DNA of 33,019 bases from a virus, in the IMG/VR virus record IMGVR_UViG_3300050821_001186, positions 1-33,019 of that record. One strand, given 5' to 3'. The first letter of the stretch is position 1, and each line of letters opens with the position of its first letter. The translations under genes were made by a program, and so were the position numbers. The notes under the pieces were generated by a model, which saw only the letters and a list, made by a program, of their open reading frames with translations, was not told where the DNA came from and did not search any database. This document shows, one piece after another, positions 1 through 33,019 of the stretch.

Positions 1-124
1 CAGTGAACGCCTCCCACATGGTCACGTTGACGTAGATGCCGTCGGTTACGTGCTTCTCCAAATATTCCTGCAACGCTTCAAGCACGCTCTCGCGCGTTAG
101 CTCAAGCTTCTGCACGCCGATCAT
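1..124 (-). CDS. Unknown small protein, 3' end outside the window
   Basis: This is the N-terminal part (about 41 residues) of a minus-strand protein that runs off the left edge. It begins with MIGVQKLELTRESVLEAL and looks helical and acidic, with no motif I recognise. The ATG overlaps the stop of the upstream gene as ATGA, and GAGGAG lies directly before it, so it is the last visible member of the leftward operon. Function is unknown; the reading is supported by frame continuity and translational coupling only. Confidence 0.6.
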   Translation of the reverse strand, partial: MIGVQKLELTRESVLEALQEYLEKHVTDGIYVNVTMWEAFT

Positions 125-360
125 CTCCTCGCCCCTCCCGCCCGTTGACTGCCCCGCAAGCAAAGCGTCTGCGACCCGTCCGACTTGACCCACGCTACCT
201 CGTGCGGTTTGCATTGCTCGGCGGCGATCTCGCGCAGCGCCCGCGCATCGGAGCGCTCGACCCACGCACCCCAGGCAAACGCGACCGCCAGCATGAACAG
301 CGCGAAGGCCGCGACGCCGAGCCAGCGCTGCTTGCGGTCTTCTTCGTCGATGAGGGTCAT
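121..360 (-). CDS. Small single-span membrane protein
   Basis: A 79-residue protein with one strong hydrophobic segment at about residues 13-33 (WLGVAAFALFMLAVAFAWGA), an acidic/basic N-terminus of about 12 residues and a C-terminal domain of about 45 residues containing two cysteines. The topology suggests an inner-membrane protein with a soluble tail. I chose the ATG that overlaps the methyltransferase stop as ATGA; the frame stays open further upstream but that part lies inside the methyltransferase. Its own stop overlaps the next ATG the same way. It could be an accessory lysis, exclusion or envelope protein, but no family is recognised and the role is open. Confidence 0.65.
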   Translation of the reverse strand: MTLIDEEDRKQRWLGVAAFALFMLAVAFAWGAWVERSDARALREIAAEQCKPHEVAWVKSDGSQTLCLRGSQRAGGARR

Positions 361-989
361 GGCCGGTACACCCGAGCGATGTGAGTCGAGAGCGGCAGGG
401 GAATCTTGGCGACGATTGCGGAAGCCTGCAGCCTCGCGCGCGATCGGGACGAATGTTTTCTCATCGAATTGCCATGATGCCGTCCGAACCATCCGTCGCG
501 CGACATGCCGCCGCCCAAGCCGCAGACCTTGATTTGGCCGCCAATAGGCATCAGCGCCGGCACGTCGCCCCAAAGATGAAATGATCCGAAGTTCCACCGG
601 CTACGCCCGACCCACTTCTGAGCCCCGCGCACGTTCTCGACCACCATCGGGATGTGATAGCCCGCTGCCTCGCACGCCTCGCGCTGGATGCGAAAGCAGG
701 CGTCGAACAGCTCATTGTCCGGAGGCGGCAGCGCCTTGGAGCGCTTCCACGGCATCGCGCGGTAACTGTACGCTTGGCACGGCGGGCTCGCCACGATCAG
801 CACGGCCGACTTGAACTGCGATCCGTGCAGAGTCCGCACGTCCTGGATCACAAGCTGGGCCGGATACTTCTCGTCGCCGTAGACGTGGCGTTCGATGTCG
901 AATCCGATCACGTCGTAGCCTTCGAGTAGCAGGCCCTCGGTCCAGCCGCCGAGGCCGCAGTAGAGGTCGATAGCGAGCGGACGAGTCAC
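357..989 (-). CDS. C5-cytosine DNA methyltransferase
   Basis: A 210-residue enzyme expected to transfer a methyl group from S-adenosylmethionine to C5 of cytosine in DNA. Visible motifs are motif I (DLYCGLGGWTEG, residues 8-19), motif IV with the catalytic cysteine (SPPCQAYS, Cys71) and motif VI (ENV, residues 118-120). It is shorter than bacterial C5 enzymes (over 300 residues), with little room for a target-recognition domain and no clear QxRxR motif, like other compact phage forms. The start is GTG with GGGGGAGGGC just upstream, overlapping the previous stop as GTGA. No restriction endonuclease is nearby, so an anti-restriction role on phage DNA is likely. Function by family is firm; specificity is unknown. 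Confidence 0.88.
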   Translation of the reverse strand: MTRPLAIDLYCGLGGWTEGLLLEGYDVIGFDIERHVYGDEKYPAQLVIQDVRTLHGSQFKSAVLIVASPPCQAYSYRAMPWKRSKALPPPDNELFDACFRIQREACEAAGYHIPMVVENVRGAQKWVGRSRWNFGSFHLWGDVPALMPIGGQIKVCGLGGGMSRDGWFGRHHGNSMRKHSSRSRARLQASAIVAKIPLPLSTHIARVYRP

Positions 990-1159
990 GCCCTCCCCCT
1001 CTCCGAATGCTCCCGATCATCCCTCCTTCGAACGTGCGCGAAAGTCAAAGCGATATTGACAGGCTCGTAGGGCGAGTGCCAGGGCGTCTCTTCGAGCCGA
1101 TAGTTCGGGCTCAAGACGTAGCTATCGCCGAGGTACTGCTTCGCTTCCTCAAGCGTCAT
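986..1159 (-). CDS. Unknown 57-residue protein
   Basis: This short minus-strand gene encodes about 57 residues beginning MTLEEAKQYLGDSYVLSP and ending in an Arg/Glu-rich tail. Its ATG overlaps the end of the upstream gene by 11 bases and its TGA overlaps the GTG of the methyltransferase as GTGA, filling exactly what would otherwise be a gap of about 160 bases. The tail encodes the purine-rich ribosome-binding site of the methyltransferase. No domain is recognised. The coupling on both sides is the main reason to believe it. Confidence 0.6.
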   Translation of the reverse strand: MTLEEAKQYLGDSYVLSPNYRLEETPWHSPYEPVNIALTFAHVRRRDDREHSERGRA

Positions 1160-1430
1160 TTGGCAGATCGTCCACGTTCGAAACTTTGTGCCGAAAGCAG
1201 TCCCGGATCAGAGAGCCATAGCCGTTGATCTCGACCACTCTCTCTCGCGGCTCCGCATCTCGGACGGACAGGACCAACGTCGTCCCATCGGTGTAGCGGA
1301 TCGCATGTATGCGTTCGCACCAAGCGCGGAAGTCCGAGAAGCCGGATCCGATCGCTTGACGGTGGACGACGCGACGCTGAGAGCTGGTATAGCCCGACCA
1401 TTCGCCTTCAAGAACCCACCGGCCTTTCAC
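1149..1430 (-). CDS. Unknown 93-residue protein
   Basis: The protein starts at GTG (VKGRWVLEGEWSGYTSSQRR) in a GTGA overlap with the upstream stop. It looks like a compact mixed alpha/beta protein with repeated Arg/Tyr and a central stretch IRYTDGTTLVLSVRDAE that suggests adjacent beta strands. The frame is open further upstream, but that part falls inside the neighbouring gene. No family is recognised. It belongs to the leftward operon and is probably an early accessory protein; that role is inferred from position only. Confidence 0.6.
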   Translation of the reverse strand: MKGRWVLEGEWSGYTSSQRRVVHRQAIGSGFSDFRAWCERIHAIRYTDGTTLVLSVRDAEPRERVVEINGYGSLIRDCFRHKVSNVDDLPNDA

Positions 1431-1747
1431 GCCCCGACCTCCTGCAACTCCCGCCGAAACTCCGCCCCGCGCCTGGCCCCGATGCGCCGCTCCTCGCCGT
1501 CCCATTCGCCGAAGAGGACGATCACCATCGGGCGCAGGGAGCCGTCCTCTCGCTGCGCATGCGAGAGCCTCGCCCGATGGCAGCGGCCGACGCGGGAGAG
1601 CTGATTGAAGGCGCGGATGTCCCAGGCGTCGATGCTCTGCGTGTAGCGCACGTGCTGCTGATGCGGCAGGCGGGCGACTTGCGGGAGGTAGTCGGCCCAG
1701 GAGTCGGAACCGGCTTGGACTGCGGCGCGAACTGCGGTTACGAACAT
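1427..1747 (-). CDS. Unknown 106-residue protein
   Basis: The protein begins MFVTAVRAAVQAGSDSWADY and contains MVIVLFGEWDGEERR near the C-terminus, suggesting a small beta-containing domain. A GTG three codons upstream is possible, but the ATG at 1747 has AGGAG eight bases before it and overlaps the upstream gene by 10 bases, which fits the operon pattern. No known domain or catalytic motif is visible, and the function is unknown. Confidence 0.6.
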   Translation of the reverse strand: MFVTAVRAAVQAGSDSWADYLPQVARLPHQQHVRYTQSIDAWDIRAFNQLSRVGRCHRARLSHAQREDGSLRPMVIVLFGEWDGEERRIGARRGAEFRRELQEVGA

Positions 1748-2091
1748 TTCTCGCACTCCTCTTTCGCGCGCAGATAGGCCGCGTTGATGCTATCGGCAGT
1801 GTTGATCGCGAGCAATTCGTAAATCTCGCGCACTGCTGTAATCAGCCGGTCGTGAATCTCTCGGGGGATGGCGTCGGCAACAATGCTTGCCTGACCGCAT
1901 TGCCAGAGCCATAGAAGACACTCCCGAGCAGATTCTGTATCGTGCATGTATTTCGGAAGTTTCTTCTTGACCTGATTCCAAGGAATAGACGGAGGAGCAG
2001 CAATGATGAAGCTATGTTCTTTGACCATCTCCTGCTGCCCCCCATGAAATGGACAGAAAGTATCGTCGAATTTGTAGCAAGTACAGTTCAT
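1738..2091 (-). CDS. Small protein with Cys/His clusters at both ends
   Basis: A 117-residue protein. The N-terminus has CTCYKFDDTFCPFH (Cys3, Cys5, Cys13, His16), a plausible zinc site, and the C-terminus ends ECEKCS, a second CxxC. The middle (LLWLWQCGQASIVADAIPRE) and the following stretch look helical. The ATG overlaps the upstream stop as ATGA. It could be a zinc-stabilised DNA- or protein-binding early protein. Metal binding is inferred from residue spacing and no named family is recognised. Confidence 0.6.
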   Translation of the reverse strand: MNCTCYKFDDTFCPFHGGQQEMVKEHSFIIAAPPSIPWNQVKKKLPKYMHDTESARECLLWLWQCGQASIVADAIPREIHDRLITAVREIYELLAINTADSINAAYLRAKEECEKCS

Positions 2092-2441
2092 TGCTCGCCC
2101 TTCCCGGCTGGCGGTTGAGGGGCGGCGCACTCTCGCGCCACGTCGAATAGCATCTGCTCGATGTTGTTCCAGTCGTCATCTTGCAGCATGTCGGCGAGGC
2201 GCGATCCAAGCTTTTGCAAAGCGGACCCCATGGGCGGTATCTCATGATCTTTCAGCCAATCTGAGGGCGGATCCCAATAGACCGGCTTCGCGTCCGGGGG
2301 CTGGGAGAGGACCGTACCAATGTCATCTAACAGCTCGGTGAAATCGAAGCCGACTTTCGCAAGCGTAACCGTGAACATGACCGACTTGCAGCGTTCAAGC
2401 AGTTCGCGCACATCAGGCGGTGCGGCGGTCGGGGCGGTCAT
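2088..2441 (-). CDS. Unknown 117-residue protein
   Basis: The protein begins MTAPTAAPPDVRELLERC and appears mostly helical with an acidic middle and a short proline-rich end. No cysteine cluster, membrane segment or known motif is seen. The start is the ATG in an ATGA overlap with the upstream zinc-binding gene; the longer open frame overlaps that gene and is unlikely. It belongs to the leftward early operon; function unknown. Confidence 0.6.
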   Translation of the reverse strand: MTAPTAAPPDVRELLERCKSVMFTVTLAKVGFDFTELLDDIGTVLSQPPDAKPVYWDPPSDWLKDHEIPPMGSALQKLGSRLADMLQDDDWNNIEQMLFDVARECAAPQPPAGKGEQ

Positions 2442-2632
2442 ATTGGTATCACCACATTCGTCTTGCCGGTTGTCTTGGAAATCTTGTCTATGCACTCGCG
2501 GGAGCACGCGATTTGAGTCCCGTCCTCATCTCCTCTCATATACCAAAGGTGCGGCTTGAACCACTCGCCGGTGCGATTCGCCCAACCCGGCGCGCGCTTG
2601 CCGCAACCGTCGCAGATGAATTCACAGGCCAT
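2438..2632 (-). CDS. Small zinc-ribbon-like protein
   Basis: This 64-residue protein begins MACEFICDGCGKRAPGW and later has CSREC, giving a CxxC...CxxxC pattern that could bind one zinc ion. Aromatic residues (W, F, Y) sit between the pairs, as in short treble-clef or zinc-ribbon modules in phage early proteins. The ATG shares one base with the upstream stop (TGATG), and its stop overlaps the next ATG as ATGA. Binding of nucleic acid or a host protein is possible but not shown. Confidence 0.65.
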   Translation of the reverse strand: MACEFICDGCGKRAPGWANRTGEWFKPHLWYMRGDEDGTQIACSRECIDKISKTTGKTNVVIPI

Positions 2633-2982
2633 CAGCGTCTCAAATCGAAATCTTCGTACGAGAAATCAATGTGGCTACCGACGATCCGCTGCAATCGCAC
2701 CTCCGCCCGCTCGCGCTCGATCCGCTCATGCTCCGGCCAGCACTTCGCGGCCAGCTCGTAGATGATGCCGAAGACGCAATCCTCGATCGACTCCGGATCG
2801 TCGTCACAGGCGCCGTTGTCGTAGTAGCTGCCGAGGTCGGAGCCGTCATCGTCGAGGGCGCGCACGGTGACCTCGACGCTCGGATTGCCAGCAGGATCAG
2901 GCTCGGCGTCATGCAGGCGGATGGCGTAACGATGGCCTTCGTGCGGAACGATCGAGTCATCGGTAATCAGTTCAGGATTCAT
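2632..2982 (-). CDS. Unknown acidic 116-residue protein
   Basis: The protein begins MNPELITDDSIVPHEG and has beta-rich stretches (VEVTVRALDDDGSDLGSYYD) followed by a charged helix near the C-terminus (ERIERERAEVRLQRIV). Aspartate and glutamate are abundant. The ATG overlaps the upstream gene by 11 bases; an in-frame TTG ten codons upstream is a less likely start. No family is recognised. The acidity could fit a DNA-mimic anti-defence protein, but that is speculation from composition only. Confidence 0.6.
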   Translation of the reverse strand: MNPELITDDSIVPHEGHRYAIRLHDAEPDPAGNPSVEVTVRALDDDGSDLGSYYDNGACDDDPESIEDCVFGIIYELAAKCWPEHERIERERAEVRLQRIVGSHIDFSYEDFDLRR

Positions 2983-3223
2983 CTGCTTTGACTTTGGAGA
3001 AGGTTTGGCCAAAGGCCGGGATTACGCTGCCGCCGCCTTTGAGGGCGACGATTGGATGCTCGTAGAACCACACGTAATCGACGAGTCGTTCAACTCCATC
3101 GACGATGATCTTGTCACCCTCATGAAGTTCGCAGGCGTCGGCTTCCAATTGGGTGCCGTAATAGATCGATTCGCCGACTCTGCACACTGGAACCTGATCG
3201 TCGGCGATGAGGGCGGGGGTCAT
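2972..3223 (-). CDS. Unknown small beta-rich protein
   Basis: An 83-residue protein with many short beta-like segments and glycine turns (GDKIIVDGVERLVDYVWF) that suggest a small barrel. The chosen ATG at 3223 overlaps the upstream stop as ATGA. An in-frame ATG at 3295 has good spacing to GGAG and would add 24 residues, but it lies inside the upstream gene, so the shorter form is preferred. No homologous family is recognised. Confidence 0.6.
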   Translation of the reverse strand: MTPALIADDQVPVCRVGESIYYGTQLEADACELHEGDKIIVDGVERLVDYVWFYEHPIVALKGGGSVIPAFGQTFSKVKADES

Positions 3224-3405
3224 GGCTGCCATCCGCCCACAAGCACGGTATTCGGGTGACGCTTCGTCCACCACGCGTGATAGCAAGTTGGACATGGCTC
3301 TTTCTCCATTTCGCAGTCAGCGCATTTGTGTCCGGGAGGTGCGCTTGCGTGCATCGGGGAGGGTGGATATTGGAAGCCCTCGGGAGAACCGGACTCTGGG
3401 CTCAC
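3220..3405 (-). CDS. Small protein with paired CxxC motifs
   Basis: A 61-residue protein starting at GTG in a GTGA overlap with the upstream stop. It contains CADCEMEKEPCPTC, two CxxC pairs seven residues apart, followed by YHAWW and a short basic tail. This looks like a compact zinc ribbon. An internal ATG at MHASAPP is an alternative start that keeps the metal site. Its stop overlaps the next ATG. Function unknown; DNA or RNA binding would fit the metal-site type. Confidence 0.55.
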   Translation of the reverse strand: MSPESGSPEGFQYPPSPMHASAPPGHKCADCEMEKEPCPTCYHAWWTKRHPNTVLVGGWQP

Positions 3406-3590
3406 GACAGCGTCTCCGCATGAGATCTGGCAACCCAGCAATCGGGCTCCGAGCTGTCGTACGAACTGGCGAGCCACCAACCGCAGTCAGCATCATCGCA
3501 GCGCGCCGTCATCCCGTCGCACTCTTCGATGAACTCCGCTTTCGGGAATCGGCGGAGTACTTCGGCTTTCCACGCGTTGAGCGTTGTCAT
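3402..3590 (-). CDS. Unknown 62-residue cysteine-containing protein
   Basis: The protein begins MTTLNAWKAEVLRRFPKAEF and has cysteines in ECDG, ARCDDADCGWW and EPDCW. The layout, an N-terminal helix then a Cys/Trp-rich part, suggests a small metal-binding or disulfide-stabilised domain. The ATG lies two bases after the upstream stop (TGAGCATG). Its TGA overlaps the next GTG. No family is recognised. Confidence 0.55.
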   Translation of the reverse strand: MTTLNAWKAEVLRRFPKAEFIEECDGMTARCDDADCGWWLASSYDSSEPDCWVARSHAETLS

Positions 3591-3592
3591 GC

Positions 3593-3730
3593 TCACCGCC
3601 CCAACAGCGCCCACCTGATGAACTCGTCGGCGTGCCCAAGCTGTCGCAGGTAGGAAATCGCGCGCATACAGCCGTTGCGTAGCGTGGACATCATGCTGCG
3701 GGCGAGGGTGACGATCTGGGCGAGGGTCAT
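3593..3730 (-). CDS. Unknown 45-residue protein, first gene of the leftward operon
   Basis: The protein starts MTLAQIVTLARSMMSTLRNG and looks like two short amphipathic helices with several arginines. AGGAG lies eight bases before the ATG, the clearest ribosome-binding site of the operon, and a strong sigma-70-like promoter is about 45 bases upstream. The frame is open further upstream, across the promoter, which argues for this ATG as the true start. Function is not recognised. Confidence 0.6.
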   Translation of the reverse strand: MTLAQIVTLARSMMSTLRNGCMRAISYLRQLGHADEFIRWALLGR

Positions 3731-3773
3731 GGTTGCTTCTCCTGTTGCGTTGTTCGATACATTCAATGTCGGC

Positions 3774-3802
3774 ACAGTAATCCCGCTTTTGTAGCTTGTC
3801 AA
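3774..3802 (-). promoter_or_regulatory. Sigma-70-type promoter for the leftward operon
   Basis: Read on the minus strand, TTGACA (3802-3797) and TACTGT (3779-3774) are separated by exactly 17 bases. The -35 box is perfect and the -10 box matches four of six. Transcription would start near 3767 and leave a leader of about 37 bases before the ATG at 3730. The -35 box lies inside an 11-base palindrome, so the promoter is probably controlled there. Confidence 0.7.
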
Positions 3803-3816
3803 GCCTTGTGTCAAGG
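3794..3816. promoter_or_regulatory. Two abutting palindromes, putative operator
   Basis: GCTTG-T-CAAGC (3794-3804) is directly followed, sharing one base, by CCTTG-TGT-CAAGG (3804-3816). Both contain the TTGACA / TGTCAA element and overlap the -35 region of the leftward promoter and the spacer of the rightward one. Such a tandem site between divergent genes is typical of a repressor or activator operator. The adjacent sigma-4-like gene is the obvious candidate partner (inference). Confidence 0.6.
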
Positions 3817-3823
3817 GTAGATT
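3796..3823 (+). promoter_or_regulatory. Possible rightward promoter overlapping the leftward one
   Basis: TTGTCA (3796-3801) and TAGATT (3818-3823) are 16 bases apart. A start near 3830 would leave only about 12 leader bases before the ATG at 3842, and no clear Shine-Dalgarno sequence is present, so the first message may be nearly leaderless. Weaker than the leftward promoter and occupying the same palindromes. Confidence 0.4.
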
Positions 3824-3841
3824 TGTGGTCCAATTCGCCGC

Positions 3842-4006
3842 ATGAGAGCCATCGACCGCTATGCCAAGCTCGCCGAACGCAGGCGTCAGATCCTTGCCTT
3901 AAGAAAGCAGGGTAAGACATTGGACGAAATCGGGAAACGGTACCGGATCACGCGCGAGCGGGTGCGGCAGCTGGTCCTGGTTGCGGAGCGGGAGAGCGCG
4001 GAGTGA
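3842..4006 (+). CDS. 54-residue helix-turn-helix protein resembling sigma-70 region 4.2
   Basis: The protein (MRAIDRYAKLAERRRQI...) carries TLDEIGKRYRITRERVRQL at residues 26-44. This closely follows region 4.2 of primary sigma factors, where the TLEEVGK...VTRERIRQIE helix-turn-helix reads the -35 box. Nothing else of a sigma factor is present, so it cannot be a complete sigma. The stop overlaps the GTG of the methyltransferase as GTGA. Likely roles are a small transcription regulator of the divergent promoters, an anti- or co-sigma, or an RNA polymerase modulator. Family resemblance is strong in the helix-turn-helix; the role is inferred. It is preceded by TTGACA-containing palindromes. Confidence 0.75.
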   Translation: MRAIDRYAKLAERRRQILALRKQGKTLDEIGKRYRITRERVRQLVLVAERESAE

Positions 4007-4977
4007 CCGCTTACGATAACCGCTGCCTTATCGGCGACTGCCGCGATTCAATGCACCAGATGATCGCGGACGGCGTGCGCGTGCAGATGTGCGTGACGAG
4101 TCCGCCGTATTGGGGCTTGCGTGATTATGGCCACCCAAAGCAAATTGGCCTGGAGCTGACCGTCCAGGAGTACGTCGATACGCTGGCGGGCGTGTTCCGG
4201 CTGCTGCGCGAGCTGCTGGCCGACGATGGGACGCTCTGGCTCAACCTCGGCGATTGCTACGCCGGGAGCTGGGGCGCTCAGTCACGCGAGCATGCTGGTA
4301 AACACGCGCCGAATGTGTCAGCGCTAAGTGCGAACCAAGTCAAAGCTGCGCAGATCCGCAACGGTACGGGATCGTTGGGACGCACTCCAGGGCTGAAGCC
4401 GAAAGACCTTGTGATGATGCCGGCGCGCGTCGCGCTTGCGCTGCAGGCTGACGGCTGGTGGGTGCGTCAGGACATCATTTGGAATAAGCCGAATCCCATG
4501 CCGGAGTCGGTCACAGACCGATGCACTAAGGCGCACGAGTACCTCTTCCTGCTCGCGAAATCAGAGCGGTATTACTTCGACGCCGCGGCGATCAGAGAGT
4601 CTGCGACGCACGTCGGTCGCGTCCTTAATTACACGGGCGATCAGAAGGCGAACAGCGCTCATCCGGAAATGCAGCGTACTTTGCCGCGCGGCCGAAAGAT
4701 CGAAGTAGGGGAGCGCCGCAATAAGCGCTCAGTCTGGACCCTACCGACATTTCCATATGCTGAAGCCCACTTCGCCACGTTCCCGCCCGCGCTCGTCGAG
4801 CCGTGCGTCCTGGCCGGCTCGCGCATCGGTGATACGGTGCTCGATCCATTCTTCGGTAGCGGCACGGTCGGCGAGGTCGCGCAACGGCTCGGGCGCAAGT
4901 GGATCGGCTGCGATCTGCAAGAAGCCTACGCCCCGCTGCAGGCTCGCAGGACCGCTCAACAGGGCTTCGAGCTGTAG
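4003..4977 (+). CDS. DNA N4-cytosine/N6-adenine methyltransferase
   Basis: A 324-residue SAM-dependent DNA methyltransferase. The catalytic motif TSPPYWGLRDYG lies near residues 32-43 (SPPY at 33-36) and the SAM-binding motif DPFFGSGT at 281-288, followed by GRKWIGCDL. This N-terminal catalytic, C-terminal SAM-site order is the beta-class arrangement; SPPY occurs in N4-cytosine enzymes and also in some N6-adenine ones. The region between (residues about 85-240) should hold target recognition. Start is GTG, coupled to the sigma-4-like gene by GTGA. No cognate nuclease is seen, so protection of phage DNA from host restriction is likely. Base specificity cannot be read from sequence. Confidence 0.9.
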   Translation: MTAYDNRCLIGDCRDSMHQMIADGVRVQMCVTSPPYWGLRDYGHPKQIGLELTVQEYVDTLAGVFRLLRELLADDGTLWLNLGDCYAGSWGAQSREHAGKHAPNVSALSANQVKAAQIRNGTGSLGRTPGLKPKDLVMMPARVALALQADGWWVRQDIIWNKPNPMPESVTDRCTKAHEYLFLLAKSERYYFDAAAIRESATHVGRVLNYTGDQKANSAHPEMQRTLPRGRKIEVGERRNKRSVWTLPTFPYAEAHFATFPPALVEPCVLAGSRIGDTVLDPFFGSGTVGEVAQRLGRKWIGCDLQEAYAPLQARRTAQQGFEL

Positions 4978-5002
4978 CCCCTCCCGCGCCGCACCGGCAA
5001 GC

Positions 5003-5638
5003 ATGACCGTCGCGATTCTGTTCGCCCGCCGTGACAGCGTTTACAAGACCCTGCCGGATGTCGATGTGTGGGACGAGGACCGCGATGCGCGCAAGTGGCC
5101 TGGAGGCTGCCCGGTTGCCGCGCATCCGCCGTGCAAGCGCTGGTCATCGCTCAACAATTTGGTGCTCGCCAGATATCCGGATCAGCGTGAGCGATTCGCG
5201 CATGGCAACGATGGTGGCCTGTTTGAGCTCGCATTGCATCGCGTGCGTCAGTTCGGCGGGGCGCTTGAGCATCCGGCCCAGTCTCAAGCCTGGCGCAAAT
5301 TCGATCTGCCGCGGCCGGCCTACATGGCGTGGCAGCGCGGCGTGTGCGGCGGATGGTGCATCGAACTCGACCAAAGAGCATTCGGCCACCCGGCGCGCAA
5401 GCGGACGTGGGTTTATGCCTATGTGCTCGATCCGCCGAGACTGCCGAGACTGCCGAGCCTGCCGAGCCTGCCGAGCGGGAAAGTGGTGCGCGTCTATCGC
5501 TATCGCCTGCCAGATGGCACCTGGACTCGGACGCCGCGCTCCGAGCTCAACCAGGAAATCACGCACGCGGCCGCCGAGCACACGCCGATCGAATTTGCCA
5601 AGTGGCTCGTTGAAGTCGCGCGCCGCTGCAAAATCTGA
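5003..5638 (+). CDS. Conserved phage protein with HPPC motif, possibly methyltransferase-derived
   Basis: A 211-residue protein beginning MTVAILFARRDSVYKTLPD. It has AAHPPCKRWS (Cys near residue 45), EHPAQS near residue 90 and a C-terminal AEHTPIEFAKWLVEVARRC. I recognise this layout from hypothetical proteins in many phage genomes near DNA-modification genes. HPPC followed by EHPA echoes the PPC and ENV motifs of C5-methyltransferases, but no SAM-binding motif is apparent, so activity is doubtful. A 9-base tandem repeat encodes a proline-rich stretch at about residues 144-158. The ATG lies 25 bases after the methyltransferase stop. Function unknown; a nucleotide- or base-modification role is inference. 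Confidence 0.7.
   Translation: MTVAILFARRDSVYKTLPDVDVWDEDRDARKWPGGCPVAAHPPCKRWSSLNNLVLARYPDQRERFAHGNDGGLFELALHRVRQFGGALEHPAQSQAWRKFDLPRPAYMAWQRGVCGGWCIELDQRAFGHPARKRTWVYAYVLDPPRLPRLPSLPSLPSGKVVRVYRYRLPDGTWTRTPRSELNQEITHAAAEHTPIEFAKWLVEVARRCKI
5432..5476 (+). repeat. Five-unit 9-base tandem repeat inside a coding region
   Basis: Five consecutive near-identical 9-mers of the type ctgccgaga or ctgccgagc keep the reading frame and encode PRLPRLPSLPSLPS. The last three units are identical. Such an array is prone to copy-number change by slippage in units of three codons. Confidence 0.85.
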
Positions 5639-5807
5639 GCCATACCCGCTTCCGTGAATCTTGCAATGCGTCTTGCATCCGAGTACGGTTAGCCGCAGAA
5701 TCTCGGGTAGCGGGGAACGCAGGGACATCCGGCCGGCCGCCGTCGGACTGCCCTGAACGGTCCTTACCTGCTTACCCGCCCGCTTTTCGGCTTTCAGGGA
5801 GTCGTCC
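5639..5807 (+). promoter_or_regulatory. Intergenic leader before the replication operon, with a hairpin
   Basis: No gene is seen in this 169-base gap. It holds a direct repeat of CTTGCA (around 5663-5680) and an imperfect inverted repeat at 5720-5755: CAGGG and CCCTG as outer arms, TCCG and CGGA as inner arms, around GGCCGGCC. No T-run follows, so it is not a normal terminator. GGGAG six bases before the ATG at 5808 is a ribosome-binding site. I could not identify a convincing -10/-35 pair. It may carry a promoter or operator for the replication genes. Confidence 0.35.
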
Positions 5808-5999
5808 ATGTCCAGCCTTTTGGCTCTTCCCGTTTTCATCCCCGGCCGCCCGTACACGGCGTTGTCCGACCGTCCGCGCGCCGAGCACTTGCTGCGCGTG
5901 GCGAAGTTCCTGTGGGACGATGCGCATCCGGAGCCCAAGCCGGGCGAGCGGGCGCAGGCGTTTGCGGTGATGGCGCAGCGGCTGGGGGTGGCCGCATGA
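5808..5999 (+). CDS. Unknown 63-residue protein
   Basis: The protein begins MSSLLALPVFIPGRPYTALS and ends in a helical AQAFAVMAQRLGVAA. GGGAG with good spacing precedes the ATG, and its TGA overlaps the next ATG as ATGA. It is the first gene of the rightward replication block. No domain is recognised; it may be an accessory replication or regulatory protein, judged by position only. Confidence 0.6.
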   Translation: MSSLLALPVFIPGRPYTALSDRPRAEHLLRVAKFLWDDAHPEPKPGERAQAFAVMAQRLGVAA

Positions 6000-6424
6000 A
6001 CGTCGAGGATTTCCTCCTGCTGCTGAAGGGCGTAAAACCGGCCGGCAAGGATCGCTGGGTGGCGCGCTGCCCCTATCACAACGACCGAATGCCGTCGCTG
6101 GCAATCACCAAGGGCGACCGTGTGCCGATCCTGCTGCACTGCTTCGCTGGCTGCGATGTCGACCAAGTCGTGGGCGCCGTCGGGCTCGAGCTGTCAGACC
6201 TGATGCCGCCGAAGGATCCGCATTTCCGAGACGATCAGCGCGCACGCCTGGCAGTGCCTTTCACGCCAGAGCAGGCGCTGCGGTGTCTGTCGACCGAGTC
6301 CACGTTCATGTTCGTGACGATCTCGGAGATCACGCGCGGCAAGCCGCTCGACCAGCTCACCAAGGATCGTCTGATCGAGGCCGCGCGCCGGTTCGTCGAG
6401 GCCGATCGGATCTGCGGTGCCTGA
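5996..6424 (+). CDS. CHC2-type zinc-finger protein, primase-like
   Basis: A 142-residue protein with CPYH (Cys25, His28) and HCFAGC (Cys49, Cys53), the zinc-binding module of DnaG-type primases and related phage proteins, with the typical MPSLAI after the first pair. In primases this finger reads template DNA. The TOPRIM catalytic domain is absent, so this is a finger-only protein that probably works with the helicase gene overlapping it by eight bases, like the split primase/helicase modules of other phages. The start overlaps the upstream stop as ATGA. Zinc-finger call is firm; active primase function is unproven. Confidence 0.8.
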   Translation: MNVEDFLLLLKGVKPAGKDRWVARCPYHNDRMPSLAITKGDRVPILLHCFAGCDVDQVVGAVGLELSDLMPPKDPHFRDDQRARLAVPFTPEQALRCLSTESTFMFVTISEITRGKPLDQLTKDRLIEAARRFVEADRICGA

Positions 6425-7424
6425 ATCCTACGCGGGGCGGCGCGCCGCCGAAGCCAGGCAGGCCATCGACCGATCAATTGCGCATCAGGTGGTGCGATTG
6501 GTAAGTTCGCGCGGCGACGCAACTGTGATCGACCTGACGCCGCACGTGCAGAACCTGCCACCGCTGAACCGGATCGTGAGCCTTGGCGGTGACCGGCTAC
6601 GTCAGCAGGTTTTTGACGAGCTGAATGCCCCGGAGCAGATGCGCGGCTCGCGCACGCCGTGGCCGAAGGTCGACGAGGTATTCCGGATGCGCGCCGGCGA
6701 GGTCACGGCCTGGATCGGCCCGAACAACGAGGGCAAGTCGACAGCGGTGCTGCACGTGATGGGATCGCTCGCGCTGGCCGGCGAGCGGTGCTTGGTGGCC
6801 TCGCTCGAGATGCCGGTGAAGGACCAGGCGCTGGTGGTGTCGCGTCAGCAACTGGTGCGCGACTTCGGCGATCGGGCGCGCTACGACCGACTGATGGACC
6901 GGCTCGACGAGACGCTATCCTTCCTCGATTTCATGGGCACGCTGGGGCCGGAGCCGATGCTGGCGCTGATCCGCTATGCGGCGCGCGAGCTGCACTGCCA
7001 GCACGTGGTGGTCGACAACCTAACCAAGGTGGTGCCCCCGTCGATGCGCGCCGACGAGATACTGGCGCGGTTCATTGGAGCCGCCGTATTGCTGGCTTAT
7101 GAAGAAAGTATCCACTTACATCTGGTGGGCCACGTGCGCAAGCCGAAGGCCGGCGAGGCGCTTTCCCGGTACGACTGGCGCGGCACGGGCGCGGCGAGCG
7201 ACATGGTCGACAACGTGCTGATTGTTCAGGACAACCCGAAGAAAAAGGCCGTGGTCGACAACGAGGTCGACGCCTTGGATGACAGTTTCGACACGCTGCT
7301 GTGCGTCGACAAGCAGCGCTACGGGCCGGCGCGGCGGCGCTTTCGGTTCTGGTTCAATGAGGAACAGCGGCGCCTGTCGAGCGGCCGCGGCTGGGCCTTG
7401 CGCGCATTCGATGAGGAGAACTGA
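6417..7424 (+). CDS. Replicative DNA helicase-like RecA-fold ATPase
   Basis: A 335-residue P-loop ATPase with Walker A GPNNEGKST (101-109), the SLEMP segment (about 129-133) seen in DnaB-like helicases, Walker B QHVVVDNL (Asp200) and the HLVGHVRKP segment (about 236-243) before GAASDMVDNVLIV. This is the RecA/DnaB core, without the N-terminal DnaB domain. With the finger protein upstream it likely unwinds DNA at the phage fork. GTG start overlaps the upstream gene by eight bases; its TGA shares one base with the ATG of the next gene. An alternative role as a RepA- or RadA-like ATPase is possible. Confidence 0.85.
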   Translation: MPESYAGRRAAEARQAIDRSIAHQVVRLVSSRGDATVIDLTPHVQNLPPLNRIVSLGGDRLRQQVFDELNAPEQMRGSRTPWPKVDEVFRMRAGEVTAWIGPNNEGKSTAVLHVMGSLALAGERCLVASLEMPVKDQALVVSRQQLVRDFGDRARYDRLMDRLDETLSFLDFMGTLGPEPMLALIRYAARELHCQHVVVDNLTKVVPPSMRADEILARFIGAAVLLAYEESIHLHLVGHVRKPKAGEALSRYDWRGTGAASDMVDNVLIVQDNPKKKAVVDNEVDALDDSFDTLLCVDKQRYGPARRRFRFWFNEEQRRLSSGRGWALRAFDEEN

Positions 7425-8170
7425 TGCCGAACCGTGTCATCCGAGACGCCATTCTGGACAGCGAGGCGTACCACGCTCTATCGATCGATGCCCGCTGCCT
7501 TTTCATTGAGCTCATCCTGTGCGCCGACGATTATGGCTTGGTGCCGATTGGGCACCTATATCTGAAGCGCCACACGCCGACATGCGAAGGCAAAAGCGCC
7601 CAGGCGATCGACGGCCTGCTGGAGCAGATTGCAGCGCAGCAAATGATGGCCGTGTACCAAAGTGACAGCGGAAACCGGTTCGCGGCGATCCTTAAGTTCG
7701 GCAACGGACCGCGCGCATTGAATCCAAAATGGCCCCTTCCGCCGGAACCACTTCTAAGCAAAATCAACGAATTGCACGAAAAACGCATAGCACGTGCGAT
7801 GCAGACGCACAGCAGACGCGCTGCATCTGCACCCGTGACCGTGACCGTGGGCGTGACCGAGACCGTGACCGAAAAGAAAAAGAGAAAGATAGGGGCGCGC
7901 GCCCCGCGCGCCGATCGCCCCGTCACCGCGCTTCCCGACGACTTTGCCCTTACGGATCAGCTCGTCGCTTATGGGCGCAAGGTCGGCCTGACAACCGCCG
8001 AGACGCAGCGCGGATTCGAGCGGTTCTGCAACAACGCGCGGGCCAAAGCTCACGCCTACGCGGATTGGGCAGCCGCATTCCGCACCTGGTGCGATTACGA
8101 CGGTGAACGCAAGCGGAAAGAAGATCCCCCGCTCGACCTCACCGAAGGCGGAAAGTACGTCGTCGCATGA
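7424..8170 (+). CDS. Phage replication initiator, O-like
   Basis: A 248-residue protein. The N-terminal part (MPNRVIRDAILDSEAYHALS; DDYGLVP; FGNGPRALNPKWPLPP) matches a phage winged-helix replication family found in O-gene position. A low-complexity linker of alternating Val/Thr (about residues 138-150) and KKKRK leads to a C-terminal helical domain (FERFCNNARAKAHAYADWAAAFRTWC) similar to the C-termini of several phage replication proteins. The linker DNA is an array of hexamers that may be the origin. It follows the helicase directly (TGATG) and overlaps the next gene by ATGA. The initiator role is inferred from family and position. Confidence 0.75.
   Translation: MPNRVIRDAILDSEAYHALSIDARCLFIELILCADDYGLVPIGHLYLKRHTPTCEGKSAQAIDGLLEQIAAQQMMAVYQSDSGNRFAAILKFGNGPRALNPKWPLPPEPLLSKINELHEKRIARAMQTHSRRAASAPVTVTVGVTETVTEKKKRKIGARAPRADRPVTALPDDFALTDQLVAYGRKVGLTTAETQRGFERFCNNARAKAHAYADWAAAFRTWCDYDGERKRKEDPPLDLTEGGKYVVA
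7835..7905 (+). other. Candidate replication origin: hexamer array, purine tract and palindrome
   Basis: Six consecutive hexamers run from 7835 to 7870: gtgacc, gtgacc, gtgggc, gtgacc, gagacc, gtgacc. They are followed by a purine-only tract rich in A (7871-7888) and then by the perfect 14-base palindrome GGGGCGCGCGCCCC (7892-7905). The whole lies inside the O-like gene, where lambda-type phages place their origin: iterons bound by the initiator beside an easily melted tract. Hexamers are shorter than lambda iterons, so this remains a hypothesis. Confidence 0.4.
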
Positions 8171-8286
8171 TCCTCCTGCGCCTTTACCGCTCATTTCGCC
8201 GCTGGCGCGAGCTCGGCTGCTCCCGCCGCGTCGCGCTCGAGGCCGCCATCGTCTGCTCGCGGTTCGATGCTCCGAGGCCGCGATGA
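8167..8286 (+). CDS. 39-residue basic protein
   Basis: A very short gene (MILLRLYRSFRRWRELGCSR...) with nine or more arginines. It is supported by ATGA overlaps at both ends and fills the gap between two recognised genes. Small Arg-rich proteins of this look (rigid helix, RRxALEAA) occur in replication-to-late regions of lambdoid and related phages; function is not known. Confidence 0.55.
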   Translation: MILLRLYRSFRRWRELGCSRRVALEAAIVCSRFDAPRPR

Positions 8287-8453
8287 ACGCATTCCAGCTC
8301 GAGCAGGTGCGCGCCGACATATTGCACACGGTCGAGTTCATCGATCGGCTGCATGAGCACGGCGTCACCGAGCAGCAGATGCAGGCGGTGCGCGAAGAAG
8401 TGGCGCGGCTGAAGATGCGCGCTGCGATCGCCGTGGCCGCGGACACGCGCTGA
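8283..8453 (+). CDS. 56-residue helical protein
   Basis: The protein begins MNAFQLEQVRADILHTVEFI and is predicted by eye to be almost entirely helical with heptad-like hydrophobic spacing, so a coiled-coil dimer is plausible. The ATG overlaps the upstream stop as ATGA; its stop shares one base with the next ATG (TGATG). No named family is recognised. Confidence 0.6.
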   Translation: MNAFQLEQVRADILHTVEFIDRLHEHGVTEQQMQAVREEVARLKMRAAIAVAADTR

Positions 8454-8734
8454 TGCGGCACCTGCACCGCGTTGACGCCAACCAGGCCGCCATCGTCGAG
8501 GCCCTGAACCGCGCCGGCTGCACGACGCTCAGCCTCACGTCGATCGGCAACGGATGCCCGGACCTGCTCGTGGCCCGCTCCGGCCAGATGTGGCTGCTCG
8601 AGCTGAAGGCCGACAGCGAGCTCGCCCAGTCTCAGATCGCCTGGATCAACGCCTGGAACGCCAAGGTCCACGTCGTGCGCAGCGTGGATGATGCCTTGCG
8701 CGCCGTGGGCCTCGCGAAATCGCCGAAACCGTAA
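8453..8734 (+). CDS. VRR-NUC domain nuclease
   Basis: A 93-residue protein with the compact PD-(D/E)xK core of the VRR-NUC family: GNGCPDLLV (Asp37) followed by WLLELKAD (Glu50, Lys52), then a glutamine in ELAQSQIAW. The family includes Holliday-junction or flap-type DNA nucleases, and phage single-domain versions occur in replication/recombination blocks, as here. It would cut branched DNA arising from replication before packaging. Catalytic residues are all present; the exact substrate is not known. Confidence 0.85.
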   Translation: MRHLHRVDANQAAIVEALNRAGCTTLSLTSIGNGCPDLLVARSGQMWLLELKADSELAQSQIAWINAWNAKVHVVRSVDDALRAVGLAKSPKP

Positions 8735-8740
8735 CGCACA

Positions 8741-8758
8741 GGCGGTATCATTTCCGCC
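8741..8758 (+). promoter_or_regulatory. Short hairpin ahead of a GTG start
   Basis: GGCGG and CCGCC form a five-base stem around an eight-base loop, ending one base before the GTG at 8760. It could hide the weak ribosome-binding site of the following gene. The stem is short and may be chance in high-GC DNA. Confidence 0.2.
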
Positions 8759-8759
8759 C

Positions 8760-9020
8760 GTGACTCCGCCACCGGCCCCGCTGCACACGTTCGGCGAAAT
8801 CGCGGTCATCATCGACCACACCACGACGCACCGGCCGTTTTCCTCGCGCGAGTTCATCTTCCGCGTACGCACGCCGTCGAAGGAAAGCTCCCTGGTCAAG
8901 GTCTACCGGATCGAAATCCTGGACGCCGAAATCGTCGATATGACCGAACGCCAGATAGCCGAATTCCTGCTGCGCGGGCCGCGCCGCAAGTCGTTGCTTT
9001 TCACCTATCGCGAGCCCTGA
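8760..9020 (+). CDS. Unknown 86-residue protein
   Basis: The protein starts at GTG (VTPPPAPLHTFGEIAVIIDH) because no ATG exists before the last third of the frame. It has a beta-rich N-terminal half and ends in FLLRGPRRKSLLFTYREP, a basic segment. No family is recognised. The ribosome-binding site is weak, and the stop shares one base with the next ATG. It lies between nuclease and zinc-finger genes, so a DNA-related accessory role is possible. Confidence 0.55.
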   Translation: MTPPPAPLHTFGEIAVIIDHTTTHRPFSSREFIFRVRTPSKESSLVKVYRIEILDAEIVDMTERQIAEFLLRGPRRKSLLFTYREP

Positions 9021-9217
9021 TGAGCCTGCGCTGCATCGGCTGCGGCGAGCACTTCGCATCCGGCGAGGCCTTCGACCTGCACGCGACCGGCAAACGGCGA
9101 CCGGAGCGCGATGCGCCGAAGCGCTGCCGCACGCCCGAGGAAATGCGCGCCCTCGGCATGAACCAGACACCCGGCAACCACGCCTGGCGCATGAAGCCGC
9201 GCAATGGCAGCCGATGA
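9020..9217 (+). CDS. Small zinc-finger phage protein
   Basis: A 65-residue protein with CIGCGEHF, then FDLHATGKR, then KRCRTPEEMRALGMNQ. Cys5, Cys8, the His of DLH and the later Cys could bind zinc. The RC.TPEEM..LGM end is a recurrent feature of small phage proteins in this position, whose function is unknown. Start shares one base with the upstream stop (TGATG). Confidence 0.65.
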   Translation: MSLRCIGCGEHFASGEAFDLHATGKRRPERDAPKRCRTPEEMRALGMNQTPGNHAWRMKPRNGSR

Positions 9218-9344
9218 GATTGTCATCGCCCTCACGGTCGGCGCCATCGCCGTGTTCGGCATCGCCGTCCTGGTGCTGATCGCCATCTGGCTGCCGCCGT
9301 TCCTTCGCCGGATATGGCAGATGAAACAGGACGATGGAGAGTGA
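9204..9344 (+). CDS. 46-residue single-span membrane protein
   Basis: A short gene giving one long hydrophobic helix at about residues 6-33 (IVIALTVGAIAVFGIAVLVL and onward), followed by a basic patch (FLRRIWQMK) and an acidic end. Positive charges after the helix favour a cytoplasmic C-terminus. The ATG overlaps the upstream gene by 14 bases. It might be an accessory holin-like or superinfection protein, but nothing specific identifies it. Confidence 0.55.
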   Translation: MAADEIVIALTVGAIAVFGIAVLVLIAIWLPPFLRRIWQMKQDDGE

Positions 9345-9403
9345 CCACTATCGCCGAAATGGTGGTAGCTTCACCAAACTTTGCGGGATATAAAAACCCT
9401 GAC

Positions 9404-9775
9404 ATGGGTAAGCGCGGGCCTCAACCCTTCAAGCCGACCGAGCAGGAGCGGCAGGACGTCATTGCCATGATCGGCGGTGGCATACCGCAGGAAGCGATCC
9501 GCCGGTATCTGCACCGCGCCCGGCCGGATGGCGGCCCGATCAGCGAGAACACATTCCGCAAAGCGTTCCGCGCCGAAATCGCATCGGGCGGTGGCGACGC
9601 CAACGGGAAAATGGCTGTGACCCTCTTTGCGAAGGCGCTCGGGGGTGACACGACAGCGCTGATCTGGTGGACGAAGACGCGGATGGGATGGCGCGAACTG
9701 ATCCGTCATGACGTTGACGTCGACCTGCGCGCCCGCGTCTATCGCCCAGACACCGACGATACGTCTCTCGGTTAG
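9404..9775 (+). CDS. DNA-binding protein, candidate small terminase subunit
   Basis: A 123-residue protein starting MGKRGPQPFKPTEQERQDVI, the usual opening of a phage helix-turn-helix family. Residues about 20-60 (IAMIGGGIPQEAIRRYLHRA...ISENTFRKAF) look like a winged or simple helix-turn-helix, and WWTKTRMGWRE follows. Its place upstream of the large terminase makes a small terminase (packaging-site recognition) the best guess, though it is about 1.1 kb away with five small genes between. GTG at 9341, in a GTGA overlap with the preceding stop, is an alternative start adding 21 residues; MGKRGP is preferred from family appearance. Confidence 0.6.
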   Translation: MGKRGPQPFKPTEQERQDVIAMIGGGIPQEAIRRYLHRARPDGGPISENTFRKAFRAEIASGGGDANGKMAVTLFAKALGGDTTALIWWTKTRMGWRELIRHDVDVDLRARVYRPDTDDTSLG

Positions 9776-9839
9776 CGGCCACTTGCGGGTCAATACCGCC
9801 TATGCGATGATGGTCGATCCTTAAGGGCGAAGCCTCTCC

Positions 9840-9995
9840 ATGCCGCTGATGCGCTCGGTGACTGACAAGGCGTTCAAGTCGAACATCCGGCGCGAGGTGG
9901 GAGCTGGGAAGCCCGTGAAACAGGCTGTGGCGATCGCCTACAGCGAAAAGCGCAAGGCCGCCGCGCGCAAGTCGGCCACCTCCAGGAGTCGATGA
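9840..9995 (+). CDS. Small basic conserved phage protein
   Basis: A 51-residue protein (MPLMRSVTDKAFKSNIRREV...) with the recurrent signature NIRREVGAGKPVKQAVAIAY followed by a Lys/Arg/Ala tail. I recognise this NI..E...GKP.KQAVAIA pattern from many phage genomes near late genes; no function is established that I know of. The basic tail suggests DNA or RNA contact. The 64-base gap before it shows no clear promoter. Its stop overlaps the next ATG as ATGA. Confidence 0.65.
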   Translation: MPLMRSVTDKAFKSNIRREVGAGKPVKQAVAIAYSEKRKAAARKSATSRSR

Positions 9996-10177
9996 TCATG
10001 CCGAAGATGCCCAGCTCGGAGCAGTGCTACCCGCACGACTGTGTCCATGACGCGTACAAGGAAACAAAATCGGAGGGCCGGATCTCGACCCACGACGAGC
10101 ACCGGTCCGAGGAGCACCACAAGACCATGGACGAGGCAGAGCACGGCGGGATGCCGCACCACGTAAACAAGCCCTAG
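9992..10177 (+). CDS. Unknown His/Glu-rich 61-residue protein
   Basis: A hydrophilic protein (MIMPKMPSSEQCYPHDCVHD...) with many His, Glu and Asp residues, including EHRSEEHHKTMDEAEHGGMP, and two cysteines in CYPHDC. It might bind metal, but no family is recognised. Start overlaps the upstream stop as ATGA. Confidence 0.5.
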   Translation: MIMPKMPSSEQCYPHDCVHDAYKETKSEGRISTHDEHRSEEHHKTMDEAEHGGMPHHVNKP

Positions 10178-10209
10178 AAACTGGGGACGGACTGCGGGAG
10201 TCATTCCCC

Positions 10210-10584
10210 TTGGATTTAGTCGAAAAAATCGACTGTAGCGCCCGTACGGCCCCGCCAGGGGCATTCCCGGGCGTCCTAAAGCCCACCTCCAACCGCCTGC
10301 TGGTCGAACTGATCGATCCGCCGCCAACCGCCGCCGGCCTGATCCTGCCGCGCCCGGCCTACGGAATCAGGGACAGCCAAGGCCAGCGCGGGCACCGCGG
10401 ACGCGTGGTCGCAGTCGGGCCCGGCAAGCGGACCAAGAAGGGCGCGGTGATCCCGGTCGAAGTCCGGCCCGGCGATGTGGTGATCTTCGGCGAGTTCGAC
10501 TTCAAACGGTGGCGTGACGTGGACAAAGAAGCGACGTTCATGCTGATCTCGGAGATGGACGTTTGCGGCGTGGAGGAGGCGTAA
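10210..10584 (+). CDS. GroES-like (Cpn10) co-chaperonin
   Basis: A 124-residue protein with the Cpn10 pattern: LKPTSNRLLVELIDPPPT (24-40), TAAGLILPRP (40-49) where GroES has its mobile-loop region, GRVVAVGPGKR (64-74), VEVRPGDVVIFGEF (83-96) and a final ATFMLISEMDVCGVEE. Such proteins cap the GroEL ring during folding; P22-type coat proteins need GroEL/ES, and T4 gp31 is a precedent for a phage-encoded cap. An N-terminal extension of about 20 residues is unusual. The start is TTG with GGGAG about nine bases upstream; no ATG is available. It sits just ahead of the packaging and head genes. Family assignment is good; folding of coat protein is inference. Confidence 0.82.
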   Translation: MDLVEKIDCSARTAPPGAFPGVLKPTSNRLLVELIDPPPTAAGLILPRPAYGIRDSQGQRGHRGRVVAVGPGKRTKKGAVIPVEVRPGDVVIFGEFDFKRWRDVDKEATFMLISEMDVCGVEEA

Positions 10585-10904
10585 TGGAAAAGCAGCCAGT
10601 CGTTCTGAGCATCGGCAAGATGCGCTTGCCTGAAGGCGTATTCCACGCATGCTTCGTCGATGGCGAGATGCGCGAGGTCGTCCAGTACGAAATCAACGTG
10701 GACCAGTTCCGCGTACGGTGGGACACGCTCATCAACGGCTGGCAATACACCGTGAGCAAATGGACCGGCGACCGCTATCATGTCGATGCGGTCGCATTTG
10801 CGGCCAGCGAGCGCGCGGCGACCCGCCAACTCTTCGTGGACCTGTACCTCAGCGGCATCGATCTGGAAGCCAAGCGCGTGCAAATCGGCGCGCATCTGAT
10901 GTGA
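10584..10904 (+). CDS. Unknown 106-residue protein
   Basis: The protein begins MEKQPVVLSIGKMRLPEGVF and looks like a mixed alpha/beta domain ending in a helix (AATRQLFVDLYLSGIDLEAK). GGAGGAGG lies just upstream and the ATG shares one base with the TAA of the GroES-like gene. Its TGA overlaps the terminase GTG as GTGA. No family is recognised; it is co-translated with packaging genes. Confidence 0.6.
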   Translation: MEKQPVVLSIGKMRLPEGVFHACFVDGEMREVVQYEINVDQFRVRWDTLINGWQYTVSKWTGDRYHVDAVAFAASERAATRQLFVDLYLSGIDLEAKRVQIGAHLM

Positions 10905-12283
10905 CCGACGCATTCGCCCTCACCGCCAAGCAGCGCGAAGCCAACAAGCTTCTCGGCGGGCCGGCCATGCATATCCTGCTGTACGGCGGCTCGCGCTCCG
11001 GCAAGACACTGCTCATCATCCGCGCGATCGTCTGGCGCGCGCTCTACGCTCCCGGCTCGCGCCACGCCGTGTTGCGCTTTCGCCTGGCACACGTCAAGGC
11101 CTCAATCGTCAACGACACGTTTCCGAAGGTGATGAAGCTGTGCTTCCCGCGCGAGGCATGGGATCTCGACAAGCAGGAGTGGCGCGCGATCCTGCGCAAC
11201 ACCGGCTCTGAGATCTGGTTCGGGGGCTTGGACGACAAGGAGCGCACCGAGAAGATTCTCGGCATGGAGTTCGCCTCCGTGTTCCTGAACGAGTGCTCGC
11301 AGATCCCGTACAACTCGCGCAACCTGGCGGTTACGCGTCTCGCACAGCGCGTGCAGATCAAGTGGGAGAACGCGCCGCCCCACGACATGCGGCAGAAGAT
11401 GTACTACGACGAGAACCCGCCCGACAAGGCGCACTGGACCTATCGCCTGTTCCGGCTCGGCATCGATCCGGAGACGAAGGAGCGATTGAAGGACGGCGGC
11501 AACTATGCGTGCCTGCAGGTCAACCCCCGCGACAACCTGGCGAACCTGCCGGACAAGTACATCTCAACGCTTGAGGGCTTGAGCGCGCGCAACCGGCGCC
11601 GCTTTCTTGAGGGAGAGTTTCGCGATGCGCGCCCGGATGCGCTCTTCTCCGACGAGGTCTTCGACAAGTGGCGCCAGATCGATCTCGGTGATCTGCCCGA
11701 TATGCAGCGCATCGTGGTCGCAATCGACCCGTCCGGCTCAGGCGACATCGACAATTCCGAGAATGACGCAATCGGTATCGTCGTGGCCGGCTTGGGTACG
11801 GATGGCATCGGCTACTGCCTCGAAGACCTGACGGTGCTGGCCGGCCCGAAGACCTGGGCCAACATCGCCATCACCGCTTACGACCGTTGGAACGCGGACC
11901 TGATCGTGGCCGAGACGAATTACGGCGGGGCGATGGTGCAGCAGGTCATCCGCACCGCTCGGACCGAAGACGGCAAGGCGCGTTCGAACATCCCCTTCAA
12001 AGCGGTGAACGCAAGCCGTGGCAAGGTGGTGCGCGCCGAGCCGATCTCAGCTCTGGCCGAACAGGGCAAGGTCCGCATGGCCGGCAACTTCGTCGAGCTC
12101 GAAGAGGAATTGTGCGGCTTCACGACGGCCGGCTATACCGGATCGCAATCGCCCAACCGGGCCGATGCGTTCGTGTGGGCGTTCGCGGAGCTGTTCCCGG
12201 CGATCGTGCAGCCGAGAGTTGAAACGGTGCGCAAGCCGCATCCGCAAATGGCTACGGCACAGAGGTACTCATGGATGGGATAA
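10901..12283 (+). CDS. terL: Terminase large subunit (DNA packaging ATPase and nuclease)
   Basis: A 460-residue packaging motor. The ATPase domain has Walker A GGSRSGKT (29-36) and Walker B VFLNE (127-131, catalytic Glu131). The C-terminal RNase H-like nuclease shows IVVAIDPSGSGD (Asp276), LIVAETN (Glu338) and NRADAFVWA (Asp422), the usual acidic triad. It threads DNA through the portal into the prohead and cuts the concatemer. Start is GTG (VTDAFALTAKQREA) in a GTGA overlap with the upstream gene; the frame is open upstream but that part is a shadow of the neighbour. Length is normal for the family. Headful versus site-specific cutting cannot be decided here. Confidence 0.95.
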   Translation: MTDAFALTAKQREANKLLGGPAMHILLYGGSRSGKTLLIIRAIVWRALYAPGSRHAVLRFRLAHVKASIVNDTFPKVMKLCFPREAWDLDKQEWRAILRNTGSEIWFGGLDDKERTEKILGMEFASVFLNECSQIPYNSRNLAVTRLAQRVQIKWENAPPHDMRQKMYYDENPPDKAHWTYRLFRLGIDPETKERLKDGGNYACLQVNPRDNLANLPDKYISTLEGLSARNRRRFLEGEFRDARPDALFSDEVFDKWRQIDLGDLPDMQRIVVAIDPSGSGDIDNSENDAIGIVVAGLGTDGIGYCLEDLTVLAGPKTWANIAITAYDRWNADLIVAETNYGGAMVQQVIRTARTEDGKARSNIPFKAVNASRGKVVRAEPISALAEQGKVRMAGNFVELEEELCGFTTAGYTGSQSPNRADAFVWAFAELFPAIVQPRVETVRKPHPQMATAQRYSWMG

Positions 12284-12477
12284 CGGATCTCACCCGCGAG
12301 CAGACCGAAGTCGCAATCCTGCGCGCCTTCTATGATGCCTGGGTCGAGTTCCACAAGATCCCGAACGACGGCCCGCACAGCAACAAGAAGAAGCAGGCGG
12401 CGCAGGCGATTGTCAATGCGCGCTGGGCGATCATCCGGTTCGATCGGCTGTACGGGCCGTTGAGCAAAGATGCATAG
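12271..12477 (+). CDS. Unknown 68-residue protein
   Basis: A mostly helical, lysine/arginine-containing protein (MDGITDLTREQTEVAILRAF...) that overlaps the terminase end by 13 bases and the next gene by eight. GPHSNKKKQAAQAIVNARWA is the most basic region. No known motif. The gene sits between terminase and portal, so a packaging accessory is possible. Confidence 0.6.
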   Translation: MDGITDLTREQTEVAILRAFYDAWVEFHKIPNDGPHSNKKKQAAQAIVNARWAIIRFDRLYGPLSKDA

Positions 12478-12754
12478 ACGCAGCTTTCTCGGTGGAATTC
12501 TGGCGCTTGGTGCGGCGCCTGCGGTCGTTCGCGCATCATCGCTAATGCGAATCGTGACGCCGTCTCTTGTGGAAACGGTCGTTTACAACAATCGCCTATT
12601 GACGCCAAGCATGATTGTTGCCGAAGCGCTCAAAGTTCTTGAAATGCAATTCCACCGCGACGCCTCATTCGACTTCGACGCGCCGGAGAAACTAAATGGC
12701 GTGATTCAAATTCGCAAGCCGATTCGGTTTGTGACGGAGATGAGAGTTGCCTGA
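12470..12754 (+). CDS. Twin-arginine signal protein with a coat-protein N-arm-like domain
   Basis: A 94-residue protein. Residues 1-25 form a classic Tat signal: HRRSFLGG twin-arginine motif, hydrophobic GGILALGAAPAVV, a basic Arg21 and a possible VRA cleavage site. Residues 41-61 (NRLLTPSMIVAEALKVLEMQ and Phe61) align with residues 3-23 of this phage's own coat protein at 12 of 21 identical positions, and residues 74-88 (KLNGVIQIRKPIRFV) align with coat residues 43-57 after a seven-residue gap. So it looks like a secretion signal fused to a shortened copy of the coat N-arm. Third-position GC is about 57% by hand count, well below neighbours. No strong ribosome-binding site. Short Tat-signal proteins occur between these genes in other phages; function is unknown. 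Confidence 0.7.
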   Translation: MHRRSFLGGILALGAAPAVVRASSLMRIVTPSLVETVVYNNRLLTPSMIVAEALKVLEMQFHRDASFDFDAPEKLNGVIQIRKPIRFVTEMRVA

Positions 12755-14819
12755 CCGCGATATCCTCGACGAAATCCGCGAGAACTTACGTCTCGCCGAG
12801 GAGTACGACAGCCAGAATCGCAACAGCGCGCTGGAGGACTTCAAGTTCTCGGCGATTGGTGAGCAGTGGCCGCCCGAGCTGCAGACGCAACGCGATCTCG
12901 AAAACCGCCCGTGCCTGACGATCAACTGGACCGACTCGCTGGTGCGGCAGGTCACGAATGCGATGCGCCAGCAACGCCCGCGCATCAAGGTCCACCCGAT
13001 CAACGACGGCGCCGATCAGAAAATCGCCGAGGTCATCCAGGGCCTCACGCGCCATATCGAGGTCAACTCGCGCGCCGACACGGCCTACGACACGGCCGCC
13101 GATCATCAGGTGCGAATGGGCGTGGGCTACTGGCGCATCGTGACCAAGTACGTGCGCGAGGATTCGTTCGATCAGGACATCCACATCCAGTGCATCAACA
13201 ACCCATTCTCGGTGTACGTGCCACCGACCGAGACCCCGGACGGATCGGACTGGGACTGGGCGATCATCACCGACAAGATGACGCGGGCGCACTTCAAGGC
13301 GCATTATCCGGACGCCGATACCGCCTCATTCCGGCCAGGCGGCTATGGAGACAGTGGCGACTGGGTGCAGAAGGACGAAATTCGCCTGGCCGAGTACTAC
13401 AAGCTCGATCGGATCGATGACCAGCTGCTGATGTTCTCGGACGGCTCGATCCGATGGAAGAAGGTGATCGGCGACGATGGTCGCGAGGCGTTGACCGCCG
13501 CCGGCATCCACGTCATCGCCGAGCGCGACAGCTACCGCAAGCAACTGAAGTGGTGGAAGGTGGGCGGCAGCGAAATCCTAGACGAGCGCACCACGCGCGC
13601 GCGCTTCGTGCCGCTGATCCCGTGCTGGGGCTACCGCTTCGTGGTCGAGGGCAAGTACTACACGCAGGGCATGGTGCGCAACCTGCGTGACCCGGCGATC
13701 TCATACAACTATTTCCGCACCAACGAGGTCGAGATCGTGGCACTACAGCCCAAGGCGCCGTATATGGGGGCCGAAGGCCAGTTCGAAGGGCATGAGGACT
13801 CGTTCCGCGACGCCAACCGGAAGCCATTCCCGTACCTCGAGTACAAGGTCGTGTACGACCAGAACGGCCAGCCGCTGCCGCCGCCAACACGAGCGCAGCC
13901 GCCGCAGGTATCGCCCGGCATTCTGCAGGCCTCGATGTCGGCTGCGCAGGACATGCGCAACGTCTCCGGCATCTACAGCGCCGGCCTGGGCGAGGACGGC
14001 AACGAGCGCAGCGGCAAAGCCCTTTCCGAGCGCCAGCGCCAGAATGAGGTCAGCAATTACCATTTCTACGACAACTGGACGAGGGCGATCTGTCACTCCG
14101 GTCGCGTGATCCTGGATCTGATCCCGATCATCTTCGACGTGCAGCGCGTGGTGCGGATCCTGGGCGAGGACGGCAAGCCCCAGTCGGTGACGCTGAACGA
14201 GAAGGAGATCGACCCGACCACGGGCGCGGTCCTGAAGGTCCTGAACGACGTGACGGTGGGCAACTACGACGTGGTGATGGACGTGGGTCCGGGCTACGAC
14301 ACCAAGCGCGAGGAGGCCGCCGAGCAGATGGTGGACCTGCTGCGGGTGATCCCGCAGGCGGGACAGGTCGGCGGCGACATCCTCGTGCGCAACCTGGACT
14401 GGCCCGGCGCTGAGCAGCTCGCCGACCGTCTGGCCGCTGGCAACCCATTGGCGCAGGCTGACAAGATGCTGCCGGAGGACATCCCGGACCAGGCAAAGGC
14501 CGTCATCATGCATCTGACGCAGCAGGTGCAGCAGCTCCAGCAGCAGAACCAGATGCTCACGGTGGACAAGCATTTCGGCCTGTCGAAGCAGGCGATGATC
14601 GAGTCGCACGAGGATCGGCGCCACTTGGCGACGCTGGACACGAAGCGACGCGACACCGATGTGCGGGCCGATACATCGATGTACGACACCGAGATGCGCG
14701 CCGCGGTCGAGCTGATCGGCAAACACCTGGGCATCAATCATGAGATCGCCAAGCTCTTCTCGACCGAGCGCATGGCCGAGCAGAAGGCGCAGCAGACGAA
14801 TGGGGCGGCGAATGCGTAG
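12747..14819 (+). CDS. Portal protein, P22 gp1-like
   Basis: A 690-residue protein of the P22-type portal family, which forms the dodecameric ring through which DNA is packaged and ejected. Typical features are the N-terminal acidic helix, NRPCLTINWTDSLVRQVTNA, a long alpha/beta core with YWRIVTKYV and NPFSVYVPPTETPDGSDW, and a C-terminal helical barrel with glutamine-rich segments (LTQQVQQLQQQNQMLT). P22 gp1 is about 725 residues, so length fits. The start is TTG (LPDRDILDEIREN) with GGAG seven bases upstream, overlapping the Tat-signal gene by eight bases. Confidence 0.92.
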   Translation: MPDRDILDEIRENLRLAEEYDSQNRNSALEDFKFSAIGEQWPPELQTQRDLENRPCLTINWTDSLVRQVTNAMRQQRPRIKVHPINDGADQKIAEVIQGLTRHIEVNSRADTAYDTAADHQVRMGVGYWRIVTKYVREDSFDQDIHIQCINNPFSVYVPPTETPDGSDWDWAIITDKMTRAHFKAHYPDADTASFRPGGYGDSGDWVQKDEIRLAEYYKLDRIDDQLLMFSDGSIRWKKVIGDDGREALTAAGIHVIAERDSYRKQLKWWKVGGSEILDERTTRARFVPLIPCWGYRFVVEGKYYTQGMVRNLRDPAISYNYFRTNEVEIVALQPKAPYMGAEGQFEGHEDSFRDANRKPFPYLEYKVVYDQNGQPLPPPTRAQPPQVSPGILQASMSAAQDMRNVSGIYSAGLGEDGNERSGKALSERQRQNEVSNYHFYDNWTRAICHSGRVILDLIPIIFDVQRVVRILGEDGKPQSVTLNEKEIDPTTGAVLKVLNDVTVGNYDVVMDVGPGYDTKREEAAEQMVDLLRVIPQAGQVGGDILVRNLDWPGAEQLADRLAAGNPLAQADKMLPEDIPDQAKAVIMHLTQQVQQLQQQNQMLTVDKHFGLSKQAMIESHEDRRHLATLDTKRRDTDVRADTSMYDTEMRAAVELIGKHLGINHEIAKLFSTERMAEQKAQQTNGAANA

Positions 14820-15021
14820 ATCAGAGCGCAGAGTGTTCTGCCGCCATACATTCGATGGGCCGCGCCAGCGCTTCGACCGAGCGCACTGGCGCCAGGAATC
14901 AAAAAAGCTAGATGTTCCAATGCGCCGGCTCCTTCGCGAGCAAGTTTTTTCGACGTACTGGATCAACCGTTCCGCCCCGGCCGGATGCCGGAGACACGAT
15001 GGGATCAACCCATGGCAGTAA
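14812..15021 (+). CDS. Possible 69-residue basic protein
   Basis: An open frame starting at an ATG inside the portal's last codons (MRRSERRVFCRHTFDGPRQR...), rich in Arg and ending over the scaffold start in ATGGCAGTAA. The overlap at both ends matches the spacing used elsewhere in this genome and it covers a gap that would otherwise be about 190 bases. The composition is close to that of random high-Arg frames, so it may be spurious. Confidence 0.4.
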   Translation: MRRSERRVFCRHTFDGPRQRFDRAHWRQESKKLDVPMRRLLREQVFSTYWINRSAPAGCRRHDGINPWQ

Positions 15022-15971
15022 CGACCACTGAATCACTCGCGCAATTCATGAAGGGCGAGATCCCGGCGCACGCCGTCGAGATCGAGCGGGCTGCCAAGCC
15101 TGACCCTGCCAAGCCGACGGATGCACCAGCGCCGGCGGCAGAAGCCGCTCCCAATGGTCACGACGCGATCGAGCAGCCACAGAAGGAGGCGGACGGCAGG
15201 AAAAAGCCGTCTGTTCTCGAAGAATTGATCGAAACCCGGAAGGAACGCAATGCGGCCCGCGACAAAGCGCGCGAGCTGGAAGGTAGCGTGGCTAACCTCA
15301 CGCAGCAGCTCCAGACCGTGCAAGCCGAGATGGAGAAACTCGCGCAGGCTCCCGCTATCGAAGACGCGCCCCCGAAGCGCGAGCAGTTCACTTCCGATGC
15401 GGAATATGATGAAGCACGAATTGAGTATCTCGCGGAAAAACGGCTGATAGAACGCCAGATCGCCGAAGCCAAAAGCGAAGTCGAACGCATCAATGCGGAA
15501 ATCGATGATCGCTATAGGGCTGACGCAACAGCTTTTGAGGCCGAGCATGAAGATTTCCGCAAGATGATCAATGACTGCAAGATCATTTTCCCGATGGCGC
15601 TTTTAGGCGAGATTCCTGCGTTAGAACATCCGGCGGCAGTGCAGTATTACCTGACTCAGCCAGATCATGCGGAAGAAGCGCGCAAGCTGATCGCGACTTT
15701 TGAACGCGACATCAAATTGCGGCGCTTCCCGTCCGCTGGCCTGCGAGCCCTGGGCATACTGGATGACAAACTCAAGCCGTCAGCCAAGAAACAGGAACTA
15801 AAGCCAACGAGTGAGAAACCTTCTGTAGCTGCTCCTGAAGTGTCAAAGGCACCGGCCCCGATCGAGCCTCTGAAGGGCAACGCCGCTCCAGGAGCGGAGC
15901 CCGAGAAGATGACGGCCGCGCAATACCGAGAATGGCGCGCGGCTCAGCTTGCAAAGCAGAGGAGACATTGA
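15012..15971 (+). CDS. Capsid scaffolding protein
   Basis: A 319-residue hydrophilic protein in the scaffold position between portal and coat. It has an Ala/Pro-rich N-terminal region, a long charged coiled-coil-like segment (ETRKERNAARDKARELEG; VANLTQQLQTVQAEMEKLAQ), a middle helical part and a C-terminal Pro/Ala/Lys region ending AAQYREWRAAQLAKQRRH. P22 scaffold (gp8, about 303 residues) likewise ends in a basic helix-turn-helix that binds coat. I chose the ATG at 15012 (MAVTTTES); ATG 14985 nine codons upstream is also possible. Little direct sequence signature exists, so the call rests on position, length and composition. Confidence 0.75.
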   Translation: MAVTTTESLAQFMKGEIPAHAVEIERAAKPDPAKPTDAPAPAAEAAPNGHDAIEQPQKEADGRKKPSVLEELIETRKERNAARDKARELEGSVANLTQQLQTVQAEMEKLAQAPAIEDAPPKREQFTSDAEYDEARIEYLAEKRLIERQIAEAKSEVERINAEIDDRYRADATAFEAEHEDFRKMINDCKIIFPMALLGEIPALEHPAAVQYYLTQPDHAEEARKLIATFERDIKLRRFPSAGLRALGILDDKLKPSAKKQELKPTSEKPSVAAPEVSKAPAPIEPLKGNAAPGAEPEKMTAAQYREWRAAQLAKQRRH

Positions 15972-16034
15972 TCGTGGGCTGGCATCTCACACAGGCGCGG
16001 GTGGACCCCGCACCGATGCCAGGAGCATTGAAAG

Positions 16035-17378
16035 GTGGCAAATCAACTTCTCAATATCTCCATGATCACGAACGAAGCACTGTTCGTGCTGGAGAACGAG
16101 CTGACCTTCACCAACTGCGTCACCCGCGAATATGATGATCGATTCGCGATCGCAGGAGCGAAGATCGGTTATACCGTCAACGTGCGCAGGCCTGCGCGCT
16201 TTGTCGGCACGGTCGGGCCGAACCTGAATGTCGAGGACTTCTACGAGTCCAGCATCCCGGTAACGCTGTCCACGCAGTTCCACATCGACACGCAGTTCAC
16301 CGAAGCGGACCTGCTGCTGTCGCTGGACGAGTTCTCCATGCGCGTCATCAAGCCATCTGTGCGCGCGGTGGCAAACCGCATCGATGCCGATGGCACGCTC
16401 ATCGGCATGCAGTGGGCATCGAATGCGGTGGGCGTTCCCGGAACGCCACTGTCCAGCCGCGCCCCTGCGCTGCAGGCCGGCGCGTTCATGGACTCCGAGG
16501 GCTGCCCGCCCGAAGAGCGCTGCCTGATCCTGGATCAGTGGACCCACTCGTACATGGTCGATGCGCTGGCCGGACTTTTCAACCCGCAGGCGCAGATCAG
16601 CGAGCAGTACCGCAAGGGCATGATGGGCCGCGACACGCTCGGCTTCGACTGGTACAAGGACCAGAACATGGTGTCCTACACGCCAGGCGCGGGCGGCGGC
16701 ACTCCGACCGTGAACGGCGCGAACCAGGGGCTGACGGCCGGCTGGGCGCAGACCAGCAACATCCTGACTACGGCCTGGAGCAACACGACCAACGTCCTGA
16801 ACGTGGGCGACATCGTGACCTTCGCCGGCTGCTATGCGGTCAACCCGCAGAACCGTCGCTCCTACGGTGGCAACCGGCTGCGTCAGTTCGTGGTGCGCCC
16901 GTTCGTCGGCACGCCAAGCGCCGGCACGTTCACCTCGAGCTTTGCGACCGCCAACAACGGTTCAGGGCCCGTGGGACCTTCGGCTGGAACGATCGCGGGC
17001 GGGTACTACACGTCGGGCGCCTCCACGGGCCCGCTGCAGTTCACGGTGGCCCCTGCCATCATCACCGCCGGTCAGTTCCAGAACGTCTCCGCCAGCCCGA
17101 CCGCGGGCGGCGCGGTGACGATCTTCGGAGCTGGCTTCACGGGTTCCAGCCCGCAGAACCTGGCGATCCACAAGAGCTCGTTCACGATCGCCAGCGCCGA
17201 CTTGCCGCTGCCGGGCGGGGTTCACTTTGCGGGTAGGGCGGCCGATCCGCAAACGGGCCTGTCGATCCGCGTGGTGCGCCAGTACACGGTGAACAACGAC
17301 TCGATTCCCTGCCGGTTCGACGTGCTATATGGCTGGGCACCGATCTACTCCGAACTGGCCGTTCGGGCCGCTGGCTAA
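16035..17378 (+). CDS. Major capsid (coat) protein, P22 gp5-like
   Basis: A 447-residue coat protein. The N-arm NQLLNISMITNEALFVLENE, then REYDDRFAIAGAKIGYTVNV and RPARF, is the hallmark of P22-type coat proteins. A Gly/Thr/Ser-rich region at about residues 215-385 lies where P22 coat has its inserted I-domain. The C-terminus (LSIRVVRQYTVNNDSIPCRF) returns to the HK97-fold core. It builds the icosahedral shell around the scaffold. Start is GTG with AGGAG about nine bases upstream. P22 gp5 is 430 residues, so the length agrees. Confidence 0.93.
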   Translation: MANQLLNISMITNEALFVLENELTFTNCVTREYDDRFAIAGAKIGYTVNVRRPARFVGTVGPNLNVEDFYESSIPVTLSTQFHIDTQFTEADLLLSLDEFSMRVIKPSVRAVANRIDADGTLIGMQWASNAVGVPGTPLSSRAPALQAGAFMDSEGCPPEERCLILDQWTHSYMVDALAGLFNPQAQISEQYRKGMMGRDTLGFDWYKDQNMVSYTPGAGGGTPTVNGANQGLTAGWAQTSNILTTAWSNTTNVLNVGDIVTFAGCYAVNPQNRRSYGGNRLRQFVVRPFVGTPSAGTFTSSFATANNGSGPVGPSAGTIAGGYYTSGASTGPLQFTVAPAIITAGQFQNVSASPTAGGAVTIFGAGFTGSSPQNLAIHKSSFTIASADLPLPGGVHFAGRAADPQTGLSIRVVRQYTVNNDSIPCRFDVLYGWAPIYSELAVRAAG

Positions 17379-17390
17379 GGGAGGCCGATC

Positions 17391-17921
17391 ATGAGCAATC
17401 CAGGACCGGCCATCACCGCAACGCCTCAGTACGTCGAGGGCGTCGCCAGCAGTACCAATCCCATCGTGTGGGGCATGCTCGGTCAGTCGTCCGTCGCGAT
17501 CGTCGCGCCGGCCGACACGACCGAGGACGTGCTCGTCACGATCAATATCCCAGCCAACTACCTCGGGAACAATTCGCGCCTGAAGGTCTACACCAGCTGG
17601 ACCTGCACCAATAACGGCAACGTCAAGACCGTGCGGGTGCGACTGGGCGGCACGGCCGGGACCGATTATCTCAACGGCGTGCTGACCTCGCTTGCTGGCG
17701 GCTTCGGCGAGTCCGAGATCACCGAGACCGGGGCGAACCTGTCGCAGCAGGGCGCTGGGTACCTGATGGTGGGGACGCCCGCCATCCAGTTCCGCGCACA
17801 GCAGACCGGAACGCTCGACATCACGGCCGCGCAGACTCTGGTCATCACCAGCCAGAAGGCAAACGCAGGCGATACCCTGACGCTGGTGAGCTATCGGGTC
17901 GAGCACTGGTACGGACAGTAA
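17391..17921 (+). CDS. Beta-rich virion protein, likely capsid decoration
   Basis: A 176-residue protein (MSNPGPAITATPQYVEGVAS...) with alternating beta strands and Gly/Thr turns, no cysteine-rich or catalytic motif, and a strong ribosome-binding site (GGGAGG). Its place directly after the coat gene and before a terminator suggests high expression with the coat, as for head-decoration proteins. The segments LKVYTSWTCTNNGNVKTVRV and GTLDITAAQTLVITSQ look like jelly-roll strands. Decoration role is inference. Confidence 0.65.
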   Translation: MSNPGPAITATPQYVEGVASSTNPIVWGMLGQSSVAIVAPADTTEDVLVTINIPANYLGNNSRLKVYTSWTCTNNGNVKTVRVRLGGTAGTDYLNGVLTSLAGGFGESEITETGANLSQQGAGYLMVGTPAIQFRAQQTGTLDITAAQTLVITSQKANAGDTLTLVSYRVEHWYGQ

Positions 17922-17942
17922 AAAGTTTCCTCCGCCGTTTTG

Positions 17943-17968
17943 CCGGGGCCTCCGGGCCTCGGTCTTTT
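17943..17968 (+). terminator. Rho-independent terminator after the coat and decoration genes
   Basis: CCGGGGCC (17943-17950), a four-base TCCG loop and GGCCTCGG (17955-17962) pair over eight positions with one G-U, followed by TCTTTT. The hairpin lies 21 bases after the stop at 17921 and ends just before the ribosome-binding site of the next gene. It probably lets head genes be transcribed more than downstream tail genes. Confidence 0.75.
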
Positions 17969-17981
17969 CAAGGAGCAATGA

Positions 17982-18329
17982 ATGCCAGGCGCTGCCGATA
18001 TCTCGAGGGGCAACACAGCCCTGCAGATGGTCCTGCAGGAAACACTTACGCCGCCGAACGTTGGCGCGAACAACACGGCGGTTCAGACGTACACCATCAA
18101 CGGGCTGCTGCTGCTCGACGTGGTCGAGATCAACCAGCTCTCCCACGTCGCGGGCCTATCGGTCGGCAACGCCTGGGTCAGCGCCGCCAATACGCTGTCG
18201 GTCCAATTCGTGAACAGCACGGCCTCGCCGATCAATTCGACTCCGGCGCAGAACTTCATGCTGGTGGTCACGCGCGGCAATCCGATTCTGTCCGCGGGCG
18301 GCTATTCGTTCCCGACCGCAATCGTCTGA
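17982..18329 (+). CDS. Small beta-sandwich virion protein
   Basis: A 115-residue protein (MPGAADISRGNTALQMVLQE...) with a pattern common in phage virion proteins: TVQ-like strand (AVQTYTINGLLLLDVVEINQ), a mid-strand VSAANTLSVQFVNSTASPIN and a final FMLVVTRG. The family is recognised as a virion-associated beta domain of unclear role. AAGGAG precedes this ATG at good spacing; another ATG four bases upstream is out of frame. It follows the terminator, so it starts a lower-expressed section. Confidence 0.65.
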   Translation: MPGAADISRGNTALQMVLQETLTPPNVGANNTAVQTYTINGLLLLDVVEINQLSHVAGLSVGNAWVSAANTLSVQFVNSTASPINSTPAQNFMLVVTRGNPILSAGGYSFPTAIV

Positions 18330-18336
18330 GGCCGAC

Positions 18337-18576
18337 ATGCCAGACTATCCGAAGATGATGTACCGCGGCTCCTTCGACAGCACGGAAGCGTTGGAGGCGG
18401 CCTGGAACGGTCAGCTCGGCATCGAGCAAAAGACCGTGAGTTCGCAACAGGACGAGGAGGCCGCCAGCAAAGCCGGCTTTGTCACGCAGCCGGCCGACAT
18501 GGTCAAGCTCGCGATCCCGACGCTGGGCGTGCCGAAAAAGGCTTCGCGGGACGAGCCGCTGAATGTCAACAGCTAA
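18337..18576 (+). CDS. Unknown 79-residue protein
   Basis: A hydrophilic protein (MPDYPKMMYRGSFDSTEALE...) with a central acidic helix (VSSQQDEEAASKAGF) and a short basic end. No family is recognised. It precedes the gp4-like gene, overlapping it by 14 bases, and might be a virion assembly accessory. Confidence 0.6.
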   Translation: MPDYPKMMYRGSFDSTEALEAAWNGQLGIEQKTVSSQQDEEAASKAGFVTQPADMVKLAIPTLGVPKKASRDEPLNVNS

Positions 18577-19519
18577 CGACATCGTCACCGGCGGTCTGCG
18601 CTGCATCAACGCGTACGCCCCCGGTCAACCGCTCGATCCGGGCGACGCGCAGGAGGCGCTCGGGCTGCTCAACGACCTGCTGGAGACGCTCGACATCGAG
18701 CACATCTCCGTGTTCTCGGCGATCGAGCGAGTCGTGACCTGGACGAGCGGCCAATACATCTACACGGTGGGCGCACCCGCATTGGGCACCTCTGGCGCCT
18801 CATTCATCGCGAACCTGACCAGCGGCCTGCCCACGTTCACGCTGCCCGGTGCCGTCCCGCCGAACATGACGCCGGGCGCGACGCTGATCGACTACGCGGG
18901 TGCCATCCCGACCAGCCCGCCGACCACGATCTCGCAGATCATTGGCACCACGGTCACGATGAGCGCGAATGCCAGCGCGAACGCCAACGCGGATCAGATC
19001 ACCTATAGCGGGCAATTCAACTTTGCACTGCCCACGCGCATCACGAATGGGTATTCGCGCATCAGCACGATAGCGAACCTGGATTATCCATTCGAAATGC
19101 TGACGCAGCAGCAGTACTCCGACATCGGCATCAAGAATCTTCCGGGGCCGTGGCCCACGGGCGTGTACTACAACCGCCAGTACCCGATCGGCGAATTGCG
19201 CGTGTGGAAGGTGCCGCAGAACAATGCCGAGGCGCACCTATGGTGCGACTACAACATCACGCGCTTTGCGACGCTCTCCGACACGCTGATCGCGCCGGAA
19301 GGCTACACGCGCATGCTCAAGTACAACCTGGCGCTGGACCTGGCGCCGCGCTACGGGCGTCCGATCACGCCGGATCTGCTGCGGGCGGCGAACACGTCGA
19401 AGGCGGCCATCAAGGCTCTGAACATCAATCCGCCGCCTCAGGCGACGTTCGACTCGGCGATTTCAGGCAGTCAGAGGAAGCACGACGCCGGTTGGGTACT
19501 TCACGGAGGATTTAGATGA
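18563..19519 (+). CDS. Head-tail connector, P22 gp4-like, with an inserted domain
   Basis: A 318-residue protein. The N-terminus (MSTANDIVTGGLRCINAYAP...DAQEALGLLNDLLETL) and the C-terminal half (FEMLTQQQYSDIGIKNLPGP; YPIGELRVWKVP; YTRMLKYNLALDLAPRYGRP) match the tail accessory factor that binds below the portal. P22 gp4 is about 166 residues. Part of the excess is residues about 70-150, a Gly/Thr/Ser stretch including TTISQIIGTTVTMSANASAN, which resembles beta-rich modules added to other virion proteins. It seals the DNA-filled head and receives the gp10-like ring. Confidence 0.85.
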   Translation: MSTANDIVTGGLRCINAYAPGQPLDPGDAQEALGLLNDLLETLDIEHISVFSAIERVVTWTSGQYIYTVGAPALGTSGASFIANLTSGLPTFTLPGAVPPNMTPGATLIDYAGAIPTSPPTTISQIIGTTVTMSANASANANADQITYSGQFNFALPTRITNGYSRISTIANLDYPFEMLTQQQYSDIGIKNLPGPWPTGVYYNRQYPIGELRVWKVPQNNAEAHLWCDYNITRFATLSDTLIAPEGYTRMLKYNLALDLAPRYGRPITPDLLRAANTSKAAIKALNINPPPQATFDSAISGSQRKHDAGWVLHGGFR

Positions 19520-20127
19520 GCGGCACCAATATAGGCAGCAGCGTGAACCCAGGACCTGCACCTCAGGTTGCCACCAACCTGCAGCCGGTTCTCGGTTCCT
19601 TCGACAACAATGGGAATCTGCTGCAGCTCTACGGTCCCGGCACGACGCCGCTCAACATCGCTGTCAATCCGATGACCACGGCCGGCGACATCATAATCGG
19701 CGGAGCGGCCGGCGTCGAGCAGCGCCTTGCGATCGGCACCTCCACGCAGGTATTGACGGTATCTGGTGGCGTGCCCGTGTGGGCAGCGGCCAGCGGTGGC
19801 AGCTCGCCTCCGCCCGTTAATCCGCAGACCGGCACGACTTATACGCTCGCTCTGACCGATGCGCCAGCCTCATCGGCGAATCAGGGCATCGTGACCATGA
19901 ACAATGCATCGGCCAACACGCTGACGATTCCGGCCAATGCGACCGTTGCCTTTCCGGTCGGAACAACCGTCTCCGTGATCCAGCTTGGCGCAGGACAGAC
20001 CACCATCGCGATCACGACCGATACGCTGTTGAACCCAAGCTCGGTCACGGCGCGCGCGCAAAACTCCACCCTGGTGCTGCAGAAGATTGCGACCACCACC
20101 TGGGTTCTGGGCGGGGACATGACGTGA
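19516..20127 (+). CDS. Tail fibre-like or appendage protein
   Basis: A 203-residue protein. It contains the repeated fibre-type signature MTTAGDIIIGGAAGVEQRLA...TQVLTVSGGVPVWAAASGG, frequent in phage fibres, followed by a linker SSPPPVNPQTG and a beta-rich C-terminal part. The start overlaps the gp4-like stop as ATGA. It likely forms part of a trimeric appendage attached near the connector; receptor binding is inferred only from the motif. Confidence 0.6.
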   Translation: MSGTNIGSSVNPGPAPQVATNLQPVLGSFDNNGNLLQLYGPGTTPLNIAVNPMTTAGDIIIGGAAGVEQRLAIGTSTQVLTVSGGVPVWAAASGGSSPPPVNPQTGTTYTLALTDAPASSANQGIVTMNNASANTLTIPANATVAFPVGTTVSVIQLGAGQTTIAITTDTLLNPSSVTARAQNSTLVLQKIATTTWVLGGDMT

Positions 20128-20801
20128 GATCGGCTCTAACCAAGCATCGCGCTGGGGGCGTGGCATCGCTCGCGCTGCTGCATCTTGATGGCACGAACGG
20201 ATCGAGCACGTTTACCGACGTCTACGGCAACACGTGGAGCGCCGTGAACAGCGCCGTGCTATCCACTACCCAAGCCAAATTTGGTACGGCATCGCTTGCC
20301 ACCACGAACAACAAGCACATCACGACTCCGGAAGCCGCTAATTGGAATTTCACGGGAGATTTCACGGTTGAGCTTCAGCTATATCTCAATACAAATCCCA
20401 CGGGCGGTTTCAATGCTCTCATCTCCAAGGGAGCCCTTAGCACGCATTGGATTCTTTTTCAATTGAATACGACCGGTGGCATTGCAATGCTCTACTCAAC
20501 CTCTGGAGGCACTTGGGGTTTCAGTATCAGCGAGGCAACCGCCATCACGACCGGTGCATGGCATCATCTCGCGCTCGTGCGGTCCAGTGGCGTCGGTACC
20601 GGATATTTGGACGGAACATCATTTGGCACGGCATCTCTTGCCGGAACGCTTTCTACCGATAGCTCCAGCGCTCTTAGCATCGGCGGTGATGCTGCTGGCA
20701 ATGGTCAGGCCATCGACGGTTACGTCGATGAGATACGCATCAGCAACGTAGCTCGCTATACCTCAAACTTCACGCCACCCGTGGCGCCCTTTACCTTCTG
20801 A
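20124..20801 (+). CDS. LamG/concanavalin A-like lectin domain protein
   Basis: A 225-residue protein, nearly all one LamG-type jelly roll: LLHLDGTNGSSTFTDVYGNT, FGTASLATTNNKHITTPEAA, WNFTGDFTVELQLYL, WHHLALVRSSGVGTGYLDGT and YVDEIRISNVARYTSNFTPP. These folds bind sugars or proteins on surfaces. GTG start in a GTGA overlap with the upstream gene; its TGA shares one base with the next ATG. Codons are visibly more A/T-rich at third positions than in neighbours, suggesting a recently acquired domain. It is paralogous to the insertion in the next gene. Cell-surface polysaccharide binding by the virion is a reasonable inference. Confidence 0.8.
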   Translation: MRSALTKHRAGGVASLALLHLDGTNGSSTFTDVYGNTWSAVNSAVLSTTQAKFGTASLATTNNKHITTPEAANWNFTGDFTVELQLYLNTNPTGGFNALISKGALSTHWILFQLNTTGGIAMLYSTSGGTWGFSISEATAITTGAWHHLALVRSSGVGTGYLDGTSFGTASLAGTLSTDSSSALSIGGDAAGNGQAIDGYVDEIRISNVARYTSNFTPPVAPFTF

Positions 20802-23800
20802 TGCCAACAACTCAAGGCTACGATCCCGGCTTCGTGGGCGCTGCCTATGAGGCACCGAACTACCTGCAGGATACGCAGCGCTGTATCAATTGGTATCCGG
20901 AGATCTCGCCAGATCCGCATGCGAAGGAAGTGATCAGCCTGATGGGCGCGCCGGGCACGCTCGATCTCGTGACGCTTGCAGCCGGCAAGCCAGTACGGCA
21001 GGCGTGGGTCTTGCCAGGTGGCACGCGCACGCTCGCGGTGTGCGGGGCGAATGTCTACCTCGTCACGCAAGGCGTCGCCGGAGCTCTTACCGCAACTTCG
21101 GTCGGCACGCTCCTGACGCCGATCGGCCCGGTCCAGATCCGTGACAACGGCTATGTCGTGGTGATCGTGGATGGCGCTTACGGCTACACGTACTTGATCA
21201 ACACGGGCGCTTTTGCGCAGATCACCGACCCGGGTTTCACCGGCTTTGCCTCACGCGTGGCGATGGTGGATGGCTGGTTCGCGTTCAACCAGGCCAACAG
21301 TCGCAATTGGTACATATCGCCGCAGTACCTGGGCATCAACGGCAACCCGAACCAGGGCCTGCAGAACACGCCATGGGATGCGACGCAGTTCGCCGTGGCC
21401 GATGCGACCGGGGACCTTCTCGTGTCGCTCATTGAGGACCAGCGCCTTATCTGGCTGCCGAAGGAGCGCGCAACGGAGGTCTGGTACGACGCGGGAGCGC
21501 AGTTTTTCACCTTCAACCGCATGCAGGGCGTGCTCCTGCAGATCGGCTGCGCCGCGCCTCAGTCAGTCGCGCGCGTGAGCAAGGGCCTGATGTGGCTGGC
21601 GGCGAACGAGCGCGGCCAGAACTTCGTGATCCGCACACAGGGCTTCGACTACGACCGCGTGTCCACGCACGCAATCGACTTCGCCATCAGCTCGTACGCG
21701 ACCGTATCGGATGCGCTGGGCTGGACTTATATCGAGAACGGGCACGAATTCTACGTGCTGACCTTCCCGACTGCGGATGTGACGTGGGTGTACGACACGC
21801 TCTCCGGCCTGTGGCACGAGCGGCTGAGCTTCGATCCGGTCCTGGGCCAGTATCACCGGCACCGCGGCAACTGCGTCATCAACTTCCAGAACCGGCGCCT
21901 GATCGGAACGTGGGACACCGGAGCGCTTGCATGGATGGATCGGTCGTTGGCAACGGACGGCGTCAATCCGTTGATTTCGTGGCGGCGCACGGGGCACATT
22001 TGGGACAAGCAGTCGCGCCGTCGCGTGTTCCATCATCAATTGCAGATCGAGACTTCTCCTGGAGTTGGTACCGCTGGATTGATCGTCAGCAGTGGAGGCG
22101 GATCGGTGGCTCCAGCGGCGAATCAAACAGTCCTGCTGCATTTCGATGGTGCAAACGGCAGCATCATCATAGCTGACGCATATCCGAATCTTTGGCTGCC
22201 ACATGGAGGCGCCAAATTATCGACCGCCTGGGCGAAATTCGGCCCGTCGTCTTTGCTGCTCAATGGCAGCACCGATTGGATCACGACGACGAGCGATCTT
22301 TTCCGTCCCGGATCAGCCGATTTCACTTTCGAATGCTTTGCCAATGCGACGAGCGTAACTGGATCGCAATGTTTGTTCGGCACCCAGTCTAATTCTGTGA
22401 CATTCGACGGTATCATTTTTTTCTTGAATGCTGGCCAGTTGACAATGCTGTGTGCGAATTCAACCAATACGGCCTGGTTGGTGGCTCAGACTGCTGGCGC
22501 AATCGTCGCGGCGAATGTTCCGCATCACTATGCATTCGTCCGTTTCGGAAACAATTTCACCGCATATCTGGATGGCGTTGGACAATTCACGGTAACGGCC
22601 AGTGGCTCAATCGGCTCAACTGCGGCTGGATTGGCAATAGGAGCTGCGCGTGTTCCTGGCACCAGCAATTGGGCGGGTTATATCGACGAAGCGCGCGTGT
22701 CGATGGGGGTGGCGCGCTATACCGCCAATTTCACGCCGCCCACAGCACCATTTACGCCGGCGCTTGCACCTTTGACTAAAGTATGGGAGAACTTATCAAC
22801 TGGATTCGCCTTCACCGGATTTACTTACACACGATCAGCGTTCGTGACTGGTTTCACGCCGGGCGTTGTCCGTGCCGTGGCATTGACGCATGTGACGCAC
22901 ACAAGCAACGACGGCAATGCATATCGGTTGAATCTTGCAACCGGGGCAGCTGTGGCGAATGACGTGCCAACCAGTTTCGAAAATGAGATCGCTTCAGGCG
23001 CCAGTTTTTTCAAGGATCTAGCGGGAAATGGCATGGGCCTTGTGATGCAGCACATTTCCGGCAACTGTGGTGCGTTCTCTCACTTCGTAGGAGATACCTC
23101 TTCGGGAAATCTGCCCAATCCGCCAATGTCATCGGATACAGGGGCCAGCCTTTACATTTGCAACAGCACAACAGCCGCGATCATCGGCGATGCGCTCGCT
23201 GCGATCACGAGGCCCAGCGCCATCATCACGGGCACATGGCGAGCGGTTGCCGTTTTCCCGTGCGCTACATGGCAGCATGTCGGAATCATCACCAAGGACA
23301 GCGGCGGCACGGGAAATTACTGGCTGCATGTTGTGGCGGTTTCTTCTGGCGGCGCCTGCTCTCAAGTCAACTACTACCAATTTACGCTTCCAAGCGACGG
23401 CTCAGTCGCAGCAGGGCTCGCCGCAGTCGGCGGGACAGTAGGAGCATGGACCGATCAGTTTTTCGATCGCGCCAGCAGTGCGATGCTTGAATCGAGCTTG
23501 ACTTCCATGTGGACATCCGACGGAGCTGGCGGCGGTACTACGGTCAGATATTTTCAGGTCGGAACGAATGGGCAGGTTACGCAAACCGCCGCCCTCCTAT
23601 ATCCGGCCACGATCGGCGTCGGTTGGGCTTCAATTTACGCAGACAATGGCGTCATGGCTTACATGGCCGACAACTTCGCGCACAGCATCGCGCTAACGCA
23701 GCAGCCCGCTTCAGCTCAAGTGAACCCCGCTGCAAAACCACACATGATCCTGAAGTGGTCAGACGACGGCGGCAAGACTTTTGGCAACGAGAAGCAATTG

Positions 23801-23947
23801 CCGATGGGACAGATCGGTCAGTTCAAGAATCGCTCGGTCGCCTATAACCTGGGCTATTCGCGCGACCGCGTGTACGACCTGAAAGTGATCGACGCGGTGC
23901 CGCGTGATCTGATCGGAGCGACACTGATGACGGAGACCGAAATATGA
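20801..23947 (+). CDS. P22 gp10-like DNA stabilisation/tail protein with LamG insertion
   Basis: A 1048-residue protein. Residues 1-425 (YLQDTQRCINWYPEISPDPH; GAPGTLDLVTL; GHIWDKQSRRRVFHHQLQIE) and the last 70 (HMILKWSDDGGKTFGNEKQL; YSRDRVYDLKVIDAVPRDLI) are the packaged-DNA stabilisation protein gp10 family, about 470 residues in P22. Between them about 550 residues are inserted: a LamG domain (about 445-655; FGPSSLLLNGSTDWITTTSD, YIDEARVSMGVARYTANF) and a further beta-rich domain of unknown type. Third-position GC is about 95% in a sampled N-terminal stretch and about 44% in a sampled insertion stretch (41 codons each, hand count). gp10 plugs the portal; the insertion probably projects from the tail. 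Confidence 0.85.
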   Translation: MPTTQGYDPGFVGAAYEAPNYLQDTQRCINWYPEISPDPHAKEVISLMGAPGTLDLVTLAAGKPVRQAWVLPGGTRTLAVCGANVYLVTQGVAGALTATSVGTLLTPIGPVQIRDNGYVVVIVDGAYGYTYLINTGAFAQITDPGFTGFASRVAMVDGWFAFNQANSRNWYISPQYLGINGNPNQGLQNTPWDATQFAVADATGDLLVSLIEDQRLIWLPKERATEVWYDAGAQFFTFNRMQGVLLQIGCAAPQSVARVSKGLMWLAANERGQNFVIRTQGFDYDRVSTHAIDFAISSYATVSDALGWTYIENGHEFYVLTFPTADVTWVYDTLSGLWHERLSFDPVLGQYHRHRGNCVINFQNRRLIGTWDTGALAWMDRSLATDGVNPLISWRRTGHIWDKQSRRRVFHHQLQIETSPGVGTAGLIVSSGGGSVAPAANQTVLLHFDGANGSIIIADAYPNLWLPHGGAKLSTAWAKFGPSSLLLNGSTDWITTTSDLFRPGSADFTFECFANATSVTGSQCLFGTQSNSVTFDGIIFFLNAGQLTMLCANSTNTAWLVAQTAGAIVAANVPHHYAFVRFGNNFTAYLDGVGQFTVTASGSIGSTAAGLAIGAARVPGTSNWAGYIDEARVSMGVARYTANFTPPTAPFTPALAPLTKVWENLSTGFAFTGFTYTRSAFVTGFTPGVVRAVALTHVTHTSNDGNAYRLNLATGAAVANDVPTSFENEIASGASFFKDLAGNGMGLVMQHISGNCGAFSHFVGDTSSGNLPNPPMSSDTGASLYICNSTTAAIIGDALAAITRPSAIITGTWRAVAVFPCATWQHVGIITKDSGGTGNYWLHVVAVSSGGACSQVNYYQFTLPSDGSVAAGLAAVGGTVGAWTDQFFDRASSAMLESSLTSMWTSDGAGGGTTVRYFQVGTNGQVTQTAALLYPATIGVGWASIYADNGVMAYMADNFAHSIALTQQPASAQVNPAAKPHMILKWSDDGGKTFGNEKQLPMGQIGQFKNRSVAYNLGYSRDRVYDLKVIDAVPRDLIGATLMTETEI

Positions 23948-24198
23948 CGGTGCCTGTCCAGCCAACGGTCCCAGCGCCGGACATCCAGCAGCCGATCGCG
24001 CGCTATGACGCGACGAGCAAGAAGTGGATGTGCGATCCGGTCTGGTACCGCTTCTTCCGCTCCCCGCAGTTCACGGCGGCCTCGATCGGCGGCGGAGTGG
24101 GCGGCGGCAGCGGTCAGCCTGTGGCGCCTCCGAGCCCAGTCATGACCGGCTCCAACTCAGCATCGAGCACGTTGCAATGGCTGTCATGGGGCTTCTGA
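23944..24198 (+). CDS. Small structural protein in the tail-needle position
   Basis: An 84-residue protein (MTVPVQPTVPAPDIQQPIAR...) with DATSKKWMCDPVWYRFFRSP and a Gly/Pro/Ser-rich second half. I recognise the PWYRFF-type segment from small phage proteins next to gp10-like genes. P22 has its needle gp26 here, but the long coiled coil of a needle is absent. ATGA overlap with the upstream gene. Possibly a head-closure peptide; uncertain. Confidence 0.6.
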   Translation: MTVPVQPTVPAPDIQQPIARYDATSKKWMCDPVWYRFFRSPQFTAASIGGGVGGGSGQPVAPPSPVMTGSNSASSTLQWLSWGF

Positions 24199-24534
24199 GT
24201 GGCATTCCAGACTGTCACGCCCGCGAAGCTTGGCCAGGCGGCGATGCTCACGAGTGCGTCGATCCTGTACAAGGTGCCGGCCTCCACGCGTACGTTCGTC
24301 AAAGACATCGACATCGGCAACACGTCGAGCGCGCCGATCATGGTGTATGTCTATCTCGTGCCGGTCGGCGGCTCGCCGGGGCCATCGACGGTGCTGATCC
24401 CGGGCATCTCGGTCCCCGGAAACTCGATCCTGCAGTGGACCGGTACGCAGGTTCTGAACGCGAACGACACTATCCAGATCCAGGCATCCGGCCTAGGATG
24501 CACGATCAATGCGAGCGGCGGCGAGGCCACCTGA
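24199..24534 (+). CDS. Small beta-sandwich virion protein
   Basis: A 111-residue protein starting at GTG directly after the upstream stop. It shows the recurrent phage pattern ASILYKVPASTRTFVKDIDI, then VYLVPVGG, then LNANDTIQIQASGLGCTINA. Proteins of this kind are tail- or capsid-associated. No catalytic residues. It is one of several similar beta proteins in this module. Confidence 0.65.
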   Translation: MAFQTVTPAKLGQAAMLTSASILYKVPASTRTFVKDIDIGNTSSAPIMVYVYLVPVGGSPGPSTVLIPGISVPGNSILQWTGTQVLNANDTIQIQASGLGCTINASGGEAT

Positions 24535-24821
24535 TGCCCGTGATGATCATTCCAAATCCGACACAGGGCGTGAACGTCCTGAACTTCCCATCGCCGCAGG
24601 TCGTCTCTGGCACGGTGACGGTGGCCAACTTTCCGAGTCCGAGCGCGCTGCCGGCCAACGCCGCACAGGAAATGAACGGACAGTTGCAGAAACTGACCGA
24701 CTTCATGGAATCGGCGCTGGTCGAGCTCCGAGTGATCAGCACGTCGATTGCGCAGTTGAACGACGGCTCCGGGATCGATCCGGATGACATTCGATCGGAC
24801 CCGCTCCTAGCGAGCCCATGA
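24534..24821 (+). CDS. Unknown 95-residue virion-module protein
   Basis: The protein begins MPVMIIPNPTQGVNVLNFPS and has a repeated NFPSP element (VLNFPSPQVV and VANFPSPSAL) followed by a helical segment (QLQKLTDFMESALVELRVIS) suited to a coiled-coil trimer. Fibre-base or linker proteins look like this: short beta or proline N-terminus, then coiled coil. No family is named. Start shares one base with the upstream stop. Confidence 0.6.
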   Translation: MPVMIIPNPTQGVNVLNFPSPQVVSGTVTVANFPSPSALPANAAQEMNGQLQKLTDFMESALVELRVISTSIAQLNDGSGIDPDDIRSDPLLASP

Positions 24822-24834
24822 GGAGATAGGCCAT

Positions 24835-25464
24835 ATGCAGATCCAAGGCACAACCGTCACCGCGCTGACCAAGGCGCGGGAGACCGGCCCGCAAAACCTC
24901 ATGCAGTTGTGGATGGGCGAGGTTGGCGTCTCGCAGGTCATGCCGCGCTACTCGGCGATGGCGAAGTCCGGTTTCATCTACACCGCCCGCGGGGCGCTGC
25001 AACAGCTCTCGCTGGCCGGCACGGCGATGACGGGCCTTGTCGTCTGGAATTCGAGCACGCCCGTCAACGGCGTCGATCTGCACATCCTGAAGATATCGGG
25101 CAACGTCGCCGTGACCTCCGCCACCATGACCGGGATTGCGCTGGCGCGCGGGACCGGCCAGGCGAGTGCGCCCACTAGCACAACGGCAGCCTCTGCCTAT
25201 GGCAACAACTACCTGGGAGGGGCGGCGGGCAGCGGCAATGCGTACACCGTGGCAACCGTCGCCGTGGCGCCCGTGGCGATGTGGGATGTGCTGCACAACA
25301 CCGCAGCCATTGCCACCACTGGCGAGGATGTCGGTTTCTACGAAGATCTGGAGGGCTCCGTCGTGGTGCCTCCGGGCGGGATCATCACATTCGTTGCGCT
25401 TGGCGCTGCCTCGGCGGCTGCCGCGGTCAATCTCGGAATCATGTGGGCCGAATTGCCGGTCTAG
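24835..25464 (+). CDS. Beta-rich virion protein
   Basis: A 209-residue protein (MQIQGTTVTALTKARETGPQ...) with a helical N-terminus containing NLMQLWMGEVG and a long Ala/Gly/Thr beta region ending VVVPPGGIITFVALGA...NLGIMWAELPV. It resembles virion proteins of other phages with a jelly-roll body. GAGGAGATAGG precedes the ATG. It may be a capsid vertex or tail decoration protein; specific role unknown. Confidence 0.6.
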   Translation: MQIQGTTVTALTKARETGPQNLMQLWMGEVGVSQVMPRYSAMAKSGFIYTARGALQQLSLAGTAMTGLVVWNSSTPVNGVDLHILKISGNVAVTSATMTGIALARGTGQASAPTSTTAASAYGNNYLGGAAGSGNAYTVATVAVAPVAMWDVLHNTAAIATTGEDVGFYEDLEGSVVVPPGGIITFVALGAASAAAAVNLGIMWAELPV

Positions 25465-25473
25465 GAGATCAAA

Positions 25474-25806
25474 TTGAGCGCAGCAATCTTCCGGCTGGTA
25501 GCGACCAACACTACGAACCTGACGCAGGTCAGGCAGCCCAGCGGCAACTTCGCTGGCCTGTATGTGTTCAACACGACCTCAACCGCGTTTTTCGTGAAGC
25601 TGTACGCGAGCGCAGCAACGCCGGTGGTCGGCACGACAACGCCATGGATGACCTACTACGTTGCGGCCTCCACAGACAAGTTCATCAACCCGACCGAGCC
25701 GATCTGCGCGAACGCGACAATCTGGCTCGCGACCACGGCGAACGCCGTTGATTCCGACACCACGGCGATCGGCGCCGGACCGATCATCCAGATTTTCGTC
25801 GAATGA
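25474..25806 (+). CDS. Small beta-sandwich virion protein
   Basis: A 110-residue protein with TTG start and AGGAGATCAAA in front. The pattern LYVFNTTSTAFFVKLYASAA, then TPVVGTTTPWMTYYVAAS, then WLATTANAVDSDTTAIGAGP is that of a known phage virion beta domain. Its stop overlaps the next ATG as ATGA. Probably an accessory structural subunit. Confidence 0.65.
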   Translation: MSAAIFRLVATNTTNLTQVRQPSGNFAGLYVFNTTSTAFFVKLYASAATPVVGTTTPWMTYYVAASTDKFINPTEPICANATIWLATTANAVDSDTTAIGAGPIIQIFVE

Positions 25807-26189
25807 TCATGGACGCCACCGTCTTCCGCGAAGCCGTGGCCGAGATGCCGCAGGTCGCCCTGCCGACGCGGCACTTCTTCGCCGACGGCATGTACTGCCG
25901 CTTCCTGCCGCAGCCGGCCGGCGCCGTCGTGGTCGGCACCGTTCACAAGCGCGAGCACTTTTTCGTGGTGGCGAGCGGCACGGTGCGCGTCACCGAGGAC
26001 TGGGGTTCATCGGCGATCGAGTACGTTGCTCCGACCCTGCTGGTATCGAAGCCGGACACGCAGCGCGCGGTTCTGGCGGTGACGGACGCCGTGTGCCTGA
26101 CGATTCACCGTCTGGAGCGCCGCACCAGCAATCCGGATCCGGTGCTGGACCTCGCTGAGATCGAGCGCGAACTGGCGTGCGACCCATGA
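25803..26189 (+). CDS. Cupin-like protein
   Basis: A 128-residue protein of a phage cupin-like family: MYCRFLPQPAGAVVVGTVHK, then REHFFVVASGTVRVTED and LVSKPDTQRAVLAVTDAVCL. The cupin motif 1 region carries HKREH, so metal binding is possible though not standard. Proteins like this occur beside tail genes in several phages and end in an acidic helix (LDLAEIERELACD). Either a small-molecule sensor, an enzyme or a structural jelly roll is possible. ATGA overlaps join it to both neighbours. Confidence 0.7.
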   Translation: MIMDATVFREAVAEMPQVALPTRHFFADGMYCRFLPQPAGAVVVGTVHKREHFFVVASGTVRVTEDWGSSAIEYVAPTLLVSKPDTQRAVLAVTDAVCLTIHRLERRTSNPDPVLDLAEIERELACDP

Positions 26190-26557
26190 CTGAGATCGAT
26201 GTGAAAGATCTGGGCGTGACGCACCACTTCGGCGGGGGCGTGTATGTGAAGGAGACACGCATCCCGGCCGGGCATGTGCTCGTGCAGCATCGGCACCTGT
26301 ACGACCACCTGTCGCTGCTGGCCGCCGGTCGGGCGCTGCTGACACGGACGGGCGTGTCGGTCGAAGTGGCAGGGCCGCAAGTGCTCACTATCGTGGCGGG
26401 CCAGCTTCACCGAGTCGCGGCGATCACGGACTGCCTGTGGTTTTGCATCCACGCGACCGAGGAGACGGACGAAAAGGCCGTCGACCAGGTGCTGATCGAA
26501 CCGATTCTGCCGTCGACCACCGACGAAATGCGCCAACTTGCGAAGGGAGGCCAATGA
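26186..26557 (+). CDS. Second cupin-like protein
   Basis: A 123-residue cupin, probably a paralogue of the preceding gene: VTHHFGGGVYVKETRIPAGH, then VLVQHRHLYDHLSLLAAGRA, which fits cupin motif 1 (HRH...D) more fully, and LTIVAGQLHRVAAITDCLWF. The C-terminal part WFCIHATEETDEKAVDQVL matches the same phage family. Metal binding through HxH plus a later His is likely. It is translationally coupled to both neighbours, so the three probably act together. Confidence 0.72.
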   Translation: MTEIDVKDLGVTHHFGGGVYVKETRIPAGHVLVQHRHLYDHLSLLAAGRALLTRTGVSVEVAGPQVLTIVAGQLHRVAAITDCLWFCIHATEETDEKAVDQVLIEPILPSTTDEMRQLAKGGQ

Positions 26558-27081
26558 AGATCGAGCTGCTCGAGCGCGGCATCGACGTAGGTGGCCTGCA
26601 ATCGGCCTTGGCCGCCCACCCGGACCTGTGGAATCAGCACCAGGCGCGCACCGCCGATCCGGCCTCGCCACATCATGGCCTGGACGATATCTGGCTGCGC
26701 TTTGCGCCGCAGGCGCGGCTGACCGATGGTCCCCATCAATCGCAGTGGTATCCGAGCGCCTACGCGCTGCGAGCAGCGATCCCGGCTGTGGAGGCCATAT
26801 TCGAGCGCTACGGCGGCCAGGCGCTCGGCGGTGTCCTCATGACACGGATTCCGGCGGGGCGCTCCTGCAGGCCGCATATCGACCAGGGATGGCATGCGCG
26901 GGCGTATGAGAAGTTCGCACTCCAGATCCATGCGGCGCCCGGGCAGCGCTTCTGCTTTGAGGGCGAGACGCTTGAGACAGCGCCCGGCGACCTTTTCTGG
27001 TTCGACAACCAGTACCTGCACTGGGTCGAGAATCCGACCGCGCAGGATCGAGTCACGATGATCATTTGCCTGAAGAGGTAA
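26554..27081 (+). CDS. Aspartyl/asparaginyl beta-hydroxylase-like oxygenase
   Basis: A 175-residue protein with the double-stranded beta-helix signature of Fe(II)/2-oxoglutarate-dependent hydroxylases: HID (His108, Asp110), the distal histidine in LHWVEN (His156) and Arg166 in QDRVTM, which usually holds 2-oxoglutarate. LQIHAAPGQRFCFEGETLET and APGDLFWFDNQ fit the beta-hydroxylase subfamily. All three metal ligands are present, so it is probably active. It could hydroxylate an aspartate/asparagine side chain in a virion or host protein, but the substrate is unknown. The ATG overlaps the cupin stop as ATGA. Confidence 0.8.
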   Translation: MKIELLERGIDVGGLQSALAAHPDLWNQHQARTADPASPHHGLDDIWLRFAPQARLTDGPHQSQWYPSAYALRAAIPAVEAIFERYGGQALGGVLMTRIPAGRSCRPHIDQGWHARAYEKFALQIHAAPGQRFCFEGETLETAPGDLFWFDNQYLHWVENPTAQDRVTMIICLKR

Positions 27082-27085
27082 CCGG

Positions 27086-27802
27086 GTGCCCTGGGGACTG
27101 GCTGCGGCAGGCATCGCATCGGCGGCGGCCGGAGCGTATTCATCGAGCACGGCCGCCGGGCAGGAGGTGAGCGCCGGCCAGAAGGCGATCAATCAGCAGC
27201 AGCAGATGTACGGCCAGACGCAGGGCAACGTCCAGCCGTTCATCGGCGAAGGACAGCAGGCCTCCGGCTACCTGTCGCAATTGCTCGCCCCGGGCGGCCA
27301 ACTCACGCAGTCGTTCTCGCCCACCGACTACCTCAACAATCTGGACCCGTCCTACGGGCTGATGAAGAACGTCGGCCTGCAGACGATGAACGCGCAGGCC
27401 GGCGCTGGCTCCGGCGCGCTCAGCGGTGCCGCCCAGAAGGGTCTGGCGTCGTGGGCGGAGGACTACGCCAGCACCGGCTACAACAACGCGTTCAACCGCT
27501 GGCAGACGCAGCAGAACGCGACCTACAACCGCCTGATGGGCATGTCGCAGCTCGGACAGAACTCGGCGCTCGGGCTCGGCCAGATCGGCGCGGGATATGC
27601 GGGGCAGATGAGCAACGCAATTACCGGAATCGGCAATGCGCAGGCGGCCGGGACGATCGGGACCGGCAACGCGATCGCGGGCGGCATCAACAACCTGGCA
27701 GGCTATGGTGCGATGGCTCAGCTATTGCAGCAGAACCCGCAGAGCGGCGCGCCGAACTACCAGCAGACTGGCCTGATCAGCCCGTCCTCGTTCAGTCGGT
27801 AG
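27086..27802 (+). CDS. DNA ejection protein, P22 gp7-like
   Basis: A 238-residue protein. Start GTG, four bases after the hydroxylase stop, with AGAGGTAACC upstream. The N-terminus WGLAAAGIASAAAGAYSSS is a hydrophobic Ala/Gly segment, followed by Gln-rich AINQQQQMYGQTQG and the conserved PFIGEGQQASGYLSQLLAPG and LDPSYGLMKNVGLQTMNAQA. This is the family of small ejection proteins that leave the virion with the DNA and help form a trans-envelope conduit. Position before two larger ejection proteins agrees. Confidence 0.82.
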   Translation: MPWGLAAAGIASAAAGAYSSSTAAGQEVSAGQKAINQQQQMYGQTQGNVQPFIGEGQQASGYLSQLLAPGGQLTQSFSPTDYLNNLDPSYGLMKNVGLQTMNAQAGAGSGALSGAAQKGLASWAEDYASTGYNNAFNRWQTQQNATYNRLMGMSQLGQNSALGLGQIGAGYAGQMSNAITGIGNAQAAGTIGTGNAIAGGINNLAGYGAMAQLLQQNPQSGAPNYQQTGLISPSSFSR

Positions 27803-27805
27803 CCC

Positions 27806-29275
27806 ATGCCGCTCGATCCATCCGTCATTCTCGGCGCGCAGTCGCCTAATCCGGCATCCACCATGGGCGCATACCTGAACCTCGCCCGCGGCGTGCAGGG
27901 GTATCAGACCGGGCAGATCGAGCAGCAGCAGGCGCGCACACAGCTCCAGAGCTCGCAGATCGATCTGCAGAAGCAGCAGCAGCAGAATCAGGAGCGCCAG
28001 GCGCTGCAGGACTTCACATCGAATCCGGACAATTTTCAGACTAATGGCCGGATTGACATGGACAAGATCAATGCGGCGGTTCCCAAAATCGCTCCGCTGA
28101 CCGGCCCTGATTACATGGGTCGGATGGCGACGCTCTCTAGCGCGCAGACGCAGGCGACTACGGCCAAGCAGAACCTGAGCACAGAGCAGCGCAAGCTGTT
28201 CGCCGGACCGCTGGCTGTGCTCGGGCGGCAGGGCATCAAAGATCCGAACGCGTACCTTTCCGAAATCGACAACGTCGTCAAGGAGAACCCGGGCAACACG
28301 GATCTCGCGAGCCTCGCCAACGCCTACAAAACGATGATCCCGATGACCAATCCGGATCACCTTCCGGACACGGCCATTCGGTCCTCGCAGGGTCTGATCA
28401 GTCCGGAGAGTCAGGCGACGACATTAGCGCCCACTGCAACGCCTGTGGACGTGGGCGGCGGCAACGTACGCACGCAGATCTCGCAGCCATCGGTGGGCGC
28501 GCAGCCGCCGTCAGTCTCGATGGCGCCCGGTACCGTGGTGCAGAAAACGCTGCCGCTTGGCTCGCAGTACTTCGACACCGCGCGCGGCCAGACGATGACG
28601 ATCGCGGGCGGCGGCCAGGCGCTGCCGGCCGCTCCTGTGCTCGGGCAGGAGGCGTCCGTGGGAGGCACGGCGGCCACCATCAACCGCGACTGGGATCAGA
28701 CCGTGGCATCGGCCACGAACGCCCCGCGCGATATCGGCATCCTACAGACCATCAAGCAATTGGCGCCGGCGGCGGCGACTGGCCCGGGCGCAGATCGGCG
28801 ACTGCTGATCGACAAGATCGCTGGCGCGCTCGGCATGGACTCGAAGCAGATGCAGGCCACGGCGACCGACGAGCTCGCCAAGAACCAGAATATGTTAGCG
28901 CTCGCTGGCGGCAATACCGATGCTGCGCGCACGCTAGCAGAAGTCGCCAATCCGAACTGGCACATGACGAAAGAGGCGATCGCCGGTACGGCTGACCAGC
29001 TCATCGGCCAGCGCGCGGCGGCGGCAGCCAAGATGAAGTACCTCGCCCCCGCCAAGCAGGCGGCCGACGCCGGTCACCCTGAGAGCTACAACGCCGGGCT
29101 GCAGCGGTGGTCGGATCCGCAGAACGGGCTGGGCGATCCGCGCGCCTATCAGTACCAGTACATGACGCCGGCCGAGAAGCAGACGCTTAAGAAATCCATG
29201 ACGGATCCGGCCGAGCAGGCGGCGTTTGGTGCCAGGCTCAGGCGTGTGCAGGCCGCTGGGCTGATCGGACAATGA
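27806..29275 (+). CDS. DNA ejection protein, P22 gp20-like
   Basis: A 489-residue internal virion protein. The N-terminal half is Gln-rich and coiled-coil-like (IEQQQARTQLQSSQIDLQKQ), the middle is Ser/Thr/Pro/Gly-rich, and the C-terminal half is helical (TDAARTLAEVANPNWHMTKE; ADQLIGQRAAAAAKMKYLAP). P22 gp20 is about 471 residues, so length and place match. It is ejected with DNA and crosses the cell envelope. Direct motif similarity is weak; the call rests on order, length and composition. Confidence 0.75.
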   Translation: MPLDPSVILGAQSPNPASTMGAYLNLARGVQGYQTGQIEQQQARTQLQSSQIDLQKQQQQNQERQALQDFTSNPDNFQTNGRIDMDKINAAVPKIAPLTGPDYMGRMATLSSAQTQATTAKQNLSTEQRKLFAGPLAVLGRQGIKDPNAYLSEIDNVVKENPGNTDLASLANAYKTMIPMTNPDHLPDTAIRSSQGLISPESQATTLAPTATPVDVGGGNVRTQISQPSVGAQPPSVSMAPGTVVQKTLPLGSQYFDTARGQTMTIAGGGQALPAAPVLGQEASVGGTAATINRDWDQTVASATNAPRDIGILQTIKQLAPAAATGPGADRRLLIDKIAGALGMDSKQMQATATDELAKNQNMLALAGGNTDAARTLAEVANPNWHMTKEAIAGTADQLIGQRAAAAAKMKYLAPAKQAADAGHPESYNAGLQRWSDPQNGLGDPRAYQYQYMTPAEKQTLKKSMTDPAEQAAFGARLRRVQAAGLIGQ

Positions 29276-31536
29276 GCGATCTTGGCGCCGAGTGGGACTC
29301 GCTGCCAGCGACACAGGCGCCGCCCGACGATAGCGGTCCGGTCATCGAGATCCGCGGCACGGCCTCCAGCGCGCCAGCGCCATCGAAGAAGGACTACGCG
29401 GCAGAATGGGATTCGCTCCCGACTGCTGCGGTTCCAGCCGCGCCGGCCGCTCCAAAGGCTGCGCCTGGACCTGCCCCACCCGCTACCGAGCAGCCGATCG
29501 ACCTATCGAAAGACGATCTGCTGCGCGAGGCCGGGCGTGGCGCTGCCGAAATTGGCACGCATTTTGCCAAGGGAACCGCGCAGCTGGCCGCTACCGCTGC
29601 TGGTAACATCTACGACGTTGCGCGCGGCGGATCGCTGCAGGCGCCGCTGACCTCCGGCCAGAAGATGTCGGACTGGATCGGCGGCCTGGGCGGCGAGCCG
29701 CAGACCTACGTGGGGCGGTATGGCAACCAGGCAATGGATTGGGTTTTTTCGCTTCCTGGCCGGCTCGGTGGGAAGCTTGCTGACGTGGCTGCTGAAAGCG
29801 GCGCTCCTCCTGCCGTCAGCGCCCTTCTTTCTGCTGGCCCGGCTGTTGGGCTGGCGCTCGCCGGCGGCCGAGCAAAGATTCCACGTGAAACAATCGAGCC
29901 GCGCGTCGAGCCAGGCACCGCTACAGGGACAGGTACTGGAACCGTGGCAGGGACCGGGGCTCGAGGTGGGGCCACCGGGCAACCGGTACAGGCCGGTTCC
30001 GTGGCAGGAGGTCCGAGCGGCGGCGCAGGCAATGCAGGAGCTGGAGCAGGAGGCGCAGCGCCGGGCCTTCCTTCGGTCCCTGCGGGCTTCGAAGGGATAG
30101 CGACTCCAGTCGAGCATCTTCCGGCCGCGGCGCAGCTTTCCAGCCCAGCGCGGCAGTTTTTCCCGTCCGTCAAAAAGTCCACGATCGGCGCCGACCTGCC
30201 GGAGCCGGCGCAGGCCGAACGCGCCCAGGTGATGCAGGCGGTCGGGATCGATCCAACGGATGGGTTCCGCGAAGGCGCGCTGAAGGGCAATCCGAAGACG
30301 CAGGCTAGCGAGGTCATGACTGGCGAGACGCCGGGTCCGCTCGGCAACGTCTATCAGAAGAAGTTTGCCGACGAGCAGAACGCGCTGCGCAGCTACGCGC
30401 AGGACATCAAAGACGCTGCGGGCGGCACGCAGTCAGGCCCGGAGTTGCCGCAGGAGCAGGCCGCCTACCTGCGCGGCCAGAATATCGTCAAGCCACTGGA
30501 CATGCTCGACCAGTTCTACAACCAAAAGGCGTCAGACCTGTACGCGCAGGCGCGCGCCAATGGCGCCGCATCGGTGCAGAGCACACAGCTCGACGGGCTG
30601 CTGAAAAACTCCGATTTCCGGCAGACCCTGATCGCTCAGGGTAAGCGCCCGCTACTGGATGCGCTCGACGCGCAGGTCGATCGCTTCCATAACGAGGGCT
30701 GGGGCGATCAGCAGGGGCCGAACACGGTTGGCGCGGCCGAAGCTTTCCGGCAATGGCTGAATCAGACCGGAACGGCAGAGACCGGCCGCACGATGTCGCA
30801 GGTCAAGCAGGCCCTCGACAATGACGTGGCCCAAGCCGGTGGCGCCGAGACATTCAAGGCCGCGCGGGCAATGTGGCAGCAGTACAAGGAAACGCTCGGT
30901 GATCCGAAAGGCATCAGCTCACTCTTGGAGGACGACAAAGGCAATCGCACGGTGCCGTTCAATCAGGTGCCGCAAAAGATCGCCGGCATGCAGGATCTGG
31001 ATCAGTTCAAGCATGTGATCGACACGCTCAAGGGCATCCGCAACATCGAAGGCATCGATCCGGCGATCGTTGATGCTTCAAACAATGCGTTGCGCGAAAT
31101 CCGCCAGCAGTTCGCGGAGAGCGCGGTCAATGCCGGAGCGACCACGGAATCCTGGAATCCGCGCAACTTCAATAAGACCGTCAACGCGAACGCTTTCCGC
31201 ATGGGCCAGGTCTTCACGCCAGCCGAATTGCAGCGGTTTCGCACACTCAACGATGCCGGCTTCGTGCTGGAAAACCAGACTCGCTATCCGGGCGCGGTCG
31301 TGCAGGGGTTGTCGCTCGTTCATAGAGGCGCGATCCAGCTCGGGGCAGGTGCAGCTGGCGCTGCGGCTGAATTGGCTGCGGGCGGCGGCATGAGCGGCGG
31401 GGCGGCGGCTGGCTTTGTTGGCAATCGCATGGGCGCGTTTCTGACCGATCGCATGGGCATGGCGCGTGCGCAGCAATTGCAGCGCCAGATGCGATCCAAC
31501 GCCGAGAAATACTTCCCAGGAGCCAGCGCGCCATGA
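29272..31536 (+). CDS. Large DNA ejection protein, P22 gp16-like
   Basis: A 754-residue internal virion protein, the last of the three ejection proteins (P22 gp16 is about 609). The N-terminus has two copies of an EWDSLP element (residues 7-12 and 45-50), then a helical part with a Gly/Ala-rich section (LLSAGPAVGLALAGG), a low-complexity Gly/Ala/Thr linker at about residues 215-265, a long charged helical body and a Gly/Ala-rich, membrane-active-looking C-terminus (AIQLGAGAAGAAAELAAGGG). An apparent second coding frame overlaps residues about 150-276. It probably inserts into the envelope and helps DNA entry. Confidence 0.8.
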   Translation: MSDLGAEWDSLPATQAPPDDSGPVIEIRGTASSAPAPSKKDYAAEWDSLPTAAVPAAPAAPKAAPGPAPPATEQPIDLSKDDLLREAGRGAAEIGTHFAKGTAQLAATAAGNIYDVARGGSLQAPLTSGQKMSDWIGGLGGEPQTYVGRYGNQAMDWVFSLPGRLGGKLADVAAESGAPPAVSALLSAGPAVGLALAGGRAKIPRETIEPRVEPGTATGTGTGTVAGTGARGGATGQPVQAGSVAGGPSGGAGNAGAGAGGAAPGLPSVPAGFEGIATPVEHLPAAAQLSSPARQFFPSVKKSTIGADLPEPAQAERAQVMQAVGIDPTDGFREGALKGNPKTQASEVMTGETPGPLGNVYQKKFADEQNALRSYAQDIKDAAGGTQSGPELPQEQAAYLRGQNIVKPLDMLDQFYNQKASDLYAQARANGAASVQSTQLDGLLKNSDFRQTLIAQGKRPLLDALDAQVDRFHNEGWGDQQGPNTVGAAEAFRQWLNQTGTAETGRTMSQVKQALDNDVAQAGGAETFKAARAMWQQYKETLGDPKGISSLLEDDKGNRTVPFNQVPQKIAGMQDLDQFKHVIDTLKGIRNIEGIDPAIVDASNNALREIRQQFAESAVNAGATTESWNPRNFNKTVNANAFRMGQVFTPAELQRFRTLNDAGFVLENQTRYPGAVVQGLSLVHRGAIQLGAGAAGAAAELAAGGGMSGGAAAGFVGNRMGAFLTDRMGMARAQQLQRQMRSNAEKYFPGASAP
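29720..30100 (+). CDS. Embedded membrane protein in an alternative frame
   Basis: A 126-codon frame inside the large ejection-protein gene, shifted by one base. Its protein has two hydrophobic parts at about residues 9-44 (FFRFLAGSVGSLLTWLLKAA and LLLPSAPFFLLARLLGW) and a charged C-terminal helix (PVPWQEVRAAAQAMQELEQE). Hand counts give 79% G/C at its third positions (100 of 126) against 53% in the host frame over the same interval, whereas the host frame has about 90% just before and 80-90% just after. The host protein here is a low-complexity linker. Start ATG follows GTGGGGCGGT, a weak ribosome-binding site. No family is recognised; a holin- or envelope-acting accessory is possible. If real, this is a true dual-coding gene. 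Confidence 0.6.
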   Translation: MATRQWIGFFRFLAGSVGSLLTWLLKAALLLPSAPFFLLARLLGWRSPAAEQRFHVKQSSRASSQAPLQGQVLEPWQGPGLEVGPPGNRYRPVPWQEVRAAAQAMQELEQEAQRRAFLRSLRASKG

Positions 31537-32567
31537 CCGTCGCAATCGCCCCGGCGCTAGGTTTCGGCGCGCAGCGTTTTCTCAACAACCTGCAAGGCAT
31601 CACGCCCAACGTCAACGGGCTGATCAACACCTACGCAGCCGGAACCGGCACGCCGCAGGCGACGTTCACCGACTCTACGGGCGCCACGCCGAATCCGAAC
31701 CCGATTGTTCTGGATGCGAATGGGCGCGTGCCCAACGAGATCTGGTTCACGGCCGGCCAAGTCTACAAGCTGGTCGAGACCGATCAGTTCGGCACGGTCA
31801 TCGGCACCTGGGACAACGTACCGGCCACCGCGAGTGCGGCCGATATCGCGAACCTGCAGGCGCAGATCACCGCGTTCGCAACATCCTTCACGACGGGCGC
31901 TCTCACCGTCACAGGCGCCACGACGCTGAATGCGCTTTCGGTTGGCGCGATTACCGGCACGGGTTCAGTCAACATCGGCACCAACACGATCACGTCTGGC
32001 GCGATCACTTCGACCGGTGCATCGTCGCTCGGCTCGCTCACGCTCACGAGCGGCAACTTGGCGATGGGCGGGTTTTCGATCACGGGCGGCGCCAACGCGA
32101 CTTTCAGCGGCACGGTGACGGCCGCCAGCTTCACAACCACGGCGCTGAACGCGGCCTCGTTCCTGACGGGAGGCGTCACGAACAGCGGCAACATCGTCAA
32201 CTTCAATACCAGCGGGACATTGAGCGGCAGCGGTATTACCAACACAGCCGGCACGATCACATTCGCCAACGCCGGAACGTATGACGTGCTGTTCAGCGGC
32301 CTTTTCTCCCAACCATCGGCATCGATCAACATAAGCACCACGATCTATTTCGGTGGCACGGCCAACACGATCGTGGGCCCGGTCGCTGCCAACGGTCAGC
32401 AGATGTCGATCACGGGCGCTAATGGCGATGTCGGTGCGGCCTACAGCATGCGCGCCATCGTCATCACCAACGCGGTCAATCAAACGCTCACCGTCAACTC
32501 AACCTTGGCGTTTAGCAGCAACTATCAGGTCACGGCTGGGGCCTACATCACCATCAGCCAACGATAG
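31533..32567 (+). CDS. Tail fibre/spike protein
   Basis: A 344-residue protein. The N-terminal segment (FLNNLQGITPNVNGLINTYA; TGTPQATFTDSTGATPNPNP; IVLDANGRVPNEIWFTAGQV) is the virion-binding domain found in many podovirus fibres and tailspikes. A repetitive Thr/Gly/Ala shaft follows (residues about 115-240), and the C-terminal part (ANAGTYDVLFSGLFSQPSAS...VTAGAYITISQR) looks like a trimeric C1q/TNF-like tip. No endoglycosidase signature is seen. It likely recognises the host receptor. Start overlaps the upstream stop as ATGA. Confidence 0.8.
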   Translation: MTVAIAPALGFGAQRFLNNLQGITPNVNGLINTYAAGTGTPQATFTDSTGATPNPNPIVLDANGRVPNEIWFTAGQVYKLVETDQFGTVIGTWDNVPATASAADIANLQAQITAFATSFTTGALTVTGATTLNALSVGAITGTGSVNIGTNTITSGAITSTGASSLGSLTLTSGNLAMGGFSITGGANATFSGTVTAASFTTTALNAASFLTGGVTNSGNIVNFNTSGTLSGSGITNTAGTITFANAGTYDVLFSGLFSQPSASINISTTIYFGGTANTIVGPVAANGQQMSITGANGDVGAAYSMRAIVITNAVNQTLTVNSTLAFSSNYQVTAGAYITISQR

Positions 32568-32576
32568 GAGGTCAGC

Positions 32577-32714
32577 ATGAACACCTTTCTCCCGTACGTG
32601 ATCTGCTTTGCCGCCGGCGGTGCGCTGGTGGGCGCGTGGTGGTGGTGGATCAATCACAGAGCCAAGGCCAGAGCGTTGCTTCAGGGAGCCGAGCAGGTCG
32701 CGAAGAAACTGTGA
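32577..32714 (+). CDS. 45-residue membrane protein, possible holin
   Basis: A short protein with one hydrophobic segment (FLPYVICFAAGGALVGAWWW, residues 4-23) ending in a run of four tryptophans at 21-24, then a basic/helical tail (NHRAKARALLQGAEQVAKKL). AGGAGG lies five bases before the ATG. Lysis genes usually follow the fibre in such genomes, so a holin or an envelope accessory is plausible, but size and single span are not decisive. Confidence 0.6.
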   Translation: MNTFLPYVICFAAGGALVGAWWWWINHRAKARALLQGAEQVAKKL

Positions 32715-32965
32715 TCGAGCAGGTATGGACCGTTGTGCAGGCGCATCCTGAGACAGATCAGATCGAGATCATCGCGATGCTGCCGAAGGCCCTCGAGCAC
32801 CACGCACGGACTCTCGCGCAGACGCTATCGATCGGCGCTCCGCACAATCGCGCCTCCGCGTTGCTGATGAGCAAGGCCGACGCCGTGCGCGCGCTGATGT
32901 TGACGCAGTTCGGGATGGAGTTGACGCTTAAGGCCATCGCATCGACGGATTCAGGATCGCCCTGA
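32711..32965 (+). CDS. Unknown 84-residue protein
   Basis: The protein starts at GTG in a GTGA overlap with the membrane protein and reads VIEQVWTVVQAHPETDQIEI onward. It is helical, without cysteine clusters or signal, and ends LTQFGMELTLKAIASTDSGS. No family is recognised. It may be a late or host-takeover gene in the lysis region. Confidence 0.5.
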   Translation: MIEQVWTVVQAHPETDQIEIIAMLPKALEHHARTLAQTLSIGAPHNRASALLMSKADAVRALMLTQFGMELTLKAIASTDSGSP

Positions 32966-32980
32966 CCTCCTTTTCCTGCG

Positions 32981-33019
32981 ATGGGCATTAGCGCGAATCG
33001 GGTTACTGTGCGCACTGCG
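32981..33019 (+). CDS. Possible start of a further gene, cut by the window
   Basis: From ATG 32981 the frame stays open for 13 codons to the edge (MGISANRVTVRTA). No ribosome-binding site is evident, so this may be chance. It is listed because the position would fit the next gene of the rightward operon. Confidence 0.2.
   Translation, partial: MGISANRVTVRTA

Follow-up and report, generated by a model that had tools for sequence, protein, structure and literature searches.

A stand-alone sigma70 region-4-like mini-protein gene beside a two-way promoter of TTGAC boxes: a putative early-gene switch in a P22-like phage record

Introduction

The repressor of the Cluster A mycobacteriophage L5 binds the asymmetric sequence GGTGG(c/a)TGTCAAG over its early promoter (PMC5712189), and repressors of the L5/TipsytheTRex type occupy their site as monomers (PMC9283540). 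For sigma70, which reads the −35 box through its region 4, R584, E585 and Q589 are reported to matter at this box (PMC8407463), and a list of 16 residues has been linked to it (PMC4943231). A stand-alone region-4 phage repressor was not found described in the literature, an absence that is weak evidence in itself. Here, we describe a locus at which a gene resembling this tip of sigma70 lies beside a two-way promoter built of TTGAC, and which is thus probably a tiny early-gene switch.

The locus and its setting

The window (the whole stretch of DNA analysed) is an IMG/VR virus record of 33,019 bp with a GC content of 62.5 % that carries P22-like portal, terminase, scaffold, major head, and DNA-ejection genes. 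No nucleotide-level match to it was found among isolated phages, and the closest portal of an isolated phage is that of Xanthomonas phage PBR31 (about 50 %). The features discussed below are as follows, with a gap of about 110 bp separating the leftward gene from the mini-protein gene:

3593–3730, minus strand: first leftward gene, 45 aa, kept across the divergent promoter in related phages
3774–3779, minus strand: TACTGT, weak leftward −10 (3/6 match to TATAAT), 17-bp spacer
3794–3804, no strand: palindrome 1, GCTTGTCAAGC, which covers the leftward −35 box
3796–3823, plus strand: alternative rightward promoter TTGTCA-16-TAGATT
3797–3802, minus strand: TTGACA, leftward −35; box and 17-bp register recur throughout the six distinct regions
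3804–3816, no strand: palindrome 2, CCTTGTGTCAAGG, which covers what is likely the rightward −35
3806–3834, plus strand: TTGTGT-17-TCCAAT, the likely rightward promoter (extended −10, TGG); its TTGTG aligns with TTGAC of the relatives
3809–3814, minus strand: second TTGACA (CTTGACA at 3809–3815), candidate operator box, no good −10 in register
3842–4006, plus strand: stand-alone sigma70 region-4-like helix-turn-helix (HTH) gene, 54 aa, which opens the rightward early operon (from the ORF, Pfam, and homologues in the same position)
4003–4977, plus strand: N6_N4 DNA methyltransferase, its first 4 bp shared with the HTH gene; the neighbour in this place varies among relatives

In addition to this N6_N4 enzyme, a second methyltransferase-like gene lies at the left end of the window (357–989, minus strand; PHROG DNA methyltransferase, E 1.5e-12).

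The mini-protein

The 54-residue sigma region-4-like protein proposed by an earlier, sequence-only reading proved correct in coordinates and sequence, and it matches Pfam Sigma70_r4 (PF04545) above the cut-off (39.6 bits as compared to 24.1, E 3.8e-10). Alignment to E. coli RpoD revealed that 12 of the 16 listed −35 residues are kept, as are all three of R584, E585, and Q589 (R38, E39, and Q43 of the mini-protein). In contrast, only two of six core-binding residues of region 4 remain, with E555, F563, I565, and L598 missing; none of the seven mini-proteins has the five-residue RpoD loop to which F563 and I565 belong, and the protein of the window ends before the C-terminal tail of sigma. The retention of −35 residues together with the loss of four core-binding residues favours a competitor that touches DNA only, so that plain competition is preferred over the remodelling of RNA polymerase that the sequence-only reading had also offered.

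AlphaFold predicts a three-helix HTH (pLDDT 85.8) that resembles sigmaA region 4 on −35 DNA (1ku7, 3n97). HTHs of DeoR and HetR fit it equally well, however, and stand level with sigma in the VIA ranking, while a Foldseek search with the model gave no match at E ≤ 0.001; the family is thus not settled by the fold alone. Most tblastn matches to the mini-protein were larger sigma genes. A cellular origin was considered and set aside: the matches of a single genome scan (residues 10–44) were mostly from actinobacteria and apparently primary sigma factors, so that neither a host nor a prophage relative was obtained.

Relatives and the conserved module

Relatives were gathered by scans with the terminase, portal, helicase, methyltransferase, and small leftward gene, and related phages among the matches listed were L062, L063, L067, L310, L311, and the G004 record. 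In all but the last, a homologue of the leftward gene faces a divergent HTH gene of about 47–63 aa in the same position, L311 being 96 % identical to L067. The same layout recurs in L308, an apparently unrelated phage that came from the HTH search alone and whose leftward gene lies outside the homologue comparison. Leftward gene, divergent promoter, and mini-HTH hence form a conserved module in the window phage and these five relatives, and also in L308; in L064, L065, L066, and L151, no mini-HTH was found. The divergent region of L308 further contains an inverted repeat, TGACAGCC / GGCTGTCA, and a TAATAAT stretch (1526–1585).

The gene downstream of the mini-HTH is less constant. Overlap with a methyltransferase in the window, and the same neighbour in L067, might suggest a controller gene of the C-protein kind known from restriction-modification, but the place is taken by a GIY-YIG-like ORF in L063 and by a helicase-like ORF in L311, and L062 and L310 have other genes there (by-eye descriptions); the genes examined included none recognised as a restriction enzyme. 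As the methyltransferase is not conserved in this position, we rejected this candidate, which appears very improbable.

The divergent regions share a second trait. Every one that carries a mini-HTH (the five relatives, L308, and the window) has two or more TTGAC/GTCAA boxes inside 30 bp. Of 139 other divergent regions of phages, a control set drawn from fetched loci with crude ORF calling, a single one does. The box-bearing regions comprise six distinct ones from perhaps two or three lineages. As the few relatives are not independent of one another, we attach no P value to this difference. When the regions are aligned, the TTGAC boxes are the landmarks; among the relatives, the gap between the converging boxes amounts to 0, 2, 9, 12 bp or more.

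The pairing of gene and boxes is not strict. Proteins of L063, L308, and L014 pass the Sigma70_r4 cut-off, and those of L062, L067, and L310 fall below it, so that in these three phages and L311 (by its identity to L067) the boxes accompany HTHs that Pfam does not rate as sigma-like. Conversely, the unrelated phage L014 encodes a 57-aa protein like that of the window and has no TTGAC pair just upstream. By eye, the sequence upstream of its gene (5998–6168) looks tRNA-like and ends in CCA.

Palindromes or −35 boxes

As had been described from the sequence, two abutting palindromes with TTGACA lie in the gap of the window. GCTTGTCAAGC and CCTTGTGTCAAGG are perfect with 5-bp arms, and each has its TTGACA on the minus strand. 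Inverted repeats with arms of at least 5 bp and loops of at most 4 bp number three in these 110 bp (0.26 expected, P 0.001, post hoc). Across the window, TTGACA is not enriched (9 vs 9.9 expected), and CTTGACA occurs twice (2.9 expected), both times in this gap. A genome-wide regulon was discarded, as the rest of the window has TTGACA and variants of the palindromes no more often than chance would give.

The sequence-only reading had proposed that the protein binds these palindromes, probably as a dimer, and had named related phages with the gene but without the palindromes as a finding against it. Its core survives this check, since gene and boxes are both kept in the five relatives and L308. 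The exact palindromes are not kept; the conserved unit is therefore a back-to-back pair of −35 boxes with variable spacing. This variation makes a fixed dimer operator unlikely, and the half-sites in the window, about 5 and 8 bp apart, leave too little room for a pair of ordinary HTH units.

TTGAC is exactly the −35 sequence that sigma70 prefers, and the boxes may thus exist for sigma alone. According to this main rival explanation, they are mere −35 elements of two strong back-to-back host-sigma70 promoters, the mini-HTH acts from other DNA or on other genes, and its likeness to sigma is that of a generic HTH. The leftward promoter is in keeping with it: TTGACA with a 17-base spacing to TACTGT is present as claimed, albeit with a weak −10 whose 3/6 match accounts for its absence from the automatic promoter scan, and from the leftward box to a hexamer of the form A....T (A2, T6) the distance is exactly 17 bp in all six distinct regions, which identifies the box as a −35 element. 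Rightward boxes likewise stand 17 bp from TA..AT in L062, L067, and L310, and 18 bp from TCAAAT in L063. The several paired HTHs below the Pfam cut-off and the equal fit of DeoR and HetR also speak for this rival. The rarity of box pairs in the control set argues against boxes made for sigma only, as do the retained base-reading residues of region 4.2 and two boxes out of −10 register, namely the second TTGACA of the window (best −10 a 4/6 match at 15 bp that lacks the A2/T6 anchors) and the rightward, plus-strand TTGACA of L308, which has no good −10 in register. On balance, we consider this explanation rather unlikely, albeit a serious competitor.

In L062, L067, and L310, the ATG follows the rightward −10 by 6–8 nt, and their rightward mRNAs are probably nearly leaderless. 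The window fits the same pattern: its TTGTGT (3806–3811), a poor consensus match, is followed by TGG-TCCAAT (3829–3834) that ends 7 nt before the ATG, which would leave its mRNA almost without a leader. On the leftward side, the leader TTGTTCGATAC.TTCAATGTCGGCA (3749–3774), upstream of the leftward gene, is nearly identical in L323/L310 (G007), with the adjoining promoter spacer diverged, and is possibly a conserved leader element.

Weak promoter elements could also invite an activator, i. e., a mini-protein at the −35 that recruits or stabilises polymerase and so switches the direction of transcription. The leftward −10s are mostly weak (3/6 in the window, L062, L063, and L308) and the rightward −35 of the window is poor, but the protein has lost E555, F563, I565, and L598 for contact with core, and its occupation of the −35 would itself exclude sigma region 4. 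Such a role is improbable.

A relative with a different regulator

The G004 record is close to the window phage in terminase (83 %) and portal (80 %) and keeps the leftward gene, but a 79-aa HTH, whose Xre-like matches are weak, replaces the mini-protein. Its divergent region has lost the pair of TTGAC boxes, and one leftward promoter, TTGACA-16-TATTGT, remains. From sequence, this looks like a swapped regulator–operator cassette. The consensus TTGACA beside an unrelated HTH also serves the explanation of sigma-only boxes, since a single TTGACA evidently needs no region-4 protein.

Proposed function

The reading that we tentatively prefer, at a little short of even probability, is that the mini-protein is a pared-down sigma70 region 4.2 that contacts DNA only and would act on the TTGAC boxes as a Cro-like early autoregulator. 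The gene lies at a divergent promoter as the first of its operon, and the gene content suggests early timing. Early in infection, host sigma70 polymerase would fire from the back-to-back promoters in either direction. With rising amounts, the mini-protein would occupy the TTGAC boxes of the shared −35 region, probably with one monomer per box, and would thereby block sigma region 4 and damp leftward transcription as well as its own. Binding, repression, timing, and stoichiometry are what we infer here.

If the protein binds the boxes, it would rank among the smallest phage switches. The proposed function, if true, would offer a clean case in which the −35-reading domain of sigma is reused alone as a repressor, a simple one-domain model of competition at a −35 element, and a means to recognise early control regions of uncultured P22-like phages. 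More speculatively, and with doubt prevailing, there may be a whole class of phage repressors made of region 4.2 only, which would silence promoters by taking the −35 in the fashion of sigma without touching polymerase, occur in more than one phage lineage, and be exchanged as cassettes with Xre-type regulators.

Comparison with known systems

With region 4 of sigma70/sigmaA (PF04545), the mini-protein shares the sequence family, the base-reading residues, and the fold. Unlike a sigma factor, it is devoid of regions 2–3 (−10 recognition, melting), of the five-residue loop, of four of the six core-binding residues, and of the C-terminal tail. Lambda-type Cro is likewise a small HTH encoded by the first gene of an early operon that faces a leftward one, and there, too, regulator and sites are exchanged between relatives (here apparently in G004). 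Cro belongs to another sequence family, however, and the window record, which may be partial, gave no match to an integrase, to HTH_3, or to an S24-type repressor.

Repressors of the L5/TipsytheTRex type differ by a second (Stoperator) DNA-binding domain, reaching residue 181, and by some 24 genome-wide sites, as compared to 54 aa, one three-helix HTH, and only two CTTGACA in the 33-kb and possibly partial record studied here. They are, in turn, phage HTH regulators with an asymmetric TGTCAAG site over an early promoter (PMC5712189, PMC9283540), and TGTCAAG is contained in both sites of the window. By analogy, the repressor of mycobacteriophage L5 is the closest precedent for the mini-protein.
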